In this document: piece by piece, positions 1 to 64,000 of the stretch
Position numbering within the stretch: the first letter of the stretch is position 1
Layout: each line of letters begins with the position of its first letter
Source: Actinomycetota bacterium
GTDB lineage: Bacteria; Actinomycetota; Acidimicrobiia; Acidimicrobiales; AC-14
NCBI GenBank assembly: GCA_040754375.1
Contig: JBFMCT010000004.1
Span: 1-64,000, forward strand
Direction: 5' to 3'
Length of the DNA: 64,000 nucleotides
The notes under the pieces: model-generated
The model's input: the letters and a program-made list of their open reading frames with translations, nothing else
Databases searched by the model: none
What the model was told of the DNA's origin: nothing
Position numbers and translations under genes: made by a program

Positions 1-491
1 CCACCCGCGCCACCCTGGCCCGGCCCACCCGCGCCGCCCTGACTTGGCCCGCCCCCGCCCCCCGGGCCGCCTCCCGCCACTCCGCCGGCGAACGCGCTAC
101 CCACCCCGCCGCCCGCGGCCCCGGCCACCGCAGCGTTGCCCCCCAGGCCGCCCTCACCGCTGCCGGGGCCCCCACCCGGCCCGCTCGCCACACCGGCGCT
201 GCCCCGGTTGGCAGGCCCGCCCGGGCTCGCACTGCCCCCGGCCCCGCCCCCGACCTCGCCGCGGCCGTGACGACCGGCGGGCCCATCCGGCAAGAGGCGG
301 CCGTCGACCCAGCCCGACCAGTTGTTGGAGAAGGCCACATGGGCCCACGCCCCCCACCGCTCGATGAGCTGCATCTGGACACCGGGCTGGAGAGTGGCCA
401 CGACCTCGCCCGCCGGGTCGGGCTCGCGCCAGACCTGGAGCCCGTCGGGGGGCGCGACGTGGGTGACCACGAACCCGCCGCTGTCGGTCAT
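1..491 (-). CDS. SH3-like domain protein with Gly-rich tail (partial)
   Basis: The reading frame opens at an ATG (complement of 489-491) and runs off the left edge of the window, so the C-terminus is missing. Residues 1-70 look like a bacterial SH3-like domain: a short N-terminus, then GLQVWREPDPAGEVVATL, a QMQLIERWGAWAHV strand and a WSGWVDGRLL ending. That pattern is typical of SH3b/SH3_3 domains that bind cell-wall peptides. From about residue 80 the protein becomes a Gly/Ala/Pro low-complexity region that is still open at base 1. No signal peptide is visible, so either the domain is cytoplasmic or the true start lies upstream. TAGGAT, a possible -10 box, lies at complement 547-552. Domain call fairly likely; function unknown. 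Confidence 0.6.
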   Translation of the reverse strand, partial: MTDSGGFVVTHVAPPDGLQVWREPDPAGEVVATLQPGVQMQLIERWGAWAHVAFSNNWSGWVDGRLLPDGPAGRHGRGEVGGGAGGSASPGGPANRGSAGVASGPGGGPGSGEGGLGGNAAVAGAAGGGVGSAFAGGVAGGGPGGGGGPSQGGAGGPGQGGAG

Positions 492-638
492 CGGGGACCG
501 CTCACCGCTGGTGGCTCCTCGGGAACGTAGATGGCTGGGCGTCAGGATCCTACGACGGCAAAGTGCTGGTCACCGCGCACTGCATTGCGCATGCGGCCCC
601 CACGGTGCCCGCGCTCACTAGCGCGAAGCACACCGATC

Positions 639-2003
639 CTACCGGTGGGCCCGGCCCGCGGAGGTGGACCTGGCGGCTTGGTAGCGGGCCAGTGCGTCGG
701 CCCTCTCCTGGCCGTGGTCGATGATCGGGGGCGGGTAACCGGCCGGGGCCAGGAGCCCGCCCAGCTTCCACGGCTCGTGCACGGCCGCTCCGGCCACCCC
801 CGCCAGCTCCGGCACCCAACGGCGGACGTAGTCGCCGTGGGGGTCGTGGCGTTGTCCCTGGGTGACGGGGTTGAAGACCCGGAAATAGGGAGCGGGATCG
901 GTGCCGGTGCCCGCCACCCACTGCCAGCCGTGCTGGTTGGAGGCCAAGTCGCCGTCGACCAAGTGGCGCATGAACCACCGGGCGCCCCGCCGCCAGTCCA
1001 GATGCAGGTCCTTGACCAGGAAGCTGGCCACCGCCATCCGCACTCTGTTGTGCACCCAGCCCTCCCCCAGGAGCTGGCGCATGCCGGCGTCGATGTAGGG
1101 GTAACCCGTCTGCCCCGTGGCCCACGCTTCGAACCGGCGGTCGGCCTCAGGCCCGGTATCGACCTCCATGGCGGCCATCGCCGGCTGGAGCGCCCTGCGG
1201 GCCGACTCGGGCCGGTGCCAGAGGACGTCGGCGTAGAACTCCCGCCAGGCCAGCTCGGCCCGGAACTTGGCCGCGCCGGGGCCCTCGCCCAGCTGGGCCA
1301 GCACCTGCCGGGGGTGCAGCGTGCCCCACCGCAAGTAAGGCGACAGCCGGGAGGTGCGGTCGAGGTCGGGCCGGTCCCGGAGGGTGCCGTAACGGTCCAC
1401 GTCGGCCATGAAGGCGTCCAGCCGCCGGTGGGCAGCCGCCTCACCTGCTGGTGGCAGCGCGGCCTTGACATCGGGGGCCCCGGGCCGGCCCGCAGATGCC
1501 ACCCCGCCGACCCACGTGACGGGCGGGACTTCCACCGGGACACCCCAGCCGTGGGCTGTCCACCCCCGGTGGAACGGGGTGAACACCCGGTACGGCTCCC
1601 CGCGGGCCGCCCGTACCTCTCCGGGATCGACGGCGTAGGGCGAACCCGACCCCACCAGCGGGACCGGGCCCAGGGCCTCGGCCACGGCACCGTCCCGCCC
1701 GCGCCCGTACGGACCGAAGTCGGCCGACACGTACACCGCTTCGGCCTCCACCTCCCGTACCAGGGCGGGAACCACCTGCTCGGGCCGTCCGTGGCGGACC
1801 ACCAGGCGGCCCCCCGCCTGTTCGTCCAGGGCGGCCAGCGTTCGGGCCAGCCAGGCCCGGCGGTTGTCCCCCGACGGCCCCCACAGACGGTCGTCGACGA
1901 CGAACAGGCCCACCACACCCCCCGGGCGCGACGCCCCAGCCTCGGCCAGCGCCGGGTGATCGGCCAGCCGCAGGTCCCGCCGGAACCACAGGACCGCCGT
2001 CAC
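639..2003 (-). CDS. phr: Deoxyribodipyrimidine photolyase
   Basis: A 454-residue flavoprotein that uses light to split cyclobutane pyrimidine dimers in DNA. The N-terminus (AVLWFRRDLRLADHPAL) is the classic start of the photolyase/cryptochrome antenna domain. The C-terminal FAD domain contains GYPYIDAGMRQL, the VHNRVRMAVASFLVKDL helix, and DGDLASNQHGWQWVAGTGTD, which hold the FAD-binding and electron-transfer Trp residues. The length matches class I CPD photolyases. A cryptochrome or (6-4) photolyase is less likely because the HNRVRM and ASNQHGWQW signatures fit the CPD group. The gene lies downstream of lepA on the same strand, separated by a long hairpin at 2018-2072. Confidence 0.93.
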   Translation of the reverse strand: MTAVLWFRRDLRLADHPALAEAGASRPGGVVGLFVVDDRLWGPSGDNRRAWLARTLAALDEQAGGRLVVRHGRPEQVVPALVREVEAEAVYVSADFGPYGRGRDGAVAEALGPVPLVGSGSPYAVDPGEVRAARGEPYRVFTPFHRGWTAHGWGVPVEVPPVTWVGGVASAGRPGAPDVKAALPPAGEAAAHRRLDAFMADVDRYGTLRDRPDLDRTSRLSPYLRWGTLHPRQVLAQLGEGPGAAKFRAELAWREFYADVLWHRPESARRALQPAMAAMEVDTGPEADRRFEAWATGQTGYPYIDAGMRQLLGEGWVHNRVRMAVASFLVKDLHLDWRRGARWFMRHLVDGDLASNQHGWQWVAGTGTDPAPYFRVFNPVTQGQRHDPHGDYVRRWVPELAGVAGAAVHEPWKLGGLLAPAGYPPPIIDHGQERADALARYQAARSTSAGRAHR

Positions 2004-2017
2004 GGGCCGTCCCCTGA

Positions 2018-2072
2018 CGAAACCCGCGCGGGAAACGTGGGCGGAACGCCCACGATTCCCGCGCAGGTTTCG
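2018..2072 (-). terminator. Long intergenic hairpin between lepA and photolyase gene
   Basis: Bases 2018-2043 and 2047-2072 form a 26-bp stem with 24 matching positions and a 3-nt GAA loop. It starts 28 bp beyond the lepA stop and 15 bp before the photolyase start, both read leftwards. The stem is longer than a normal intrinsic terminator and no U-run follows, so it may instead be a transcript-processing or attenuation structure, or a REP-like element. Confidence 0.6.
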
Positions 2073-2099
2073 GGGGGCCTCAGTGGGGGCGGACCATGA

Positions 2100-3887
2100 T
2101 CAGCCGTCGAGGCGCAGGGCGGAGATGAAGGCTTCCTGGGGGACCTCGACGCGGCCGATGGACTTCATGCGCTTCTTGCCCTCCTTCTGCTTCTCGAGGA
2201 GCTTGCGCTTGCGGGTGATGTCACCGCCGTAGCACTTGGCGATCACGTCCTTGCGGACGGCCTTGACAGTGGTACGGGCCACGATCCGGCCCCCGATGGC
2301 GGCCTGGATGGGGACGTCGAACTGCTGGCGGGGGATGAGCTCTTTGAGCTTCTCGGTCAGGCGGCGGCCGTAGTCCTCGGCCCGGGACCGGTGGAGGATG
2401 GCGCTGAAGGCGTCCGCCTGGGCGCCGTTGAGCAGCAGGTCGACCTTGACGAGGTCGGCGTGCTCGTACCCCGCGGGTTCGTAGTCGAGCGAGGCGTAAC
2501 CCTTGGTGCGGCTCTTGAGCTGGTCGAAGAAGTCGATCACGACCTCGGCCAGGGGGATGCGGTAGACGAGCTCGACCCGCTCGGGGCCGAGGTACTCCAT
2601 CTTCTGCATCTCCGCCCGCCGGCCCTGGGCCAGCTCCATGACCGTGCCCGTGTACTCGGTGGGCAGCAGCAGGGTGACGGTGAGGTAAGGCTCCTCGATG
2701 GCCGAGAGCTGGTTGGGCGGGGGCAGCTCGGCGGGGTTGGAGACCTCGGTGGTGCCGCCCCCGGCCAGGTGGGCCACGTAGGCCACCGACGGGGCGGTGG
2801 CGATGAGGCTGAGGTTGAACTCCCGTTCGAGCCGCTCGCGAACGATCTCCATGTGCAGCAGTCCCAGGAAACCGCAGCGGAACCCGAAGCCGAGCACACC
2901 CGAGGACTCGGGCTCGAAGGTGAACGACGAGTCGTTGAGGCGCAGCTTGTCGAGGGCGTCGCGCAGGTCGGAGAAGTCGTCGCCGTCGACCGGGTACAGG
3001 CCGCAGAACACCATGGGCTTGGGCTCGCGGTAGCCGACCAGGGCCTCGGGGGCGGGGCGGGCAGCAGTGGTGACTGTCTCACCCGCCCGGGCCTCGCCCA
3101 CGTCCTTGATGCCGGCGATCAGGTAACCGACCTCGCCCGGGCCCAGCTCGGCCACCGGTGTCGGGGAGGGGGAGCGCACCCCGACCTCCTCGGCGTCGTG
3201 GGTCACCTTGGCCTGCATGAAACGCAGGCGCGACCCGGCCGTGAGCACCCCGTTGACGACCCGGATGGCGCTGATCACCCCCCGGTACTGGTCGTAGTAC
3301 GAGTCGAACAGCAGGGCCTGGAGGGGGGCGTGCGCGTCGCCCGACGGGGGCGGGACCCGGGCCACGACCTCGTCGAGCAGTTCGGGCACGCCCGCGCCCG
3401 TCTTGCCGCTGATACGCAGGACGGTCGTGGGGTCGATACCCAGGACGGCCTCGATCTCGGCCATCACCCGCTCGGGCTCGGCCGCCGGCAGGTCGATCTT
3501 GTTGACCGCGGCCACGATCTCTAGGTCGTGCTCGATGGCCTGGTAGGCGTTGGCCAGCGTCTGGGCCTCGATGCCCTGGGTGGCGTCGACCAGCAGCACC
3601 GCCCCTTCACAGGCGGCCAGGCTGCGCGACACCTCGTAGCCGAAGTCGACGTGGCCAGGGGTGTCGATCAGGTGGAGCGTGTAGCCCTTCCAGTCGAGGC
3701 GCACGTTCTGGGCCTTGATCGTGATCCCCCGCTCCCGCTCGATGTCCATCGAGTCGAGGAACTGCTCGCGCATGTCCCGGGGGTCGACGGCGCCGCACAG
3801 TTCGAGGATGCGGTCCGACAGCGTCGTCTTGCCGTGGTCGATGTGGCTGATGATGGCGAAGTTGCGGGTCTTGTCTTGAGGGATCAT
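2100..3887 (-). CDS. lepA: Elongation factor 4 (LepA)
   Basis: A 595-residue translational GTPase that acts on ribosomes stalled or mistranslocated during elongation. The start ([19 protein letters not shown]) carries the G1 P-loop near residue 20. The [12 protein letters not shown] switch [17 protein letters not shown] switch II and NKIDLP G4 motif follow. The C-terminal half has the LepA-specific end, with [16 protein letters not shown] close to the stop. Length and motif order are typical. The ATG at 3887 precedes the conserved N-terminus by the usual distance. The divergent small lipoprotein-like gene ends 51 bp upstream on the same strand. Confidence 0.98.
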
Positions 3888-3938
3888 GGCTCGCGCCCAT
3901 TCTGGCCGCTGGCCGGGCCGTCGCCCGTCAGGCGTCGC

Positions 3939-4349
3939 TCAGAACGTGCAGCGGGACTGGCGGGTCTCGTCGACCAGACAGAGAACGAGGAACACCACGG
4001 GCCGCCCGGCGGCGTCCACGCCCTCGAACCGGTGCTCCTCCAGGTCGGGCCCGGGGAGCAGGGCGAGCGAGGCGCCAGGGGGCGGCAGGCGGCCGTCGTC
4101 GCCCACGCTCACCAGCCGGCCCGCACCACCGTCGAGGTTGAGCCCGACGTCGGACCCGGGCTGGAACCCGGCGCCCGTGACCGTGAACGCCCCGTTGCCG
4201 GTGTCGACGCACAGCGACGCCTGCCCCTCGGACCGGCAGTCACGGGCCTCGCTCCCGGAGGCCCCACACCCTGGGGTCAACAGAGCCAGCAGCAGCGGCC
4301 CGACGGCCGAGGAGACGAGGCGGGCTGCCCGCGAGGGCTCGTACGCCAT
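3939..4349 (-). CDS. Small exported lipoprotein-like protein
   Basis: A 136-residue protein of unknown function. The N-terminus has basic residues (Arg7, Arg10), a hydrophobic stretch and LLTPGCGAS, close to a lipobox with Cys near residue 29, so it is probably a lipoprotein or secreted. The rest is a compact domain with three further Cys residues, two of them in the first third (RDC, SLC) and others near the C-terminus (VLCLV, SRC), which could form disulfides. The segment NGAFTVTGAGFQPGSDV resembles an immunoglobulin-like or IPT/TIG-type strand pair. It is transcribed toward lepA and divergently from the P-type ATPase. I do not recognise the family. Confidence 0.7.
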   Translation of the reverse strand: MAYEPSRAARLVSSAVGPLLLALLTPGCGASGSEARDCRSEGQASLCVDTGNGAFTVTGAGFQPGSDVGLNLDGGAGRLVSVGDDGRLPPPGASLALLPGPDLEEHRFEGVDAAGRPVVFLVLCLVDETRQSRCTF

Positions 4350-4448
4350 AGGCTCAGTGCAACATCCCGAGCCCGGGGCGGCAATGGTGCTGGCAGGTGT
4401 GTTCGCCCTGTGGGGTTAACCCCAGGGGCCCGGGGCGGGCGACACCAC

Positions 4449-7175
4449 ATGGCCGACTCCGGGACCCACACCGCCATCACCGAGGGGCCACGGGCCTGGC
4501 ACGCCATGGCCAGCGCCGAGGTGGAGGACGTCCTGGGCAGCGGTCCCGGCGGCCTGGGAGCGGCCGAAGTGGAGCGACGGCGCCAGCAGTGCGGCCCCAA
4601 CCAACTCGCGGACCAGCCGCCCACGCCCCCGCTGGTCGTGCTGGCCCGCCAGTTCCGCAGCCCGCTCATCTACATCCTGCTGGCCGCCACGGTCGTCACC
4701 GTGCTGCTGGAGGAGTACCTCGACGCGTCGGTGATCGCCGTGGTGCTGGCCCTCAACGCCGTCATCGGGTTCACCCAGGAGCGTAAGGCGGAAGGGGCCG
4801 TTCGGGCGCTGATGGGCCTCGTCGTCCCCCGGGCCCGGGTGGTCAGGGACGGCCAGGAGTGGGAGGTCGACAGCCGTGAGCTCGTCCCCGGTGACGTCGT
4901 GCTGCTCGAACCGGGTGCGCGGGTGCCCGCCGACCTCCGGCTGGTAGCGGCCAATGCCCTGGGGGTGGACGAGTCCCTGCTCACGGGCGAGTCGCTGCCG
5001 GTCACCAAGCGGACCGGACCGGTGGCCGAGCGGGTGCCGCTGGCCGACCGGGTGAACATGGCCTACACCGGTTCGGTGGTCACCACCGGGCGGGGCCGGG
5101 GTGTGGTGGTGGCCACGGGGGCGGCCACCGAACTGGGGGCCATAGCCGGGATGATCCGGGCCGAGGAGGCGCCCGAGACGCCCTTGCAGCGGCGCATGGG
5201 GGAGTTCGCCAAACTCGTGGGGGTGGCCGTCGGCGTCTCCGCGGTGGTGGCCTTCGTCACCGGTGTGGCCCGCGGTGGTCGGGCCGAGGAGATGTTCCTC
5301 ACGGCCGTGGCCCTGGCTGTGGCCGCCATCCCCGAGGGCCTGCCCGTCGTGTTCACCGTCACGCTCGCCCTCGGGGTGCGGCGGATGGCCAGGCGCAACG
5401 CCATCGTCCGGCGCCTGCCGGCCGTCGAGACCCTGGGCAGCACGACGGTGATCGGATCGGACAAGACGGGCACGCTCACCCAGAACCGCATGACCGTCCA
5501 GCGGGTGTGGGCCGCCGGGCAGGAGTACACCGTGGACGACGGGGGGGTGTGCCTGGCCGCCGACGGGACACCCGCACCAGTGCGAGACGGCACCCCGCTC
5601 CACCTGACCCTCCTGGCCGGCGTACTGGCCAACGAGGCCGAGGTCTACCGCACCGCCGACGGCCTGCAGTTCACGGGCGACCCCACCGAGGCTGCTCTGC
5701 TGGTGCCGGCCATCGGGTCGGGGATCGAGCCCGACGAGGTTCGCGAGGCCCTCCCGTCGTTCGCCGAGGTCCCCTTCGAACCGGAGCGCCGCTACTCGGC
5801 CAGCGTGCGGGACCGCCACGGGGCGCACACGGTCTATGCCAAGGGGGCGCCGGAGCGCCTGGCCGGGCTCTGCAGCCACATGGCCGGACCGTCTGGCCCG
5901 GTGCCCATCGACCCGGCGGCCGTCCACGCCGCCGCCCGCCACTTGGCCGCCCGGGGCCTGCGGGTCCTGGCCATGGCCTACCGCGAGCTGCCCCGCCCGC
6001 TGGCCGGCCCGCAGGACGTAGGTGAGCCCGAGGCCATGGTGTTCCTCGGGATGCAGGCCATGATGGACCCGCCCCGGCCGGGCGTGCGCGAAGCGGTCGC
6101 CACCTGCCACGGGGCCGGAGTTCGGGTGGCGATGATCACCGGCGACCACGCCATCACGGCGGCCGCCATCGCCCGTGACCTGGGGATCGGCGACCCCGAC
6201 GGCCACGTGGTCACGGGCACGGAGCTCGACGCCATGGACGACGAGACGCTGCGGGCCGAGGCCCAGCACGTCAACGTCTACGCCCGGGTCTCGCCCGAGG
6301 GCAAGCTGCGCATCGTCCGGGCCTTGGAGGCCAACGGCGAGGTGGTGGCCGTGACGGGCGACGGGGTGAACGACGCCCCCGCCCTCAAGGCGGCCGCCAT
6401 AGGGGTGGCCATGGGCCGCAGCGGGACCGACGTGGCCCGGGAGGCGGCGGACATGGTCCTGGCCGACGACAACTTCGTCAGCATCACCGCGGCCGTCGAG
6501 GAGGGCCGGGTCGCCTTCGACAACGTGCGCAAGGTGACGTTCTTCCTGGTCTCGACGGGGGCGGCCACGATCGTGGCCATCCTCGTGGGGGTCTGGGCGG
6601 GCTGGCCGTTGCTGATGCTCCCGGCCCAGCTCCTGTGGCTGAACCTGGTCACCAACGGTCTGCAGGACGTGGCCCTCGCCTTCGAGCCCGGCGAGAAGGG
6701 GGTGTTGCAACGTCCGCCCCGCCGGCCCGGCGAGGGCGTGCTGTCGCGGCTGTTGTGGGAACGGGTGCTGCTGGCCGGGTTGGTGATGGCGGCCGGGACG
6801 CTGGCCCTGTTCCGCTGGGAGCTCGACCGGGGCGGCACGCTGGCCCAGGCCCAGACGGTGGCCCTGTCGACCATGGTCGTGTTCATGGCGTTCCACGTGG
6901 GCAATGCCCGCTCGGAGGCCGTCTCGCTGTTCCGTCTGAGCCCGGTCTCCAACCCCTTCCTGTTCGTGGCCGCGGTGGCCGCGCTGGCGGTCCACGTGGC
7001 CGCCCTCTACCTGCCTCCCACCCAGTACGTCCTGCGGGTCGAGCCCATCGGGGCCGACGCCTGGGCCCGGATCGTGGCCGTGGCCGCCACCGTGCTGGTC
7101 GCGGTCGAGGCCCACAAGGCGTTCCGAGCCCGCCGGCCGGTGCGCCGACCGGCCGGCCCGCGGGCCCACCGGTGA
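4449..7175 (+). CDS. P2-type cation-transporting ATPase
   Basis: A 908-residue ATP-driven cation pump of the P2 (calcium/sodium/proton-like) group, in the cytoplasmic membrane. Visible motifs: TGES at residues 179-182 (actuator), the PEGLP kink in M4, phosphorylation site DKTGTLT from residue 338, KGAPE of the nucleotide domain, and TGDGVNDAP from residue 636. The M6 segment reads LLWLNLVTNGLQDVALAF. Compared with SERCA, the M5 Asn768/Glu771 positions appear as Ser and Ala and M6 Asp800 appears as Asn, while the M4 Glu and M6 Asn796/Thr799 are kept. Calcium is therefore doubtful. The ATG at 4449 is the first start preceding the N-terminal cation-ATPase domain. Family certain, ion unknown. Confidence 0.93.
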   Translation: MADSGTHTAITEGPRAWHAMASAEVEDVLGSGPGGLGAAEVERRRQQCGPNQLADQPPTPPLVVLARQFRSPLIYILLAATVVTVLLEEYLDASVIAVVLALNAVIGFTQERKAEGAVRALMGLVVPRARVVRDGQEWEVDSRELVPGDVVLLEPGARVPADLRLVAANALGVDESLLTGESLPVTKRTGPVAERVPLADRVNMAYTGSVVTTGRGRGVVVATGAATELGAIAGMIRAEEAPETPLQRRMGEFAKLVGVAVGVSAVVAFVTGVARGGRAEEMFLTAVALAVAAIPEGLPVVFTVTLALGVRRMARRNAIVRRLPAVETLGSTTVIGSDKTGTLTQNRMTVQRVWAAGQEYTVDDGGVCLAADGTPAPVRDGTPLHLTLLAGVLANEAEVYRTADGLQFTGDPTEAALLVPAIGSGIEPDEVREALPSFAEVPFEPERRYSASVRDRHGAHTVYAKGAPERLAGLCSHMAGPSGPVPIDPAAVHAAARHLAARGLRVLAMAYRELPRPLAGPQDVGEPEAMVFLGMQAMMDPPRPGVREAVATCHGAGVRVAMITGDHAITAAAIARDLGIGDPDGHVVTGTELDAMDDETLRAEAQHVNVYARVSPEGKLRIVRALEANGEVVAVTGDGVNDAPALKAAAIGVAMGRSGTDVAREAADMVLADDNFVSITAAVEEGRVAFDNVRKVTFFLVSTGAATIVAILVGVWAGWPLLMLPAQLLWLNLVTNGLQDVALAFEPGEKGVLQRPPRRPGEGVLSRLLWERVLLAGLVMAAGTLALFRWELDRGGTLAQAQTVALSTMVVFMAFHVGNARSEAVSLFRLSPVSNPFLFVAAVAALAVHVAALYLPPTQYVLRVEPIGADAWARIVAVAATVLVAVEAHKAFRARRPVRRPAGPRAHR

Positions 7176-7253
7176 GGAGCCCCCGTGACGCCGGCCGCCG
7201 GTAAGCCGGCCCCCACTGGACCGGCCCCCGCCCGACAGGGCCGCGCGTCGGGC

Positions 7254-7724
7254 TCAGAGGGTCGGATCGTCCCCCCGCTGAGGGTGGCGGCCGAGCTGGG
7301 CGCGTAGATCGGCGGCCGCTTGGGCCAGTTGGGACCGGTCGAGGTCAAGGTCGACGCACAGGTCGCCGCCGCCCGTGACCCAGGGCGGGCGTAGCTCGAG
7401 GGCGAAACAGGCCGTGACCAGCGCCCGGTCGGCGTGACCGGGCACCGAGCGGCCGGTGAGGGTGAGGTTGGGCTCGCTCATGGCGATGGGCCGGTTGGCC
7501 ACCAGGTCGGCGCGCTGGGACAGGGCCAGCAGCCAGCGCACCGTGTGGGCTGTCTCCCAAGTCGTGAGGCAGGGGTCGACTACGTGCCAGGCACCCTGGG
7601 GGGCCACGATACGTACCTCGATCAGCAGGGAGTTGGAGTCCCAGGGGTCGACCGTCTCGTCCGGGAACTGGTAGCCGGTGATCGTCAGGCCCAGTTCCGT
7701 CCCGTTTCGGCCGCGTAGCAACAC
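7254..7724 (-). CDS. WapI-family immunity-like protein
   Basis: About 156 residues. The N-terminal half (LLRGRNGTELGLTITGYQFP, then DPWDSNSLLIEV and WHVVDPCLTTWE) matches the pattern I know from WapI-type immunity proteins and related actinobacterial proteins of unknown function. The open frame continues upstream to 7943, but that would overlap rpsT by 200 bp on the opposite strand, so I place the start at the GTG at 7724. This leaves a 21-bp gap to rpsT. No toxin gene of a contact-dependent system is next to it, so an immunity role is not supported by context. Confidence 0.7.
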   Translation of the reverse strand: MLLRGRNGTELGLTITGYQFPDETVDPWDSNSLLIEVRIVAPQGAWHVVDPCLTTWETAHTVRWLLALSQRADLVANRPIAMSEPNLTLTGRSVPGHADRALVTACFALELRPPWVTGGGDLCVDLDLDRSQLAQAAADLRAQLGRHPQRGDDPTL

Positions 7725-7730
7725 GTCATG

Positions 7731-7736
7731 TAGCCT
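7731..7736 (+). promoter_or_regulatory. -10 box of rpsT
   Basis: TAGCCT lies 9 nt before the rpsT ATG. This is close enough for a leaderless or nearly leaderless transcript, as for several other genes in this window. Confidence 0.4.
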
Positions 7737-7745
7737 TGTCGCTCC

Positions 7746-8015
7746 ATGGCCAACATCAAGAGCCAGATCAAGAGAAATCGCCAGAACGAGCGCCGACGCC
7801 TCCGCAACAAGGCGGCGCGCTCGGAGATCAAGACCCGCGTGAAGTCGGCTGTCCAGGTCGCCGAGCAGGGCGGTGACAGTGCCGAGGCCCTGAAGCTGGC
7901 CATCAAGCGCATCGACAAGGCGGCGGCCAAGGGCACGATCCACAAGAACCAGGCGGCCAACCGCAAGTCACGTCTCATGCGCCGCATAGCCAAGGCAGGA
8001 GCGGCCTCGTCCTGA
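7746..8015 (+). CDS. rpsT: 30S ribosomal protein S20
   Basis: An 89-residue basic protein that binds 16S rRNA early in small-subunit assembly. The N-terminus ([18 protein letters not shown]) and the [16 protein letters not shown] segment near the C-terminus are diagnostic of S20, and the length is normal. It is monocistronic and convergent with holA, 18 bp away, an arrangement in which rpsT and holA are often found together in bacteria. Confidence 0.98.
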
Positions 8016-8033
8016 GGCCCAGGCCCAGCGCCG

Positions 8034-9044
8034 CTAGCGCCCGCGGGCGGGTGCGGCAGTAGCCCGGCCGGAGCGGCTGGAGGCGGCCAGGCGGGCGACC
8101 AGTACCTCCATGATGAGGGCCGGCGGCCAGTCGACCGTGCCTTTGAGGGCCAGATCTGCGTCGGCTAGCAGGCTGATGGCCCGGGCGATGCGGGCGTTGC
8201 CCATGCGCCGGGCCTGCATGAGGGCCTTCTTGGCCGGGAACGTCGACCCCGTCATCCCCAGGGCGGCGGCTGCCGACCTCTCGTCGGTCACCTCGTCGTC
8301 CCCGTCGAGGCGCAGCATGCGCGAGTAGTGGGTGTGCAGGCTGGCCATCACGACCAGTGGGTGGCGTCCCCCGCCTTCGAGCAGGCGGCGGAGGTGCTCC
8401 AGGGCCTTGGCCGCGTCGCCCCGGTCGATGGCGTCGGTCAGCTCCCAGGGAGCGACCGAGCCGGCCTGGCCCAGGAAGGGGGTGACGTCCTCGGCTCCTA
8501 GCCGGGCCCCGGGACCGAAGCCCGAGGCCAGCGTCTCCAGCAGGGCGGGCAGCCTGCTCAGGTCCTCCCCCAGGTGCTCGGCCACGGCCGCGGCGGCCGC
8601 CGCGTTGAGCTTGACGGGGGCGTCGCGGAGCCGGGCCGCCAGCCACGCCGACCGGCCTTTGCCAGCGGGGACATCGGCGTCGACCACGTGGCCCACCTTG
8701 CGCACGGCGTCGACCAGGGGCCGGGCCAGTTGGCCTCCGCCCCCGACCAGCACGACCGCCGTCGTGGGGAGCGGGTCGGACAGGTAGGACACCAGAGGCC
8801 CGACGTCGGCCGTCGAGAACCGCCCGACGGCCCGGGCCACCACCACCCGTCGGGCGGTCAGGAAGGGCGGGGTCTGGGCCGTGTCGACGATGTCGCGGAC
8901 CTCGTAGTCGTCGGCCCCTAAGTCCTCGACGACCAGGCCTGCGTCCTCGCCGGCCACGAGGTCGGCGACCACCGACCGCACGGCTTCGGCCACGGCCACC
9001 TCGTCCTGACCCCTGATCAGGTAGGCCGGGAAGGGCACGCTCAC
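8034..9044 (-). CDS. holA: DNA polymerase III subunit delta
   Basis: A 336-residue clamp-loader subunit that opens the sliding clamp during replication. The N-terminus (FPAYLIRGQDEVAVAEA) matches the delta-subunit start 'yl..G.d..l..ea'. The AAA+-like fold follows, with RVVVARAVGRF, and a C-terminal collar with HPLVVMASLHTHYSRML, in place of the usual 'l.....q.r.l'. No functional Walker A is expected in delta. It starts with GTG and overlaps the upstream dihydropteroate-synthase-like gene by 4 bp, so the two are likely cotranslated. Confidence 0.92.
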   Translation of the reverse strand: MSVPFPAYLIRGQDEVAVAEAVRSVVADLVAGEDAGLVVEDLGADDYEVRDIVDTAQTPPFLTARRVVVARAVGRFSTADVGPLVSYLSDPLPTTAVVLVGGGGQLARPLVDAVRKVGHVVDADVPAGKGRSAWLAARLRDAPVKLNAAAAAAVAEHLGEDLSRLPALLETLASGFGPGARLGAEDVTPFLGQAGSVAPWELTDAIDRGDAAKALEHLRRLLEGGGRHPLVVMASLHTHYSRMLRLDGDDEVTDERSAAAALGMTGSTFPAKKALMQARRMGNARIARAISLLADADLALKGTVDWPPALIMEVLVARLAASSRSGRATAAPARGR

Positions 9045-9724
9045 CGGCCGGCCTCGGCGATGGCCGCCACCACGTCGCTGACCCGGCGGGCCGGCAACGG
9101 GTCGGTGGTGCGCACGAGCCTCGCCCCCAAGGAGAGGGCGAGGGCCGCGGGGGCGATGCCGTCCTCACCGGCCGGCACGGTGACCAGCCACGGGAGTGCC
9201 GGGCCGCCGGCTGGCGGCCGCTGTCCGGCCGCCACTTCGAGCACTACTCGCCCCGGGATGGTCTCGGCCCACGCCGCCGCGGTGGCGCGGTCGCCGGTCA
9301 CGACCACCGCGCCCGCGCCCCCCCGGTCCCCGGGCCGGCCCGCGCCCCCCCGGTCCCCGGGCCCTCTAGGGGCCGAACCGGTGGGCTGGCCCCCGGCCGG
9401 GGCCGCCCACCGCACCATCACGGCACCGGCGGCCACTGCCGCGGCCGTCACCTGGGGATCGCTCCCGGCGGCGAGGGTGACGGCCACCGGAACGGCGACC
9501 ACCGGGCGGACCGAGCGCACGGCCCCGGCTGCCCGATCGGCGTCCGTGCCAGAAGCCGTCCCCTCGGGGCCGGCGACCGGGTGGACCAGTTCGACGAGGT
9601 CGGCACCGGCGGCGGCTAGCGCCCGGGCACGCCCGACCAGGTCGGGGGAACGGGCGTCGAGGACGGCTACCACCAGCGAGCGGGTGGTGAGGTCGTAGGT
9701 ACGCTCACCGAGCCGCAGGAACAT
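9041..9724 (-). CDS. Degenerate dihydropteroate-synthase-like TIM-barrel protein
   Basis: A 227-residue protein whose pattern of strands (SLVVAVLDARSPD, then ALAAAGADLVELVHPVAGP) resembles the first strands of dihydropteroate synthase. The canonical NVTPDSFSDGG and GGESTRPG motifs are missing, so pterin and pABA chemistry is unlikely. A Gly/Arg/Asp insert around residues 120-140 is encoded by a 25-bp direct repeat (9312-9336 and 9339-9363), giving two in-frame copies of RPGDRGGAG. The C-terminus ends in LVRTTDPLPARRVSDVVAAI, again like the end of the barrel. The stop overlaps the holA GTG start by 4 bp. Family assignment is tentative. Confidence 0.6.
   Translation of the reverse strand: MFLRLGERTYDLTTRSLVVAVLDARSPDLVGRARALAAAGADLVELVHPVAGPEGTASGTDADRAAGAVRSVRPVVAVPVAVTLAAGSDPQVTAAAVAAGAVMVRWAAPAGGQPTGSAPRGPGDRGGAGRPGDRGGAGAVVVTGDRATAAAWAETIPGRVVLEVAAGQRPPAGGPALPWLVTVPAGEDGIAPAALALSLGARLVRTTDPLPARRVSDVVAAIAEAGR
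9312..9363 (-). repeat. 25-bp tandem direct repeat inside the DHPS-like gene
   Basis: Two identical 25-bp copies start at 9312 and 9339, a spacing of 27 bp, which keeps the reading frame and encodes a 9-residue Gly/Arg/Asp repeat in a loop of the barrel. The spacing suggests in-frame slippage. Confidence 0.75.
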
Positions 9725-9827
9725 GACGGCGCGACGGTAGCGGCGTGGTCCGGGGAGGGGCGGGCCGACTTCGTTGCGACCGGTCGAAGCCCGTCATGGA
9801 ACGCGGGGCGCCAGCCTCGCACGGCCG

Positions 9828-10688
9828 TCAAGCGCCGGGGGACGACGCGGGCGAGAGCTGGCGGCGGGCCTCGCCCACCATGGCAACCATGGCCCGGCGG
9901 ACCTCGTCGGGGGTCGTGCACGGCTCCGGGAAAGCCAGGCGGACGGCCGACCGGCCCTCGGGACCGGCCGCCACCATCTCGAACCCGTAGCTGTCCACCG
10001 CCGACATGGTCGCCTCGGCCGTCGACGGCCGACCGCCCTGGTGGCGGCACAGGAGCACCTGGGCCTCGGCGTGGTCGGCGTTCATGTGGCCGACGATGGC
10101 TGCGGCCGCTGCCCCGGCTAGAGGGTCGGGCCGGGCGCTGGCGTAGGCCGCCGCCTCGACCCAGCTCATGCGCCCGTAACCACCGACGTAGCGGATGGAG
10201 CCCACCGAGAGGCGGAAGAAGGTGAAGTCGCCGAAGTCGATGTAGTACGACGCCGTGGGCACGGCCTCCAGGTAGCGGGCCCGGGTGTCGGCTCTCTCGT
10301 CGGGCCCGACTTCGGCCATCAGCCCCAGCAGCGTCACCCGTCCGACGGCCAGCGGGTCGGACCCGTCGGGGACCGGTTCGCTCACGAGGAGGCTGGCGCG
10401 GGGGTCGCCCAGGGCGTTCTGGGTGTGTTGGGCCATGCGGCTCAGGAACAGGAGCGGGTTGCCAGCCCCGTCGATGGCGTAGCTGGCCACTGACCCGTAG
10501 GGGTAGCCCCCGGGCTCGACGGCCAACGTGCAGAGCGCCCCACGGCTCGAGGAGGCCACCAGCGTCCGGCACCGCTCGGCGTGGGAGGGCTCGGCCGGTG
10601 CCGGCCCGGCGGGCCGGGTCTCCGTGCTCCCGGAGCCCTCGCCGGTGCCGGCATCGGGAACGGCGTGCTGAGACGGTCGTTGCGTCAT
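9828..10688 (-). CDS. HugZ-like FMN-binding protein (PPOx fold plus DUF2470)
   Basis: A 286-residue protein. Residues 40-180 form a split-barrel flavin domain (RGALCTLAVEPGGYPYGSVA, then NPLLFLSRMAQHTQNALGDP and PRASLLVSE). This is the pyridoxamine-phosphate-oxidase-like fold found in FMN- or heme-binding proteins. The last third (IVGHMNADHAEAQVLLC, AVDSYGFEM) is the DUF2470 domain. The combination is that of HugZ-type heme oxygenases and related actinobacterial proteins. The ATG at 10688 is chosen because sequence upstream of it is not conserved in character and the frame merely happens to be open. Heme degradation would fit with the iron locus elsewhere, but the specific reaction is an inference. 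Confidence 0.8.
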   Translation of the reverse strand: MTQRPSQHAVPDAGTGEGSGSTETRPAGPAPAEPSHAERCRTLVASSSRGALCTLAVEPGGYPYGSVASYAIDGAGNPLLFLSRMAQHTQNALGDPRASLLVSEPVPDGSDPLAVGRVTLLGLMAEVGPDERADTRARYLEAVPTASYYIDFGDFTFFRLSVGSIRYVGGYGRMSWVEAAAYASARPDPLAGAAAAAIVGHMNADHAEAQVLLCRHQGGRPSTAEATMSAVDSYGFEMVAAGPEGRSAVRLAFPEPCTTPDEVRRAMVAMVGEARRQLSPASSPGA

Positions 10689-10860
10689 GGCCCCGACGGT
10701 AGGCGCTACCCGGCTGTTGGCGAACCGGTGTGCCAAACACGCCAGCGACGGCGCGTCCGCCACACCGGTCCAGGCGGCGGCCCGGGCTGGCGGGGGCGGC
10801 GTCAGGCTGACTCCACGGTGGCCCAGGCCATCCCCACCGGCCGAGCGCGCGCCCTGTCCG
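10689..10860. other. Intergenic region upstream of HugZ-like gene
   Basis: These 172 bp separate the HugZ-like start from the end of the second crcB gene on the same strand. They probably hold the promoter of the HugZ-like gene. I see no RNA gene or repeat here. Confidence 0.4.
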
Positions 10861-11238
10861 TCATCTGACCAGGATGACACCGACGGCGAAGAGGCCGGCT
10901 GCCGAGCCCAGGCTGAGCGCCAGGTTGGCGAGGGCGAACCCGGCGGCGGCCACCCTGCGCCGATCGCCGGCCAGCTTGACCGTCTCCCAGGCGGCCGCGC
11001 TCCAGGTCGTGAGACCGCCGCACAACCCGGCCCCGACGACCACGAGGACCGTCTCGGAGGCTGTCCCGGCGGCCATCACGCCGGCTAACAACCCGAGCAC
11101 GGCCGAACCGATGGCGTTGACGACCAGGGTGGACCACGGGAAGCCCATGCCAGCCCGGTGGGTGAAGGCGACGTTCACCAGGTGGCGCAACACTGCCCCG
11201 AGGCCTCCGGCCAAGCCCACGATCACCGCGAGGGTCAC
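10861..11238 (-). CDS. crcB: Fluoride exporter subunit CrcB (second copy)
   Basis: A 125-residue, four-helix membrane protein of the Fluc/CrcB family of fluoride channels. It carries the family's GGLGAVLRH start, the STLVVNAIGS helix and GGLTTWSAAAWET. In Fluc channels the third-helix 'TTFSTF' motif supplies two pore-lining Phe residues; here both are replaced (Trp and Ala). The GTG start overlaps the stop of the first copy by 4 bp, so the two are made together, as expected for a heterodimer. Confidence 0.9.
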   Translation of the reverse strand: MTLAVIVGLAGGLGAVLRHLVNVAFTHRAGMGFPWSTLVVNAIGSAVLGLLAGVMAAGTASETVLVVVGAGLCGGLTTWSAAAWETVKLAGDRRRVAAAGFALANLALSLGSAAGLFAVGVILVR

Positions 11239-11690
11239 CCCGGGTTCCCGGCCGGAAGGCGCCGCGCCCCCAAGACCCCGAGGGCGGCGGCCGCAGTGCC
11301 TGCCGCGACGGTGGCCCCGACGTAGAGGGCGGCGGCCGCCCAGCGCCCGGCGCGGGCCAGTTCGTGGGTCTGTACGGCGAAGGCCGACATCGTCGTCCAC
11401 GAGCCGAGCAGACCGGTGCCAACGAAGGGTCCGGCCAGGCGCGGCGCCAGCCCCCGGGGGGCCCAGCCGGCCAGCAGGACGGCCAGCGCCCCGAGCAGCA
11501 ATGACCCGGACACGTTCACCGAGAGGGTGGCCCACGGCAGCCGCCCGCTGACGGCCGGCCAGGCCTGCTCGAGCTGGTAGCGGCCGAGCGTCCCCAGTGC
11601 TCCGCCGGCAGCCACGGCCGCGACCACGGCCCAACTGAGGGCTTCACCCGAGGCCTTGGCGCCCGGCGCGGGCTCACGATGGGCAGCCAT
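11235..11690 (-). CDS. crcB: Fluoride exporter subunit CrcB (first copy)
   Basis: A 151-residue CrcB/Fluc membrane protein. The start region AAGGALGTLGRY, the ATLSVNVSGSLLLG helix with the conserved Asn, and GSWTTMSAFAVQT identify the family. In the pore motif the first Phe is Met and the second Phe is kept. A GAGGAGGT ribosome-binding site sits just upstream of the ATG at 11690. The gene follows comEC after a gap of about 100 bp and is translationally coupled to the second crcB. Paired small CrcB proteins usually assemble as antiparallel heterodimers in Gram-positive bacteria. Confidence 0.92.
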   Translation of the reverse strand: MAAHREPAPGAKASGEALSWAVVAAVAAGGALGTLGRYQLEQAWPAVSGRLPWATLSVNVSGSLLLGALAVLLAGWAPRGLAPRLAGPFVGTGLLGSWTTMSAFAVQTHELARAGRWAAAALYVGATVAAGTAAAALGVLGARRLPAGNPG

Positions 11691-11792
11691 GTACCTCCTC
11701 GGACGCGCGAACGACCGGCCACCATAGGGCGGACTGGCACCATGCGGTCCAGGCCACCCGTCAGCAAGACCACGGCCCGGGCCGAGGCCGAG

Positions 11793-13583
11793 TCACCTTG
11801 GTGGGGCTCGGCTGGTGGACACGGTGGTCGCCAGGCGGCCGTCGGCGTGCTCGATGTGGACGATCAGGGCTCCGACCTCGACGACGCTGCCCGATGGCGG
11901 GACGGTGGCGCCCAGGACCTTGGACTTGGGCGGGGCCAGTACAACCCCGGCCGGGAACCTGCGCTGGAGGGTCTCGGCGGCGCGGGCCTCGCTGGTCCCC
12001 GGCCGGCTGGCGATCAGGATGTCGAGGTCGCGCACGCCTGCTTGATGGAGGGCCGACATCAACCGGTCGGGCGAGCCACTGGCTCCGTCGAGCACCAGGA
12101 CGGTCGCATGCCCATGGCGCCACAGGGTTGCTCCCCGGCCCACCGACACGGCCATGTCGGTGCCGGGCCGGGCGATCCCCACCGCGGGAAGCAGCATGGC
12201 CACCATCGCCAACCCCGCCCCGGCCCCGGCCAGCCCTCGCCGCCCCCGGGTCAGGGCCCAGGCACACCCGGCCAGGGCGGCCCCCGCGGCGACCACATGG
12301 GCGAGCCCGAGGTGGCCGAGGGGCATGGACCCGGTCACCCTGGCCACTCCGGCCACCCAGGCGAGCATGGCTCTCGTCGGCAGGTGTGCGAGGGTCGCCA
12401 GCGGCTCGCCCGCCAGCCCGGCCGGGAACCCGGCCGCCAGTCCCCAGACCATCAGCGGGCCCGACGCCGGCAGGGCGGCCAGGTTGGCCAACACCGTGGC
12501 CACCGGCAGGCTGCCGAAGGTAGGGACCATGATGGGGGCCACGCCCGCCTGGGCGGCCAGGGTCAGCCCGAGGGCGGCGGCCACCGGCCGGGGCCCGGGG
12601 ATCAAGGCGGTCAGTCGCCGGGCGAACAAGGCGATGCCGACGCACGCTCCCACCGACAGGCGGAAGCCGACGGAGTGCACGAGCATCGGGTCGATGATCA
12701 CCAGGGCGGTGACCGCCAGGGCTAGGGCCCTGACCGTCGATGCCGGCCGCCCGAGGTTGGTGGCCAGGAGCGTGACCGAGGCCATGGCCACCGCACGGAG
12801 CACGGGGGGCTCCCACCGCGTGATCACCCCGAACAACACGAGGACGGCCATGGCGGCCACCAGCCGGCCCCGCAACCCGAGGCGCTGGAGGACGGGCCCG
12901 GCCAGGGCCAGGACGAAAGCGACGTTCTGCCCCGACACGACCAGGAGGTGGGCCAGTCCCGACGCCCGGAAGTCGTAGGTCACCTCGGGCGGCTGGCCCC
13001 GGTCGTCGCCCAGCACGAAGCCTGTCAGCAGGCTGCGGCGCTCGATCGGGACCGACTCGGCGCCCGAGACGATCGTGCGCCGGATGCCGTTGGCCAGCCG
13101 GCTGGTGAGGCCGCCCGGCTCCCAGTCGCCGACCTCGTCGATGGTCATACGGGCGGAGATGTGCCGGGGCGCGAGCCAGCGCCGCAGGTCGTCGGGCAGG
13201 GGGCTGAGCCGGCCTTGCACTTCGACCCGCTCGCCCGCCAGCCGGCGGTCGAGCCGGCCCGCGGCCCGGCCCCTGGCCCAGGCTTCGACCCGGCGCCCGT
13301 CCACCCGGAGGTCGACGCGCAGCGCGCCCGACACGTTGCGGGGATCGCCCGCCAGCTTCACGACCCCGGCGAAAGGGGCGGGCTCGGGCGGGGCCAGGCC
13401 GGCCCACGATCTGGCCCCCATCTCCGATGAGGCCAGCGCCACTGCGATGACGAGCAGGAGCGGCCGGCGCAGGACCAGGGCGACCAAGGCGGCCACGACC
13501 GCCACCGCCAGCGGGACGGGCCTCGCCCACAGGGCGCCGGCCGCTGCGGACAGCGCCATGAGCACCGCGGCGACATCGCTCAC
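11793..13583 (-). CDS. comEC: ComEC/Rec2-family competence protein with degenerate C-terminal domain
   Basis: A 596-residue polytopic membrane protein of the DNA-uptake channel family. After a short N-terminal helix pair comes an OB-like domain, and then the competence domain: LLTGFVLGDDRG, FRASGLAHLLVVSGQNVAFV, TRWEPPVLRAVAMAS and VHSVGFRLSVGACVGI are the hallmark segments. The C-terminal part (MAVSVGRGATLWRHG, then LDILIASRPGTSEA) is where a metallo-beta-lactamase domain normally lies, but the HxHxDH zinc motif is absent and the domain is short. Nuclease activity is therefore unlikely. The GTG start at 13583 overlaps an upstream open frame by 4 bp, and comEA lies further upstream. Confidence 0.88.
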   Translation of the reverse strand: MSDVAAVLMALSAAAGALWARPVPLAVAVVAALVALVLRRPLLLVIAVALASSEMGARSWAGLAPPEPAPFAGVVKLAGDPRNVSGALRVDLRVDGRRVEAWARGRAAGRLDRRLAGERVEVQGRLSPLPDDLRRWLAPRHISARMTIDEVGDWEPGGLTSRLANGIRRTIVSGAESVPIERRSLLTGFVLGDDRGQPPEVTYDFRASGLAHLLVVSGQNVAFVLALAGPVLQRLGLRGRLVAAMAVLVLFGVITRWEPPVLRAVAMASVTLLATNLGRPASTVRALALAVTALVIIDPMLVHSVGFRLSVGACVGIALFARRLTALIPGPRPVAAALGLTLAAQAGVAPIMVPTFGSLPVATVLANLAALPASGPLMVWGLAAGFPAGLAGEPLATLAHLPTRAMLAWVAGVARVTGSMPLGHLGLAHVVAAGAALAGCAWALTRGRRGLAGAGAGLAMVAMLLPAVGIARPGTDMAVSVGRGATLWRHGHATVLVLDGASGSPDRLMSALHQAGVRDLDILIASRPGTSEARAAETLQRRFPAGVVLAPPKSKVLGATVPPSGSVVEVGALIVHIEHADGRLATTVSTSRAPPR

Positions 13584-14209
13584 GGGCGGAACCGAGTGGC
13601 ATCGGGCGCACGCCGGGCCCGCGGCACGCTCCCCCCGCCCGACATGACGGTGGGGGGCCGGCCCGGGGTCCAGCCGTCGACGGCTGTGGACGCCGGGCCG
13701 AGCCCGGCACAGCTGCTCCGAAGGCCGCTCACCGAGCCCAGCCCGTCCCCGAGCGGGTTCGGGCCTGGGCCGCCCCCGCACCTGGCCAGGGCCCGGCTGC
13801 CGTGGGCCTGGCCCGGCCCCGCACCCGCGGGCCCACCACGGACGCCGCCCCTACCTCCCACGCTGGCCCGCCCGCCTAGGGCCCTGCTGCCCGGCCCGAC
13901 CCCGCGGCCCACCACGGCGGCCCCGCCCCCTCGGCCCCCACTGGCCCGCGCGCGGTCCATGGCCCTGCTGCCGTGGGCCTGGCCCGGCCCCGCACCCGCG
14001 GGCCCATCACGGACGCCGCCCCTACCTCCACGCTGGCCCGCCCGCCTAGGGCCCTGCTGCCCGGCCCGACCCCGCGGCTCACCACGGCGGCCCCGCATGG
14101 CCCTGCTGCCGTGGGCCTGGCCCGGCCCCGCACCCGCGGGCCCAACGCGGCCCCCTGCCTCCCCCGCTGGTCGACGCCGGGTCAATCCGCGGCCCTGGGC
14201 CCGCGCCAT
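13580..14209 (-). CDS. Possible repeat-rich hypothetical protein bridging comEA and comEC
   Basis: A 209-codon frame fits exactly between the two competence genes. Its ATG overlaps the comEA stop (TGATG) and its stop overlaps the comEC GTG start (GTGA). It encodes an Arg/Gly/Ala/Pro-rich sequence with three copies of GPAGAGPGQAHGSRA. The DNA copies start at 13797, 13968 and 14106; the spacings of 171 and 138 bp are both multiples of three. Against a real gene: third codon positions look less GC-biased than in the neighbours, and a 1-bp indel between repeat copies changes the frame locally. It may be a rapidly changing linker protein or non-coding repeat DNA. Confidence 0.35.
   Translation of the reverse strand: MARAQGRGLTRRRPAGEAGGRVGPAGAGPGQAHGSRAMRGRRGEPRGRAGQQGPRRAGQRGGRGGVRDGPAGAGPGQAHGSRAMDRARASGGRGGGAAVVGRGVGPGSRALGGRASVGGRGGVRGGPAGAGPGQAHGSRALARCGGGPGPNPLGDGLGSVSGLRSSCAGLGPASTAVDGWTPGRPPTVMSGGGSVPRARRAPDATRFRP
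13791..14144. repeat. GC-rich tandem repeats between comEA and comEC
   Basis: A core of about 39 bp starts at 13797, 13968 and 14106. A longer unit of about 130 bp is shared by the first two copies, the first of which carries an extra segment of about 33 bp. The copies are nearly identical, which points to recent duplication. Confidence 0.85.
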
Positions 14210-14997
14210 CAGACCTTCACCAAGGGGCGGAGGGACTCGAGCTTGGCGGGGCCGATACCCGGGACCTCGAGCAACTCGGTGACGGACCGGAAGGGCCCGT
14301 GACGGGTGCGGTAGGTGATGATGGCGTTGGCCGTGGCCGGCCCGACACCTGGGAGGGTGTCGAGCTGGGCGGCCGTGGCCGTGTTGAGGTCGACCAGCCC
14401 GGCCGTGGTCGGTGGCCCGCCCCCGGCCCCTGCTAGCCCGCCGACCTCCGTGCTCGGGGGCTCGCCCTCGCCCCGCCGGGGGACGTAGACCCGGTCGCCG
14501 TCGGCCACTCGTGCGGCCAGGTTGAGGCGGTCGAGGTCGGCCTCGGACAATGGACCGCCGGCCGCGGCCAGCAGGTCGGCGACCCGGGCGCCCGCGGGCA
14601 GGGCATAGACGCCAGGACTGGCCACCGCTCCGGCGGCGTGCACCGTGGCCAAGGGACCCTCACCCGGGCCCTCGCCGACCGCCCCGCCCCCCGCTCCGCC
14701 GCCGACCGCTCCGCCGCCGACCGTTCCGCCGCCGGCCCCGGGGCCGGCCAAGGGACCGCCCGCAGGGTCAGTGGCGGGGGAGGCACCAGGCGGAAGGGCG
14801 CCTTCGGTGGCGCCCGCCTGAGGCAGGGTCAGGCGGGGGGCGGGCCCTGACGGCGAGCGCAGGACGCTCACCACGAACACGACGGCCACCGCCCCGGCCA
14901 GTGCAGCCGCCGGCCACCAGGCCCACGGGGGCACACGTTGGGCCCAGGGGCCGAGCCAGCTCGGCGGGGTGGCGGGGGTCTCGGACGGCGGCTCCAC
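14209..14997 (-). CDS. comEA: ComEA-family DNA-binding competence protein
   Basis: A 262-residue membrane-anchored DNA receptor. A hydrophobic helix (ALAGAVAVVFVVSVL, around residues 32-47) anchors it. A Gly/Ala/Pro-rich linker follows, then a SLBB domain (VHAAGAVASPGVYALPAGA, LDRLNLAARVADGDRVYVP). The C-terminal ComEA helix-hairpin-helix pair (VDLNTATAAQLDTLPGVGP and the GPFRSVTELLEVPGIGPAKL segment) binds double-stranded DNA. The order TM-SLBB-HhH is standard for this family. It starts with GTG at 14997; a TATGAT-like -10 box lies near complement 15048-15053. It heads the com gene set on this strand. Confidence 0.95.
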   Translation of the reverse strand: MEPPSETPATPPSWLGPWAQRVPPWAWWPAAALAGAVAVVFVVSVLRSPSGPAPRLTLPQAGATEGALPPGASPATDPAGGPLAGPGAGGGTVGGGAVGGGAGGGAVGEGPGEGPLATVHAAGAVASPGVYALPAGARVADLLAAAGGPLSEADLDRLNLAARVADGDRVYVPRRGEGEPPSTEVGGLAGAGGGPPTTAGLVDLNTATAAQLDTLPGVGPATANAIITYRTRHGPFRSVTELLEVPGIGPAKLESLRPLVKV

Positions 14998-15047
14998 GGG
15001 CGCGGCTCTCCCGGTCGATGGGACGACAGGGGGAAGCGCCTGAGGCC

Positions 15048-15053
15048 ATCATA
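15048..15053 (-). promoter_or_regulatory. -10 box of comEA
   Basis: TATGAT read on the minus strand, about 50 bp upstream of the comEA GTG, gives an expected leader of roughly 40 nt. Confidence 0.4.
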
Positions 15054-15124
15054 TACCGCAGGATGTGACAGTTCCTACCGGATCGCCTGGCGACCTCCTC
15101 GGCCGGGCCTCGAAGCGACGATCA

Positions 15125-15155
15125 CGCCCGTACCCCGGCGGGCGGGGTACGGGCG
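15125..15155 (-). terminator. Hairpin terminator downstream of the HEXXH protein gene
   Basis: A perfect 12-bp stem (15125-15136 with 15144-15155) with a 7-nt loop lies 19 bp past the stop of the gene ending at 15174 and before the comEA promoter. There is no strong U-run, as is common in high-GC actinobacteria. Confidence 0.65.
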
Positions 15156-15173
15156 GGGGATAGCCCGACAGGT

Positions 15174-15488
15174 CTAGCGAACCTCCCGCCCGGCGGCTCG
15201 CTCGGCCTCGATCTCCAGAGGGATCAGCCGGTAGGCAGCCCGGTGACCGAAACCGGCCCATCGCGCCCGCGCATAGGAGCCCAGGTAGGCCCGCAGGAAG
15301 CCGACAACCCCCAAGCGCCGCCACTGGCGAACGTGTTCCTCTTCGTGGCGCAGCAGGCGGGCGTTGCCGGCGTGGGCCGTCCGCACGGAGATGACCGAGC
15401 CGATCGTTATGGCATCCGAGCCCGGGGGAACAGGCCCGCCCACCCACAGCCAGTGGTCGCCCCGCCGCTGCCAGCCCACGCCGCCCAC
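15174..15488 (-). CDS. Small HEXXH-motif protein
   Basis: A 104-residue protein containing HEEEHVRQWRR (His48 to His52), the zincin-like HEXXH pattern, followed by a helical region with Arg/Trp residues and EIEAERAAG near the end. Small proteins like this, with HE.EHV.Q, occur in actinobacteria as putative metal-dependent peptidases or as inactive relatives (DUF4157-like). No signal peptide is visible, and the third zinc ligand could be a later Glu (EIEAE). It begins with GTG 17 bp after the thioredoxin-TPR gene, so the two probably share a transcript. Activity is inferred from the motif only. Confidence 0.65.
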   Translation of the reverse strand: MGGVGWQRRGDHWLWVGGPVPPGSDAITIGSVISVRTAHAGNARLLRHEEEHVRQWRRLGVVGFLRAYLGSYARARWAGFGHRAAYRLIPLEIEAERAAGREVR

Positions 15489-15505
15489 GCTCGTCCCGCC
15501 GGCCG

Positions 15506-16210
15506 TCAGTACAGCCGCGAGGCCAGCGCCCGGCGGTAGCGGGGGGTGCGGGGGTCGTCGGGGCCGAGCAGTTCGAGAACGTCGACGAACTCCTGGCGGG
15601 CGTCGTCGTCGCCCTTGACCCGGTCCAGCAGGCTGTCGAGGCGGGCCTCCACGTCGGCCGGCCGGCCGCCGTCGGGCCCGACGCGCGCCAGGGCCGCGAC
15701 CCGGCGGGTGGCCGGCGACTCCGGCACCCGGGCCAGCAGGGCCAGGGCCTCCTCGCTGTCACCGCGGGCCACGAGCAACTCGGCCAGCCCGATCACCGAA
15801 CGTTCGTGGGACGGGTCGAGCTCCAGCGCCTGCCGGTATGAGGCCTCGTCGCCCTTGGCGGCCAGGAGGTCGGTCTCGCTCTCGGGCGGGGCCAGGCGGG
15901 CCACGAACTCCCGGACCTGGGCTTCGGGCAGCGCCCCGATGAACGAGTCGACGACCTTGCCGTCCTTGAGGGCGTAGACCGCGGGGATGGACTGCACCCC
16001 GAAGGCGGCCGCCACCTGGGGGCTGGCGTCGACGTCGACCTTGGCCAGCTCGACCTGACCGTTGGTCTCGGCCACCACCTTCTCGAGCACCGGCCCGAGC
16101 GTGCGGCACGGCCCGCACCAGGCGGCCCACAGGTCGACCACGACCGGGACCTGGGTGGAGCGCAGGACCACGTCCTGCTCGAAGGTGGCGTCGGTGACAT
16201 CGGTAACCAT
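15506..16210 (-). CDS. Thioredoxin-TPR protein (YbbN/CnoX-like)
   Basis: A 234-residue cytoplasmic protein. Residues 1-110 are a thioredoxin fold with the active-site WCGPC (Cys32, Cys35) and the cis-Pro segment QSIPAVYAL. Residues 120-234 form TPR-like helices (LAAKGDEASYRQALELDPSH, LAELLVARGDSEEALALL). This matches YbbN/CnoX, a holdase chaperone linked to oxidative stress. Unlike E. coli YbbN, which has SxxC, both active-site cysteines are kept. The ATG at 16210 is preferred over one 13 codons upstream because GGAG lies 5 nt before it. Confidence 0.9.
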   Translation of the reverse strand: MVTDVTDATFEQDVVLRSTQVPVVVDLWAAWCGPCRTLGPVLEKVVAETNGQVELAKVDVDASPQVAAAFGVQSIPAVYALKDGKVVDSFIGALPEAQVREFVARLAPPESETDLLAAKGDEASYRQALELDPSHERSVIGLAELLVARGDSEEALALLARVPESPATRRVAALARVGPDGGRPADVEARLDSLLDRVKGDDDARQEFVDVLELLGPDDPRTPRYRRALASRLY

Positions 16211-16285
16211 GGCTTCTCCAGTCCTCCTGGCTTCGACCACTGGGGACAACCCTTCCCGGCGGGCCCCGATTCCATGGCACTGTTC

Positions 16286-16291
16286 TACGGT
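16286..16291 (+). promoter_or_regulatory. -10 box of PAC2 gene (leaderless)
   Basis: TACGGT ends 6 nt before the ATG at 16298. This spacing fits transcription starting at the start codon itself, and it supports 16298 over the ATG at 16274. Confidence 0.5.
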
Positions 16292-16297
16292 GATCGT

Positions 16298-17200
16298 ATG
16301 ACTCCCGGCTCGGGCTCAGACCTCTACCAGCTCTCGGCCGGGCATCCTCCGGTCGAATCCCCCGTCCTGGTCATGGCGCCGGACGGCTGGATCGACGCCG
16401 GGCTGGGCGGGAGCGGCGCCCTCGGCGCGCTCGTCGAGGGCATGGAGACGGCCCTGGTGGCCACGTTCGACAACGATGCCCTGCTCGACCATCGCGCCCG
16501 CCGTCCGGTCGCTCGGATCGTCGACGGGGTCTACCAGGACGTGCTGTGGCCCGAGATCGAGCTAAGGGCGGGCAAGGACGCCGAGGGCAACGACGTCCTG
16601 CTCCTGGTCGGCCCTGAGCCCGACCACTCGTGGCGCCGGTTCGCGGAGGCCGTGGGGGAGCTGAGCCAGGTCCTGGGGGTGCGCATGCTGGTGGGGATGG
16701 GTGCTTTCCCCGCCCCCGTGCCCCACACCCGGCCGGGCGCCCTCGTGGCGACGGCCACGTCCGCCGAGCTGGCCGCCCAGGTGGGGGTGGTCAAGGGCAG
16801 CCTCGACGTACCCGCGGGGATCGTGGTGGCGCTCCAGCGCCGCTTCGCCGACCTCGACATCCCGGCCGTGGCCCTGTGGGCCAAGGTGCCCCACTACGCG
16901 GCGGCCATGCCCTACCCGGAGGCCAGTGTCCTGCTGCTGGACGGCCTGGCCAGTGTCGCCGGGGTCAAGGTCGACGCCAGCGGGCTGCGGGAGGCGGCGG
17001 CCGCCGCCCGTGAGCGGCTGGAGGAGCTCATCGAGAACAGCACCGAGCACCGGGCCCTCGTCCGCCAGCTCGAGGCCCAGGCCGACGCCGAGGCCGCCCG
17101 GGAAGCCGAAGGGGGGGAAGGCCCCTCGTGGGGGGACCTGCCGGGGGCCGACGAGCTGGCCGCCGAGGTCGAACGCTTCCTGCGCGAGCAGAGCCCGTAG
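16298..17200 (+). CDS. PAC2-family protein
   Basis: About 300 residues, with the PAC2 signature near the N-terminus (PPVESPVLVMAPDGWIDAG) and further family segments (RPVARIVDGVYQDVLWPEIEL, VGPEPDHSWRRF, GMGAFPAPVPHTRP). PAC2 proteins are named after a proteasome assembly chaperone. In actinobacteria they are widespread, cytoplasmic and of unknown role. The C-terminal 70 residues are helical and rich in Glu/Ala. The ATG at 16298 is chosen over 16274 because a -10-like TACGGT sits at leaderless spacing before it. It is divergent from the thioredoxin-TPR gene. Confidence 0.85.
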   Translation: MTPGSGSDLYQLSAGHPPVESPVLVMAPDGWIDAGLGGSGALGALVEGMETALVATFDNDALLDHRARRPVARIVDGVYQDVLWPEIELRAGKDAEGNDVLLLVGPEPDHSWRRFAEAVGELSQVLGVRMLVGMGAFPAPVPHTRPGALVATATSAELAAQVGVVKGSLDVPAGIVVALQRRFADLDIPAVALWAKVPHYAAAMPYPEASVLLLDGLASVAGVKVDASGLREAAAAARERLEELIENSTEHRALVRQLEAQADAEAAREAEGGEGPSWGDLPGADELAAEVERFLREQSP

Positions 17201-17290
17201 AGCCCCGGCGGGGACGCGCGCCATAAGCGTCCGCCGTTGTCTCTATCGTTACCCGCAAGGACGCGACTCCAAACCCCGAGGGGAGACGCC

Positions 17291-18157
17291 TTGCGACGTT
17301 CTCTAGTTGCCACTGCGGCCGGCCTGCTGGGCGTGGCCAGTCTGGGCCTGGTGCCCGCCTTCACGGCCGTGTCCGGGGCCCAGGCCCACGGCCACGGTTA
17401 CGACGTGTCGTGGCCCCAATGCGGGCGTGCCCTGCCGGGTGACGGCGCCTTCCGCATCGTGGGGGTGAACGGAGGCCGCCCCTACACCGACAACCGGTGC
17501 CTGGGTGTGCAGTACGAATGGGCGAAGGGGGCACCGGCGGCCGCCTTCTACGTCAATACCGCCAATCCCGGGACAGCCACCCGGGCGCTCGACTGGCACG
17601 CCCAGCGCAGCCCCGATCCCGGTTGCAGCCAGTCCAACGAGACGGCCTGCGCCTACAACTATGGGTACAACGGCGCCCGGCTGGCGTTCGCCTACGCCCA
17701 GGCCGAGACGGGGGCGGCGTCGAACCACAGCTGGTGGCTGGACGTCGAGACCATGAACTCGTGGTCGTCCGACAAGGCCCTCAACGTGGCCTCCATCTCG
17801 GGTGCGCTCGCCTACTTGCGGACTGAGAACGTTCCCATCGGGGTCTACTCGACCGGCTACCAGTGGGGGGTGATCACCGGCGGGGCGTCCATGCCCGAGC
17901 TCCCCAACTGGGTGGCCGGTGCCCGCAACGGCGAGCAGGCGGCCACCTGGTGCGGGCCCGAGCGGTCGTTCACGGGCGGGCCCGTCGCCCTCGTCCAGTG
18001 GGTGCAGGACGACCTCGACCACAACCACGCCTGCCTGCCCCTGCCCGTCTCGACGGCCGCCGCCCCTTCGGTGCGAGTCGCCCCCAGCCTGGCCGCCCTC
18101 CTGAAGGACGTCCTCACCCTCAACCTCCCCAAACTGCTGCGCGACCTCGGTTCCTGA
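17291..18157 (+). CDS. Secreted glycoside-hydrolase-like protein (DUF1906/GH25 type)
   Basis: A 288-residue secreted protein. The TTG at 17291 has a GAGGGGAG ribosome-binding site 5 nt upstream and gives a clean signal peptide: RRS, a hydrophobic core, then cleavage near SGAQAHG. The mature domain begins GYDVSWPQCG, the typical start of DUF1906/Rv2525c-like glycosidase folds. WWLDVETMNSW supplies a second acidic pair like the DxE of GH25 lysozymes. Four or more Cys residues could form disulfides. Substrates of this family are not well defined; cell-wall glycans are plausible. Translation from the ATG at 17237 would spoil the signal peptide. Confidence 0.85.
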   Translation: MRRSLVATAAGLLGVASLGLVPAFTAVSGAQAHGHGYDVSWPQCGRALPGDGAFRIVGVNGGRPYTDNRCLGVQYEWAKGAPAAAFYVNTANPGTATRALDWHAQRSPDPGCSQSNETACAYNYGYNGARLAFAYAQAETGAASNHSWWLDVETMNSWSSDKALNVASISGALAYLRTENVPIGVYSTGYQWGVITGGASMPELPNWVAGARNGEQAATWCGPERSFTGGPVALVQWVQDDLDHNHACLPLPVSTAAAPSVRVAPSLAALLKDVLTLNLPKLLRDLGS

Positions 18158-18176
18158 CCCGGGCCCGGAACGAGAA

Positions 18177-18198
18177 CTGCGCCCCGTCGGGGGCGCAG
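18177..18198. terminator. Bidirectional terminator hairpin
   Basis: A 9-bp perfect stem (18177-18185 with 18190-18198) with a GTCG loop, between two convergent genes, 19 bp after one stop and 30 bp before the other. Confidence 0.75.
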
Positions 18199-18228
18199 TG
18201 TCGTCGAGTGTTGGAAGTGGGGGCCGGC

Positions 18229-19422
18229 TCAGATGAAGCCGGAGAACCGCAGCGCCCGGGCGTCGCCCAGGATCGCCGAGTTCTCCGCCGAGGTGGACTC
18301 GCTGATCGGCCCCGTAGGGCCGGTCTCACCCGAACCGCCGGTGGCGGCTCCAGGGTTGGAAGTGGCCGCCGAGTTGGCGGCGCCGGTCGCCCCGGTGTTG
18401 GTCGCGCTCGAAGAGGCGCCCGACGTGCCCGAGGAACCGGAGGTCGAAAGGGGAGTGGCGGTGAGGCCACTGTTGCCGCCGTCGCCGCCGCCGGCCACGG
18501 TCGTGCCGACGCTGCTGCCGCCGGTGGCGCTGGACGAGCCGCCGCCGACGTTGACCGCCGCGCCGCCCGCCCCGGCCGAGCCGGCGGCCACGCCGCCCGT
18601 CCCGCCCGCCCCACCGAGGCTGGCGGCGTCGATGGTGTTGGACGCCGTCCCGGTGCCGCCCGACTGGGAGATGGCGTCGGCACCCGCACCCGAGTTAGCC
18701 GAGCTGTTGGCGTTGCCCACCGCGGTGGCCGGGCCGGTGGCCCCCGAGCTGCCGGAGCTGCCCGAGTTGGCCGCACCGCCCGTGGCGGTGGCCGATCCCA
18801 AGATGGCGGTGTTGTTGGCTGTGACGTTGGAGGTCGCCGCCCCGGTCGAGCCGGTGGCGCCCGAGTTGCCCGACTGGGCAACGGGATTGGAGATGGCCGT
18901 CGAGGTGGCGTCGCCCGTGTTGCCGGTGTTGGTGGCACTGGCCTGGGCGTTGCTGGCGCCCGACGAGCCGCTGGTCGCCGTGGGGTTGATGACCACCGTC
19001 GAGCTGCCGCCGGCCCCACCGTTGGCGCTGCCCACGGCCACGCTGCTCCCGCCGGTGGCCGTGCTGGTCCCGTCGGAGAGGATGTTCAGGGCCGCCCCGC
19101 CGCCCCCGGCGTCTGCCCCGGCGGCCCCGCCGCCCCCGCCCTGGCCACCGGACCCGAGGGCACCGGCCGTGTTGGAGGCCGTGCCGCTGCTTCCCGAACC
19201 GGCATCCGAGCCGGCCCCGGCCCCCGAGGAGGCGTCGCTACCGGCGCCGCCGCCGGCCGTGGCCGCACCCGTGCTGCCCGAGTCCCCCGAGCTGCCCGAG
19301 GTCTGGGCCGAGGCGGCCGAGGCCCCGAAGAAGAGAACAAGGAGCAGGGCGGCGGCGGCCGCGGCGGTGGCCACGGCCAGGTGTACGCGTTGGAGGCGCG
19401 CAGCAGACGTCGTCCCGCTCAT
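18229..19422 (-). CDS. Secreted Gly/Ser/Ala/Thr-rich repeat protein
   Basis: A 397-residue protein with a clear signal peptide (about residues 1-40, ending SAASAQT) and a mature chain of almost only Gly, Ser, Ala, Thr and Asn. It has an internal duplication of about 130 residues: both halves run from TASNT through GGAA.N, TGGSS, SATNTG.TG and end NSAILG or NTAILG. The pattern resembles beta-solenoid or surface-layer repeats. No catalytic motif and no wall-anchoring motif are visible. It is probably an extracellular or envelope structural protein; I do not recognise the family. TAGAGT lies 8 nt before the ATG. Confidence 0.8.
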   Translation of the reverse strand: MSGTTSAARLQRVHLAVATAAAAAALLLVLFFGASAASAQTSGSSGDSGSTGAATAGGGAGSDASSGAGAGSDAGSGSSGTASNTAGALGSGGQGGGGGAAGADAGGGGAALNILSDGTSTATGGSSVAVGSANGGAGGSSTVVINPTATSGSSGASNAQASATNTGNTGDATSTAISNPVAQSGNSGATGSTGAATSNVTANNTAILGSATATGGAANSGSSGSSGATGPATAVGNANSSANSGAGADAISQSGGTGTASNTIDAASLGGAGGTGGVAAGSAGAGGAAVNVGGGSSSATGGSSVGTTVAGGGDGGNSGLTATPLSTSGSSGTSGASSSATNTGATGAANSAATSNPGAATGGSGETGPTGPISESTSAENSAILGDARALRFSGFI

Positions 19423-19430
19423 CAGGTGAA

Positions 19431-19436
19431 ACTCTA
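19431..19436 (-). promoter_or_regulatory. -10 box of the repeat-protein gene
   Basis: TAGAGT on the minus strand ends 8 nt before the ATG at 19422, near-leaderless spacing. Confidence 0.4.
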
Positions 19437-19504
19437 GTCACGCCGAGTGGTCCTGTCACCTCCAACAATCGATCAAAAGTGCAGGTCAAGTAGGGTCTAT
19501 AACA

Positions 19505-21382
19505 TCAAGTCGAGGTCGAGGTCGAGACTCGGGAGAGCACGAAAGCCAGTTCTGCGGCCATCTGGCGCACCCTCTCGTCGACCACCATCGAACCGTGCCC
19601 GGCGTCGAAGCGGTAGATCTCAACCTCGCCTCCGCGGGCGGCCAGGGCGTCCGTGTAGTTCAGGACCTGTTGGATCGGGCAGCGGCTGTCGTTGTCCCCG
19701 GCCAGTACCAGGACGGGGGCCTTCACCCGGTCCACGTAGCTCAGCGGGGACCGCTCCCGGTAGAGACCGCCGACCTCGTCGGGGCTCCCGCCGAACAGCG
19801 ACCGGTCGAACGACTGGAGGCTAGGGGCCTCGTCGCGATAGGCCGCCACGTAGTCGGCCACGGGCACGGCGGCCACCGCCGCGGCCCAGCGGTCGGGGGC
19901 CAGGCCGGCGCCCAGCAGGGTGACGTAGCCGCCCCATGAGCCTCCGGCCAGGACGGCCCGGCCCGGGTCTGCCACTCCCCGGGCCACGAGGTCGTCGAGC
20001 CCGGCCACCACGTCCTCCACCTCCGGGAACCCGGGGTTGCCGATCAACGCGTCCCGGAACGCCACGCCGTAGCCCGTCGAACCCCGGTAGTTGACCATCC
20101 CGACGGCGAAGCCATGGTCGACCCACGCCTGGACGTCGGCCATGAAGCTGTCGCTGTAGGCCCACGTGGGCCCGCCGTGGACGAGCATGACCACCGGGTG
20201 GGGCCCGTCCCCCGGCGGGCGCACGTAGAACCCGTGCACCGGTCCCGCCGGCCCGGTGAACCACCAGGACTGGAACGGCCGGCCCTCGGGGGCTGGGGCC
20301 CCAGGGGCCGGGACGACCTCGCGCAGGTCCCGGGCGCCCAGGGTACGCGCCGGCCGGGCGCCGCTGGACACCCGCAGCCAGACCTCCCCGTTGGGGCGGA
20401 CGGCGGCCGCCGACACGGTGCCGGTGGGGTGCTCCAGGGGGAACAGCGCGCCCGTCGGCAGGTGGAGCTTGTAGAGCTGGTCGCGGCCTTCGTGTTCGTG
20501 CAGCAGGAGCAGGGAGGCGCCGTCACCGAACCAGTCGGCCACGCTCACGTCCCCGGGGAGGTCGACGGCCAGGTCCTCGCGCCGGCCTGACGCCACGTCC
20601 CAGATGGCGGGGCGGTCCTTGCCCTCCCGCTCGTGGACCAACGCCAGCCGCTGGTCCCCCGGCGTCCGGGCCCAGCCCGCAACCGACAGTCCGAGGCCCT
20701 CGCCGTCCCACAGCTCGCCGGCCACCTCACCGGACTGGGGGTCGACGACCCGCACCGCCAGGTGGATGTTGTCGCCGTGCTCGGCGTGCTGGAGGGCCAG
20801 CAGGCGCCCGTCACGGGACAATCCGGCCACCTCGACCAACTCGGGGTGGTGGTGCAGGCGCCGGGCCGCGGCCCCCGGGCCGGTGGCCACCCACACGGCG
20901 TAACCGTCGTCGGCCGCCGTGCCCAGGGCGATGCACCGGTCCCCGATCGACAGGCCCGTGCTCCACGCATCGGGCACCCCGTCCACCAGGGGGACGTGAC
21001 CGGGCTCGCTCCGGCCCCCGCCCCCGCCGGCGGCCGCGTCTCGGTCGTGGCTGTCCCCGGCTGCGGGCCCCTCGAAGGGCTCGGCCACCCACTGGCCGAT
21101 CTCGTCACCGGTGGCGTCGTGGAACCACACCACCAGGCGGCCGTCCGGGGTCACGGCCCCTCCCGGCACCCCGATGGGGTCGTCGGTCACCTGGCGGCGA
21201 AGGCCGGTGGCGCGGTCCCAGGCGTAGACCTGCCAGGCCCCGCCCTCGTTCGAGGCCAGGGCCATCCGCTCGGGGGCGTCGCGGCCCCAGTGGGGGAACC
21301 CGGCGGTCGGAGCGCGGAACCGCTGCTCCCAAACCGGGACGTTCGCATCGCCGGTCGGGGAGGGCTTCTTCTTGTCGGCCAT
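19505..21382 (-). CDS. S9-family serine peptidase (prolyl oligopeptidase type)
   Basis: A cytoplasmic peptidase of about 625 residues. Residues 30-370 form a WD/propeller-like domain with repeated 'W..D/G.LL' strands. The C-terminal alpha/beta-hydrolase domain has VMLVHGGPTWAYSDSF (oxyanion region), the nucleophile in GGSWGGYVTLLGAGL, the Asp in VLAGDNDSRCP, and the His in DAGHG. This is the acylaminoacyl-peptidase/oligopeptidase arrangement, acting on short peptides. The start is either ATG 21382 (MADKKK) or ATG 21394, four codons earlier; no ribosome-binding site decides it. It is divergent from the BI-1 gene. Confidence 0.92.
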   Translation of the reverse strand: MADKKKPSPTGDANVPVWEQRFRAPTAGFPHWGRDAPERMALASNEGGAWQVYAWDRATGLRRQVTDDPIGVPGGAVTPDGRLVVWFHDATGDEIGQWVAEPFEGPAAGDSHDRDAAAGGGGGRSEPGHVPLVDGVPDAWSTGLSIGDRCIALGTAADDGYAVWVATGPGAAARRLHHHPELVEVAGLSRDGRLLALQHAEHGDNIHLAVRVVDPQSGEVAGELWDGEGLGLSVAGWARTPGDQRLALVHEREGKDRPAIWDVASGRREDLAVDLPGDVSVADWFGDGASLLLLHEHEGRDQLYKLHLPTGALFPLEHPTGTVSAAAVRPNGEVWLRVSSGARPARTLGARDLREVVPAPGAPAPEGRPFQSWWFTGPAGPVHGFYVRPPGDGPHPVVMLVHGGPTWAYSDSFMADVQAWVDHGFAVGMVNYRGSTGYGVAFRDALIGNPGFPEVEDVVAGLDDLVARGVADPGRAVLAGGSWGGYVTLLGAGLAPDRWAAAVAAVPVADYVAAYRDEAPSLQSFDRSLFGGSPDEVGGLYRERSPLSYVDRVKAPVLVLAGDNDSRCPIQQVLNYTDALAARGGEVEIYRFDAGHGSMVVDERVRQMAAELAFVLSRVSTSTST

Positions 21383-21499
21383 GGCACAAGCCAACCATGC
21401 CGGCCCTGCTGCCCCCGCCCGGCGGTCCGCGCGGAACCTTTTCGGCCCCGGTAGCGTCAGTACAGGTGAGCATCACCGCGATGTGACGGAGGTCCACAG

Positions 21500-22207
21500 A
21501 TGTCAACCGCCCCCCCGAGCTACCAGCCCGTAGCCACCCAGGACGAGAGGACGCGCTCGGACTTCGTCATCCGGGTGTACCAGCACCTGGCGCTGGCCAT
21601 CGTCGCCTTCGTCGGCATCGAGGCGTTCTTCTTCACCACCGGGATCGCCCGCAGCCTCTACGAGATCATCGCCGGCAGCCCGTCGGCCTGGCTCCTGGTG
21701 CTGGGCGGGTTCATGATCGTCAACTGGCTGGCCGTCAACGCCTCCCACGACGTGCTCAACCCGTCCAAGCAGTATGCCGGGCTGTTCGCCCTGGCCGTGG
21801 CCGAGGCCCTGATCTTCGCCCCGTTCCTCTACCTGCTGTTCAACGTGGCCGACGCCGGCTCGACGGTCTGGTCGGCCGCGTTCGTGACGGCCGTGGGCTT
21901 CGCCGGCCTGAGCGTGGTCGGCTACAACACCCGCAAGGACCTGTCCTACATGAAGCCCATCATGAAGTGGGGTTTCGTGGCCGCCCTGGTGCTGATCGTG
22001 TCCTCGCTCCTGTTCGGGTTCAACCTCGGGGTCTGGTTCTCGGTGGCCATGATCGCCCTGGCCGGCGGTTCGATCCTCTACCAGACCCAGACCATCATGC
22101 GGCAGTACCCGGCCGAGGCCTACGTGGGGGCGGCCGTGCAGCTCTTCGCCTCGGTGATGCTGCTGTTCTGGTATGTCCTGCGCCTCTTCGCGGCGATGCG
22201 GCGATAG
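21500..22207 (+). CDS. Bax inhibitor-1/YccA-family membrane protein
   Basis: A 235-residue protein with seven predicted membrane helices. The start (TRSDFVIRVYQHLALAIVAF), the FAPFLYLLFNVADAG loop and the C-terminal SILYQTQTIMRQYP then YVGAAVQLFASVMLLFWYVLRLF identify the BI-1/YccA/TMBIM family. These are pH-sensitive calcium-leak channels or modulators of membrane proteases. A GGAGG ribosome-binding site lies 8 nt before the ATG, and TAGCGT about 50 nt upstream is a likely -10 box. The Kelch-like gene follows immediately and may be cotranscribed. Confidence 0.93.
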   Translation: MSTAPPSYQPVATQDERTRSDFVIRVYQHLALAIVAFVGIEAFFFTTGIARSLYEIIAGSPSAWLLVLGGFMIVNWLAVNASHDVLNPSKQYAGLFALAVAEALIFAPFLYLLFNVADAGSTVWSAAFVTAVGFAGLSVVGYNTRKDLSYMKPIMKWGFVAALVLIVSSLLFGFNLGVWFSVAMIALAGGSILYQTQTIMRQYPAEAYVGAAVQLFASVMLLFWYVLRLFAAMRR

Positions 22208-22227
22208 CCGGCCGCAGCAAGCCCCTG

Positions 22228-23394
22228 GTGGCGGCCGTGGCCGCCGCCGTGCTCCTCGCCGTCGTCGGTGCCGTCCGCCTTCTCTCGGGGGACGGGGCCG
22301 GCGATGGCGGCGCGCCGACCGAGGCCGAGGGGGAGTGGCTGGCCATGAGCCCCTCGCCCCTGGCCGGCCGGTCCTCGGCCGTACAGGAGTGGACGGGCAC
22401 GGAGATGATCGTCTGGGGTGGGTCGAGCTGCCGCGAGGTCCCGTGCAGCGGGGCCGCGGCCGACCCCCAGGGCGACGGCGCGGCCTACGACCCGGCCACC
22501 GACCGCTGGCGCATGATCGCCCCCGCCCCCCTCGCCCCCCGCACGGGCATGGCGTCGGCGTGGACGGGGTCCGAACTGCTCGTCTGGGGCGGGGCCTCGG
22601 CCGAGGAGGGCTTCGTGGACGGCGCGGCCTACGACCCGGCCACCGACCGGTGGCGGCCGATCGCGTCCGCCCCCTTCCCGGCCCGCCGCACCGCCGGCAT
22701 GTGGACGGGCCAGGAACTGGTCGTGTGGGGTGGGCGCGACTTCGCCAGCGCCGAGCTCCTGGCCGACGGCGCGGCCTACGACCCGGCCACCGACCGCTGG
22801 CGCACGCTCTCGCCCTCGCCCCTGTCGGCCCGCGACCTGCGGGGCGGCATCGTGTGGACGGGACGGGAGGTCCTCATGTGGGGCGGCGGCACGGGTGACA
22901 CCGCCTTCGCCGACGGCGCGGCCTACGACCCGGCCACCGACCGCTGGCGTTCCCTGCCCCGGTCCCCCCTCGAAGGCCGGTTCGCCCGCATCGCGTGGAC
23001 GGGCACCGAGGCCGTCATCTGGGGCGGGGAGGACTGGCGCCAGGTGTTCAACGACGGCGCGGCCTACGACCCGGCGGCCGGCACGTGGCGATCGCTGGCC
23101 GAGGCCCCGCTCAACGCCCGGGTCAGCCCCACGGCCACCTGGACGGGTCGCGAGGTGCTGGTGTGGGGCGGCAGCCCGGGCACGTTCGCCAACTTCTTCG
23201 GCGACGGCGCGGCCTACGACCCGGCGGCCGACACGTGGCGCCCCATGGCCCGCTGGTCGGGCCGCCTGGCCCCACCCGGTGTCTGGACGGGCTCGGAGAT
23301 GATCGTCTGGGGCGGCACCGAACCGGCCGGCCCCTCGACGCCCAGCGCCCACCCCATCCAGTCCTCGGCCGAAGGCCGCCGCTACCGCCCCTGA
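22228..23394 (+). CDS. Membrane-anchored Kelch-like beta-propeller protein
   Basis: About 388 residues. After an N-terminal hydrophobic helix (AAVAAAVLLAVVGAVRLL) come seven repeats of roughly 50 residues, each ending WTG.E..vWGG and most beginning GAAYDPATDRWR. These are Kelch-type blades, so a single seven-bladed propeller exposed outside the membrane is likely. The start is uncertain: GTG 22228, 20 bp after the BI-1 stop, is the first usable codon in this frame before the helix, and it lacks a good ribosome-binding site. Function unknown; such propellers bind proteins or glycans. Confidence 0.8.
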   Translation: MAAVAAAVLLAVVGAVRLLSGDGAGDGGAPTEAEGEWLAMSPSPLAGRSSAVQEWTGTEMIVWGGSSCREVPCSGAAADPQGDGAAYDPATDRWRMIAPAPLAPRTGMASAWTGSELLVWGGASAEEGFVDGAAYDPATDRWRPIASAPFPARRTAGMWTGQELVVWGGRDFASAELLADGAAYDPATDRWRTLSPSPLSARDLRGGIVWTGREVLMWGGGTGDTAFADGAAYDPATDRWRSLPRSPLEGRFARIAWTGTEAVIWGGEDWRQVFNDGAAYDPAAGTWRSLAEAPLNARVSPTATWTGREVLVWGGSPGTFANFFGDGAAYDPAADTWRPMARWSGRLAPPGVWTGSEMIVWGGTEPAGPSTPSAHPIQSSAEGRRYRP

Positions 23395-23420
23395 CCGCCC
23401 CTGACCGCCCCTGACCGCCC
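23388..23420. repeat. 10-bp tandem repeat over the stop of the Kelch-like gene
   Basis: Three consecutive copies of a 10-bp unit (CCGCCCCTGA) cover and follow the stop codon, so that two extra in-frame or out-of-frame TGA codons occur downstream. The pattern suggests replication slippage. Confidence 0.7.
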
Positions 23421-23439
23421 GTGCGCGGGGCCGGCCCGG

Positions 23440-25869
<2,430 letters not shown>

Positions 25870-25876
25870 AGGGGCG

Positions 25877-25882
25877 ATCGTA
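25877..25882 (-). promoter_or_regulatory. -10 box of leuS (leaderless)
   Basis: TACGAT on the minus strand is 7 nt from the leuS GTG, the spacing expected for a leaderless mRNA. It decides the start codon. Confidence 0.5.
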
Positions 25883-26013
25883 CCGGCGCCCGTCGCCGGC
25901 CCGCCCCGGTTAGCGCGTGCCCACGTCCGCCACCGACACGACGGGCAGGCAGCGTGCAACCAGGGCCGTTAGGATCGTCTACTCGACAAGGGCGAAGGCG
26001 TAGGGGGGACTGC

Positions 26014-26427
26014 GTGAACAAGAGGCGTTGTGCGGCTGTGGTGTGCGCTCTGGCGCTGGTGGTGCTGTCCGGTTGTCGCGACCGGTCCACCGCCCAGGAC
26101 AAGGCCGACCGGCTGTGCCGGGAAGTCGCCGAGGTCGACGCCATCGTCACCCAGTTGGCCGCGTTGGAGCCCACGGCCGCCAACGCCGCCCGGGTGGGCG
26201 AGCTGCGCAGCCGCCTCGAGTCCGAGTACGCCGATGTCGAGCGGGCGGCCCGCGACACCTCGGGGCTCAGCACGGCCGAGCTGACCGCCGCCTACAACCA
26301 GGTGCTGGCGGCCACGTCCGGCGTCAACAGCGAGGCCAGCCTGGCCCAGGCCCGGCCGGCCATCAACGTGGCCGCCGGCGAGTTCAGCTCGGCCCGGGTC
26401 GACCTGCACACCACCGGCCGGTGCTGA
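26014..26427 (+). CDS. Putative lipoprotein with helical domain
   Basis: A 137-residue exported protein. The GTG at 26014 has a G-rich ribosome-binding site (GGGGGGA) upstream. The signal peptide (NKRRCAAVVCALALVVLSGC) ends in a lipobox with Cys near residue 20. The mature part is mainly helical, with heptad-like Leu/Ala patterns (LCREVAEVDAIVTQLAALEP, RLESEYADVERAA) and one Cys at the last residue. It looks like a small periplasmic or envelope helical bundle. Family not recognised. It is divergent from leuS. Confidence 0.75.
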   Translation: MNKRRCAAVVCALALVVLSGCRDRSTAQDKADRLCREVAEVDAIVTQLAALEPTAANAARVGELRSRLESEYADVERAARDTSGLSTAELTAAYNQVLAATSGVNSEASLAQARPAINVAAGEFSSARVDLHTTGRC

Positions 26428-26456
26428 CGGGCCGCTGAGCCGGGGCTGCACCCCGC

Positions 26457-27161
26457 TCAGGCGGAGACGGTGACGGTGGCCCGAAAGGTGGTGGAACCGG
26501 ACGTGGCCGAGATGGTGGCCGTGCCCGGGGCGGCGGCCGTGAAGGTGGTGAACACGATGCCCTCGACCACGTCGTTGGTGTCGCGCACGACGGCCGGCCC
26601 ACTCGACACCGGGTCCGAGTAGCGGACGCCGTTCAGCGGTTCGAGAAGCACGAGCACGAGGTCGCCCACCTTGGCCGACTGGGTCGTCCCGCTGTCGTCG
26701 GTCGTGAAGAACAGGGTCGACCCACCCCCGCCCCCCGAGCCCCCGGTGCCACCACCGGCCCCACCGGCGCCCGCGCTCCCGCCGGCACCGCCGGTGCGGG
26801 GGGCCGAGCCCGTCGAGCCCCCGGTGCCCCCGACCCCAGCCCCGCCCCCCGCCGCAGTGGTGGTGGGGCTGTCGGGCGAAGAGCCCGGGGAGGTGGTCGC
26901 GCTGGCGTCGGAGGTGGGCTGGTCGGGGTTGGCGGCCCCACCGTTCACCCCCGGGGCGGTCAGCACCGGGGGGACGTCGGGTTCGATGCCCGAGCGGCCC
27001 GCGGGCAAGCGCCGGTCGGACGTCTCCCCGTCGGCCGCCCGGTCGGCTGCGAACAGCCTGTCGGTCTCGCCGCCACCGCCCGACAGGCCCACGATCAGCA
27101 CCACCACGGCCACCGCGGCGATGGCGGCCAGGGCGACGGCCCGCTGTCTGTTCACGTCCAC
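26457..27161 (-). CDS. Membrane-anchored protein with Gly-rich linker and Ig-like C-terminus
   Basis: A 234-residue protein. It begins with a positively charged N-terminus and one membrane helix (ALAAIAAVAVVVLIVGL). A Ser/Thr/Pro then Gly-rich linker covers residues 70-145. The C-terminal 85 residues (VGDLVLVLLEPLNGVRYSD to GTATISATSGSTTFRATVTV) look like a beta-sandwich of the BACON/Big type. The arrangement suits an extracellular domain on a stalk. No enzymatic motif is visible. It follows the ABC exporter genes on the same strand, 19 bp after the permease stop, but a functional link is only an inference. Confidence 0.7.
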   Translation of the reverse strand: MDVNRQRAVALAAIAAVAVVVLIVGLSGGGGETDRLFAADRAADGETSDRRLPAGRSGIEPDVPPVLTAPGVNGGAANPDQPTSDASATTSPGSSPDSPTTTAAGGGAGVGGTGGSTGSAPRTGGAGGSAGAGGAGGGTGGSGGGGGSTLFFTTDDSGTTQSAKVGDLVLVLLEPLNGVRYSDPVSSGPAVVRDTNDVVEGIVFTTFTAAAPGTATISATSGSTTFRATVTVSA

Positions 27162-27180
27162 CAGCCTGGCACGCCGGATG

Positions 27181-27987
27181 TCACGGGATCTTCAGGTCGC
27201 GGTGGAGGAACCGCCAACCGCCCACGACGGCCACGGCCCCGGCCAGGATGTAGGGCACGGCCAGGGCGGCCACCGTCGGGCTCTGGGCCAGCAGGTTGCG
27301 GTCGAGGTACCAGTGCCAGGGCGAGACGAACCGGGCGGCGTCGAACACGTCGGTGGCCGCGATCAGGCTCTGGAGCAGGTAACCGGCCACCGAGAACGTG
27401 CTGGCCACGGCCACGGCCACCCCCCGCCGGCCGAAGGCCGCGCCGGCCGCGAAGGCCAGCGAGGAGCTGAGCAGGCCGAGGCCGAGCAGGGCCACACCGG
27501 CCACCAGCACCCGGCCCACTCCGACCCCGTCGAGCAGCCCCACGGCCGGGCCCACGACCAGCAGGGCGGCCAGCCCGGCGACCGTCAGGCCGGCCACCAG
27601 CACGACCATGGCCAGGTAACGCTCGGCCGCCAGCCGGGCCCGGGTGACGGGGTGGGCGGCCACCAGCTCGAGCGAACCGTCCTCTTCCGAGCCCCCGATG
27701 GCCCGGGCACCGAGGCCGATCCCGAACACCATCACCAGTAGGGGGAACAGGGTGGAGAACAGCCGGCTGTGGAGGTAGCCCGGGGCGGACGTGAAGGCGA
27801 TGCCCTCACCACTACCGAACAGGGCCCTGAGGGCCTCGGGCAGGTCGCGCACCAGTTCCTCGAACTGCTGCTGGCCCCGCACGCTGGGCCACAGGGCGGC
27901 TGTGAACGCCACCACCGCGGCCATGCCCACGGCCCACCACAGGAACGAGCGGCGGTGGTCGCGGGCGAACCGGCGGGCCACCGTCAC
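27181..27987 (-). CDS. ABC-2 type transporter permease
   Basis: A 268-residue membrane protein with six predicted helices. It starts FARDHRRSFLWWAVGMAAVVAF, has a large extracellular loop after the first helix (PEALRALFGSGEGIAF), and contains ARAIGGSEEDGSLELVAAHP, a segment typical of ABC-2 permeases that export drugs, lipids or peptides. Its ATG overlaps the ATPase stop by 4 bp, so they form an exporter pair. Substrate unknown. Confidence 0.9.
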   Translation of the reverse strand: MTVARRFARDHRRSFLWWAVGMAAVVAFTAALWPSVRGQQQFEELVRDLPEALRALFGSGEGIAFTSAPGYLHSRLFSTLFPLLVMVFGIGLGARAIGGSEEDGSLELVAAHPVTRARLAAERYLAMVVLVAGLTVAGLAALLVVGPAVGLLDGVGVGRVLVAGVALLGLGLLSSSLAFAAGAAFGRRGVAVAVASTFSVAGYLLQSLIAATDVFDAARFVSPWHWYLDRNLLAQSPTVAALAVPYILAGAVAVVGGWRFLHRDLKIP

Positions 27988-28889
27988 CGGTCGTCCTGGC
28001 GGTAGTAGTCCAAGAAGACCTCCTCGAGATCGGCCTCGTGGGTGACGATGCGCTCCACGGTCAGAGAGCCGGCGGCCGCTTTGAGGGCGGCGTCCACCGG
28101 GCCCTCGACGACCAGGCGCACAAGTCCGCCGCCCGGGCCCGACGGGGCGTGGGCCTCGACCACCCCGGCCGCGCCCTCGAAGGCGGCCAGGTCGGCCGGG
28201 CCGGAGACGAACAGGTCGATGCGCTGGCGGGCCCGGGCCCGCAGCTCGGCGATGCTGGAAAGAGCCACCAGCCGGCCCTGGCGCAGGATCCCCACCCGGT
28301 CGGCCACCCGCTCCACCTCGGGCAGGTAGTGCGACGACAGGAACACAGTGGCTCCCTCCGCCACCTGTTCACGCACGAGCTCGAGGAACTCGTACTGCAA
28401 GATGGGGTCGAGGCCCGAGGTCGGCTCGTCGAGCACGACCAGCTCGGGGCGGTGCATGAAGGCCTGGACGATGCCCACCTTGCGCTTGTTGCCGGTGCTC
28501 AGTTCGCCGATGGGCCGGGTCGGGTCGAGCCCGAACCGTTCGAGCAGGGTGGGGAGCAGGGAAGGGGCGGGCGTCCCCCGCAGGGCTCCCAGGAAGGCGA
28601 ACAGCTCGTCGGCCCGGTAGCGGGCGTCGAGATGGACATCGGCGGGCAGGTAGCCCATGCGGGCGCGCACGGCCGGGTCGCCACCGTGGCCGCCGAGCAC
28701 GCTGACCGACCCCCGGGTGGGGCGCAGGAAGTCGAGCATGAGGCGGATGGCGGTCGTCTTGCCGGCCCCGTTGGGGCCCAGGAACCCGAACACCTCGCCG
28801 GGCTGCACCGAGAGGTCCACGTCCTCCAGGGCCCGGACGGCCCCGAAGTGCTTGGTCAACTCCCTGGTCTCGACCGCGGGCCCGTCCAT
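27984..28889 (-). CDS. ABC transporter ATP-binding protein
   Basis: A 301-residue ATPase. It has Walker A GPNGAGKTTAIRL, the ABC signature in the region GELSTGNKRKVGIVQAFMH (LSTGNK rather than LSGGQ), Walker B LVVLDEPTSGLDP, and the His loop in FLSSHYLPEVERVAD. LSTGNKRKVG is typical of the drug/lantibiotic exporter subgroup. The C-terminal 80 residues form the extension seen in such ATPases. I place the start at the ATG 28889; the frame is open further upstream but runs into a long inverted repeat. It pairs with the downstream permease. Confidence 0.93.
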   Translation of the reverse strand: MDGPAVETRELTKHFGAVRALEDVDLSVQPGEVFGFLGPNGAGKTTAIRLMLDFLRPTRGSVSVLGGHGGDPAVRARMGYLPADVHLDARYRADELFAFLGALRGTPAPSLLPTLLERFGLDPTRPIGELSTGNKRKVGIVQAFMHRPELVVLDEPTSGLDPILQYEFLELVREQVAEGATVFLSSHYLPEVERVADRVGILRQGRLVALSSIAELRARARQRIDLFVSGPADLAAFEGAAGVVEAHAPSGPGGGLVRLVVEGPVDAALKAAAGSLTVERIVTHEADLEEVFLDYYRQDDR

Positions 28890-28960
28890 GCGTTGGCGCA
28901 CGCTACCGGCCCGTCCGAAAACGAGGGCGGAAGAGGAGCCGCAGCGGTACCGTGTTCGAC

Positions 28961-29090
28961 TAATGCCTCCACGGTCAAGGTTTGCCTCGTTTCTCGCCCT
29001 ACCTTCGGTTGGTCCTGGCCAACTCGCCCGCGGTCGACACCTCTTGGGGTCAAGCGAGAAACGAGCCAAACCTTTCCTGATGAGGCATTA
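28961..29090. repeat. 130-bp element with 37-bp terminal inverted repeats
   Basis: The left arm (28961-28997) and right arm (29054-29090) match at 31 of 37 positions when one is reverse-complemented, starting TAATGCCTC on each side. The arms are more AT-rich than the surroundings. The element fills the gap between the ABC ATPase start and the nfeD-like start, whose GGAGG ribosome-binding site abuts the right end. It may be a MITE-like insertion or a large cruciform regulatory element. Confidence 0.75.
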
Positions 29091-29104
29091 GGAGGTCGTC
29101 GTCG

Positions 29105-29599
29105 ATGGACTTCAGTTCGCCCGAGACCTGGCGGTGGATCTTCCTCGTGCTGGCCGTGGGGTTGACGGTCGGGGAGATCGCGGTGGCCGGATCGTTCTTC
29201 CTGCTGCCCTTCGGTGTCGGGGCCGGGGCGGCCGCCGTGGCCGGCTTCCTGGGAGCCCCCGTCGGGATGCTGTGGCTCGTCTTCGTGGTCGTGTCGGCGT
29301 TGGCTTCGTCGGTGTTGTGGCCCCTGCGCCGCCGCCTCGACAGCCGCGAGCGGTCCGAGATCGGGGCCGACCGCTGGGTGGGCCGCCAGGCCTTCGTGCT
29401 GCGGGACATCCCCGGCTCGGTGGGCGCGACCGGCACAGTCCGCCTCGACCGGGAGGAGTGGAGGGCCGAGAGCCTGGTGGGGGTGCCCATCCGGGCGGGC
29501 TCCACTGTCCTGGTCAGCCGGGTGGACGGCACCCGCCTGGTCGTGCTCCCTCTCGACGAACCGCCCTTGTTGCCCCCCATTTCGCAGGACAAGGAGTAG
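29105..29599 (+). CDS. NfeD-family membrane protein
   Basis: A 164-residue protein with an N-terminal membrane region of about three helices (WRWIFLVLAVGLTVGEIAV, FFLLPFGVGAGAAAVAGFLG, MLWLVFVVVSALASSVLW). A C-terminal OB-fold domain follows (GRQAFVLRDI, GTVRLDREEWRAES, TRLVVLP), the standard NfeD pattern. NfeD proteins work with SPFH/stomatin-type proteins in membrane microdomains; the SPFH gene follows 3 bp later. It has a GGAGG ribosome-binding site 9 nt before the ATG. Confidence 0.92.
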   Translation: MDFSSPETWRWIFLVLAVGLTVGEIAVAGSFFLLPFGVGAGAAAVAGFLGAPVGMLWLVFVVVSALASSVLWPLRRRLDSRERSEIGADRWVGRQAFVLRDIPGSVGATGTVRLDREEWRAESLVGVPIRAGSTVLVSRVDGTRLVVLPLDEPPLLPPISQDKE

Positions 29600-29602
29600 T
29601 CA

Positions 29603-30574
29603 ATGTCGGTCATCGTCGTGCTGGCGGCCATCGCCTTTGTGATGTTCGTGGTGGTCGTCAGCGCCGTGAAGATCATCCGGCCCTACGAGCGGGGCCTGGT
29701 CGAGCGGCTCGGCAAGTACCACGCCACCGAGGAGCCGGGCCTGCGGCTGATCTTCCCGTTCATCGACCGCATGGTGCGTGTCGACATGCGTGAGCGGGTG
29801 GTCGACGTGCCGCCCCAGGAGGTCATCACGTCGGACAACGTGGTCGTGTCAGTGGACGCCGTCGTCTACTACGAGGCCACCGACCCCCGGCGGCTCGTCT
29901 ACAACGTCGTCGACTTCTACATGGCCGTCACCAAGCTGGCCCAGACCAACCTGCGCAACGTGGTCGGGGACATGCAGCTCGACGAGGCCCTGACCTCCCG
30001 GGACACGATCAACACCAAGCTGCGGGAGATCCTCGACGACGCCACCGACAAGTGGGGCACCCGGGTGGTGCGGGTGGAGATCCAGCGCATCGACCCGCCC
30101 AACGACGTGATGAGCGCCATGCACGAGCAGATGAAGGCCGAGCGCACCCGGCGGGCGGTCGTCACCGCCGCGTCCGGTGAGCGGGAGGCGGCCATCACCC
30201 GGGCCGAGGGGGCCAAGCAGTCGGCCATCCTCGAGGCCCAGGGCCTGCGCGAGTCGGCCATCTTGGCGGCCGAAGGCGAGGCCTCGGCCACCCGCACGGC
30301 GGCCGAGGCCGAACGCTTCCGCCAGGAGGCGGTGGCCGAGGGCGAGGCGGCCGCCATCCGCGCCGTCTACCAGGCCATCCACGACGGCCGGCCCACGTCG
30401 GAGCTGATCGCCATCAAGTACCTCGAGGCCCTGGCCACCATCGCCGACGGCCACGCCACCAAGCTGTTCCTGCCGACCGAGCTCAGCTCCGTCTTGGGCG
30501 CCCTGGGCGGCATGAAGGAGCTGTTCCAGGCCATGGACGGCGCGGCCCACGACGGCGCCCCCGCCCGCCACTGA
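29603..30574 (+). CDS. SPFH/stomatin-type (band 7) protein
   Basis: A 323-residue membrane-associated protein. An N-terminal hydrophobic helix is followed by VKIIRPYERGLVERLGKY, the band 7/SPFH start. Later comes the conserved run from RVVDVPPQEVITSDNVVV to NLRNVVGDM, then a coiled coil (around residues 180-250, rich in Glu/Ala/Arg). It resembles QmcA/HflK-like stomatins. Paired with NfeD, it likely organises membrane proteins or proteases. It is convergent with the His-rich gene. Confidence 0.93.
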   Translation: MSVIVVLAAIAFVMFVVVVSAVKIIRPYERGLVERLGKYHATEEPGLRLIFPFIDRMVRVDMRERVVDVPPQEVITSDNVVVSVDAVVYYEATDPRRLVYNVVDFYMAVTKLAQTNLRNVVGDMQLDEALTSRDTINTKLREILDDATDKWGTRVVRVEIQRIDPPNDVMSAMHEQMKAERTRRAVVTAASGEREAAITRAEGAKQSAILEAQGLRESAILAAEGEASATRTAAEAERFRQEAVAEGEAAAIRAVYQAIHDGRPTSELIAIKYLEALATIADGHATKLFLPTELSSVLGALGGMKELFQAMDGAAHDGAPARH

Positions 30575-30656
30575 CCCCTCCCGTCCCGGCGAGTAAGGCG
30601 GCGGCCGCGCCGGCACCGGCCCGTCGGCTCGGCTCAGCAGCTCAGTTCAGCATCGG

Positions 30657-30950
30657 TCAGTGCTCGTCCCAGTGGCCCTCGTGGACCGCGTGGCGGTGGC
30701 CGTCGTGGACGTAGTCGAGGTGACCGTCGTGGTCGACGGCTTCGTGGCCGCAGTTCTCGCCGTGGCCGTGGCCGTGGTCGTCATGCACGGCGTGGGCCGT
30801 CACGCACTCGTCCCAGTGGCCGTCGTGGAGGCGGTGGGTGTGGCCCTCGTGGACGTAGTCGACGTGGTCGTCATGGGCGACCGAGGCGTGCCCGCACGAG
30901 GGGCTGTGGGCGTGGGTGTGATCTTCGTGGACGGTGTGGATGGAAGTCAT
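30657..30950 (-). CDS. Histidine-rich metal-binding protein
   Basis: A 97-residue protein of which about a third is His, with frequent Asp, Glu and two CGH sites. It is built of two similar halves: CGHASVAHDDHVDYVHEGHT and CGHEAVDHDGHLDYVHDGHR, each ending GHWDE. There is no membrane helix, so despite the name 'zinc transporter permease' given to relatives, it is better described as a soluble zinc-binding or buffering protein. Its ATG overlaps the stop of the SmtB-type regulator by 4 bp, so zinc control is likely. Confidence 0.85.
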   Translation of the reverse strand: MTSIHTVHEDHTHAHSPSCGHASVAHDDHVDYVHEGHTHRLHDGHWDECVTAHAVHDDHGHGHGENCGHEAVDHDGHLDYVHDGHRHAVHEGHWDEH

Positions 30951-31276
30951 CGTTCTCCTTTCGTGGGCGTGGCCCGACGGCGGCCGCGCTCGGTGGCGTG
31001 CACCACGGCGTCGTGCACGATGTGGGCGACGTGCTCGTCGCCCAGCGAGTAGGCGATCTCCCGGCCCCGGCGCTGGCCGGTGACCAGGTCAAGGGATCGC
31101 AGCACCCGCAGGTGCTGGGAGACCAGGGGCTGGGTCACGCCCAGGGCCTCCACCAGTTCGTGGACGCACCGGGGCCCCTCCCTCAGCTCGAGCACGATGG
31201 CCAGCCGGTGCTCGTGGGCCAGTGCCCGCAGCAACTCGGCCGCCGGCACGAGCGAGCCGTCGTTGGTCGTGTCCAC
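30947..31276 (-). CDS. ArsR/SmtB-family zinc-sensing repressor
   Basis: A 109-residue winged-helix repressor. The recognition region is VHELVEALGVTQPLVSQHLR and the wing RGREIAYSL. The C-terminal helix DEHVAHIVHDAVVHATE has Asp and His two apart, then His and Glu at +11 and +14, exactly the alpha-5 zinc site of SmtB/CzrA. The Cys-based alpha-3 site is absent, so a zinc (or cobalt) response is expected. It starts with GTG at 31276 and is coupled to the His-rich gene. An AT-rich imperfect dyad upstream (about 31277-31312) is a likely operator. Confidence 0.9.
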   Translation of the reverse strand: MDTTNDGSLVPAAELLRALAHEHRLAIVLELREGPRCVHELVEALGVTQPLVSQHLRVLRSLDLVTGQRRGREIAYSLGDEHVAHIVHDAVVHATERGRRRATPTKGER

Positions 31277-31312
31277 TCATATATTGTCTCATGCTTATAA
31301 GTGAATGTAAGC
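31277..31312 (-). promoter_or_regulatory. Candidate operator/promoter of the zinc-sensor operon
   Basis: This is an unusually AT-rich stretch in a GC-rich genome, containing TATATT and CTTATAAG with imperfect dyad symmetry, as in SmtB/ArsR operators. It would overlap the -10 region of the repressor gene. Confidence 0.45.
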
Positions 31313-31368
31313 GGCTGGCCAGCGGCCGCGACCGGAACATGTCCCCCGGGCTCCTCCTGGGGGAACCG

Positions 31369-31506
31369 CTAGGAGGCTGGTGTCTAGACCCTCCCCAGGC
31401 GGCCGACCGCCCCGTTCGCGGCTCGGCGACACTGCAAAGGTGCTGGTCAGGGGCAGGTCGGCCGCTCGGCGCGAAGCGCCGATCGCGAAAGACACCAGCC
31501 TCCTAG
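31369..31506. repeat. 138-bp inverted-repeat structure
   Basis: A perfect 17-bp outer stem (31369-31385 with 31490-31506) encloses a second perfect 10-bp stem (31399-31408 with 31456-31465). A small hairpin lies near 31467-31481. The right arm contains the stop codon of the septum-formation-domain gene (31503-31505). The span is about the same as the element at 28961-29090 but the sequences differ. It could be a structured 3' UTR, a MITE or an RNA element. Confidence 0.7.
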
Positions 31507-32150
31507 GCCGGCCCGGCGGGCGCGGGACCGGCCCTGACCGAGCCCACGAGAGGATCGCCCCCGGGGCCGGTCACGTAGCAGACGACCCGGCGTTCACCGC
31601 GGTCCCAGTCCGAGGAGGCAGGGACGGCCACGAAATGAGCGGGCCGGGGTCGGCCCGCCGCCACCCCGGCGTACGCATCGACATCGGACCGGCAGCGGCC
31701 CAGTGCCTGCCGGACGAGATCGTTCACGGGCGGGTAGGGCCGGCCTGGCTCGCCCTCGACGGCGAAGACCGTGACGATCTCGGCTATGTGGCCCTGTCCG
31801 CAGGCCACGACGCGAGCGAGGAGGTAGGGGGCCCGGTCGAGGCAGGCCCCAGGGCCCAGGTCGCGAGGTGACACCGTGTCGACGAACGGGTGCGTCGCCG
31901 CTGGCACCTGCGCCACCCACCGGTCGCGGGGGCTAGGGCGGTCGCCGTCGAGCAACCCGACGTTCACCACGACCCTCAGGACCAGCGTTGCCGCCAGCAA
32001 CGCGCCGATGCCCACTCCCCGCGCCACCTCGGCCAGCTTCCGCTTGGGGGGCGGGGGAGGACCTGGGTACGGGCCCGTTCCCGGGAGCCAGGCGGGCGGA
32101 GGCGGAGGGGGAGGCGGAGGGTTCGGGGTAGGCCATCCCGCCGTGCTCAC
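31503..32150 (-). CDS. Septum-formation-domain membrane protein
   Basis: A 215-residue protein. Residues 1-35 are Pro-rich (a run of nine prolines), followed by one membrane helix (GIGALLAATLVLRVVVNVGL). The extracytoplasmic domain (LGPGACLDRAPYLLARVVACGQG, then HIAEIVTVFAVE, YPPVNDLVRQALGRC and WDRGERRVVCYV) has the Cys and spacing of the actinobacterial septum-formation domain. That family's exact role in division is not settled. The stop lies inside an inverted repeat. It is divergent from the metallophosphoesterase gene. Confidence 0.75.
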   Translation of the reverse strand: MSTAGWPTPNPPPPPPPPPAWLPGTGPYPGPPPPPKRKLAEVARGVGIGALLAATLVLRVVVNVGLLDGDRPSPRDRWVAQVPAATHPFVDTVSPRDLGPGACLDRAPYLLARVVACGQGHIAEIVTVFAVEGEPGRPYPPVNDLVRQALGRCRSDVDAYAGVAAGRPRPAHFVAVPASSDWDRGERRVVCYVTGPGGDPLVGSVRAGPAPAGPA

Positions 32151-32191
32151 ACCGGCCGAGAGTACCGCTGCCCTCGTTCCTCGGCCGCGGT

Positions 32192-33709
32192 TTGGGCGGG
32201 AAGGTTCGATGGGTAGCCACCCACAAGCTGTCCGTGGCCCGCCCCGACCCCCCCACCGCCGAGGTCCCGCCCCAGCCGAACCGCCACCGGGCCGCTTGGC
32301 GCGCCCTGCGCGTCGGGCTCCTGGCCTTGGCCGGCACGGTGATCGGGCTGATGCTGGGAGGCCACTCGCGGGCCTCGATCGGGCCCTTCGACGTGACGAT
32401 GCAGGCGCGGCCGTCGACCACCGCCGAGACCGTCGTGCGGCTGGCCCCGCTGGGGACCATCCGGTTCGACACCCACAGCGCCCCGGTACGGGTCGAGGCC
32501 CGCGTGGAGGAGTTGCGGCTCGACGAGGCCGAGGCCATCGCCCGCGACCCCACCGTGCTGGAGGACTTCGAAGAGACCATCGCGGGCGACGCCAGGGACG
32601 CTCTGGCCGACCTGGCCCGCCGTTCGGTGCTGGCCGGGGTGATCGGCGGGCTGGCTGGCACCCTGCTGGGGGCCCTGCGCTGGCGATCGCTGCTGGTGGG
32701 TGGGCCGGTGGTCGCGGCGGTGATGGGAGCGATGCTGGCCCTCACCGCCTCCTCGTGGCGCCCGCAGGCCGTGTCCGAGCCCGCCTACAGCGGGCTGCTG
32801 TCGGTCGCACCCCAGGTGGTGGGCGACGTGGGGGCCATCGTGGAGCGCTTCGGCGAGTACCGGGCGCAACTCGCCGGCCTGGTGGCCAACGTGGCCATGC
32901 TCTACGACGTGGGCCGGGAGCTGCCTACGTTCGACCCCGGCCGGGCCGCCACCACCCGGGTGCTGCACGTCAGCGACGTCCACAACAACCCCCAGGCCTT
33001 CGACCTGATGCGCACCATCATCAGCCAGCTCGGGGTGGACGCCGTGGTCGACACCGGGGACCTGACCGACTGGGGGAGCGAGCCCGAGAGCCGGCTCATC
33101 GACGCCATCGGGACCCTCGGTGTCCCCTACGTGTGGGTGCGCGGCAACCACGACTCGGTGGGCACGGCCGAAGCGGTGGCGTCCCAACCCAACGCGGTGG
33201 TGCTCGACGGCGGGGCCCACGAGGTGGTCGGGTTGCGCATGTGGGGGTTCCCCGATCCCCGGTTCACCCCCGACAAGTCGAGGGAGACCGGTACCGACGT
33301 GGAGCGCCAGGAGGCGGCCGCCCTGGTGCCCCAGGTGACGGCTGCGCTCGAAGCCGTGTTGCCCCCGCCCGTCGACCTGGTGGCGGTCCACGATGCCCGG
33401 ATGGCGGCCGGCATCGGCCACCTCACGCCCCTCGTGCTGGCCGGGCACACCCACCAGCCCCGCCGTTCGAGCATCGGCGACGCCCTCCTCATGGTGGAGG
33501 GGTCGACCGGTGGCGCGGGCCTACGCAGCCTCCAGGGTGAGGGGCCCGAGCCGCTCACCTGCACGGTCCTCTACTTCGACCCCCCGTCGCGAGCCCTGGT
33601 GGCCTTCGACCGGGTCACCGTGGAGGGCCTGGGCCAGAGCTCCGTGCGCATCCAACGCCACCTCGTGCAGCCTCAGGAGCCGTTGGCCTCGACCACGACT
33701 GTCCCTTGA
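32192..33709 (+). CDS. Membrane-anchored metallophosphoesterase
   Basis: About 490-505 residues. Two to three hydrophobic helices (RVGLLALAGTVIGLML, LAGVIGGLAGTLLGAL, VGGPVVAAVMGAMLAL) are followed by a calcineurin-like phosphoesterase domain: VLHVSDVHNN, VVDTGDLTDWG, WVRGNHDS, a VAVHD site and LAGHTHQPRRS are the five metal-binding blocks. The domain between helices (VRLAPLGTIRFDTHSAPVRV) is of unknown fold. The start may be TTG 32192 or GTG 32234; neither has a clear ribosome-binding site. Substrate unknown; extracytoplasmic action is inferred from the topology. Confidence 0.88.
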   Translation: MGGKVRWVATHKLSVARPDPPTAEVPPQPNRHRAAWRALRVGLLALAGTVIGLMLGGHSRASIGPFDVTMQARPSTTAETVVRLAPLGTIRFDTHSAPVRVEARVEELRLDEAEAIARDPTVLEDFEETIAGDARDALADLARRSVLAGVIGGLAGTLLGALRWRSLLVGGPVVAAVMGAMLALTASSWRPQAVSEPAYSGLLSVAPQVVGDVGAIVERFGEYRAQLAGLVANVAMLYDVGRELPTFDPGRAATTRVLHVSDVHNNPQAFDLMRTIISQLGVDAVVDTGDLTDWGSEPESRLIDAIGTLGVPYVWVRGNHDSVGTAEAVASQPNAVVLDGGAHEVVGLRMWGFPDPRFTPDKSRETGTDVERQEAAALVPQVTAALEAVLPPPVDLVAVHDARMAAGIGHLTPLVLAGHTHQPRRSSIGDALLMVEGSTGGAGLRSLQGEGPEPLTCTVLYFDPPSRALVAFDRVTVEGLGQSSVRIQRHLVQPQEPLASTTTVP

Positions 33710-33813
33710 CCGGGACGGGATTGGAACAGGGACAACGGCGAGTGGAGATGACGCAGCTTCATTCCAACCCTGACCACCCGGCGGCAGCGAGGACCACCCG
33801 GCCAGTGGATTGC

Positions 33814-34128
33814 TCAGCAGTCGGCAAGAGCGCGAAGCGCCTCGCACAACTCCGCTCGGCGCGGCCCGAGCTGACCCACCCGTGTCGTGAGAGCGCTTCG
33901 ACGGACGCGCTGGAGGTTGTCGAAGGTGGCCGCGCAGTCGATGGCGAGGCCCTCGTCACGGCCGAGAGGGACCTCGGTGGGAATGCTTCGTACGCTACGA
34001 GTGACGGGCGCCACCACGATCGCCGTGAGGACCGGCACCGCCTCAGAGCGCGTCACGACCAGCACCGGGCGCCGCATGTCTTCTACCTCGGCCCACCAGA
34101 TGTCGCCCTGTCCGGGAACCGTCACCAT
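33814..34128 (-). CDS. MazF/PemK-family toxin
   Basis: A 104-residue endoribonuclease toxin of the MazF family, cleaving mRNA at short sequences. GDIWWAEVEDMRRPVLVVTR and IVVAPVTRSVRSIPTEV hold the family's conserved Arg and Thr/Ser active-site residues. It overlaps the antitoxin by 7 bp on the same strand. It is the first of several toxin-antitoxin loci in the window. Confidence 0.92.
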   Translation of the reverse strand: MVTVPGQGDIWWAEVEDMRRPVLVVTRSEAVPVLTAIVVAPVTRSVRSIPTEVPLGRDEGLAIDCAATFDNLQRVRRSALTTRVGQLGPRRAELCEALRALADC

Positions 34129-34370
34129 GGTTCTTCGGCGATCAGCGCGCGGGTAGCTTCGTCGAGCCCGAGCAGTTCCTCGTCCGTCTGCGGCTGCTCT
34201 CGATAGGCACGGGTTATCCGATCCCCGATGTCACGGCGCCGGTGACGCTCGACTAGCTCGGACAAGCCGGCGCGGACGGCCTCGGACCGACTCTCGACAG
34301 CCCCGGACGCCACCAGGGCGTCTACCGCATGGGCGAGCTCAGGATCAACGCGCGTAACGAACTGCGTCAT
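34122..34370 (-). CDS. MazE-like ribbon-helix-helix antitoxin
   Basis: An 82-residue antitoxin. Its N-terminus (TQFVTRVDPELAHAVDALV, ESRSEAVRAGLSELV) is a ribbon-helix-helix DNA-binding motif; the acidic C-terminal tail (TDEELLGLDEATRALI) would wrap the toxin. The start at ATG 34370 is supported by a TATGCT -10 box 6 nt upstream. It likely represses its own operon. The gene lies 66 bp past the 3' end of tRNA-Ala. Confidence 0.9.
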   Translation of the reverse strand: MTQFVTRVDPELAHAVDALVASGAVESRSEAVRAGLSELVERHRRRDIGDRITRAYREQPQTDEELLGLDEATRALIAEEPW

Positions 34371-34376
34371 GCATTC

Positions 34377-34382
34377 AGCATA
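34377..34382 (-). promoter_or_regulatory. -10 box of mazE-like gene (leaderless)
   Basis: TATGCT on the minus strand ends 6 nt before the antitoxin ATG. Confidence 0.5.
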
Positions 34383-34436
34383 GCGGTCCGCAATGCAACC
34401 CCGGGTTTGAACGTCGGCCCGTCCGGTACCTCCGAG

Positions 34437-34510
<74 letters not shown>

Positions 34511-34608
34511 GTAACCGCCCTACGGTAGCAGTTGGTGGGCGGCCAGCGACCGCTCGGGGCGGTGGGCTGAAACCTCATGAGATCCCACAAGAGATGGCAC
34601 TCACACGC

Positions 34609-34614
34609 TATCAT
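34609..34614 (+). promoter_or_regulatory. -10 box of the excisionase-like HTH gene (leaderless)
   Basis: TATCAT lies 7 nt before the ATG at 34622, supporting that start over an ATG 15 codons upstream. Confidence 0.5.
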
Positions 34615-34621
34615 CATCTCC

Positions 34622-34852
34622 ATGGCAGAGGACGAGATCACTTGGATGAGCACGGGTGAGGCCGCTAAGCGGCTGGGGGTCACCGTGCGGACCCTCTACC
34701 GGCTCATCGACGAGAGCCAGTTACCGGCGTACAAGTTCGGCCGGGTCATCCGGCTGCAGCAGTCCCAGGTCGAGGCCTTCATCGAGTCGTCCCGGATCCA
34801 ACCGGGCACCCTCGAGCACCTCTACCCCGAGTCGAGGAAAGAGATCTCGTAG
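34622..34852 (+). CDS. Excisionase-family helix-turn-helix protein
   Basis: A 76-residue DNA-binding protein. It begins MAEDEITWMSTGEAAKRLGV, followed by TVRTLYRLIDESQLPAYKFG and RVIRLQQSQVEAFIE, the MerR-like winged-helix pattern of excisionase/BldC-type proteins. Such stand-alone proteins are common actinobacterial regulators. No integrase lies nearby, so a role in phage excision is unlikely. The last 31 bp overlap the 3' end of the gene on the opposite strand. Confidence 0.88.
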   Translation: MAEDEITWMSTGEAAKRLGVTVRTLYRLIDESQLPAYKFGRVIRLQQSQVEAFIESSRIQPGTLEHLYPESRKEIS

Positions 34853-35415
34853 ACCGAGGCGAGCCGCACATAGGTCAGCCCGGGCGGGTCACCGTCGGTC
34901 TGCACGACGGCCATGTCGATGCCCACCGACCGTAGGTCGCCGGTCACCGAGGCGCCGTTGGAGTGGACGGTGACCCGGGGCCGCACGGCCGCGGCCTGGG
35001 CCAGGAGGTCCACCAACGCGGCCGCCCCTGGCGGACCGCCGTCGTCCGCGAAGGGCGACGGGTCGGGCCCCACGGCCGGGTCGGGCCGGCGCCGGTCGCC
35101 GGGGGGCTCGCGCAGCCACGCCAGCGCCGAGAAGGGGACGAGGCTGGTCGACCCGGCCGTCGTGGCCACCCTCACGAAGTCCTGGCCGACCGACGCCAGC
35201 CGGCCGACCACCGACCGTCCGGCAATCGTGGTCACGACCACCGTCGCGCCCCGCTCGGCCAGGCCGGCCAGTACCTGGGCCATCTGGGCGCCCTCTTCGG
35301 CCTGGGCCCGCAGCCAGCGCTCCCTGACCCGGGCATCGGCGGCCTCGCGCGCCCGGGCCTCGGCCGCCCACCGGTCGATCTCGTCGAACCGGCCCTCGTC
35401 GCCGATGTCCGCCAC
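34822..35415 (-). CDS. Hypothetical protein with LSM/Sm-like middle region
   Basis: A 197-residue protein. Residues 8-55 form a charged helix (FDEIDRWAAEARAREAADAR and on to EEGAQMAQVLAGLAERG), then a beta-rich region follows (GATVVVTTIAGRSVVGRLAS, DFVRVATTAGSTSLVPFSAL) that resembles a small Sm-like barrel. A second similar unit occurs near the C-terminus (VTVHSNGASVTGDLRSVGID). A family of actinobacterial proteins of unknown function has this layout. The GTG at 35415 has a leaderless -10 box 7 nt upstream. Its 3' end overlaps the HTH gene by 31 bp. Confidence 0.7.
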   Translation of the reverse strand: MADIGDEGRFDEIDRWAAEARAREAADARVRERWLRAQAEEGAQMAQVLAGLAERGATVVVTTIAGRSVVGRLASVGQDFVRVATTAGSTSLVPFSALAWLREPPGDRRRPDPAVGPDPSPFADDGGPPGAAALVDLLAQAAAVRPRVTVHSNGASVTGDLRSVGIDMAVVQTDGDPPGLTYVRLASVYEISFLDSG

Positions 35416-35422
35416 CGGCGGG

Positions 35423-35428
35423 AGCGTA
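35423..35428 (-). promoter_or_regulatory. -10 box of the 35415 gene (leaderless)
   Basis: TACGCT on the minus strand is 7 nt from the GTG start. Confidence 0.5.
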
Positions 35429-35470
35429 CCCACCCCCGCACTTACGCCGGGCGCGTACCGTGGGCCGGGG

Positions 35471-35476
35471 TAGCGT
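35471..35476 (+). promoter_or_regulatory. -10 box of the HIT gene (leaderless)
   Basis: TAGCGT ends 6 nt before the GTG at 35483. Confidence 0.5.
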
Positions 35477-35482
35477 CGCGGG

Positions 35483-35827
35483 GTGAGCGGCTGTCTGTTC
35501 TGCCGGATCGTGGCCGGGGAGGTCCCGTCCACCGAAGTGGCGTCGTCGGACCACACCTACGCCTTCCGGGACATCGCCCCGGCCATGCCCACCCACGTGC
35601 TGGTCGTGCCCCGCCAGCACATCGAGTCGGCCGACACGGTGCGGCCCGAGCACGCCGACCTCCTGGCCGAGATGTTCGCCACCGCCCAGGACGTCGCCCG
35701 GCGCGAGCAGGTCGAGGGCCACGGCTACCGGCTCGTGTTCAACGTGGGCGAGCACGCCCAGAACTCGGTGCCCCACCTCCACCTCCACGTGTTGGGGGGG
35801 CGGCCCATGCAGTGGCCGCCGGGGTGA
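35483..35827 (+). CDS. hinT: HIT-family nucleotide hydrolase (HinT-like)
   Basis: A 114-residue purine-nucleoside phosphoramidase-type protein. GCLFCRIVAGEVPSTEV is the usual start, THVLVVPRQHIES the middle strand, and VPHLHLHVLGGRPMQWPPG the catalytic His triad followed by the HinT-type C-terminus. It normally hydrolyses aminoacyl or lysyl adenylates. It begins a likely run of genes toward phoH. Confidence 0.95.
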   Translation: MSGCLFCRIVAGEVPSTEVASSDHTYAFRDIAPAMPTHVLVVPRQHIESADTVRPEHADLLAEMFATAQDVARREQVEGHGYRLVFNVGEHAQNSVPHLHLHVLGGRPMQWPPG

Positions 35828-35856
35828 GGGCCGCCGGGTAACCTGGCGCCACCAGC

Positions 35857-36813
35857 GTGTCCCCCACCCCCGTCAAAGTCCTCGTGCCCGGCAACCACCT
35901 GATGGTTGAGCTCCTGGGCCAGCGCGACGAGTTGCTCCGGTTGATCGAGGCGGCCTTCGAGCGCGCCGAGATAATGGTGCGGGGCAACGAGATCACCGTC
36001 AGCGGCGAGGACGCCGACCGTGTCGGCCGGCTGTTCGAGGAGATGGTGACCCTCCTGCGCCAGGGCCAGCAGCTCGACCCCGCGGGAGTGGGGCGCACCA
36101 TCGAGATGGTCAAGGCCGACGAGAGCCCGTCCCAGGTGACGTCGTCGGAGGTGCTGCGGTCGGCCCGGGGCCGGGCCGTGCGGCCCAAGACCAGCGGCCA
36201 GCGGCGTTACACCGACGCCATCGCCCGCAACGTGATCACCTTCGGGATCGGCCCGGCGGGCACGGGCAAGTCCTACCTGGCCGTGGCCATGGCCGTTCAG
36301 GCCCTCCAGGCCCGGCAGGTCAACCGCATCATCCTCACCCGCCCGGCGGTGGAGGCGGGGGAGCGGCTCGGCTTCCTGCCCGGCGACGTGCTGGCCAAGG
36401 TCGACCCTTACCTGCGTCCCCTCTACGACGCCCTCTACGACATGCTGGGGCCCGAGGGCTCCAAGCGCCTGTTCGAAGGGGACACCATAGAGGTGGCACC
36501 GCTGGCCTACATGCGGGGCCGCACCCTCAACGACAGCTTCCTCATCCTCGACGAGGCCCAGAACACCACGCCCGAGCAGATGAAGATGTTCCTCACCCGG
36601 ATCGGCTTCGGCTCCCGGGCGGTGGTCACGGGCGACGTGACCCAGGTCGACCTGGCGGCCGGGCGCAGCGGCCTGCTGGGCCTCGAGGCCGTCCTGTCGG
36701 GCATCGCCGGCCTGGAGTTCGTGCACATGAGCTCGCGCGACGTCGTGCGCCACCGGATCGTCCAAGACATCGTCGACGCCTACGAGCGGGCGACCGACGG
36801 CCAGCGGCCGTGA
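35857..36813 (+). CDS. phoH: PhoH-family ATPase
   Basis: A 318-residue RNA-linked ATPase. Residues 1-100 include a KH-like region (LGQRDELLRLIEAAFERAEI, EITVSGEDADRVGRL). The PhoH domain follows with Walker A GIGPAGTGKSYLAVAMAV, RLGFLPGDVLAKVDPYLRP and Walker B FLILDEAQNTT. The C-terminus SSRDVVRHRIVQDIVDAYE is conserved. Its stop overlaps the ybeY start by 4 bp. PhoH and YbeY act in rRNA and small-RNA processing. The GTG at 35857 follows TAACCT with a short leader. Confidence 0.95.
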   Translation: MSPTPVKVLVPGNHLMVELLGQRDELLRLIEAAFERAEIMVRGNEITVSGEDADRVGRLFEEMVTLLRQGQQLDPAGVGRTIEMVKADESPSQVTSSEVLRSARGRAVRPKTSGQRRYTDAIARNVITFGIGPAGTGKSYLAVAMAVQALQARQVNRIILTRPAVEAGERLGFLPGDVLAKVDPYLRPLYDALYDMLGPEGSKRLFEGDTIEVAPLAYMRGRTLNDSFLILDEAQNTTPEQMKMFLTRIGFGSRAVVTGDVTQVDLAAGRSGLLGLEAVLSGIAGLEFVHMSSRDVVRHRIVQDIVDAYERATDGQRP

Positions 36814-37325
36814 GCGCGCCCTCCCCGGTGGCCGTGTTCGCGGCCGACGAGCAGTCCGACGAACCGGTCGACACGCTGCGCTGGGTCACCTTGGCCGAAT
36901 CGGTCCTGGGCGCCGAGGGCGTACGCGACGACGCCGAGGTATGCCTGCTGTTCGTGGACGAGCAGGCCATGGCCGAGCTCAACAAGCGGTTCATGGGCAA
37001 GGACGGGCCCACCGACGTGCTGGCCTTCCCGATCGACGACGACGTGTACGAGGGGGGGCGGGTCGCCGATTCCCTCGGCCCCGCCGGCCCGGGCGACGAC
37101 ATCGAACCGTCCGATCTTCCGACCCTGCTGGGCGACGTCGTCGTCTGCCCGGCCGTGGCCCGGCGCAACGCGCCCAACCACGCCGGCACCTACGACGACG
37201 AGTTGGCCCTGCTCGTGGTACACGGGATCCTCCACCTGCTGGGTATGGACCATGCCGAGGACGCCGAGGCCCAGGCGATGGAGGAGCGCGAGCAGGAGCT
37301 GCTGGCCCGGTTCCACCGCCCATGA
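36810..37325 (+). CDS. ybeY: Endoribonuclease YbeY
   Basis: A 171-residue metal-dependent endoribonuclease for 16S rRNA 3'-end maturation and quality control. VVHGILHLLGMDHAEDAEA carries the three His zinc ligands (HxxxHxxxxxH), and NKRFMGKDGPTDVLAFPID is the other signature. There is an insert of Gly/Pro/Asp around residues 80-100. The GTG start overlaps phoH by 4 bp. Confidence 0.96.
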   Translation: MSAPSPVAVFAADEQSDEPVDTLRWVTLAESVLGAEGVRDDAEVCLLFVDEQAMAELNKRFMGKDGPTDVLAFPIDDDVYEGGRVADSLGPAGPGDDIEPSDLPTLLGDVVVCPAVARRNAPNHAGTYDDELALLVVHGILHLLGMDHAEDAEAQAMEEREQELLARFHRP

Positions 37326-37341
37326 ACCCCCCAAGTAGCCG

Positions 37342-38618
<1,277 letters not shown>

Positions 38619-38622
<4 letters not shown>

Positions 38623-39503
38623 GCGGCGAGCCAGCGCCCGAGGGGGCGCCCGGTCCGGAGCCGTTCCGGTCGGGGTTCGCCACCCTCGTGGGGCGGCCCA
38701 ACGCCGGCAAGTCGACGCTGCTCAACGCCATCTTGGGCACCAAGGTGTCGATCGTGTCGGACAAACCCCAGACGACCCGCACCCAGGTGCGGGGGGTGCT
38801 CGACAGCCCCTCCAGCCAGGTCGTGTTCGTCGACACCCCGGGGATCCACAAACCGAAGACGGCCGCGGGGGAGAGGTTCAACGCCACCGCCCGCCAGGCC
38901 CTCGACGAGGTCGACGTGGTCTGTTTCGTGCTCGACGCCACCAAGCCCCTGGGCCGGGGAGACCGGTTCGTGGCCGACCGCCTGCCCCGGGCGAGCACGA
39001 TCTGCGTGGTCACCAAGATCGACGCCGCTCCCCGCCGGGAGGTGCTCGAACAACTGCGCCGGGCCTCCGAGCTCGAGTTCTCCGAGTACTACCCGGTCTC
39101 GGGCACGACCGGCGCGGGCACGTCCGAGCTGGTGGCGGCGGTCGTCGAGCGCCTTCCCGAAGGCCCTCGTTATTACCCCGAGGGGACGGTCACCGACGTC
39201 CCCGACGCCTTCTGGGTGGCCGAACTGGTCCGCGAGCAGCTCCTGGCCGTGGCCCGCCAGGAGCTGCCCCACTCCATCGCCTGCCGGGTCACCGAGTGGG
39301 ACTGGCCCCACGTGAAGGTCGAGGTGCTCGTCGAGCGGGAGTCCCAGAAGGGGATCGTCATCGGCAAGGGGGGCGAGGTGTTGAAGCGGGTCGGAACGGC
39401 CGTGCGCGCCCAACTCGTCGACGGCGCCTTCCTCGAACTGGTGGTCAAGGTCGAGCCCGACTGGCAGCGCCGCCCCCACTCCCTCGACCGCCTGGGCCTG
39501 TAG
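38619..39503 (+). CDS. era: GTPase Era
   Basis: A 294-residue ribosome-assembly GTPase that binds the 3' end of 16S rRNA. Visible motifs are G1 GRPNAGKSTLLNAIL, switch I KPQTTRTQVRG, G3 VDTPGIHKP, G4 TKID and the SGTTGAGT G5 region. The C-terminal KH domain has KGIVIGKGGEVLKRVGT. It overlaps the corC-like gene by 4 bp (GTGA), so the whole operon is coupled. Confidence 0.98.
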
Positions 39504-39523
39504 GCCGGCGGGAGCCACCCACG

Positions 39524-39934
39524 ATGGCCGAGATGCTGCGGGTCAGCTCCAGTTGCCGCATACCCCTCGACGAGCTGGAGTGGCGCTTCAGCGGGTCGGG
39601 TGGCCCGGGAGGCCAGCACGCCAACACGGCCAACACCCGGGCTGAGGTCCGCTTCGACGTGGCCTCCTCGCCCTCGCTCGGGCCCCGCCAGCGGGCGCGG
39701 TTGCTCGAACGCCTGGGCCCGGTCGTCCGGGTGGTCGCCTCCGACGAACGCTCCCAGGCCCGCAACCGCGACCTGGCCCTCCAGCGGCTGGCGGCCCGCC
39801 TGGCCGACGCCCTGCGGGTGCCCAAGACCCGGGTGGCCAGCCGGCCCTCCCGGGGCGCCAAAGAGGCTCGCCTGAAGGACAAGCGCCAACGGTCCGAGGT
39901 CAAGCGCCAGCGAGGCCGGCCACCCACCGACTGA
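39524..39934 (+). CDS. arfB: Ribosome-rescue peptidyl-tRNA hydrolase ArfB
   Basis: A 136-residue release-factor-like protein that frees ribosomes stalled on mRNAs without a stop codon. The catalytic GSGGPGGQHANT (GGQ) lies around residues 25-36. The basic C-terminal tail (EARLKDKRQRSEVKRQRGR) is needed to enter the empty mRNA channel. The ATG at 39524 has a GGCGGGAG ribosome-binding site. It follows era by 20 bp and is probably cotranscribed. Confidence 0.93.
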   Translation: MAEMLRVSSSCRIPLDELEWRFSGSGGPGGQHANTANTRAEVRFDVASSPSLGPRQRARLLERLGPVVRVVASDERSQARNRDLALQRLAARLADALRVPKTRVASRPSRGAKEARLKDKRQRSEVKRQRGRPPTD

Positions 39935-39936
39935 TA

Positions 39937-39950
39937 TTAGGGATCCCTAA
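39937..39950 (+). promoter_or_regulatory. Candidate iron box upstream of the siderophore permeases
   Basis: A perfect 14-bp palindrome, TTAGGGATCCCTAA, lies about 115 bp upstream of the first permease ATG and just past the arfB stop. The TTAGG/CCTAA half-sites recall DtxR/IdeR boxes, but the spacing between them is shorter than in the 19-bp consensus. Confidence 0.5.
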
Positions 39951-39964
39951 CTCCTTCTTGACGG

Positions 39965-39984
39965 CTGCCCTAACACAAGGGCAG
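39965..39984 (+). terminator. Small hairpin downstream of arfB
   Basis: A 7-bp perfect stem (39965-39971 with 39978-39984) and a 6-nt AACACA loop, 30 bp past arfB. It could terminate the phoH-to-arfB transcript or be a second regulatory dyad. Confidence 0.45.
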
Positions 39985-40064
39985 GATGCCGCGGTGAGCC
40001 GAACTGCGTTGGGGGCCGCACCGGGCGAGGGCGGAACTATGGACCGGGCGCAGCCGAGGCCCCG

Positions 40065-41135
40065 ATGACCGCCCCAGCGGTCGCCCCTCCCCGCCCCGCG
40101 CCCGGTCCCTCCGTAGCCCGGCCCCCGGCTCTGGCCCGGCGGGCGTTGGCCCGGTGGTGCGGCCTCGTCCTGCTGCTGGCCGCGGTTGTCGGGGCCTCCC
40201 TGGCCAGCGTGGCCTACGGCTCCAAGCCCATCCCCCTGGGGGTGGTGCTCGACGCCTTCTTCGCCTTCGACGGGTCCAACGACCACCTGATCATCCGCAG
40301 CCTGCGGGTTCCCCGCACGGTCGTCGGTCTCGGGGCGGGTGTGGCCCTGGGGCTGGCCGGCGCCGTTATGCAGGGGGTGACCCGCAACCCGTTGGCCGGC
40401 CCCGGCATCCTCGGGGTCAACGCCGGCGCCTCCTTGGCCGTGGTGATCGCCATCTACGCCTTCGGCATCTCCGACCTCTCGGTGTACGTATGGTTCGCCT
40501 TCGCGGGCACGCTCGGGGCCGCCGTGCTGGTATACGGCCTCGGTTCACTGGGCCGACAGGGCCCGACCCCGGTCAAGCTGGCCCTGGCCGGGGCGGCCGT
40601 CAGCGCTCTGCTGGGGGCACTCACCAGCGCCGTGCTCCTTCTCGACATCGCCACCCTCGACCAGTTCCGGTTCTGGGTGGTCGGTTCTCTGGCCGGGCGC
40701 GACGGCGACATCGTCCGCCAGGTCCTGCCTTTCCTGGTGGTCGGTGTGGTGCTGGCATTGGCCGCGGCCCGGGCCCTCAACACCCTCAGCCTGGGCGACG
40801 ACGTGGCCCGCTCACTGGGCAGCAGGGTCGGGCTCTCGCGGCTCGTGGGCGCCGTCTCGGTGGTGTTGCTGGTGGGTTCGGCGGTGGCGGCCGCCGGCCC
40901 CATCGGCTTCGTGGGCCTGACTGTGCCCCACATTGCCCGGGCCATGTGCGGGCCCGACTACCGCTGGGTCCTCCCCTACTCGGCACTGCTCGCCCCCGTG
41001 CTGCTGCTGGTCGCCGACATCGTCGGCCGTGTCCTGGCCCGGCCGGCCGAGCTCGAGGTCGGCATCGTCACCGCCTTCGTGGGCGCACCCTTCTTCATCG
41101 CCCTGGTCCGCCGCCGCAAGCTGGCCGAGCTGTGA
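40065..41135 (+). CDS. FecCD-family iron-siderophore ABC permease (first)
   Basis: A 356-residue polytopic membrane protein with about ten helices. RVPRTVVGLGAGVALGLAGA, MQGVTRNPLAGPGILGVNAG, GPIGFVGLTVPHIAR and GIVTAFVGAPFFI are the hallmark segments of FecCD/BtuC-type permeases for siderophores, heme or cobalamin. The stop overlaps the second permease's GTG by 4 bp. The iron-box-like palindrome upstream favours ferric siderophores. Confidence 0.94.
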   Translation: MTAPAVAPPRPAPGPSVARPPALARRALARWCGLVLLLAAVVGASLASVAYGSKPIPLGVVLDAFFAFDGSNDHLIIRSLRVPRTVVGLGAGVALGLAGAVMQGVTRNPLAGPGILGVNAGASLAVVIAIYAFGISDLSVYVWFAFAGTLGAAVLVYGLGSLGRQGPTPVKLALAGAAVSALLGALTSAVLLLDIATLDQFRFWVVGSLAGRDGDIVRQVLPFLVVGVVLALAAARALNTLSLGDDVARSLGSRVGLSRLVGAVSVVLLVGSAVAAAGPIGFVGLTVPHIARAMCGPDYRWVLPYSALLAPVLLLVADIVGRVLARPAELEVGIVTAFVGAPFFIALVRRRKLAEL

Positions 41136-42211
41136 GGTCACCGGTCAGCCTCTCTCGCACGGTGGTGCTGCCCAGCCTTCGGGTGTTGCGGGTAGCCCGT
41201 CCGAGTATCTCGCGGGCCGTGAACGTCCGAGTGGCCGGGGTGTCGTTCGCCCTGCTGGGGGTCATCGCCCTGGCTGGGGCGGTCAGCATCAGTGTGGGCG
41301 ACTTCCCCATACCTCTCGCCGAGGTCGTACCCGCGGTGTTCGGCTACGGCGACACCGACGCCTTCTTCATCGTCAACACCCTGCGTCTGCCGCGCGTGCT
41401 GACGGGGGCCCTGGTAGGCGCCGCCTTCGGTTTGTCGGGCGCCGTCTTCCAGAGCCTGGCCCGCAACCCTCTGGCCAGCCCCGACATCATCGGTGTCAAC
41501 GCCGGGGCCGCGGCTGCCGCCGTGCTGGTGATCGTGGTCGTCGGGGGCACCTCGACGCAGGTCTCCCTGGGGGCCCTGGCCGGGGCGTTGGCCACTGCCG
41601 TTGCTGTCTACCTGCTGGCCTACCGCCGGGGGGTAACGGGCTACCGGCTGGTGCTGGTGGGCATCGGGGTTACCGCCATGCTCTCCAGCATCACCTCCTA
41701 CCTGCTCACCCGGGCCGAGATCTTCCAGGCCCATCAGGCCACGGTCTGGCTCACTGGAAGCCTCAATGGGCGAGGTTGGGAGCACGTGCGGCCGGTCACC
41801 TTGGCCCTGGTGCTGCTCTTGCCGCTGACCCTGGGCCTGGGCCGCCAGCTCCGTGCGTTGCAACTGGGCGACGACGCCGCCCGGGGGCTGGGAACGCGGG
41901 TGGAGGCAGCCCGGGCCGGGCTGATCATCTCCGGGGTGGGCCTGGCGGCGGTGGCCACCGCCTCGGCCGGACCAGTGGCCTTCGTTGCCCTCGTCTCGCC
42001 CCAGATCGCTCGCCGCCTGGTCGGCGGAGCCACCGCCGCCTTGGGGCCGGCCGCCCTCAGTGGGGCCGCCCTGATGCTGCTGTCCGACCTGGCGGCCCGC
42101 CGCCTCTTCGCCCCCACGGAGCTGCCCGTCGGCGTCGTCACCGCCGTCATCGGCGCCCCGTACCTCATCTGGTTGTTGGCCCGAGCCAATCGCATCGGAA
42201 AGGGAGGTTGA
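41132..42211 (+). CDS. FecCD-family iron-siderophore ABC permease (second)
   Basis: A 359-residue permease. RLPRVLTGALVGAAFGLSGA, FQSLARNPLASPDIIGVNAG, AGPVAFVALVSPQIARRL and GVVTAVIGAPYLIWLL mirror the first copy, so the two likely form a heterodimeric channel. The start is the GTG at 41132, overlapping the first permease stop. The ATG of a Tat-type binding protein follows 2 bp after the stop. Confidence 0.94.
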   Translation: MRSPVSLSRTVVLPSLRVLRVARPSISRAVNVRVAGVSFALLGVIALAGAVSISVGDFPIPLAEVVPAVFGYGDTDAFFIVNTLRLPRVLTGALVGAAFGLSGAVFQSLARNPLASPDIIGVNAGAAAAAVLVIVVVGGTSTQVSLGALAGALATAVAVYLLAYRRGVTGYRLVLVGIGVTAMLSSITSYLLTRAEIFQAHQATVWLTGSLNGRGWEHVRPVTLALVLLLPLTLGLGRQLRALQLGDDAARGLGTRVEAARAGLIISGVGLAAVATASAGPVAFVALVSPQIARRLVGGATAALGPAALSGAALMLLSDLAARRLFAPTELPVGVVTAVIGAPYLIWLLARANRIGKGG

Positions 42212-42212
42212 C

Positions 42213-43181
42213 ATGCCCGCCCTCGTTGACCCGCCGAGCATCGACGACGACCTGAGCCGTCGAGAGTTCGTGGGGATCATGATCGCCGCCGGCCTTCTGG
42301 GCGCATGCGGAGACGCCGACGGCCCGCCGGGGGCGGCGCCCTCGACGACCGCCGGCCCCTCGACCCGCACGGTCGGCACCGCCTTCGGGCCGGTGGAGGT
42401 GCCGGCCACCCCCATGAGGGTGGCGGTGCTCAACGTCATCGCCCTCGATGCGGCCATCACCGTCGGACTGAGCCCGGTGGCGGTGATCGGCCGGCTGTCA
42501 CCCCTCCAGGGCGACCGCACGGCCTCGGTGCCGCTGCGGGCGACGAGCCTCAACGTCGAGGCCCTCGTCCAGCAGCGGCCCGACCTCATCCTCCATGGTG
42601 CTTTCGGCGGGAAGCTCTTCGCAGGCGAGTACGACACGCTCAGCCGCATAGCCCCGGTCGTGGCCTACGACTTCGAGAACGACCTGCGCTGGAAGGACTA
42701 TTTCTCCTACTTCGCCGATGCCGTAGGCCGGCGCGAGCGGGGTGAGGAGGCCCTGGTCCGCTACCAGGCCAGGGCGGAGGAGCTGGGCCGCAAGGTCGGC
42801 TCGTCCCGGGCCAACCTGACGGTCTCGGTGGTGCGCGCCCGGCCTGACGCCGTGCAGAACTACTCGACGACCGGGTTCGCGGCCGCCATCTTGGGCGACG
42901 CCGGCATAAGCACCCCCCAGGCCGAGGGCCGCCTCTCACTGGAGCGGGTGAACGAGGTCGACGCCGACCACCTCTACGTTTTCGCCTCCGAGGACGACCC
43001 GGCGAAGGCCGCCTCCGCCGTCGAGGCTCTGAGGGCACAGCCGGTGTGGGGGACGCTGCGGGCCGTGCAGGCCGGCAACGTCCACGAGGTCCCCACCTAC
43101 TGGTTCGGGTTCGGGGTCACCGAGGCCATGGCCGTGCTCGACGATCTCTTCGACACCCTGGCCGGTGGCCGGTCGCGATGA
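42213..43181 (+). CDS. Siderophore-binding lipoprotein (Tat-type signal)
   Basis: A 322-residue substrate-binding protein of the FecB/FhuD/BtuF fold. The N-terminus (LSRREFVGIMIAAGLLGAC) combines a twin-Arg motif with a lipobox, so it is exported folded and lipid-anchored. Segments typical of the family are RVAVLNVIALDAAITVGLSP, EALVQQRPDLILHG and AVQAGNVHEVPTYWFGFG. It is coupled to the next gene (ATGA). A second, similar binding protein occurs at 46753. Confidence 0.93.
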   Translation: MPALVDPPSIDDDLSRREFVGIMIAAGLLGACGDADGPPGAAPSTTAGPSTRTVGTAFGPVEVPATPMRVAVLNVIALDAAITVGLSPVAVIGRLSPLQGDRTASVPLRATSLNVEALVQQRPDLILHGAFGGKLFAGEYDTLSRIAPVVAYDFENDLRWKDYFSYFADAVGRRERGEEALVRYQARAEELGRKVGSSRANLTVSVVRARPDAVQNYSTTGFAAAILGDAGISTPQAEGRLSLERVNEVDADHLYVFASEDDPAKAASAVEALRAQPVWGTLRAVQAGNVHEVPTYWFGFGVTEAMAVLDDLFDTLAGGRSR

Positions 43182-44026
43182 GCACTGCCACGTACTTGGC
43201 CGAGACCGGGGCGCGGCTGAGCGCGGCTGCGGGGCACCTGGGCTTCGCGGTAGGTGCCCCCCAAGGTAAGGGGTGGGTCGGTCTCGACCAGGTGATCGGC
43301 ACCGGGCTGCTCGACCATTTGGCCACCGACTTACGGGCCAGCGAAGGTCGGGCCGACGTGGCCGGTTCCTACCTCGGCGCGCGGGTGAGTGGCCCGGTAG
43401 TGAGCGCCACTGTGGGCGCGCTCGTGACCGATCGCCGCTGTCCCGACCCGGCGCCCTCCAACGTGGCCCTGCACCTGCACGAGGAAGGCTGGTTCGACGC
43501 GCTGGCCTTCCTCGAAGCGCGGGCGGCAGTACTGGCGGACGACCCGGCCGCGGGTGAGGCCGGCACGGTGGTGGTACCCGACCCGGCGGCTCTGCGGATG
43601 TGGTGGGCGGAACGCCTTACCGCCTCGGTCGGGCCCCTCCTCGAGGCGGTGCGGGACCGCACGCCTTACGGAAGGCGTGGATTGTGGGGGTCGGTGGCCG
43701 ACCGCGTGGGCGGCACCGCGCTGGCCGTGGCTCGGTCTACCGGCCGGGCTGGCCTGGCGGCCTGGGCGGAGGCGGCCGAGCTCTTGGATGCCCTGGCCGC
43801 CCAGGTACCGGTGGGCCTCAACCGCCCCCACCCCTTGCCCGTCACGGCCGCCGGCGGGGACGAGGCGTGGTTCCAGGTCAAGGGCACCTGCTGTCTCTAC
43901 TACCTCACCGTGGCCGACCCTGACCCGTGCGGGGACGGCTACTGCACCACCTGCCCGTTCACTGACCCCGACCATCGCCACCGGAAGCTCGCCGACTGGC
44001 TCGCCGCGCCGGACGCGGAGAGGTAG
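43178..44026 (+). CDS. FhuF-like ferric-siderophore reductase
   Basis: A 282-residue cytoplasmic protein. The C-terminus has KGTCCLYYLTVAD followed by CGDGYCTTCPF, a five-Cys cluster like the [2Fe-2S] site of FhuF (CC-x10-C-xx-C). Upstream segments (NVALHLHEEGWFDALAFLEA, RMWWAERLTASVGPLLEAV) match the family's domain. FhuF reduces iron to release it from siderophores after import. Its ATG overlaps the binding-protein stop by 4 bp. Confidence 0.85.
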   Translation: MSTATYLAETGARLSAAAGHLGFAVGAPQGKGWVGLDQVIGTGLLDHLATDLRASEGRADVAGSYLGARVSGPVVSATVGALVTDRRCPDPAPSNVALHLHEEGWFDALAFLEARAAVLADDPAAGEAGTVVVPDPAALRMWWAERLTASVGPLLEAVRDRTPYGRRGLWGSVADRVGGTALAVARSTGRAGLAAWAEAAELLDALAAQVPVGLNRPHPLPVTAAGGDEAWFQVKGTCCLYYLTVADPDPCGDGYCTTCPFTDPDHRHRKLADWLAAPDAER

Positions 44027-44033
44027 CGGTCGG

Positions 44034-44162
44034 ATGTCCCATGACTCTGTCATCCTCTGGCGGCTACGAGCGGCCGCCAGCCTGTCCACGGCCCTCCCGG
44101 TGATGGCGCTCGCAACCGAGCTGCAGGCCGAGCCCACCTGGCGTGGTTGGGAGCACCCGTGA
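44034..44162 (+). CDS. Small 42-residue protein in the iron operon
   Basis: A short frame ([20 protein letters not shown], ending TWRGWEHP) starts 7 bp after the FhuF-like stop and ends with TGATG, overlapping the ATPase start. Third codon positions are about 83% GC, as expected of a coding frame here. It is amphipathic with one possible helix. I do not recognise it; it may be a small transport accessory or just a coupling ORF. Confidence 0.45.
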
Positions 44163-45076
44163 TGGCGGAGCCGGGCGCGGGTAGGGGCACGGCGTCTGCG
44201 GAGCGGCTGCGGGCTGAGGGTGTGCGGCTGGCCTACGACGACCGGATCGTGGTGCACGACCTCTCGATCGCTATCCCCCCGGGGCGGGTCACCGTGGTCG
44301 TGGGGCCCAACGCCTGCGGCAAGTCCACCCTGCTGCGGGCCCTGGCCCGCCTCCTGAAGCCGAAGTCGGGCACGGTGTACCTCGACGGCCACGCCATCGG
44401 GAAGCTGCCGACCCGAGAGGTGGCCACCCGATTGGGGATACTGCCCCAGTCTCCCGTCGCCCCCGAGGGCCTCACCGTGGCCGACCTGGTGGCCCGGGGC
44501 CGCAATCCCCACCAGCGGTGGTTGCAGCAGTGGAGCCCCGACGACGAGGCCGCGGTCAGCGCCGCGCTGGAAGCCACGGCCACGGTGGAGCTGGCCGACC
44601 GGCCCGTCGACGAACTGTCCGGGGGTCAACGCCAGCGGGCCTGGATCGCCATGGCCCTGGCCCAGGGCACGCCCATCATGCTCCTCGACGAGCCCACCAC
44701 CTTCCTCGACATGGCTCACCAGGTCGAGATCCTCGACCTGCTGGCCCGCCTGAACCGTGACGAAGGGCGCACCATCGTCATCGTGCTCCATGACCTGAAC
44801 CAGGCGTGCCGCTATGCCCACCACCTCGTGGCCATGGTCGATGGGGCCATCGCGGCCGAGGGCTCTCCCGCCGAGGTCGTCACCGAGGCGATGGTCGAGC
44901 GGGTGTTTGGCCTGGCCGTGCGCATCATCGCCGACCCGGTGGCCGGCACCCCCCTCGTAGTCCCCGCCGGCCACCCCCACCGTCCCGGCTCCCAGACCGG
45001 GCCTGCCCCCAACGGGCACCGGCCCGCGAGCGCCGGCTCGAGGCGGGCCCCGTCCCCATCCGTGGAGCCCGAGTAG
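44162..45076 (+). CDS. Iron-siderophore ABC transporter ATPase (FecE/FhuC type)
   Basis: A 304-residue ATPase. It has Walker [15 protein letters not shown], the LPQSP Q-loop, signature [15 protein letters not shown], Walker [13 protein letters not shown] and [15 protein letters not shown]. The last 40 residues are a His/Pro/Ser-rich extension with no known role. It drives the two FecCD permeases upstream. The ATG at 44162 is preferred over TTG 44147 because it is coupled to the small ORF by TGATG. Confidence 0.95.
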
Positions 45077-45123
45077 TGACCGCCGACCGGGAGGCTGACG
45101 GGCCCGCCGTCGACCGTTCCCGT

Positions 45124-45531
45124 TCAGCTAGGCCGCGGCAAGGTGCGAAAGCCGTGTTCGTCGAAGTCCTCGTCGAAGGCGAAGGCATCGACCAGGCCTT
45201 CCTCGCGCATGACCTCGAACGACGTCCAGTCGACGAGCGAGATGTCCCGGCGTCCGGCGGCTACGAGCGCGGTGGTCGCACGGCGGTGAAGCTCGATGTC
45301 AGGGCATCGGACCGAGAGCACCGGCAGGATCTCGTCGTGGAGGCTCCGCAGCGCGTCCATCCCGTGGCGTCGCTGCACGAGGGCCGAGGTCTCGACCACG
45401 ACGTAGCTGTGGGTGCGAAGTGGGCGGTCACCCGCCAGCAGTTGCGCCCACATCTCGTCGGCTCGGCGATGGGCCACGTCGGCGGCGTTGAGCACGGCCA
45501 GCAACGCCGAGGTGTCGACGAAGACGCTCAT
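45124..45531 (-). CDS. PIN-domain toxin (VapC type)
   Basis: A 135-residue PIN ribonuclease. Acidic residues are at FVDTSALLAVL, VVVETSAL, DISLVDW and FAFDEDFDEHGF, the four-residue metal site. VapC toxins cleave tRNA or rRNA. It overlaps its antitoxin by 4 bp. Together they are the first of two divergent TA modules placed between the iron ATPase and a later binding-protein gene. Confidence 0.92.
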   Translation of the reverse strand: MSVFVDTSALLAVLNAADVAHRRADEMWAQLLAGDRPLRTHSYVVVETSALVQRRHGMDALRSLHDEILPVLSVRCPDIELHRRATTALVAAGRRDISLVDWTSFEVMREEGLVDAFAFDEDFDEHGFRTLPRPS

Positions 45532-45761
45532 CCCCCGAAGGCCTCGAGGAGGTCACGATCGTGGTCTCGGGAGTCGCCGCTCCAACAAAAGCGCCCCGAA
45601 GCTGCTCGGGCTCGGGCACGACGATCAGTCGTCGAGGCGTCCTCGATGAGGGCGAGCACCCCCTGTCGTACGAGGGCTGCCATAGACGTTCCTCGCGAGC
45701 GTGCGAGCTCGCGCAGCCGGTCCATCTGCTCGGGCTCGAGGGAGATCTGAGTTCGCACCAC
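45528..45761 (-). CDS. Ribbon-helix-helix antitoxin (VapB type)
   Basis: A 77-residue protein. VVRTQISLEPEQMDRLRELA, then RSRGTSMAALVRQGVLALIE, is a ribbon-helix-helix DNA-binding fold. A C-terminal tail (FCWSGDSRDHDRDLLEAFGG) would contact the PIN toxin. The first GTG at 45761 has TATCAT 8 nt upstream. The antitoxin stop overlaps the toxin start. Confidence 0.85.
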   Translation of the reverse strand: MVRTQISLEPEQMDRLRELARSRGTSMAALVRQGVLALIEDASTTDRRARARAASGRFCWSGDSRDHDRDLLEAFGG

Positions 45762-45769
45762 GACCGAGA

Positions 45770-45775
45770 ATGATA
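45770..45775 (-). promoter_or_regulatory. -10 box of the VapB-type antitoxin gene
   Basis: TATCAT on the minus strand is 8 nt before the first GTG. Confidence 0.4.
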
Positions 45776-45920
45776 ACAGTTGTGCCGTAAATGCCATCAT
45801 CCCTGTCGTCCTCGTCGTGGGCGGCAGCCGTGCGGCGGCGGTGATCGTCCGGGTCGGCCTGGCCCGCAGTCCCACCACTCTGAGTACCCGAACCTGTCGA
45901 CGGAGACCTGGCCCGAGCAA

Positions 45921-45951
45921 TGTGGTCACGAGGCCTAGTACCGTGACCACA
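45921..45951 (+). promoter_or_regulatory. Operator inverted repeat and -10 box of the Phd-type module
   Basis: A perfect 10-bp inverted repeat (TGTGGTCACG at 45921-45930, CGTGACCACA at 45942-45951) spans the -10 box TACCGT (45939-45944) and ends on the A of the start codon. Binding here would block both transcription and a leaderless start, as expected for autorepression by the antitoxin. Confidence 0.65.
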
Positions 45952-46208
45952 TGGACGTGGCCATCCGGGAGTTGAAAGCAAAGCTGTCCGCTTACATACA
46001 GCGGGCGTCCGCGGGCGAGCTCATCACCGTCACGGACCGAGGCCGGCCGGTGGCCGTCCTCGGTCCGCCCGTCGGTCGCGTCGACCTGAACGCCGCGGCT
46101 GAGGCGGGATGGCTCACGCCAGCGGCGAGGACCGGCCTGGGGGCGGTCCGTCGGCGAAGGTCCGACCGCAGCACCCTCGACGTCCTGAACGAGGACCGCT
46201 CCGAGTGA
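45951..46208 (+). CDS. Phd/YefM-family antitoxin
   Basis: An 85-residue antitoxin. MDVAIRELKAKLSAYIQRA and GELITVTDRGRPVAVLGPP are the Phd/YefM signature. Its C-terminus (RSDRSTLDVLNEDRSE) is the toxin-binding tail. It is transcribed from a leaderless promoter inside a perfect inverted repeat and overlaps the PIN toxin by 4 bp. Confidence 0.92.
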   Translation: MDVAIRELKAKLSAYIQRASAGELITVTDRGRPVAVLGPPVGRVDLNAAAEAGWLTPAARTGLGAVRRRRSDRSTLDVLNEDRSE

Positions 46209-46606
46209 CGCTCTACGTCGACTCGAGCGCACTGCTGAAGCGCTACGTGGACGAGGCCGACTCGGACCGGGCCGTCGAGCTCTTGGCCAGTGACCCCGAG
46301 CTCGTCACCGGTCGGCACACCGTCGTAGAGGTGCGACGCAACCTTGCTCGCCTTCTTCAACCCGCGGACGCGACGGCAGCCCGCGCCGACTTCGGTGCGG
46401 ACCTGGGGTCGATCTCCATCGTGGAGCTCGACCCGGCTACGTGCGAGCTGAGCGCGACCATCGCCGAGCAGACCGGGGTGCGGACGATGGATGCGCTCCA
46501 TCTCGGTGCCGCCAAGCGGCTGGGAACGGCTATGACGTTCCTGACCTTCGACGTGCGCCAGGGGCAGGCGGCCCGTGCCCTCGGCTTCGCGGTGGCCGGC
46601 GTCTGA
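46205..46606 (+). CDS. PIN-domain toxin (VapC type) with Phd antitoxin
   Basis: A 133-residue PIN ribonuclease. Acidic residues are at LYVDSSALLKRY, TVVEVRRN, VRTMDALHLGAA and FLTFDVRQ, so the catalytic set is complete. The GTG at 46205 overlaps the antitoxin stop. It lies immediately before the iron-box region of the next binding-protein gene. Confidence 0.93.
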   Translation: MTLYVDSSALLKRYVDEADSDRAVELLASDPELVTGRHTVVEVRRNLARLLQPADATAARADFGADLGSISIVELDPATCELSATIAEQTGVRTMDALHLGAAKRLGTAMTFLTFDVRQGQAARALGFAVAGV

Positions 46607-46635
46607 GCCCTCGCCGGGGCGGCCAAGGCGGGTTA

Positions 46636-46669
46636 TAAGGCTTGCCTAAGAAGACCTCTTAGGTATACC
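46636..46669 (+). promoter_or_regulatory. Candidate DtxR/IdeR iron box and downstream dyad
   Basis: TAAGGCTTGCCTAA (46636-46649) is a near-perfect dyad matching the TWAGG...CCTWA type of iron box. TTAGGTATACC (46659-46669) is a second half-site with a palindrome. They lie about 90-120 bp upstream of a siderophore-binding-protein gene with a normal ribosome-binding site. Iron repression is the likely reading. Confidence 0.6.
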
Positions 46670-46752
46670 ATAGATTCCTGAACTGCTGGGTGGTCCTTGC
46701 GTCGCGAGCCGGGGTTCACCGAGAAGGACGTGCACGAGCCCAAGGAGAGCGA

Positions 46753-47736
46753 ATGAGTACGACGTCGCTGTGCCCAGCGCTTCCCGAGGTGCAGGACGAA
46801 CTGACCCGCCGAGAGTTCGTGGCGGCGCTCACTGCCGCCGGGTTGTTGGCCGCGTGCGGCCGCGATCGTGTGACCGCACCGGACGGGGCGGCGACCCGCA
46901 CGGTCACCTCACACAACGGCCCGGTCGAGGTGCCGGCCGACCCGGGACGGGTGGTGGCCGCCATCGGTTCCTTCGAGATCGATATGGTCGCTGTGGGGGT
47001 CATGCCGGTGCTCACCACCAGCTTCGCTGGCCCGTGGGTCAAGCTGGGCTCTTCCGTCAAGATCACCGAGAACATCCCACCCGACCCCGAGGAGCTGCTG
47101 GCCCTGCGCCCCGACCTCATGCTCGGGTGGAACTGGGTGACGGCTGAGCCGGTCTACGAGAAGCTCGTCAAGATCGCCCCTTACGTGGGACTGGGCGAGA
47201 GCGCGGCCACGGCCGGCCCCGGGTTCGAGAACGGCCCGCTCAAGAGCTGGGGCACCTTGTTCCTGAGCGTGTGCGACGTGCTCGGCCGCCGGCCCGAGGG
47301 CGAGCGCCTCGTGGCCGAGCTGGAGACCCGCCTCGACCGCCTGGCCGAGCGTCGCTCCGGCCAACCACGGCTGAGGGTGGCGCGCATCGAGTTCTACAAG
47401 TCCGGCTCGTTCAGTTGGCGGGGCCAGGACGAGGACACCGCCGAACTGATGCGCCGGATCGGGCTGGAGGTGGTAGGCCCGGCTACGAGCGAGCGGGACC
47501 AGAGCCTGGAGCGACTGGCCGAGATCGACGCCGACCGCCTCATCATCCCCGTAGGCAGCGAGAGCATCCCCCGGGCCGTCTACGAGGAGGTGGCGGCCAC
47601 GCCGCTCTTCCGGGCCATCCCGGCCGTGGCCGCCGGCCGGGTCGACCTCGTAGACGCCCGGTTGTGGCCCGGGTTGGGCCACCTGTGGGCCCGCGCCCTC
47701 GTCGACGACCTCGAGCGTCTCTACGTGCCCGCCTGA
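46753..47736 (+). CDS. Siderophore-binding lipoprotein (Tat-type signal, second)
   Basis: A 327-residue FecB/FhuD-fold protein. The N-terminus LTRREFVAALTAAGLLAAC again joins a twin-Arg motif to a lipobox and is very similar to the 42213 protein. AVGVMPVLTTSFAGPWVKLG, EELLALRPDLMLGWNW and RVDLVDARLWPGLGHLW mark the family. A strong AAGGAGA ribosome-binding site lies 4 nt before the ATG. It follows the iron-box-like dyads. Confidence 0.93.
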   Translation: MSTTSLCPALPEVQDELTRREFVAALTAAGLLAACGRDRVTAPDGAATRTVTSHNGPVEVPADPGRVVAAIGSFEIDMVAVGVMPVLTTSFAGPWVKLGSSVKITENIPPDPEELLALRPDLMLGWNWVTAEPVYEKLVKIAPYVGLGESAATAGPGFENGPLKSWGTLFLSVCDVLGRRPEGERLVAELETRLDRLAERRSGQPRLRVARIEFYKSGSFSWRGQDEDTAELMRRIGLEVVGPATSERDQSLERLAEIDADRLIIPVGSESIPRAVYEEVAATPLFRAIPAVAAGRVDLVDARLWPGLGHLWARALVDDLERLYVPA

Positions 47737-47840
47737 GGCGACCAAGCGACAGGGCCGCTGGGCCGTACGGGCCGCACCCAGAGGTCCGCGCGTCGCCCGG
47801 CCCGGCAGTCAGTCGATCCAACCGAGAAAGGGGAGTTCGC
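47737..47840 (+). other. Gap between two binding-protein genes
   Basis: About 100 bp with no clear terminator. AAAGGGGAG ends just before the next ATG, so the two genes are probably one transcript. Nothing else seen. Confidence 0.4.
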
Positions 47841-48914
47841 ATGATCGAGGAGATGCCGTCGCGGCGGCTTGTCGGGCCCGGCCGGGCGACCGCCACTCGA
47901 CTGACCGGCGTCGCCATCGTGGCGCTGGTCCTGTTGGTCGCGCCGGCGTGCGGGACCAGCGAAGAGGGCGCGCCAACACAGCCGGCGTCGGGCACACGCA
48001 CAGCCGCGTTTCCCCGCACGGTCTCTCACGCCTTCGGGGATTCGGTCATCCTTCATGAACCCCGCCGCGTCGTAGCCTGGGGATGGGGGAGCGCGGACGC
48101 CGCCGTTGCGCTCGGGGTGGTGCCGGTGGCCATACCGTTCCAGGCCTACGGGGGCGACAACGAGGGCGTGCTCCCATGGATCCGGGAGAGGCTCAAGGCT
48201 GAAAACGCGGCGCTGCCGATCGTTCTTCCTGATGCCGAGGAACCACCGTTCGAGGCTATCGCCGCCGCCCGTCCCGACCTCATTCTCGCCGTCTATTCGG
48301 GTATAACGGGCGAGGACTACAAGCTCCTGTCGGCCATCGCCCCGACGGTTGCGTACCCGGGTAAGCCCTGGGCCACGCCGTGGCGGGACACGGTCAAGAT
48401 CGTCGGATCGGCGCTGGGCCGGGACCAGCAGGCGGCCGAGGTGCTTCGAGGCATCGACGACCAGGTCGCGGCCAAGGCGTCGGCCCACCCCGAGCTCAAG
48501 GGCAAATCGGTCGCCATGGTGTGGGACTCGGCCGGCACGTTCTACGTGTACAAGCCGGCCGACGCCCGGGTGGAGTTCACCCTCGGGCTCGGCCTGGTCA
48601 ACGCCCCCAGCGTTACGGCCCTAGCCTCGGGGGAGTCGAGCTTCTTCTACACACTGAGCTACGAGCAGTTGGAGAAGCTGACGAGCGACATCCTCGTGAG
48701 CTACGCCGACACACCGGAGGCCTCGGAGGCTTTCCTGTCGTCTCCTCACGGACAGCTCATGGAGCAGGTGCGGACGGGGAGGGTGGCACCCGTCATCGGC
48801 AAGGAGTTCATCGCCTCGGTATCGCCCCCGACCGCCCTGTCGCTCACCTGGGGGCTGGACGAGTACGTGAGGATCCTGGCCACCGCCGCCAAGGCCGCCG
48901 GTGGGCCGCGGTAG
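47841..48914 (+). CDS. Siderophore-binding lipoprotein (Sec-type signal)
   Basis: A 357-residue FecB-fold binding protein with an ordinary lipoprotein signal (residues 1-36, LLVAPACGTS). Hallmarks are RRVVAWGWGSADAAVALGV, FEAIAAARPDLILAVYSGI, IAPTVAYPGKPWATPW and VSPPTALSLTWGLDEYV. It differs from the two Tat-type paralogues in signal type. Having three binding proteins suggests that the permease pair serves several siderophores. Confidence 0.92.
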   Translation: MIEEMPSRRLVGPGRATATRLTGVAIVALVLLVAPACGTSEEGAPTQPASGTRTAAFPRTVSHAFGDSVILHEPRRVVAWGWGSADAAVALGVVPVAIPFQAYGGDNEGVLPWIRERLKAENAALPIVLPDAEEPPFEAIAAARPDLILAVYSGITGEDYKLLSAIAPTVAYPGKPWATPWRDTVKIVGSALGRDQQAAEVLRGIDDQVAAKASAHPELKGKSVAMVWDSAGTFYVYKPADARVEFTLGLGLVNAPSVTALASGESSFFYTLSYEQLEKLTSDILVSYADTPEASEAFLSSPHGQLMEQVRTGRVAPVIGKEFIASVSPPTALSLTWGLDEYVRILATAAKAAGGPR

Positions 48915-48962
48915 AGGCGGACCGTGGACGGCGGGCCGGCCGGGTGATCGAGCTCGACGCCC

Positions 48963-49400
48963 CTACTCGGCGCCGTCGCCACCGTGGCCGGACCCGCGAG
49001 GAACGACCCACTCGTGGGGCTGGCCGGTGACGGCGGCGATCCGCTCGTAGCCGGAGTCGTAGTGCAGCACCGTGGCCGAGGCGGCCTGGGCGATGGCGGC
49101 CAGCATGAGGTCGGGGATCGGGAGGTGATGCTGGCCCCTCGTGGCCAGGACGCTCATGACCTCCTCGATCTGTCGCTCGGCCCGCTCACTGCAGTGAAGG
49201 TAGGGAAAGGAGCCGAGCTCCAGTCTCAGCCGGGACAGTTCGGCCACGTCGCGGGCCGAGTACAGCAGTTCTGCCATCCTCACGACGCAGACGGCCAACC
49301 GGCCGGACTCCCGCAACGAATGGAGCCGGTCACGCGCCCGGCGGCCATAGCGAGCCTGCTCCCAGCCCGACTTGTCGACCATCTGCACCGAGGAGGTCAT
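48963..49400 (-). CDS. PIN-domain toxin (VapC type) behind a mazEF pair
   Basis: A 145-residue PIN ribonuclease. Acidic residues are at MVDKSGWEQA, RMAELLYSA, IPDLMLAAIAQ and LHYDSGYERIA. It lies 12 bp after the MazF-type toxin stop on the same strand and has no VapB/Phd of its own nearby, so the MazE-type antitoxin may serve both toxins, or an antitoxin may be supplied elsewhere. Confidence 0.88.
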   Translation of the reverse strand: MTSSVQMVDKSGWEQARYGRRARDRLHSLRESGRLAVCVVRMAELLYSARDVAELSRLRLELGSFPYLHCSERAERQIEEVMSVLATRGQHHLPIPDLMLAAIAQAASATVLHYDSGYERIAAVTGQPHEWVVPRGSGHGGDGAE

Positions 49401-49412
49401 AGGCGACCCTCC

Positions 49413-49742
49413 TCAAGGGTCGGGGGTGCAGGCCACGGCGACGGCCAAGGCCTGGCACAGCTCGGCCATCTTCGAGGCTGACAGCTGGCCGAGCGGAGCC
49501 CGTAGCCGGTCCTTGCGCAGCAATGTGAGGTTGTCGAGGGCGGCCACGCAGTCCCGGTCGATCCCGTCGGCGGGGCCCAGGCGCACCGCCGTGGGGATGT
49601 CGCGGATGGTCGTGGTGAGCGGTACCACCAAGATGGCGTTCAGCGACCGGCCGGCGAAGTCGCGGTGCAGCACGACCGCGGGCCGGAGCTTGTCCATCTC
49701 GGCCAGCCACACCTCGCCCCGGCGCGGCGGGTTACCAGTCAA
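49413..49742 (-). CDS. MazF/PemK-family toxin (second)
   Basis: A 109-residue MazF-type mRNA interferase. RRGEVWLAEMDKLRPAVVLH and ILVVPLTTTIRDIPTAVRLG hold the conserved Arg and Thr residues; IDRDCVAALDNLTLLRKDRL is the C-terminal helix. It overlaps the antitoxin by 11 bp and precedes the vapC-like gene. Confidence 0.92.
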   Translation of the reverse strand: MTGNPPRRGEVWLAEMDKLRPAVVLHRDFAGRSLNAILVVPLTTTIRDIPTAVRLGPADGIDRDCVAALDNLTLLRKDRLRAPLGQLSASKMAELCQALAVAVACTPDP

Positions 49743-49989
49743 GGTCGGCGGCTGCCAGCCCGTCGAGGCTCACCTCGGCCAGCGCCTCCTCGTTGGCACC
49801 CGCGGGCCGGGCGTCGTAACCGGCCGCCAGCCGGGCGTCGATATCGGCCTCCCGCTCGGCGGCCAGGAACCGCCGGACGGCGAGCCTCAGCACCTCGGCC
49901 CGGGCCACCGAGCGCCGCTCGGCCTCGCGGTCCACCGCGGCCAGGCTCTCATTGTCTATCTGGAAGGCAATCTGAGTGACTTTGGCCAT
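49732..49989 (-). CDS. MazE-type ribbon-helix-helix antitoxin (second)
   Basis: An 85-residue antitoxin. MAKVTQIAFQIDNESLAAVD and RSVARAEVLRLAVRRFLAAE form the ribbon-helix-helix; the acidic C-terminal tail ends SLDGLAAADLDW. TATGGT lies 6 nt before the ATG, a leaderless promoter that is directly preceded by the remains of an older toxin gene. Confidence 0.9.
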   Translation of the reverse strand: MAKVTQIAFQIDNESLAAVDREAERRSVARAEVLRLAVRRFLAAEREADIDARLAAGYDARPAGANEEALAEVSLDGLAAADLDW

Positions 49990-49995
49990 GAAAGA

Positions 49996-50001
49996 ACCAT
50001 A
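49996..50001 (-). promoter_or_regulatory. -10 box of the second mazE-type gene (leaderless)
   Basis: TATGGT on the minus strand ends 6 nt before the ATG at 49989. Confidence 0.5.
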
Positions 50002-50012
50002 CTGCGATGCCC

Positions 50013-50125
50013 GACCCCGCGACGATGGCCGGGACCGGCCGGTCGGGACGCAGGTGGGCCCGGGCCAGACCGTGGTGCTCGTGGTCGGCGACCAAGGTGG
50101 CGACCAGCGCCGAGGTGCCCATCAC
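50013..50125 (-). pseudogene. Truncated PIN-domain toxin remnant
   Basis: From GTG 50125 the frame reads MGTSALVATLVADHEHHGLA and continues RAHLRPDRPVPAIV before leaving the family. This looks like the N-terminal 35-40 residues of a PIN toxin. The catalytic Asp of the usual M-D-T-S-A-L is Gly here (GGC for GAC), and the remaining two-thirds are gone, replaced by the mazE-type promoter. It directly follows the AbrB remnant, as toxin follows antitoxin. Confidence 0.65.
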
Positions 50126-50386
50126 CGGTGAGCGCGTTCCTCGTCGATGGCCGCCAGCACCTCGTCATTGGAGACCGGTCGTCCCAGGAGCAGGGACCGG
50201 CATGCCATCGGCTCCCAGCGTGACGTGGCTCGCCTGGCCCGCGGGAGTGATCAGCAGGCCATCCGCGGTGGGGCGAACCAACACCTCACCGGCCCCGGTG
50301 ACCACCTGCTCGCGCAGACGCTTGGGCAGCACCATCCGGCCCTGGCTAGAGCGGGCGCCCGCCGTGGGGGCGCTGGTAGGTTTCGT
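50122..50386 (-). pseudogene. Frameshifted AbrB/MazE-type antitoxin remnant
   Basis: The sequence encodes SSQGRMVLPKRLREQVVTGA and VLVRPTADGLLITPAG, then HVTLGADGMPV, in one frame. After a CCC run (complement 50193-50195) the homology continues in the next frame as LLLGRPVSNDEVLAAIDEER. Removing one C restores one continuous AbrB-type protein. The expected start codon reads ACG (50384-50386) instead of ATG. A frameshift plus a lost start indicates a dead gene. Confidence 0.7.
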
Positions 50387-50415
50387 GAGCCGGTGCCGAG
50401 CTGAGGGGGAGGGCC

Positions 50416-51801
50416 GTGACGGGGGTGCGGAGGGCGATCAGGTCTCGCTCGTCGAGGTGGCTGGTGCTGGCGGTGGTGGCTGCCCTGCCCGCCCTGGCCT
50501 CGACCGGCGCTGTGTCGGCCCAGAGCCCGCCCACCTCAGTGCCGGGGGGCCGCGTCCTGCTGCTGGCGGCCGACGGCGATACCAACACCTATGTCCCCGC
50601 CCCGGTCCGGGCCGGTGGTGTCGACGGTGCCCCGCCCCCGCCGGCATCCACCATCCAGGTGACGTTCGCCCCCGGCTTCCCGACCGCCGCTCAGGCCCCC
50701 GTCAACGCGGCCATGGCCGTCTGGTCCCAGCTCATCACCTCGAGCCAACCCATCACCGTCCGGGCCACCTACACGAACCTCGGCGCGGGCACCCTGGGCG
50801 GGGCCGGGCCGACGTTCGTCTATCGCGACTTCACCAACGCCCCGGTGCCGGGCACGTTCTACGCCCAGCCCCTGGCCGAGGCCCTGGCGGGAACCAACCT
50901 GGGCGGCAGCGACCCCGACGTCGAGATCGACATCAACGTCCGCAGTGACTGGTACTTCGGCACCGACGGCAACCCGCCCGCCGGCCGGTTCGACCTGATG
51001 AGCGTCGTCATGCACGAGTTCCTGCACGGCCTCGGCTTCCTGGGCACGATGGACGTCAACGCCTCCAACCAGGGCTACTGGGGCCTGGGGTCCCAGCCGT
51101 GGCCCGACATCTACGACCGGTTCACCCAGAACCAGCAGGGGACGAGCCTGCTCAACACCACCACCTTCCCCAACCCGTCGGCTGCCCTGCGCAACGCCCT
51201 CCAGAGCGGTGCCCTGTTCTTCAACAGCCCCCGCACCAACCGAGGCCTGTCCGACCGGCCCCGGCTCTACTCCCCGCCATCGTGGTCACTGGGCAGCAGC
51301 TACGCCCACCTCGACGAGTTCACCTACCCGGCGGGGTCGGCCAACTCGCTGGCCACACCCTTCCTGAACACGGCCGAGGCGGTGCACGCCCCCGGGCCCA
51401 TCGCCCTGTGCATGCTGGAGGCCATGGGCTGGCAGACGGTGCAGGACTGCACGCCGCCGGCCACCACCCAGGTGGTGGGCTTCACGTGGTTCGCCACCGG
51501 CGGCTTCACGGCCAGCGGGCCGTCGGGCACCACGGTTCGGGCCTACGCCACCGGGACCTCGACCAACCGGCCCTACAAGCTGGTGAGCGGGCTCGACGGC
51601 GGTCCTGACCGGCCCTGCATGTGGGACACCGTGCCCCTCAACCCCACCAACCGGTTCCCCAACAGCACGGGGTTCATCCCCAACACGTCGGGCCCGATCA
51701 ACCGGGGGCCGGGGAACTGGCAGGTGTGCTTCCGGGAGGAGAACCCGGCGGCGGGCACGCTGCGGGTGTCGATCCCGGCCACCTTCCGGGTCACGGGCTG
51801 A
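50416..51801 (+). CDS. Secreted zinc metalloprotease-like protein
   Basis: A 461-residue secreted protein. It has a signal peptide (Arg-rich start, WLVLAVVAALPALASTGA, cleavage near VSAQS). The catalytic VVMHEFLHGLGFLG has HEFLH at residues 200-204 with Gly207, the HEXXHxxG zincin pattern, followed by an acidic residue rather than the third His of metzincins. The C-terminal 120 residues (from about TTQVVGFTWFATGGFTASG) form a separate beta-rich domain with Cys pairs. The GTG start has a GAGGGGGAGG ribosome-binding site. Substrate unknown. Confidence 0.85.
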   Translation: MTGVRRAIRSRSSRWLVLAVVAALPALASTGAVSAQSPPTSVPGGRVLLLAADGDTNTYVPAPVRAGGVDGAPPPPASTIQVTFAPGFPTAAQAPVNAAMAVWSQLITSSQPITVRATYTNLGAGTLGGAGPTFVYRDFTNAPVPGTFYAQPLAEALAGTNLGGSDPDVEIDINVRSDWYFGTDGNPPAGRFDLMSVVMHEFLHGLGFLGTMDVNASNQGYWGLGSQPWPDIYDRFTQNQQGTSLLNTTTFPNPSAALRNALQSGALFFNSPRTNRGLSDRPRLYSPPSWSLGSSYAHLDEFTYPAGSANSLATPFLNTAEAVHAPGPIALCMLEAMGWQTVQDCTPPATTQVVGFTWFATGGFTASGPSGTTVRAYATGTSTNRPYKLVSGLDGGPDRPCMWDTVPLNPTNRFPNSTGFIPNTSGPINRGPGNWQVCFREENPAAGTLRVSIPATFRVTG

Positions 51802-51888
51802 CCGGCTGGTAGAGTTCTCCCGACGTGCTGGCGACCCTGCCGGCGCGGCCCGGCACGACCGAGCGAGCGAGCAGAACCCGAAGAACTG

Positions 51889-52146
51889 ATGCCCGACAAG
51901 AACGCCACGATCACCGAGTACCGCCTTCACGAGACCGACACCGGCTCCCCCGAGGTCCAGGTCGCGCTCCTCACCGAGCGCATCAACCACCTCACCGAGC
52001 ACCTCAAGGCCCACAAGAAAGACCATCACGGTCGCCGTGGCCTCTTGATGCTCGTGGGCCAGCGGCGCCGGCTGCTCGACTACGTGCGGCGCAACGACGT
52101 GGAGCGCTACCGGGCACTGATCGCCCGCCTCGGCCTCCGCCGCTAA
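51889..52146 (+). CDS. rpsO: 30S ribosomal protein S15
   Basis: An 85-residue ribosomal protein. [40 protein letters not shown] and [19 protein letters not shown] are diagnostic. It binds 16S rRNA and the S6/S18 platform. It is followed by a strong terminator hairpin and then pnp, the widespread rpsO-pnp arrangement. Confidence 0.98.
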
Positions 52147-52162
52147 CAGGCGAACCCTCTTC

Positions 52163-52184
52163 GAGCGGCCCCGCGGGGCCGCTC
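52163..52184 (+). terminator. Terminator hairpin of rpsO
   Basis: A perfect palindromic GC-rich stem (GAGCGGCC... with ...GGCCGCTC) 16 bp after the rpsO stop, followed by TTGCG. Confidence 0.8.
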
Positions 52185-52237
52185 GTTGCGTACCAGACAA
52201 CAGATCCCAACGATCCGGCGGCGCAGAGGCGTCAGCT

Positions 52238-52290
52238 GCCAGTTGCCAGCTCCCCGGCCCCGGCCGGGTGGTTGACAACTGGGAACTGGC
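52238..52290 (+). promoter_or_regulatory. Hairpin in the pnp leader
   Basis: A 12-bp stem (52238-52249 with 52279-52290, 11 of 12 paired) and a GC-rich loop that may pair internally lie about 60 bp before pnp. In several bacteria such a leader stem is cut by RNase III and lets PNPase control its own mRNA. That role here is an inference. Confidence 0.5.
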
Positions 52291-52350
52291 TCCCACCGCC
52301 GCCCTGATCGCCGTCCGGCAAGAAAGCCGGCCGGCCAAAAGGAGCCAGAG

Positions 52351-54822
52351 ATGGCGGAAGCCGTTTCCGTTTCCGGTGCCGTGAGCGGCACCGACAAGAC
52401 CCTGTCCTTCTCCGCGGGCAAGCTCGCCCTGCTGGCCAACGGTTCGGTGGTGGCCCAGATGGGCAACACCGTCGTGCTGGTCACGGCCACGGCCTCCAAG
52501 GCGCCCCGCGAGGGGGTCGATTTCTTCCCCCTCACGGTCGACATCGAAGAGCGCATGTACGCGGCCGGCAAGATCCCGGGCTCGTTCTTCCGCCGGGAGG
52601 GGCGGGCCACCGACCAGGCCATCCTCACCTGCCGGTTGATCGACCGCCCGCTGCGCCCGTCGTTCCCCGACGGCTTCCGCAACGAGGTACACGTGGTGGG
52701 CACGATCCTGGGCGCCGACCAGGAGAACCCCCACGACGTGCTGGCCATCAACGCCGCCTCGGCTGCCCTGATGATCTCGGGCATCCCCTTCGAGGGCCCG
52801 ATCGGGGCCGTGCGCCTGGCCTGGACCACCGACGGCCAGTGGCTGGCCCACCCCACCTACCAGGAGGGCGACCTGTCGACCTTCGAGCTGGTGGTGGCCG
52901 GGCGCCAGACGGCCGCCGGTGAGATCGCCATCATGATGGTCGAGGCGGGTGGCACCGAGGACGCCTGGAAGTTCTACGAGAACGGTGCCCCCAAGGTCAC
53001 CGAGGAGGTCGTGGCCCAGGGCTTGGAGGCGGCCAAGCAGTGGATCAAGGAGTCCATCGACCTCCAGAACGAGCTCGTGGCCCGCAAGGGCAAGGGCGCA
53101 GGCGTGCCCTTCCAGGCGGCCGTCGACTACGGCGACGACGTCTGGGAGCGGGTCGTGGCCGTGGGCACCGAGCCCATCGCCCAGGCCAGCACCATCACCG
53201 GCAAGGCCGAGCGCAACGAGGCCACCGACGCGGCCACCACGGCCATCATCGAGCAGTTGGGCGCCGAGCTCGAGGGCCGGGAGAAGGAGATCAAGGCAGC
53301 CGTACGGTCGCTGCAGAAGAAGCTGATCCGCAAGCGGGTGGTGGAGGACGGCGTCCGCATCGACGGCCGCGGCCCCACCGACATCCGCGAGCTGTCGGCC
53401 GAGATCGGGATAATCCCCACGGCCCACGGGTCGGCCCTCTTCCAGCGGGGCGAGACCCAGGTGCTCACGGTGGCGACGCTGGGCATGCCCCGCATGGAGC
53501 AGATGCTCGACACCATCGGCATCGACGACTCCAAGCGCTACATGCACCACTACAACATGGCCCCCTTCGCCACCGGCGAGACCGGTTTCATGCGTGGCCC
53601 CAAGCGCCGCGAGATCGGCCACGGCCTGCTGGCCGAAAGGGCCCTGCTGCCGGTGGTGCCCGACGAGGAGTCGTTCCCCTACACGCTCCGCCTCGTCTCC
53701 GACTGCCTGTCTTCCAACGGGTCGACCTCGATGGCCTCGGTGTGCGGGTCGAGCCTGTCGCTGATGGACGCGGGCGTGCCCACCAAGGCGGCCGTGGCCG
53801 GGATCGCCATGGGCCTGATCTTCGAGGAGGGGCGCTACATCACCCTCACCGACATCCTCGGGGCCGAGGACGCCTTCGGCGACATGGACTTCAAGGTGGC
53901 GGGTACGGCCGAGTTCGTGACCGCCCTCCAGCTCGACACCAAGATCGACGGCTTGCCGGCCGACGTGCTGGCGGCCGCCCTCGACCAGGCCCGCGACGCC
54001 CGTATGAAGGTGCTCGAGGTCATGAACGCGGCCATCGCCGAGCCCCGGGCCGACGTGCGCGACACCGCGCCCAAGATCGTCAGCTTCGAGATCCCCCTGG
54101 ACAAGATCGGCGAGGTGATCGGGCCCAAGGGCAAGGTCATCAACACCATGCAGCAGGAGACGGGCGCCGACATCAACGTCGACGACGCTGACGGCGTCGG
54201 TAGGGTCACGATCGGGGCCAAGGACGGGGCGGCCGTGGCCGAGGCCCGCCGCCGCATCGAGCTGATCCTCGACCCGCCCACGGCCGAGATCGGCGCCGTC
54301 TACACCGGCAAGGTGGTCAACATCACCAAGTTCGGGGCCTTCGTCAACATCCTGCCGGGCCGTGACGGCCTCATCCACATCTCCAAGCTGGGTGGTGGCA
54401 AGCGGGTGGACCGCGTCGAGGACGTCGTCTCGCTGGGCACCGACATCGAGGTGCGGGTCGACGACATCGACCCCACCACCGGCAAGGTCGCCCTCTCGCC
54501 CGTCGGGGCGAATGGCGATGGCGACGGAGGCGACGGAGGTGGGGGCGGCGGGGCAGGCGAGCGGGCCGACCGAGGCGACCGGGGCCGTGGCCGGGGAGGT
54601 GACCGGGGCGACCGCAGCGACCGCGGCGCCGAGAGGTCGTCTGAGGGCCCCTCGGGCCGCGAGTTCGTGTCGTTCGAGGACACCTTCGACGCCGAGGCCC
54701 GCCAGGCCTTCGGCGACCTCGGCCCCGCCGGCGAGCCGGCGGGCGCCGGCCGTCCCGACGAGGGGGGCGGTGGCCCCCGCCGCAACCGCGACCGTGACCG
54801 CGGTCGCGGCCGCCGGCGTTAG
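52351..54822 (+). CDS. pnp: Polyribonucleotide nucleotidyltransferase (PNPase)
   Basis: An 823-residue phosphorolytic 3'-5' exoribonuclease. Two RNase PH domains (KLALLANGSVVAQMGNTVVL, then FSDCLSSNGSTSMAS-type region with STSMASVCGSSLSLMDAGVP), an alpha-helical domain, a KH domain (IGEVIGPKGKVINTMQQETG) and an S1 domain (GAVYTGKVVNITKFGAFVNI) are in normal order. The C-terminal 90 residues are an Arg/Gly/Asp-rich tail (RGDRGRGRGGDRGDR), typical of actinobacteria and likely to bind RNA or partner proteins. Confidence 0.98.
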   Translation: MAEAVSVSGAVSGTDKTLSFSAGKLALLANGSVVAQMGNTVVLVTATASKAPREGVDFFPLTVDIEERMYAAGKIPGSFFRREGRATDQAILTCRLIDRPLRPSFPDGFRNEVHVVGTILGADQENPHDVLAINAASAALMISGIPFEGPIGAVRLAWTTDGQWLAHPTYQEGDLSTFELVVAGRQTAAGEIAIMMVEAGGTEDAWKFYENGAPKVTEEVVAQGLEAAKQWIKESIDLQNELVARKGKGAGVPFQAAVDYGDDVWERVVAVGTEPIAQASTITGKAERNEATDAATTAIIEQLGAELEGREKEIKAAVRSLQKKLIRKRVVEDGVRIDGRGPTDIRELSAEIGIIPTAHGSALFQRGETQVLTVATLGMPRMEQMLDTIGIDDSKRYMHHYNMAPFATGETGFMRGPKRREIGHGLLAERALLPVVPDEESFPYTLRLVSDCLSSNGSTSMASVCGSSLSLMDAGVPTKAAVAGIAMGLIFEEGRYITLTDILGAEDAFGDMDFKVAGTAEFVTALQLDTKIDGLPADVLAAALDQARDARMKVLEVMNAAIAEPRADVRDTAPKIVSFEIPLDKIGEVIGPKGKVINTMQQETGADINVDDADGVGRVTIGAKDGAAVAEARRRIELILDPPTAEIGAVYTGKVVNITKFGAFVNILPGRDGLIHISKLGGGKRVDRVEDVVSLGTDIEVRVDDIDPTTGKVALSPVGANGDGDGGDGGGGGGAGERADRGDRGRGRGGDRGDRSDRGAERSSEGPSGREFVSFEDTFDAEARQAFGDLGPAGEPAGAGRPDEGGGGPRRNRDRDRGRGRRR

Positions 54823-54832
54823 GCCGGCGCCA

Positions 54833-56104
54833 GTGACGAGAAGCGACCTGGTCCGCCAGGAGGTCCTGGCCAGCGGTCTGACGGTCGTCTCCGAGCACAT
54901 GCCCGGCTCGAAGGTGGCGTCGGTGGGGTTCTGGGTCGATGCCGGCTCCCGTGACGAGGACCCGGTCGTGGCCGGCGCGTCCCACTTCCTCGAGCACCTC
55001 CTGTTCAAGGGAACCGAGACGCGCAGTGCCCACGAGATCGCCCAGGCCGTCGAGGCCGTGGGCGGGGAGATGAACGCCTTCACCACCAAGGAGTACACGG
55101 CGTTCTACGTGAGGCTGCTCGACGAAGACCTGACCCTGGCCCTCGACATCCTGTCGGACATCATCTGGTCGCCGTCGTTCCGCCCCGAGGAGATCGACGC
55201 CGAGCGCCAGGTCATCCTCGAAGAGATCAACATGCACGAGGACGAGCCGTCCGACCTCGTGCACGAGCTGTGCCAGGCCGCCCTCTACCCCGGCCACCCG
55301 CTGGGCCGGGAGGTGCTGGGTGAACGCGACACCATCACGGCCATGGCCCGCGACCAGATCCGGGGTTACTGGGCCGCCCACTACCGGCCGGCTTCCATCG
55401 TGGTCGCAGCCGCCGGCAACGTAGACCACGACGACCTGGTGGCCGCCGTCGACAAGCGCTTCGCCGGCCCCGAAGGCGCGGGCCCGGCCCGTACCGCGAC
55501 GGTCCCGGGCCCCCCCGTGCCCGTCACCGTCGACCGGCGGGCGACCGAGCAGGCCCACTTGGTCGTGGGTATGCGGGCCGGTGCTCGTGACGACGACGAC
55601 CGTTACGCCCTGGCCGTGCTCAACCAGGTGCTGGGCGGGGGCATGTCGAGCCGCCTCTTCCAGGAGGTGCGGGAGAAGCGGGGCCTGGCCTACTCGGTGT
55701 ACTCCTACCGGGGCGCCTACCTGGAGACGGGCCTGCTGGCCATCTACGCGGGCACGTCCCCAGCTCGGGCCAAGACTGTTCTCGAACTGGTGAACGAGCA
55801 GCTCGACCGGCTCCTCCAAGAGGACATATCCGAGCGCGAGCTGGAGGTGGCCCGGGGCCATGTGAAGGGCTCGGTCGTGCTCTCGCTCGAAGAGTCCTCC
55901 AGCCGCATGAGCCGCATCGGCCGAGCCCGGCTCGTCCACGGCGATGTCATGACCATGGAGGAGATGGTCGAGCGCACCGAGGCCGTCACCCCGGCCGACG
56001 TGCGCCGGGTCATCGAGAACGTGATCGGCGGCCCCCGGGCCCTGGCCGTGGTCGGCCCCTTCGACGAGGACGAGCTCGCCTCCTCCCCCCTCCTGGCCGG
56101 CTGA
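54833..56104 (+). CDS. M16-family zinc peptidase
   Basis: A 423-residue processing-peptidase-like protein. The inverted zinc motif HFLEH in AGASHFLEHLLFKGTETR, with Glu in the downstream EEINMHEDEPSDLVHEL, defines the M16 active site. FQEVREKRGLAYSVYSY is the second-domain Arg/Tyr motif. The neighbour pnp is a frequent partner in actinobacteria and Firmicutes. The GTG at 54833 is 10 bp after the pnp stop. Confidence 0.95.
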   Translation: MTRSDLVRQEVLASGLTVVSEHMPGSKVASVGFWVDAGSRDEDPVVAGASHFLEHLLFKGTETRSAHEIAQAVEAVGGEMNAFTTKEYTAFYVRLLDEDLTLALDILSDIIWSPSFRPEEIDAERQVILEEINMHEDEPSDLVHELCQAALYPGHPLGREVLGERDTITAMARDQIRGYWAAHYRPASIVVAAAGNVDHDDLVAAVDKRFAGPEGAGPARTATVPGPPVPVTVDRRATEQAHLVVGMRAGARDDDDRYALAVLNQVLGGGMSSRLFQEVREKRGLAYSVYSYRGAYLETGLLAIYAGTSPARAKTVLELVNEQLDRLLQEDISERELEVARGHVKGSVVLSLEESSSRMSRIGRARLVHGDVMTMEEMVERTEAVTPADVRRVIENVIGGPRALAVVGPFDEDELASSPLLAG

Positions 56105-56138
56105 TCCTCGGCTTCTCGCGTAGGCCGCGGCCAGGAAA

Positions 56139-56144
56139 TATCCT
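56139..56144 (+). promoter_or_regulatory. -10 box of dapB
   Basis: TATCCT lies 9 nt before the dapB ATG, a near-leaderless spacing. Confidence 0.4.
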
Positions 56145-56153
56145 CGCGCCACC

Positions 56154-56945
56154 ATGACAATCCGCGTTGGCGTGTTCGGCGCCGGGGGCAGGATGGGCTC
56201 TCTCGTGTGCCGCACGGTGGCCGACGACCCCAAGCTGCAGCTGGTGGCAGCCATCGACCCCTTGCACGAGGGCCTCGACCTGCGGCGCATCACTGGAGCC
56301 GACGTGCCCGGGGTACGCATCTCGTCCGACGCCGAGGCCCTCGATCTGGCCGGGGCCCAGGTGGCCGTCGACTTCACCCACATCTCGGCCGCCCGCGAGA
56401 ACCTGGCCTGGTGCGCGGCCCACGGCGTGCACGCGGTGGTGGGGACGACGGGGTTCCTGGCCGACGACTACGACGACCTGCGGGCGCGGTTCACGTCCTC
56501 GAACTGCTTCGTGGCCCCCAACTTCGCCATCGGGGCAGTGCTGATGATGCGCTTCGCCGAGCTAGCCGCCCGCTACTTCGAGACGGCCGAGATCATCGAG
56601 CTCCACCATGACCAGAAGGCCGACGCCCCCTCGGGCACGGCCATGCTCACGGCCGAGCGGGTGGCGGCCGCGTCGTCGGAGTGGGCTCCCGACCCGACCG
56701 TCAACGAGGTGGTCGAGGGGTCGCGGGGAGGCCAGGCGGCCGGGGGTATACGGGTGCACGCCGTACGCCTGCGGGGCCTGGTGGCCCACCAGGAGGTGCT
56801 GTTCGGGACCATGGGCCAGAGCCTGTCGATCCGCCACGACTCCTACGACCGCAGCTCGTTCATGCCCGGGGTGCTGCTGGCCGTGAAGTCGGTCGCCGAC
56901 CGGCCAGGGCTTACGATCGGCCTGGACGCCCTCATCGACATCTGA
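56154..56945 (+). CDS. dapB: 4-hydroxy-tetrahydrodipicolinate reductase
   Basis: A 263-residue NAD(P)H-dependent enzyme of lysine and peptidoglycan precursor synthesis. VGVFGAGGRMGSLVCR is the nucleotide fold, and ELHHDQKADAPSGTA is the catalytic signature. AVDFTHISAARENLAW and FVAPNFAIGAVLMMRFA fit the family. Its partner dapA lies 4.3 kb downstream, with unrelated genes between. Confidence 0.96.
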   Translation: MTIRVGVFGAGGRMGSLVCRTVADDPKLQLVAAIDPLHEGLDLRRITGADVPGVRISSDAEALDLAGAQVAVDFTHISAARENLAWCAAHGVHAVVGTTGFLADDYDDLRARFTSSNCFVAPNFAIGAVLMMRFAELAARYFETAEIIELHHDQKADAPSGTAMLTAERVAAASSEWAPDPTVNEVVEGSRGGQAAGGIRVHAVRLRGLVAHQEVLFGTMGQSLSIRHDSYDRSSFMPGVLLAVKSVADRPGLTIGLDALIDI

Positions 56946-56977
56946 CGGCCGGCCCCGGCCGGCGAGCAAGGGGGAAC

Positions 56978-58408
56978 ATGGTCACGGCCAGCCTCTACCG
57001 CCAGCTCGTACCGGCGGCACCCCTCCACCGCCGCACCGACCGGGATACCTATCCCAGTCCCGAGGCCGAGCTCCGGGCCCGGCTGGCGGCCCGGCTGCGC
57101 CCACCCGACGCCCGTCCCCGTCTGCGGGCGCCGACGCTGGTGTCCTCCTGGCAGGGGACCATCGACGGCCTGCTGATGGCCTTCCCGTCTTGGGGCGTGG
57201 CCGACCCTGCCCTGGCCGCCGCCTACCGGTCGGTGATCACGTCGATGCCGACGGGCACCGAGTTCGTGGTCGTCCACCACCGGGCCCAGCGGGCCTCCGT
57301 CGAGGGGTGGTTCGCCGAGGCCGGCCACCCGGCAGAGAACGTGATCTACGTGCCGCTGGCCGACTACGTCAACTTCACCGACTGGGCCGAGGACGCCTAC
57401 GCCTCCGTTCTCGACGGGGTGGACGGCTCGCTCTGCCTGATGGAGCCGTGGGAGTTCCCCCGCGGGGGCGACGCGCTCATCGCCGAGGCCGTGCAGGACC
57501 ACACCGGGGTACGCGCCGGCCAGGCTCCGCTGATCTTCCAGGGCGGCAACTGCCTGGTCGGGGACCGGTTCTGGCTGTTGGGCAAGGACTACTTTGCCGA
57601 CAGCCTGGCCCTGGTGGACGGGGAGCGCCCCCCGGTGCTCGCTCCGCCCTCGACCGCGCCCGGGGACTTCGTGACGAGCCTGTACGCCGACTACCTCGAC
57701 GCCGGCCGGGAGCTGGTCGTGGTGGGCACCGATCGGCCCATCGCCCTGCGCGAGCTCTACGGCACCCGCCAGGGCGACGATTACTTCCTCGACATCGCGG
57801 CCGACGGAGCCGGTACCTACCAACCGATCTTCCACATCGACATGTTCCTCACCCTGGCCGGCCCGGCCCCGGGCCCCGGCGGGCGGTTCCGGGTGCTCGT
57901 CGGCAGCCCGGCGGCCGCCGACCGGGCGCTCGGGACGCAGTCACCGTTCGCCCTCGACGACGTCTACGACGCGGTCGCCTCCGGCCTCGAGGGGCTGGGG
58001 ATGGAGGTCGTGCGCAACCCGCTCGTCCACCGGCCCGAGCTGGGTGCCACGTTCACCCTGGCCGAACTGAAGGCCATGGCCGCCCGGCCCGGCAACCAGG
58101 TGTTGCTCGAACCGCTGGCCGAACTGGCGGCGGCCGGGGCCGTCGACGGCTCGGCCGTGCGCGTGCGGGCCTGGCACCACGTCACCTGGAACAACTGCCT
58201 GGTCGAGGCGGGCACCGACCGGCGCCGGGTCTACCTGCCGACGTTCGGCCACCCGCCCGACGACGACCTGGCCCCCCTCGATGCCGCCATGGCCGACCTG
58301 TGGGCCGGGCTGGGCTTCGAGGTCGTGCTGCTGGGCGACTTCAACCCGTTCGCCCGTCGCCAGGGTGTGGTGCACTGCATCACCAAGTACCTGCGGCGGG
58401 GGGCCTGA
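56978..58408 (+). CDS. Guanidine-modifying enzyme (agmatine deiminase/amidinotransferase fold)
   Basis: A 476-residue enzyme. QGGNCLVGDRFWLLGKDYF, PIFHIDMFLTLAG and VVHCITKYL match the His-Asp-Cys catalytic layout of the amidinotransferase/peptidyl-arginine-deiminase superfamily, with Cys in the HCIT motif as nucleophile. It is longer than usual agmatine deiminases. A ribosome-binding site (AAGGGGGAA) lies just before the ATG at 56978. Agmatine or a peptidyl-arginine substrate is possible; the sequence does not decide. Confidence 0.75.
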   Translation: MVTASLYRQLVPAAPLHRRTDRDTYPSPEAELRARLAARLRPPDARPRLRAPTLVSSWQGTIDGLLMAFPSWGVADPALAAAYRSVITSMPTGTEFVVVHHRAQRASVEGWFAEAGHPAENVIYVPLADYVNFTDWAEDAYASVLDGVDGSLCLMEPWEFPRGGDALIAEAVQDHTGVRAGQAPLIFQGGNCLVGDRFWLLGKDYFADSLALVDGERPPVLAPPSTAPGDFVTSLYADYLDAGRELVVVGTDRPIALRELYGTRQGDDYFLDIAADGAGTYQPIFHIDMFLTLAGPAPGPGGRFRVLVGSPAAADRALGTQSPFALDDVYDAVASGLEGLGMEVVRNPLVHRPELGATFTLAELKAMAARPGNQVLLEPLAELAAAGAVDGSAVRVRAWHHVTWNNCLVEAGTDRRRVYLPTFGHPPDDDLAPLDAAMADLWAGLGFEVVLLGDFNPFARRQGVVHCITKYLRRGA

Positions 58409-58432
58409 CCCGGCGGTCTGGGCCCTGGGTGA

Positions 58433-59299
58433 TCACGGCCGGTCGCCGGTGCCTTCGGCCGGTTCACCGGGGCCGCCGGCCGCCCCCAGTTCGTCGATGT
58501 CCTTCATCGACATGTCCGTCTTGCCCTGCACTCGTCCGAGGATGACCGAGAGGGTCACGAGCACGATGCTGATGGTTGTTGTGGCCACGATGTTGCGCTC
58601 GAAGAACCCGACGAGGGCCTCGACGGGCGAGGCCACCACCTCGCCGAAGGCCTTGAGGGCGAGCACGGCCGTCAGCGTGCCGGCCACGTTGAGGGCCAGG
58701 AAGACCCTGAACCGCATGCGCACGACACCGGCCAGCGCGCACACGACGGCCCCGGGGAAGAAGAAGACGGCCGGGAAGGCGGCCCGGCGGAACAAGCGCT
58801 CCATGAGCCGGGCGTAGTCCTGAAGGCCGGCCTTGACCTCCAGCCAACGTACGGCAGCATCGCCGTAGTAATAGCCGAGCAGGTAGTAGAGGGGGTCGGT
58901 CAGCAGGCGCCGGAAGGTGGCCGCCAGCACGAACGGGATGAGGTCGACCTCGCGGGCCAGGATCAGGTTGCGGTTGCGGGCCTCGAGGATGATGAGCAGC
59001 AGGGGGTGCTTGGCCGCGAGGGCAGGCGTGAGCGCGGTGGTGACCGTCCCCACGATGGCCAGCACGACGATGGGCGCCACCAGCAGCACCAGCTTGCGCC
59101 GCGACAGCTTGGGCCGTTCGCCCTCGCCCTCGCCCTCGCCCTCGCCCTCGCCCTCGCCCTCGCCACCCTCGGCCCCCTCGACGGCCGCGGTGGCCTCGGG
59201 ACGGGTTTGGCTGACGTCCCCGGCGGCCCCGTCCTGGGGCCCAGCGGTGGCCGCCGTCGCTTCCTGTTCGTCCTCGGCCGGTTCGGTCAGCTCGTCCAC
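58433..59299 (-). CDS. DedA/VTT-like membrane protein
   Basis: A 288-residue membrane protein. The N-terminal 65 residues are acidic, with an alternating Gly-Glu run encoded by a 6-bp tandem repeat. About four to five helices follow, with RRLLTDPLYYLLGYYYGDAA and AVFFFPGAVVCALAGVVRMR, then RVFLALNVAGT, which recall DedA/VTT-domain proteins (lipid transporters). The last helix ends near ILGRVQGKTD. The GTG at 59299 is chosen before the acidic region; upstream the frame is open but unlikely coding. Confidence 0.65.
   Translation of the reverse strand: MDELTEPAEDEQEATAATAGPQDGAAGDVSQTRPEATAAVEGAEGGEGEGEGEGEGEGEGERPKLSRRKLVLLVAPIVVLAIVGTVTTALTPALAAKHPLLLIILEARNRNLILAREVDLIPFVLAATFRRLLTDPLYYLLGYYYGDAAVRWLEVKAGLQDYARLMERLFRRAAFPAVFFFPGAVVCALAGVVRMRFRVFLALNVAGTLTAVLALKAFGEVVASPVEALVGFFERNIVATTTISIVLVTLSVILGRVQGKTDMSMKDIDELGAAGGPGEPAEGTGDRP
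59119..59160. repeat. 6-bp tandem repeat (seven copies)
   Basis: CGCCCT is repeated seven times in a row (a partial eighth follows), encoding the Gly-Glu run on the minus strand. Copy-number changes would stay in frame. Confidence 0.9.
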
Positions 59300-59369
59300 T
59301 CGGGGTGCGACGCTACGTGGCCGCAAGCCTGGGCGTGGAGCAGGCCGGTGCGGAAGGGCGTGAACGACG

Positions 59370-59395
59370 AACCCCCGCCATCTCTGGCGGGGGTT
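59370..59395. terminator. Strong hairpin between two divergent genes
   Basis: An 11-bp perfect stem (59370-59380 with 59385-59395) with a 4-nt TCTC loop. It lies between two divergent genes, 71 bp upstream of one start and 129 bp upstream of the other. It could end a small RNA, be an attenuator in the leader of the DedA-like gene, or have no function. Confidence 0.6.
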
Positions 59396-59523
59396 GCCGG
59401 AGAGCAAGGTGGGCCAAACTCTCGACCACAAGCATAGGACCGGCCTGGGCCGTCCCGGTCCGCGGGCGGGCCTGCGTCCGCCGAGTAGTTGCATCGGCGG
59501 GGGGCGGCCGGGAGAATGGCGCG
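59396..59523. other. Intergenic region with a possible promoter
   Basis: Minus-strand TATGCT near 59430-59436 could start a transcript of about 60-70 nt ending at the hairpin 59370-59395. On the plus strand this region holds the promoter of the tandem-thioredoxin gene. Nothing else is seen. Confidence 0.3.
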
Positions 59524-60624
59524 GTGAAGCCCCTCGCCGCCGCCTCGCGCGCCGCACTCGTCGCCGGTGGCGGCCTCGTGCTCTACCAGGTCGTCCGCCA
59601 GCAGGGCCGGATGATGCTGCGCATCGACGAGCTGGAGCGCCTGCTCGGGGTGGGCGGGGGAGCGCGTGACGGCCACATCGGGCACGTGGCCCACGGCAGC
59701 CAGGCTGTCGGCACGCCCGTAGGCCTGCCCGTCGGGTCGGCTCTAGAGCCGTTCACGCTCCCCGATCTTGACGGCAACGACGTGGCTCTGGAGAGCTTCC
59801 GGGGCCGCCAGGTGCTGGTCGTGAACTGGAGCCCCACGTGCACGTTCTGCGACCGCATCGGCGCCGACCTGGCCGAGCTCGAGCCCCGGTTGGCCGAGGC
59901 CGGGACCGCCATGGTCCTGCTGGCCCACGGTGAGGTCGAGGCCAACCGGGCGCTGGTCGAGCGCTACGGGCTGAAGTCCCCCGTGCTCATGCTCGGGGAG
60001 GCCAACCCCGCCGGGTTCCAGTCTCTGGGTACCCCGAGCGGGTTCCTGCTCGACGCCGACGGAAAGGTGGCCACCACGCTGGCCATCGGGGCCGACCAGG
60101 TGCCGCTCCTGGCCAACGACGTGGCCGACGCCGGAGGCCCCGGTGGTGGCGAGAAGCGCCTGCGGGGCATGCGCAACCTGAGCGAGAGCCGGCTGGTGCG
60201 CGACGGGCTGAAGGCCGGTACCCCCGCCCCTCCGTTCACCCTGCCCGACCTCGACGGCCACCCCGTCTCGCTCGAGGACTTCAAGGGACGCCGCGTGCTG
60301 CTGACGTTCAGCGCGCCCGACTGCGGCCCGTGCGACACCCTCGCCCCCGAGCTGGTCCGCATCCACCGCGACCACGCGGCCAACAACCTCGCGGTGGTGA
60401 TGGTCGGCCGCGGGGATGTGGACGAGAACCGGCAGAAGGCCGAGAAGTTCGGCATGGAGTTTCCGGTAGTGCTACAGGAGGGATGGAAAGTTTCCCGTGA
60501 CTACGGGATCTTTGCCACGCCAGTCGCGTTCCTCATCGACGAACACGGTACGATCACGCACGACGTCGCCACTGGCGTAGAAGACATCCTGGCGTTGGTC
60601 CCAGCGGCGGGCGGGACCGAGTAA
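59524..60624 (+). CDS. Membrane-anchored tandem thioredoxin-like protein
   Basis: A 366-residue protein. An N-terminal helix (LAAASRAALVAGGGLVLYQV) is followed by two redoxin/thioredoxin domains. The first (residues 75-200) has CTFC at 106-109 and the second (residues 220-360) has CGPC at 267-270; both contain a TPS or TPVA cis-Pro segment and start PFTLPDLDG. This is like MauD/TlpA-type disulfide proteins, but doubled. The GTG at 59524 is the best start. The Cys-rich Tat protein gene follows 21 bp later. Confidence 0.88.
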   Translation: MKPLAAASRAALVAGGGLVLYQVVRQQGRMMLRIDELERLLGVGGGARDGHIGHVAHGSQAVGTPVGLPVGSALEPFTLPDLDGNDVALESFRGRQVLVVNWSPTCTFCDRIGADLAELEPRLAEAGTAMVLLAHGEVEANRALVERYGLKSPVLMLGEANPAGFQSLGTPSGFLLDADGKVATTLAIGADQVPLLANDVADAGGPGGGEKRLRGMRNLSESRLVRDGLKAGTPAPPFTLPDLDGHPVSLEDFKGRRVLLTFSAPDCGPCDTLAPELVRIHRDHAANNLAVVMVGRGDVDENRQKAEKFGMEFPVVLQEGWKVSRDYGIFATPVAFLIDEHGTITHDVATGVEDILALVPAAGGTE

Positions 60625-60645
60625 GGGCGGCAAGGGAGGCATCTG

Positions 60646-61140
60646 GTGGGTACAAGCGAGCGGTTCGACTCGGTGACGCGCATCCTCGGTAGCGGGATGT
60701 CGCGGCGCAAGGCCATCAAGTACGCCCTGGGCGGGGCGATGGGCCTGGCCAGCACGGGCGCCGTCATCGCCGTCCAGCAGGGCACGGCCGGGGCCCAGTG
60801 CAACCCCGGGTGTGGGGTCGACCAGCAGTGCTGCACGACCAACGTGTCGCCCGCCGCCCCGTTCTGCGCCCCCGACACCGCTCAGTGCTGTGGCAACCAG
60901 GCCTGCCTGCCTCCCCAGCAATGCTGCACCACCGCGGTGCCCAACTTCTGTGCACCGCCCGACTGGGCGGCCTTCTGCTGCGGCCGGTTCGCTTGTGTCA
61001 TCGGCGTCACCCAGTGCTGCACCACCGGCACCGAGCCCCACTGCGAGCCGGCCAGCTTCACGTGCTGCGGCAACACCTCGTGCGGTCCCGGCTACGTGTG
61101 CCAGGGATACCCCTCGCCCGGGGTGTGCGTCCCGGTTTAG
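60646..61140 (+). CDS. Tat-exported cysteine-rich protein
   Basis: A 164-residue protein. MSRRKAIKYALGGAMGL (from residue 18) is a twin-arginine signal ending near GTAGAQ. The mature part of about 110 residues has 22 Cys in three repeats built of QCCTT, an FC or HC, and CCGxxxC. It resembles the Tat-exported, disulfide-rich methylamine dehydrogenase small subunit in layout, though not clearly in sequence. GGGAGG lies 6 nt before the GTG. It is adjacent to a tandem thioredoxin-like protein. Function unknown. Confidence 0.8.
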   Translation: MGTSERFDSVTRILGSGMSRRKAIKYALGGAMGLASTGAVIAVQQGTAGAQCNPGCGVDQQCCTTNVSPAAPFCAPDTAQCCGNQACLPPQQCCTTAVPNFCAPPDWAAFCCGRFACVIGVTQCCTTGTEPHCEPASFTCCGNTSCGPGYVCQGYPSPGVCVPV

Positions 61141-61176
61141 CCCTTCGGGCCCGGCGGCGCCGATCGCGCCCGCTGG

Positions 61177-61239
61177 TAGGGTCACCGGGCGCGGGTGGGG
61201 CGATGGGCCCTGCCGCCGTGGGGCGGGCGGTCGCCCGCC
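61177..61239 (+). promoter_or_regulatory. dapA promoter and leader hairpin
   Basis: TAGGGT (61177-61182) is a likely -10 box. An 8-bp palindromic stem (61222-61229 with 61232-61239) sits just before the GGGGAAAGGAAA ribosome-binding site of dapA and could affect translation. Confidence 0.45.
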
Positions 61240-61258
61240 GGGGAAAGGAAACACATAG

Positions 61259-62161
61259 ATGGCCCGGTTCGGGGCGGTGGTCACCGCCATGGTCACCCCG
61301 TTCGCAGGCGATGGCTCGCTCGACGTCGACGCCGCCGTGGCCCTGGCCCGCTGGCTGGTCGACAACGGCAACGACGGCTTGGTGTTGGCCGGCACGACCG
61401 GCGAGGGCCCGGTGCTCAGCGACGACGAGAAGGCCGATCTGTGGCGGGCGGTCGCGGGTGCGGTCAGCGTCCCTGTCGTGGCCGCCACCGGGAGCAACGA
61501 CACGGCCCACACGATCGAGCTGACCCGGCGGGCGGCCGGTTGCGGCGTGGCCGGTGCCCTGGTCGTCACCCCCTACTACAACCGGCCCTCGCAGTCGGGG
61601 ATCGAGGCCCACTTCCGGGCTGTGGCCGCGGCCAGCGATCTGCCCGTGCTCATCTACGACATCCCGGTCCGCACGGGCCGCAAGGTCTCCCACGAGGTCC
61701 TGGTGCGGCTGGCCCGCCAGGTGCCCACGGTGGTGGGCGTCAAGGACGCGGCCGGCGACCCTGCCGCCACCGCCCGCCTGGTGGCCGACGCGCCGGGCGC
61801 CTTCGAGGTCTACAGCGGCGACGACGCCCTGACCCTGCCCCTTCTGGCCATCGGTGCCGTCGGGGTCATCGGCGTCGCCTCCCACTGGGCCGGCCCCGAG
61901 TTCGCCGACATGATCAGTTCGTTCGCCAAGGGTGACCTCGCCCGGGCCCAGCAGGCCAACACCCGCCTGCTGGCCTCCTACCACTTCGAAACGGGAGACG
62001 ATGCACCCAACCCTGTCCCGGCCAAGGCCATGATGCGCCTTCTCGGCCACCCTGTCGGCCAGTGCCGGCTCCCTATGGGCCCCGCCCCGGCCGGTCTCGA
62101 AGACCGTGCCAGGGCCGTGATCGCCGACCTGCGGGCGCCGGAGCCCCGTGCCGATGGCTGA
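61259..62161 (+). CDS. dapA: 4-hydroxy-tetrahydrodipicolinate synthase
   Basis: A 300-residue TIM-barrel lyase of lysine and diaminopimelate synthesis, joining pyruvate and aspartate semialdehyde. VTAMVTPFAGDGSLDVDAAV, LAGTTGEGPVLSDDEKADL, the Tyr in VVTPYYNRPSQSGIEAHFRA and the Schiff-base Lys in TVVGVKDAAGD are all present. It overlaps the RNase J start by up to 14 bp; dapA-rnj is a common actinobacterial pair. Confidence 0.97.
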   Translation: MARFGAVVTAMVTPFAGDGSLDVDAAVALARWLVDNGNDGLVLAGTTGEGPVLSDDEKADLWRAVAGAVSVPVVAATGSNDTAHTIELTRRAAGCGVAGALVVTPYYNRPSQSGIEAHFRAVAAASDLPVLIYDIPVRTGRKVSHEVLVRLARQVPTVVGVKDAAGDPAATARLVADAPGAFEVYSGDDALTLPLLAIGAVGVIGVASHWAGPEFADMISSFAKGDLARAQQANTRLLASYHFETGDDAPNPVPAKAMMRLLGHPVGQCRLPMGPAPAGLEDRARAVIADLRAPEPRADG

Positions 62162-63821
62162 CCCCGTCCGCATCACCTTCCTGGGCGGCCTGGGCGAGAT
62201 CGGCCGCAACTGCGCAGCCGTCGAGATCGCCGGGCGGATCATGCTGCTCGACTGCGGCCTGATGTTCCCCGACGTGGAGATGCCGGGAGTCGACCTGGTC
62301 CTGCCCGACTTCACCTGGCTGCGCCAGAATGCCGACCGCATCGAAGGGTGCATCCTCACCCACGGCCACGAGGACCACGTCGGGGCGCTGTCGTTCCTGC
62401 TTCGCGACCTGTCGTTCCCGGTCTACGGGTCGGCTCTGACCCTGGGCCTGGCCCGCAACCGCATCGAGGAGGCCGGCCTTCTCGACCGCACCGAGCTGAT
62501 CCCCGTGGCCGACGGCGAGCGCCGGCGTATCGGGCCGTTCGACTGCGAGTTCATCCCCGTGACCCACTCGGTGCCCGACGGGTTCGCCACCGCCTTCCAC
62601 ACGCCCCAGGGCGTGGTCCTGCACACCGGCGACTTCAAGATCGACCTGACCCCGGTGGACGGCCGGACCACCGACCTGGCCCGCATAGGTGCCCTGGCCT
62701 CGGCGCCCGGGGGCATCCGGCTCCTGCTGTCGGACTCCACCAACGCCGAAGAACCGGGCCATACCACCAGCGAGAAGGCCGTGGGCCGGGTCCTGAAGGA
62801 CCTGTTCCGCTCGGCCACCGGCCGGCGTGTCCTGACGGCCTGCTTCGCCAGCCACATCCACCGGGTCCAGCAGATCGCCGACGCGGCCGTGGCCACCGGC
62901 CGCAAGGTGGCCACCTTGGGCCGCTCGATGGGCAAGAACGTGGCCTTGGCCCGCCAGATGGGCCTGCTCCACATCCCCGACGACGCCCTGGTCGACATCG
63001 AACGTATCGGCGAACTGCCGCCCGGCCAGGTGTGCGTCATCTCCACCGGGTCCCAGGGCGAGCCCATGTCGGCCATGGCCCTGATGGCCGCCGGGGAGAA
63101 CAAGTGGATCAAGCTGGGCGACGGTGACCTGGTCGTCATCAGCGCCCACGCCATCCCCGGCAACGAGTACACCGTGAACAAGGTGATCGACGGCCTCTAC
63201 CGCCTGGGGGCCGAGGTCGTGCACGCGGGGATCGCCGACGTCCACGTCAGCGGCCACGGCATGCAGGGCGAGCTGCGCACCATGCTGACCGTCACCCGGC
63301 CCGAGTACTTCATCCCCGTGCACGGCGAGTTCCGCCACCTGACCCACCACTGCCGGCTGGCGATGGAGATGGGGGTGGCCGAGGAGCACGTGCTGCTGGC
63401 CGAGGACGGTGACGTGGTCGAGCTGACCGACGACAGCCTCGACTTCGTGGCCACCGTGCCCGCCGGCTACCTCTACGTGGACGGCATGGTGGGTGACGTG
63501 GGCCACGGCGTGCTGCGCGACCGCCGGGTGCTGGCCGAGGAAGGGTTCGTGGTCGTGGTCGTGACCGTCGACGCCCACAGTGGCGAGGTGGTGGCTGCGC
63601 CCGAGATCATCACCCGGGGGTGGGTCCATGCCCCCGAGGCCGAGACGCTGCTCGACGAGGCCCGGGCCCGGGTGGAGCAGGCGCTGGCCGAGCACACGCC
63701 CACCGAGGGGACCATCGACGTCGAGACCCTGAAGCGCCGGGTGCGCCAGGTGGTGGGCCGGTTCGTGGCCGAGCGCACCCGGCGCCGCCCCATGATCGTG
63801 CCCGTCGTGGTGGAGGCCTAG
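62148..63821 (+). CDS. rnj: Ribonuclease J
   Basis: A 557-residue metallo-beta-lactamase/beta-CASP ribonuclease with endo- and 5'-3' exonuclease activity in mRNA decay. FLGGLGEIGRNCAAVEIAGR is the usual start, and LTHGHEDHVGALSFLL is the HxHxDH zinc motif. SDSTNAEEPGHTTSEKAVG and the ISAHAIPGNE and HVSGHGMQGEL segments follow. The start may be GTG 62148 or ATG 62154, both overlapping dapA. Confidence 0.97.
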   Translation: MPMADPVRITFLGGLGEIGRNCAAVEIAGRIMLLDCGLMFPDVEMPGVDLVLPDFTWLRQNADRIEGCILTHGHEDHVGALSFLLRDLSFPVYGSALTLGLARNRIEEAGLLDRTELIPVADGERRRIGPFDCEFIPVTHSVPDGFATAFHTPQGVVLHTGDFKIDLTPVDGRTTDLARIGALASAPGGIRLLLSDSTNAEEPGHTTSEKAVGRVLKDLFRSATGRRVLTACFASHIHRVQQIADAAVATGRKVATLGRSMGKNVALARQMGLLHIPDDALVDIERIGELPPGQVCVISTGSQGEPMSAMALMAAGENKWIKLGDGDLVVISAHAIPGNEYTVNKVIDGLYRLGAEVVHAGIADVHVSGHGMQGELRTMLTVTRPEYFIPVHGEFRHLTHHCRLAMEMGVAEEHVLLAEDGDVVELTDDSLDFVATVPAGYLYVDGMVGDVGHGVLRDRRVLAEEGFVVVVVTVDAHSGEVVAAPEIITRGWVHAPEAETLLDEARARVEQALAEHTPTEGTIDVETLKRRVRQVVGRFVAERTRRRPMIVPVVVEA

Positions 63822-63832
63822 TGCCTCGGCGG

Positions 63833-64000
63833 TCAGGGCCGATGGGCCACCACCAGGGTCATGGGGGGTTCGCCTCCTAGGGGGTGGACCTCCTGGCGGG
63901 ACAGGCCGGCGGCCCTGCACCAGCGGGACAAGTCGGCGATGGCGTGCACCCGGCCGTGGGTGGTGCGGCTGAAGAGCCCGAGCTCGTAGCGTCGGAGCAG
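63833..64000 (-). CDS. C-terminal end of a possible methyltransferase (partial)
   Basis: Only the last 55 residues are inside the window; the start lies past the right edge. They read LLRRYELGLFSRTTHGRVHA, IADLSRWCRAAGLSRQE, and end VHPLGGEPPMTLVVAHRP. The pattern of a helix with AGL then a strand ending in LVVAHRP is typical of the C-terminus of class I SAM-dependent methyltransferases. It is convergent with the RNase J gene, 11 bp apart. Confidence 0.45.
   Translation of the reverse strand: MLRRYELGLFSRTTHGRVHAIADLSRWCRAAGLSRQEVHPLGGEPPMTLVVAHRP

Follow-up and report, generated by a model that had tools for sequence, protein, structure and literature searches.

A 124-bp hairpin upstream of nfeD in an Acidimicrobiales genome is very probably a miniature inverted-repeat element moved by an IS630-type transposase

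The RUP element of Streptococcus pneumoniae is described as a 107-bp intergenic repeat with terminal repeats like those of IS630-Spn1, found at TA-containing sites (PMC2229807). In the same account, Correia/NEMIS, ERIC, and similar repeats are shorter than 200 bp, form a long stem-loop, carry TA at their termini, and encode no protein; with the exception of RUP, that account has IS matches to their ends as not looked for or not found. For IS630 of Shigella and for ISY100, a 2-bp TA duplication was reported (PMC2170065). MITEPsy1 of Pseudomonas syringae, a 100-bp miniature inverted-repeat element (MITE), is described at CTAG or YTAA sites with a 4-bp duplication, and is listed there as "IS5?" and thought to derive from ISPsy2 (PMC3189936). 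Our literature search gave no report of miniature inverted-repeat elements in Acidimicrobiales.

Here, we analyzed a hairpin in a 64-kb stretch of Acidimicrobiales DNA (the window; C4:1-64000), which belongs to a 3.5-Mb, 105-contig, 97.5%-complete assembly (the own genome, G000). A preliminary description had offered a MITE, a large operator, or a structured leader as explanations. Of the three, the MITE is best supported, by dispersed copies near unrelated genes, precise borders, a matching transposase in relatives, and absence from the fetched relatives with nfeD-SPFH. We consider it very probable that the 124-bp unit at 28964-29087 is a non-autonomous MITE for which an IS630-type transposase acted in trans. 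The kind of element was already known; the family is new.

A long hairpin between an ABC exporter gene and nfeD

The arms of the inverted repeat, at 28961-28997 and 29054-29090, pair at 31 of 37 positions, which reproduces the preliminary description; with one base added outward per arm (28960-28997 and 29054-29091), 32 of 38 are paired. This is the sole site in the window with arms of at least 31/37 and a loop of up to ~100, and no such site arose in five 2-mer-block shuffles. The single-strand fold has an energy of -62 kcal/mol (z -7.3), and none of 200 shuffles was equally stable. The element has a GC content of 57.6% compared with 72.3% for the window, so the label "AT-rich" in that description is apt only relative to the surroundings. 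The extent of 130 bp holds for the hairpin; alignment with the other copies refined the mobile unit to 124 bp, TGCC...GGCA, plus 4-base border remnants. The features of the locus are as follows.

27984-28889, minus strand: neighboring ABC-2 exporter ATPase, outside the element (PF00005, 5e-24)
28960-28963: left border tetramer CTAA, either a CTAG target duplication that has changed or a symmetric variant; most of the family members listed, some of them selected by this motif, have CTAG here
28964-28997, plus strand: left terminal inverted repeat, TGCCTCCACGGTCAAGGTTTGCC..., matching at 16/22 the terminal repeat on the gene-3' side that L206 and L211 have in common
28998-29053: element interior, in which no gene was recognised and which is not significantly similar to the interior of the IS
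29054-29087, minus strand: right terminal inverted repeat, reading TGCCTCATCAGGAAAGGTTTGGC... on that strand, 17/22 to the L206/L211 gene-3'-side terminal repeat
29088-29091: right border tetramer TTAG, its AG inside the Shine-Dalgarno-like AGGAGG of nfeD (29090-29095)
29105-29599, plus strand: neighboring NfeD-like protein, outside the element (PF01957, 5e-11)
29603-30574, plus strand: neighboring SPFH/band 7 protein, outside the element (PF01145, 1e-42)

The element thus occupies the gap between the divergent ABC-2 exporter ATPase gene (minus strand, ATG at 28889) and the NfeD gene (plus strand, ATG at 29105), which precedes the SPFH gene; the Pfam matches agree with the placement first proposed. 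Listed open reading frames do cross the element, and by eye none of them is gene-like there. At gathering thresholds, the only Rfam match in the window was a tRNA at 34437-34510, and a known RNA family for the hairpin was dropped on this result. A phage or plasmid origin was also dropped, with no match even when exact-pattern scans of viral contigs were included, and an attC-like or BIME-like anatomy was rejected by eye. Elsewhere in the window, the frames at 30657-30950 and 30947-31276 (both minus strand) place, by eye, a repeat-built histidine-rich 97-aa protein directly downstream of an ArsR-like regulator frame, possibly a metal-binding pair.

The AGGAGG that is completed by the AG of the right border sits nine bases 5' of the nfeD ATG, which would suit the later co-option of a MITE for nfeD, as promoter spacer, terminator, or mRNA stabiliser, a role compatible with the MITE reading and one for which ERIC elements are described as a precedent at the mRNA level (PMC2229807). 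However, a CTAG target followed by GAGG would already yield AGGAGG before insertion, and we consider co-option unlikely.

Dispersed copies and related hairpins

The preliminary description had called for a search for further copies. Using BLAST and a covariance model, we located five full copies of ~124 bp in the own genome, at C4:28960 (the window copy), C4:90090, C9:31384, C8:32702 (minus strand), and C71:1797, together with halves or fragments on C18, C28, C19, C35, and C59 and a 32-bp deletion derivative at C6:94787 (minus strand); several of the copies are decayed. Between the C9 copy (31384-31515) and the window copy, only 2 of 124 positions differ (98% identity), which suggests that the element moved fairly recently. 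The full copies adjoin unrelated genes: GNAT and Na/H exchanger genes for C9, a thioesterase gene for C8, and MaoC and alpha/beta hydrolase genes for C71. As in a MITE, a length below ~600 bp without a transposase gene (124 bp, no gene recognised) is combined with terminal inverted repeats (31/37) and with dispersed copies that share borders.

A position between divergent genes and a strong fold are also what a regulatory site of the ABC exporter or nfeD would show, be it an operator, an attenuator, or a structured leader, and the five copies carry paired changes, for example U-A to C-G at columns 37/109. The excess of such changes is slight, however: five pairs changed on both sides, a number that 25 of 500 shuffles reached. 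A consensus search, for sigma-70-like signals only, found no promoter or terminator at the window copy. We then compared 29 other SPFH loci fetched from relatives. None had an ABC gene beside SPFH and none carried a two-ended element; six had a single end-like match (17-18/23), in no case with CTAG alongside. The closest orthologue (L010, 80% identical) has a different upstream gene and is missing the element. A single-copy region, conserved in relatives with the same genes, had been named as the outcome that would favor a regulator site; instead, the element is multi-copy and missing from the fetched nfeD-SPFH relatives. An operator or leader was rejected on this absence and on the copies near unrelated genes, and we give a regulatory site only the barest chance of being correct. 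In the MITE reading, the hairpin would follow from the presence of two long terminal repeats and would not have been selected as an RNA or an operator.

BLAST of the window element against 298 genomes of the order, with two candidates scored per genome, revealed no full copy beyond the own genome; the matches came from three genomes, namely the own genome and two with short matches of 23 and 31 bases. An exact 26-mer scan of the genome contig collection gave no match, and a first gapped pattern, loose and mis-sized, gave counts below the control in ten of ten genomes. Weak matches of the covariance model in sister genera led to hairpins of 165-167 bp that share the end octamers and not the interiors; a further weak match, G003:C212, is a hairpin without the element's ends. 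The gapped pattern CTAGTGCC...GGCACTAG was present in 11 of 397 genomes of the order, and the own genome scored zero because its border bases are altered. By eye, eight of the 11 (G001, G006, G008, G013, G175, G238, G319, and G368) show element-type ends, and three look unrelated (G331, tRNA-like; G318, a tandem repeat; G163, unclear). Hairpins of ~98-183 bp with other interiors and the same ends, TGCC...GGCA between CTAG tetramers, are found in eight other genomes of the order, from five families, with borders that end at CTAG. With a 13-base end pattern, G013 gave 32 matches and G175 gave 28, compared with seven and zero, respectively, for a reversed-pattern control.

Among these genomes, G013 has a hairpin family of 97-98 bp with CTAGTGCC ends (L167, L168, and L175), shorter than the other families. 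At G368:C76:4149-4170 (L140), one CTAG is common to two element ends (GGCACTAGTGCC), as if an element had landed in another's border. The G318 repeat (C55:11871-12037) is a 31-bp tandem repeat with CTAGTGCCGGAACCAGCGGACACAGTCGG and has only the end octamer in common.

The preliminary description had also asked for empty sites. None was found for the window copy among the 29 other SPFH loci, all without the ABC gene. In G006, an element starts at the TAG stop of a sugar-transferase gene (PF02397), between that gene and a glycosyltransferase gene. The orthologous genes in G000:C69 and G003:C294 (55 and 59% identity) end in TGA with the next gene immediate, by eye; this element-free junction shows absence of the element rather than an exact empty site. 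In a third orthologue, G004:C19 (62%), the element is absent but the downstream sequence differs, so this locus is uninformative on the junction.

IS630-type elements with matching ends

To follow up the proposed check for an associated transposase, nine genomes were searched with PF13358 (DDE_3), which gave ten loci in five of them. Two loci, L206 (G008) and L211 (G238), are bounded by CTAGTGCC ends on both gene sides and form elements of 1245 and 1226 bp, respectively, borders included. Their proteins are IS630-family transposases (NF033545, 2e-39 and 9e-45, 135.8 and 153.4 bits against a 100-bit cut-off) and also pass the PF13358 cut-off, as expected for IS630-type DDE transposases. By eye, the last codons of both genes (ANVA and the stop) lie within the terminal repeat, such that the repeat is also coding.

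Counted after the border tetramer, the left and right ends of the window element match the gene-3'-side end common to L206 and L211 at 16 and 17 of 22 positions, and none of 20000 letter shuffles matched as well for either end. A lone match of 17/23 to any of nine end sequences occurs at four chance-like places in the window and is not rare; the IS630 link therefore rests on both ends in register at two termini, which occurs nowhere else in the window. Agreement between MITE and IS ends is closer in several sister families and in Streptomyces diastatochromogenes, and the G013, G319, and 98-bp types fit the L206/L211 end less well (11-14/22). The scores of the C71 and C8 copies in this comparison, which came from out-of-register slices, were left out of account. 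Terminal repeats in common with an autonomous element, a further mark of a MITE, are thus provided by L206 and L211.

Relatives of the L211 protein were found at 76 loci in genome contigs. Most are from Streptomyces and other Actinomycetota; several MAGs of Acidimicrobiales and Acidimicrobiia are included, as is one MAG each with the label Acidobacteria and Chloroflexi. Among the 36 loci with a near-complete gene that were examined, 20 had both ends recognised (at least 18/26). S. diastatochromogenes has a full IS copy plus two 169-bp MITEs with near-identical ends, and S. triticisoli an IS copy plus MITEs of 137, 224, and 226 bp with similar ends. The interior of the own subfamily is unlike the IS interior and unlike the ~167-bp families, so the interiors give no sign of descent by internal deletion.

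The DDE_3 search of the own assembly found no transposase with matching ends. Its only DDE_3 gene (L203, on C60) belongs to a different IS630-family element, 1326-2567, 1242 bp with borders, whose ends, CTAG followed by TGTCCTGTAAGGC, are a different set. The transposase check was therefore positive for relatives and negative for the own assembly, in which, at 97.5% completeness, the window MITE looks orphaned. We propose that an IS630-family transposase, supplied in trans, would bind both TGCC... terminal repeats, excise the element, and insert it at a CTAG site, thereby duplicating four bases; we infer both the IS630-type class of the enzyme that moves this subfamily and the cut-and-paste step. 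The transposase gene may since have been lost, may lie outside the assembly, or may only have been passing through. At the level of sequence, the observations comprise multiple exact-border copies, sister-genus families, and full IS630-type elements with like ends and CTAG borders.

Target sites and comparison with known systems

The preliminary description had seen no clear target-site duplication, and for the window copy this is right: CTAA/TTAG contains no direct repeat. Other copies have a duplication of 4 bp, mostly CTAG. Of the 20 IS copies, not all of which are independent, 12 are flanked by CTAG on both sides and three by another tetramer that is identical on the two sides (TTAG in L229, ATAG in L244 and L267); in the other five, CTAG is present only on the left and the right end is less well matched. 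In Streptomyces sp. V4I2 (L242, L243, L244, and L246), three copies are identical over 1232 bp and the fourth has ATAG/ATAG in place of CTAG/CTAG, its only differences being at base 1 and at the fourth-last base; a fifth copy is diverged and not comparable. Such a paired change is what a 4-bp duplication predicts, whereas under a TA duplication the terminal base would each time have had to mutate to the same letter by chance. Our initial guess of a 2-bp TA duplication, as in the IS630 family, was dropped on these border tetramers: they do contain TA, but within a duplicated unit that reads as 4 bp. As read from the borders, the IS630 clade with these ends duplicates four bases, NTAG and usually CTAG, beyond TA. 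In a listing of 63 elements, 41 have CTAG/CTAG, a biased count because many were preselected by the CTAGTGCC pattern; C8 and L267 are absent from the listing, and some of its rows, L272, L273, L301, and L324 among them, are doubtful.

In the own genome, C71 has CTAG on both sides; C4:90090 and C8 have it on one side only, opposite CGAG and an altered tetramer, respectively. Three copies have inverted rather than direct tetramers: the window copy (CTAA/TTAG), C9 (CCAG/CTGG), and the C6 derivative (CCAG/CTGG). Border changes in the relatives' hairpins are mostly one-sided. Since the window and C9 copies differ inside by only 2/124, independent decay at all their borders looks unlikely; our guess is that inverted tetramers arise by template switching at the hairpin base. 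The inverted-repeat-replacing insertion described for IS1272 (PMC5678879) was considered for these borders and set aside, with no further link.

Inverted tetramers are odd for a DDE transposase, and a different enzyme could have moved a MITE-like repeat of this kind, either an IS5-type transposase or a single-strand mechanism of the REP/RAYT type that uses the hairpin as substrate. IS5-type transposases also favor CTAG/YTAR with 4 bp, and a REP/RAYT system consists of a short REP hairpin with a GTAG foot plus a RAYT gene. MITEPsy1, with its "IS5?" listing, has the same CTAG and 4-bp duplication (PMC3189936). However, 20 IS630-family gene loci are bounded by ends of this type and, by eye, each element forms a single long hairpin, not the pair of short ones seen in REP, and its ends differ from REP. 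We therefore regard another enzyme as highly improbable and retain the IS630-type transposase.

On balance, we favor a broader interpretation, in which a distinct Actinomycetota IS630 clade makes an NTAG 4-base duplication instead of a TA one and drives hairpin MITEs of ~98-226 bp from Acidimicrobiales to Streptomyces. Insertion in a C-TAG stop codon or a CTAGGAGG ribosome site would leave the signal intact because CTAG is restored on both sides, and the inverted tetramers of the own genome would hint at repair or template switching. A preference for stop codons was tested: 69 of 180 element-end CTAG sites have at least 100 open codons upstream compared with 209 of 702 other CTAG sites, a weak difference. 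In a search of the open literature, we recognised no report of a 4-bp duplication in the IS630 family. If true, the 4-bp duplication of this clade breaks the textbook TA rule. For the locus itself, an apparent giant operator is explained as mobile DNA, avoiding a false regulatory annotation, and hairpin repeats of the poorly studied Acidimicrobiales are tied to a named transposase family.

Compared with the known systems as published, the element resembles RUP and IS630-Spn1 in being a small intergenic repeat with IS630-family-type ends and TA in the insertion site. It differs from RUP in sequence, host phylum, and a CTAG border of 4 bp, in that its partner was not found in the own genome, and in having five full copies against 108 per genome (PMC2229807). 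The features given for Correia/NEMIS and ERIC, a size below 200 bp, a long stem-loop, TA at the termini, and no protein, are all present here; unlike for those repeats, IS with ends of the window-MITE type were identified in relatives. The partner elements match the same transposase family model as IS630 and ISY100, relatives of Tc1/mariner, and share TA in the target, but their clade duplicates NTAG (4 bp) rather than the TA (2 bp) reported for those two. Finally, the family is like MITEPsy1, as that element is described, in being a short MITE with a CTAG target and a 4-bp duplication, and is distinguished from it by ends that read TGCC... rather than GGAAGG....

Follow-up and report, generated by a model that had tools for sequence, protein, structure and literature searches.

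Two adjacent genes of the window, the 64,000-nucleotide stretch of DNA that was analysed (the start of contig C4, in a genome of 3.5 Mb), are probably a dedicated pair for maturation in the manner of MauD/MauE and MauA, in which a membrane-anchored tandem redoxin would serve a Cys-rich client unrelated to MauA. The preliminary description had likewise proposed an oxidative-folding pair whose substrate is not a MauA, and this proposal is now supported by the genomic context, by the recurrence of unrelated Cys-rich neighbours and by the likeness to mau loci in gene order and leader. The features of the two genes are as follows.

59524-60624 (+): tandem redoxin, MauD-like, membrane-anchored, 366 aa, GTG start
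59539-59595 (+): N-terminal membrane anchor, then a conserved juxtamembrane RQQGRxxLRIxELE
59731-60138 (+): redoxin domain 1, CTFC at 59839-59850
60178-60231 (+): inter-domain linker LSESRLVRDGLKAGTPAP, recognisable in L003, G610 and Caballeronia (see below)
60205-60603 (+): redoxin domain 2, CGPC at 60322-60333
60646-61140 (+): client with Tat signal and 22 Cys, export predicted, 164 aa, GTG start
60646-60795 (+): client leader with FD motif (60664-60669), twin arginine (60703-60708), h-region and predicted cleavage between AGA and QC (leader alignment A4)
60799-60867 (+): Cys unit 1, C-x3-C-x5-CC-x10-C
60886-60951 (+): Cys unit 2, CC-x4-C-x5-CC-x7-C
60976-61044 (+): Cys unit 3, CC-x4-C-x6-CC-x7-C
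61063-61128 (+): Cys unit 4, CC-x4-C-x5-C-x8-C

The upstream gene had been described as encoding, from GTG 59524, an anchored protein with two thioredoxin-type domains. In agreement with this, AhpC-TSA/Redoxin was matched twice in the product (Pfam 2.4e-34 and 6.4e-29, two stretches each), with CTFC in the first domain, CGPC in the second and a cis-Pro-type GTP/ATP segment after each CxxC; in relatives, the CTFC is replaced by CGFC or CSFC. The anchor is only weakly hydrophobic (Kyte-Doolittle 1.36), whereas that of the homologue L003 is a clear transmembrane (TM) helix (3.29), and it carries 3-4 Arg on its C-terminal flank. Against the MauD model TIGR02661 the protein scores 63.7 bits, below the curated cut-off of 188.6, and the redoxin of G610 scores 72.4 bits.

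The client gene starts 21 bp after the redoxin stop, at GTG 60646, with GGGAGG six bases upstream of the GTG. Its leader combines the twin arginine, h-region and AxA cleavage site expected of a Tat substrate (SRRKAIKYALGG...AGA, then QC), an arrangement conserved in L003. All 22 Cys lie past residue 51, within about 114 residues, and in 2000 base shuffles of the open reading frame the mean was 4.6 Cys and the maximum 14. The Tat signal, the 22 Cys and the 21-bp gap had all been noted before and stand, whereas the three CC-type repeats noted with them do not: the spacing resolves into four units (5+6+6+5), with Cys at positions 52, 56, 62, 63, 74; 81, 82, 87, 93, 94, 102; 111, 112, 117, 124, 125, 133; and 140, 141, 146, 152, 161. 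An AlphaFold model of the client, built on two sequences, shows serial short beta strands, with block pLDDT of 69-88 in the mature part and a leader of low confidence. We infer that the mature client would be small and rigid, built of repeated beta-hairpins stapled by disulfides, and would act outside the membrane.

The structure and profile searches called for by the preliminary description returned no relative. The client is without match in Pfam, NCBIfam, PHROG, PADLOC and PDB, and Foldseek with the model gave no similar solved structure, so that assignment to a known PDB fold was rejected. Assignment to MauA was rejected as well (no match to PF02975, the profile of the methylamine dehydrogenase light chain, HHalign probability 2%, with Paracoccus denitrificans MauA as control matching PF02975 at 2e-53); a BLASTP value of 2e-4 against MauA, obtained over the Cys motifs and without composition correction, was not counted as homology. 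STIG1 was likewise discarded, as the client has no match to PF04885, a family that the client of genome G049 matches at 3e-9.

The density of Cys, 22 in about 114 residues and including CC pairs, would also suit an exported, metallothionein-like protein that folds around metal in the cytoplasm, where Tat cargo usually folds, with the redoxin controlling its thiol state. We regard such a metal-binding client as very unlikely in view of the regular CC-x4-C-x5/6-CC-x7-C spacing and the predicted serial-hairpin fold, and because the clients of other tandem redoxins described below (STIG1, phospholipase A2) are disulfide types and not metal stores.

Both genes have a close counterpart in one other genome, the Acidimicrobiia MAG nzgw83 (G003, locus L003), which is the nearest relative with the pair and belongs to the same family but another genus. 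Identity is 71% for the redoxin and 68% for the client, with 22/22 client Cys kept, and the flanking genes are retained too: dapB and a VTT protein upstream, dapA and rnj downstream. Codons of the two loci differ at 19-21% of positions 1+2 and at 48-49% of position 3 (2.4-2.5 times as much), and this third-position excess in both genes indicates protein-level constraint on both. When 60 relatives and the genomes of the order (298) and the class (395) were searched, the 22-Cys protein was found only in G003; no homologue was found on plasmids, and the other weak matches resemble Cys-composition noise. The full redoxin at high identity is likewise confined to G003, so that the pair is present in both genomes having either gene in full, which bears on the question of co-occurrence raised in the preliminary description. 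Judged from these sequences, both genes are real, constrained and inherited together, and the exact client is rare.

The limitation of the exact pair to two genomes of one family counts against a dedicated maturation pair and would accord with a general envelope thiol enzyme beside a merely adjacent Cys-rich gene. Such a chance neighbourhood is nevertheless disfavoured and highly improbable, given the 21-bp spacing or overlap of the genes, the conserved leader and the way the arrangement recurs, with clients of unrelated kinds, in distant taxa.

This recurrence emerged from a wider search that used the redoxin alone, and not the client, as query. In G610, from another class, an orthologous tandem redoxin with a similar linker is followed by a Tat protein whose 22 Cys are differently spaced. 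In the betaproteobacterium Caballeronia sp. NK8, a tandem redoxin with 42% identity and the linker LDQSRLNRSGLKAGTPAP directly precedes a Tat Cys protein with the leader NQFDEWTKAVARRPSRRKTLQ. Fusions of MauE to two redoxin domains extend the series: that of G049 overlaps by 4 bp the 5' end of the gene for a Tat protein with 47 Cys and STIG1 domains (and an MXAN_6577-like match below cut-off), that of G069 overlaps a Tat phospholipase A2 gene (PF06951, 1.3e-13), and that of the Rubrobacter-like genome G734 (L084, 174-2292) adjoins a 45-Cys frame interrupted by a stop codon and by the end of the contig, with tatA and a tatB-like gene downstream of the fusion. In a further Rubrobacter-like genome, G849 (L088, 4033-6700), tatA and tatC follow the tandem redoxin. 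Every neighbouring Cys-rich protein whose start can be seen is Tat-tagged. The domain order of the MauE fusions is the reverse of that in the window redoxin, with CGPC/CGAC first and CGFC/CGWC second. A single MauD gene in G712 also precedes a Tat protein, with 10 Cys. Two Streptomyces MauE-redoxin matches had no called Cys-rich gene at their loci; these two records and the Caballeronia plasmid have no genes annotated at the matched region.

With an automated rule for Cys-rich neighbours (a called gene within the stored flank, with 8 Cys or more and a Cys content above 4.5%), 4/7 tandem loci scored positive compared to 1/35 generic redoxin loci (hypergeometric p ~ 0.0015, calculated by hand), in a small tandem sample (n=7) that counts the window pair as one of the seven. 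The sole positive among the 35 generic loci is, by sequence, a NapC/NrfH-like cytochrome. The clients at L005, L084 and L128 were missed by the gene caller and are plain in the reading frames, bringing the tandem loci to 7/7. The pattern suggests that tandem redoxin genes may be a reusable helper for disulfide formation tied to Tat export.

Several observations were made at these and related loci. The Tat phospholipase A2 of G069 (L086, 6742-7524) is a group XII-type enzyme, and this genome falls within the window's order. On contig C23 of G610 (L173, 1627-3532), a 25-Cys protein that lacks a clear Tat signal lies between a MauE and a MauD-like redoxin. At L161 (4298-5322), L120, L123 and L126, MauD and/or MauE adjoin Tat 10-Cys proteins with RCC...DCC...GYC motifs, which are MauA-like by eye, have no Pfam match and are possibly distant MauA relatives. 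A PqqD-redoxin fusion in G001 (L007, 5978-7270) precedes a Cys-rich protein with a Tat signal, HprK-like and nucleotidyltransferase-like genes being part of the same run, and a similar fusion in G196 (L039) lies near a Gly-rich RR-signal protein.

The client leaders share a further feature with MauA. An FD lies 13-15 residues before the twin arginine in the clients of the window, L003, G610, Caballeronia and G049, with LD at 14 in G069, and canonical MauA leaders have FD in 3/4 and ID in 1/4, the latter at 17. Of the ten tandem-redoxin clients and MauAs whose start is visible, eight carry FD and all ten [FLI]D. Among other Tat-like proteins at the examined loci, about half a dozen of which have an N-region long enough for the comparison, none has FD and one has ID (L123, adjoining MauE). 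FD is lacking in the clients of G001 and of the MauD/MauE loci in G712, L120 and L126, and in the Thermoleophilia-like clients, and the motif therefore marks a subset. As a stand-alone detector the leader profile A4 was discarded, since beyond its training rows it matches ordinary RR regions only; its one full-length weak match, in G748, falls in a region where neither a Cys-rich nor a redoxin gene was called.

These features place the pair close to the P. denitrificans MauE-MauD-MauA system, which matures methylamine dehydrogenase, in that an anchored MauD-type redoxin lies immediately 5' of a Tat-signal Cys-rich gene; mauD directly precedes mauA in 4 annotated clusters, and the gene order in the window is identical. 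MauD and the window redoxin have a juxtamembrane RQxGxLxxR in common, and MauA and the client an FD-x(n)-SRR leader. However, MauD has one redoxin domain and the window protein two, the client differs from MauA in its 22 Cys and its lack of a PF02975 match, and unlike mau clusters the pair has no mau enzyme, mauG or mauE alongside. MauE is fused to the redoxin in G734, G049 and G069, and a MauE-redoxin pair is located on contig C31 of the window genome. As van der Palen reportedly found in 1997, the mauD and mauE genes of P. denitrificans are required for a stable small subunit. The client also resembles STIG1-like and MXAN_6577-like proteins in its CCG..C..G..CC style repeats, but matches neither PF04885 nor NF041328. 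TlpA, ResA and CcmG share with the window redoxin the redoxin fold with CxxC, and the window redoxin is set apart from them by its tandem domains, the opposite charge balance of its anchor and its Cys-rich Tat neighbour.

In the proposed mechanism, the tandem redoxin would form or correct up to 11 disulfides of the client, the CTFC and CGPC domains plausibly splitting the work with one oxidising and the other isomerising or relaying; the MauE-redoxin pair on contig C31 could provide oxidant in trans, and the client would exit the cell by Tat. We infer a physical interaction of redoxin and client, recognition via the leader and, since generic redoxins can be reductants, also the direction (oxidase, isomerase or reductase), which we take to be oxidising. 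A tandem redoxin that instead keeps the client Cys reduced, or reduces the client outside the cell in the manner of CcmG/ResA, would be in keeping with ResA as the top subfamily score (5.7e-31, below cut-off) and with CGPC being the thioredoxin active-site sequence. We consider a reductase unlikely, as the relatives include MauE fusions, their clients are of known disulfide-dependent types (secreted phospholipase A2, STIG1 repeats), and no CcdA or cytochrome c gene was seen next to the tandem redoxins, whereas some generic TlpA genes do have such a neighbour.

For the oxidative pair, the side of the membrane was considered from the charges flanking the anchors. MauD-type proteins (window, L003, G610, Caballeronia, G712 and four canonical MauD) have 0-1 Lys/Arg before the TM segment and 1-4 after it, whereas in most generic ResA/CcmG types whose N-terminus is visible, 2-6 such residues precede it. 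The MauE fusions have a positively charged loop behind TM1 and a positively charged CxC loop, and the segment after the last TM is positive in G734 and G069 and less so in G599. By the positive-inside rule, this pattern predicts a location on the cytoplasmic face for MauD, the redoxin domains and the CxC loop of MauE. Tat requires folded cargo, for some cargoes with disulfides included (PMC6708511), and this need, the predicted siting and the linkage to tat genes together imply that disulfides may precede export. Counting against oxidation before export, some Tat exports are oxidised afterwards by ordinary periplasmic enzymes (PMC6907408). Action of the redoxins at the cytoplasmic face before export is the weakest element of the model, and we put it forward tentatively on the strength of the charge pattern. 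Equally doubtful at present is the wider proposition that MauD/MauE-type modules could be widespread client-swapping machinery, making cytoplasmic-face disulfides before Tat for clients chosen by the FD leader.

CyDisCo, an engineered cytoplasmic disulfide formation that feeds Tat export, may be a functional analogue in placing disulfides before Tat transport (PMC6708511); it differs from the window pair in being engineered from Erv1p and PDI, and the cytoplasmic siting of the window redoxin is a prediction. If true, a cytoplasmic-face version would be a natural counterpart of CyDisCo plus Tat, and the insertion of disulfides before Tat transport in some bacteria becomes testable. As noted by decRiPPter (PMC7794033), candidate RiPP clusters of Streptomyces also include some with MauE/MauD and no further mau genes. 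VKOR (PF07884) was detected in 0/6 genomes, G000 included, with controls detected; if the model is true, MauD/MauE genes would be a module of general use in the export of disulfide-rich proteins by bacteria whose genomes have no detectable VKOR. To our knowledge, these maturation genes have so far been tied to one quinoenzyme, and our literature search found no paper describing the pairing of a tandem redoxin with a Cys-rich client. The leader and the redoxin are a possible tag and helper for making disulfide-rich proteins.

Upstream of the pair, the VTT-domain membrane protein of the window (58433-59300, minus strand; match below cut-off) has a Glu-Gly dipeptide run near its N-terminus, and the gene at 56945-58408 (+), between dapB and the pair, gives a weak arginine-deiminase (PAD) match.
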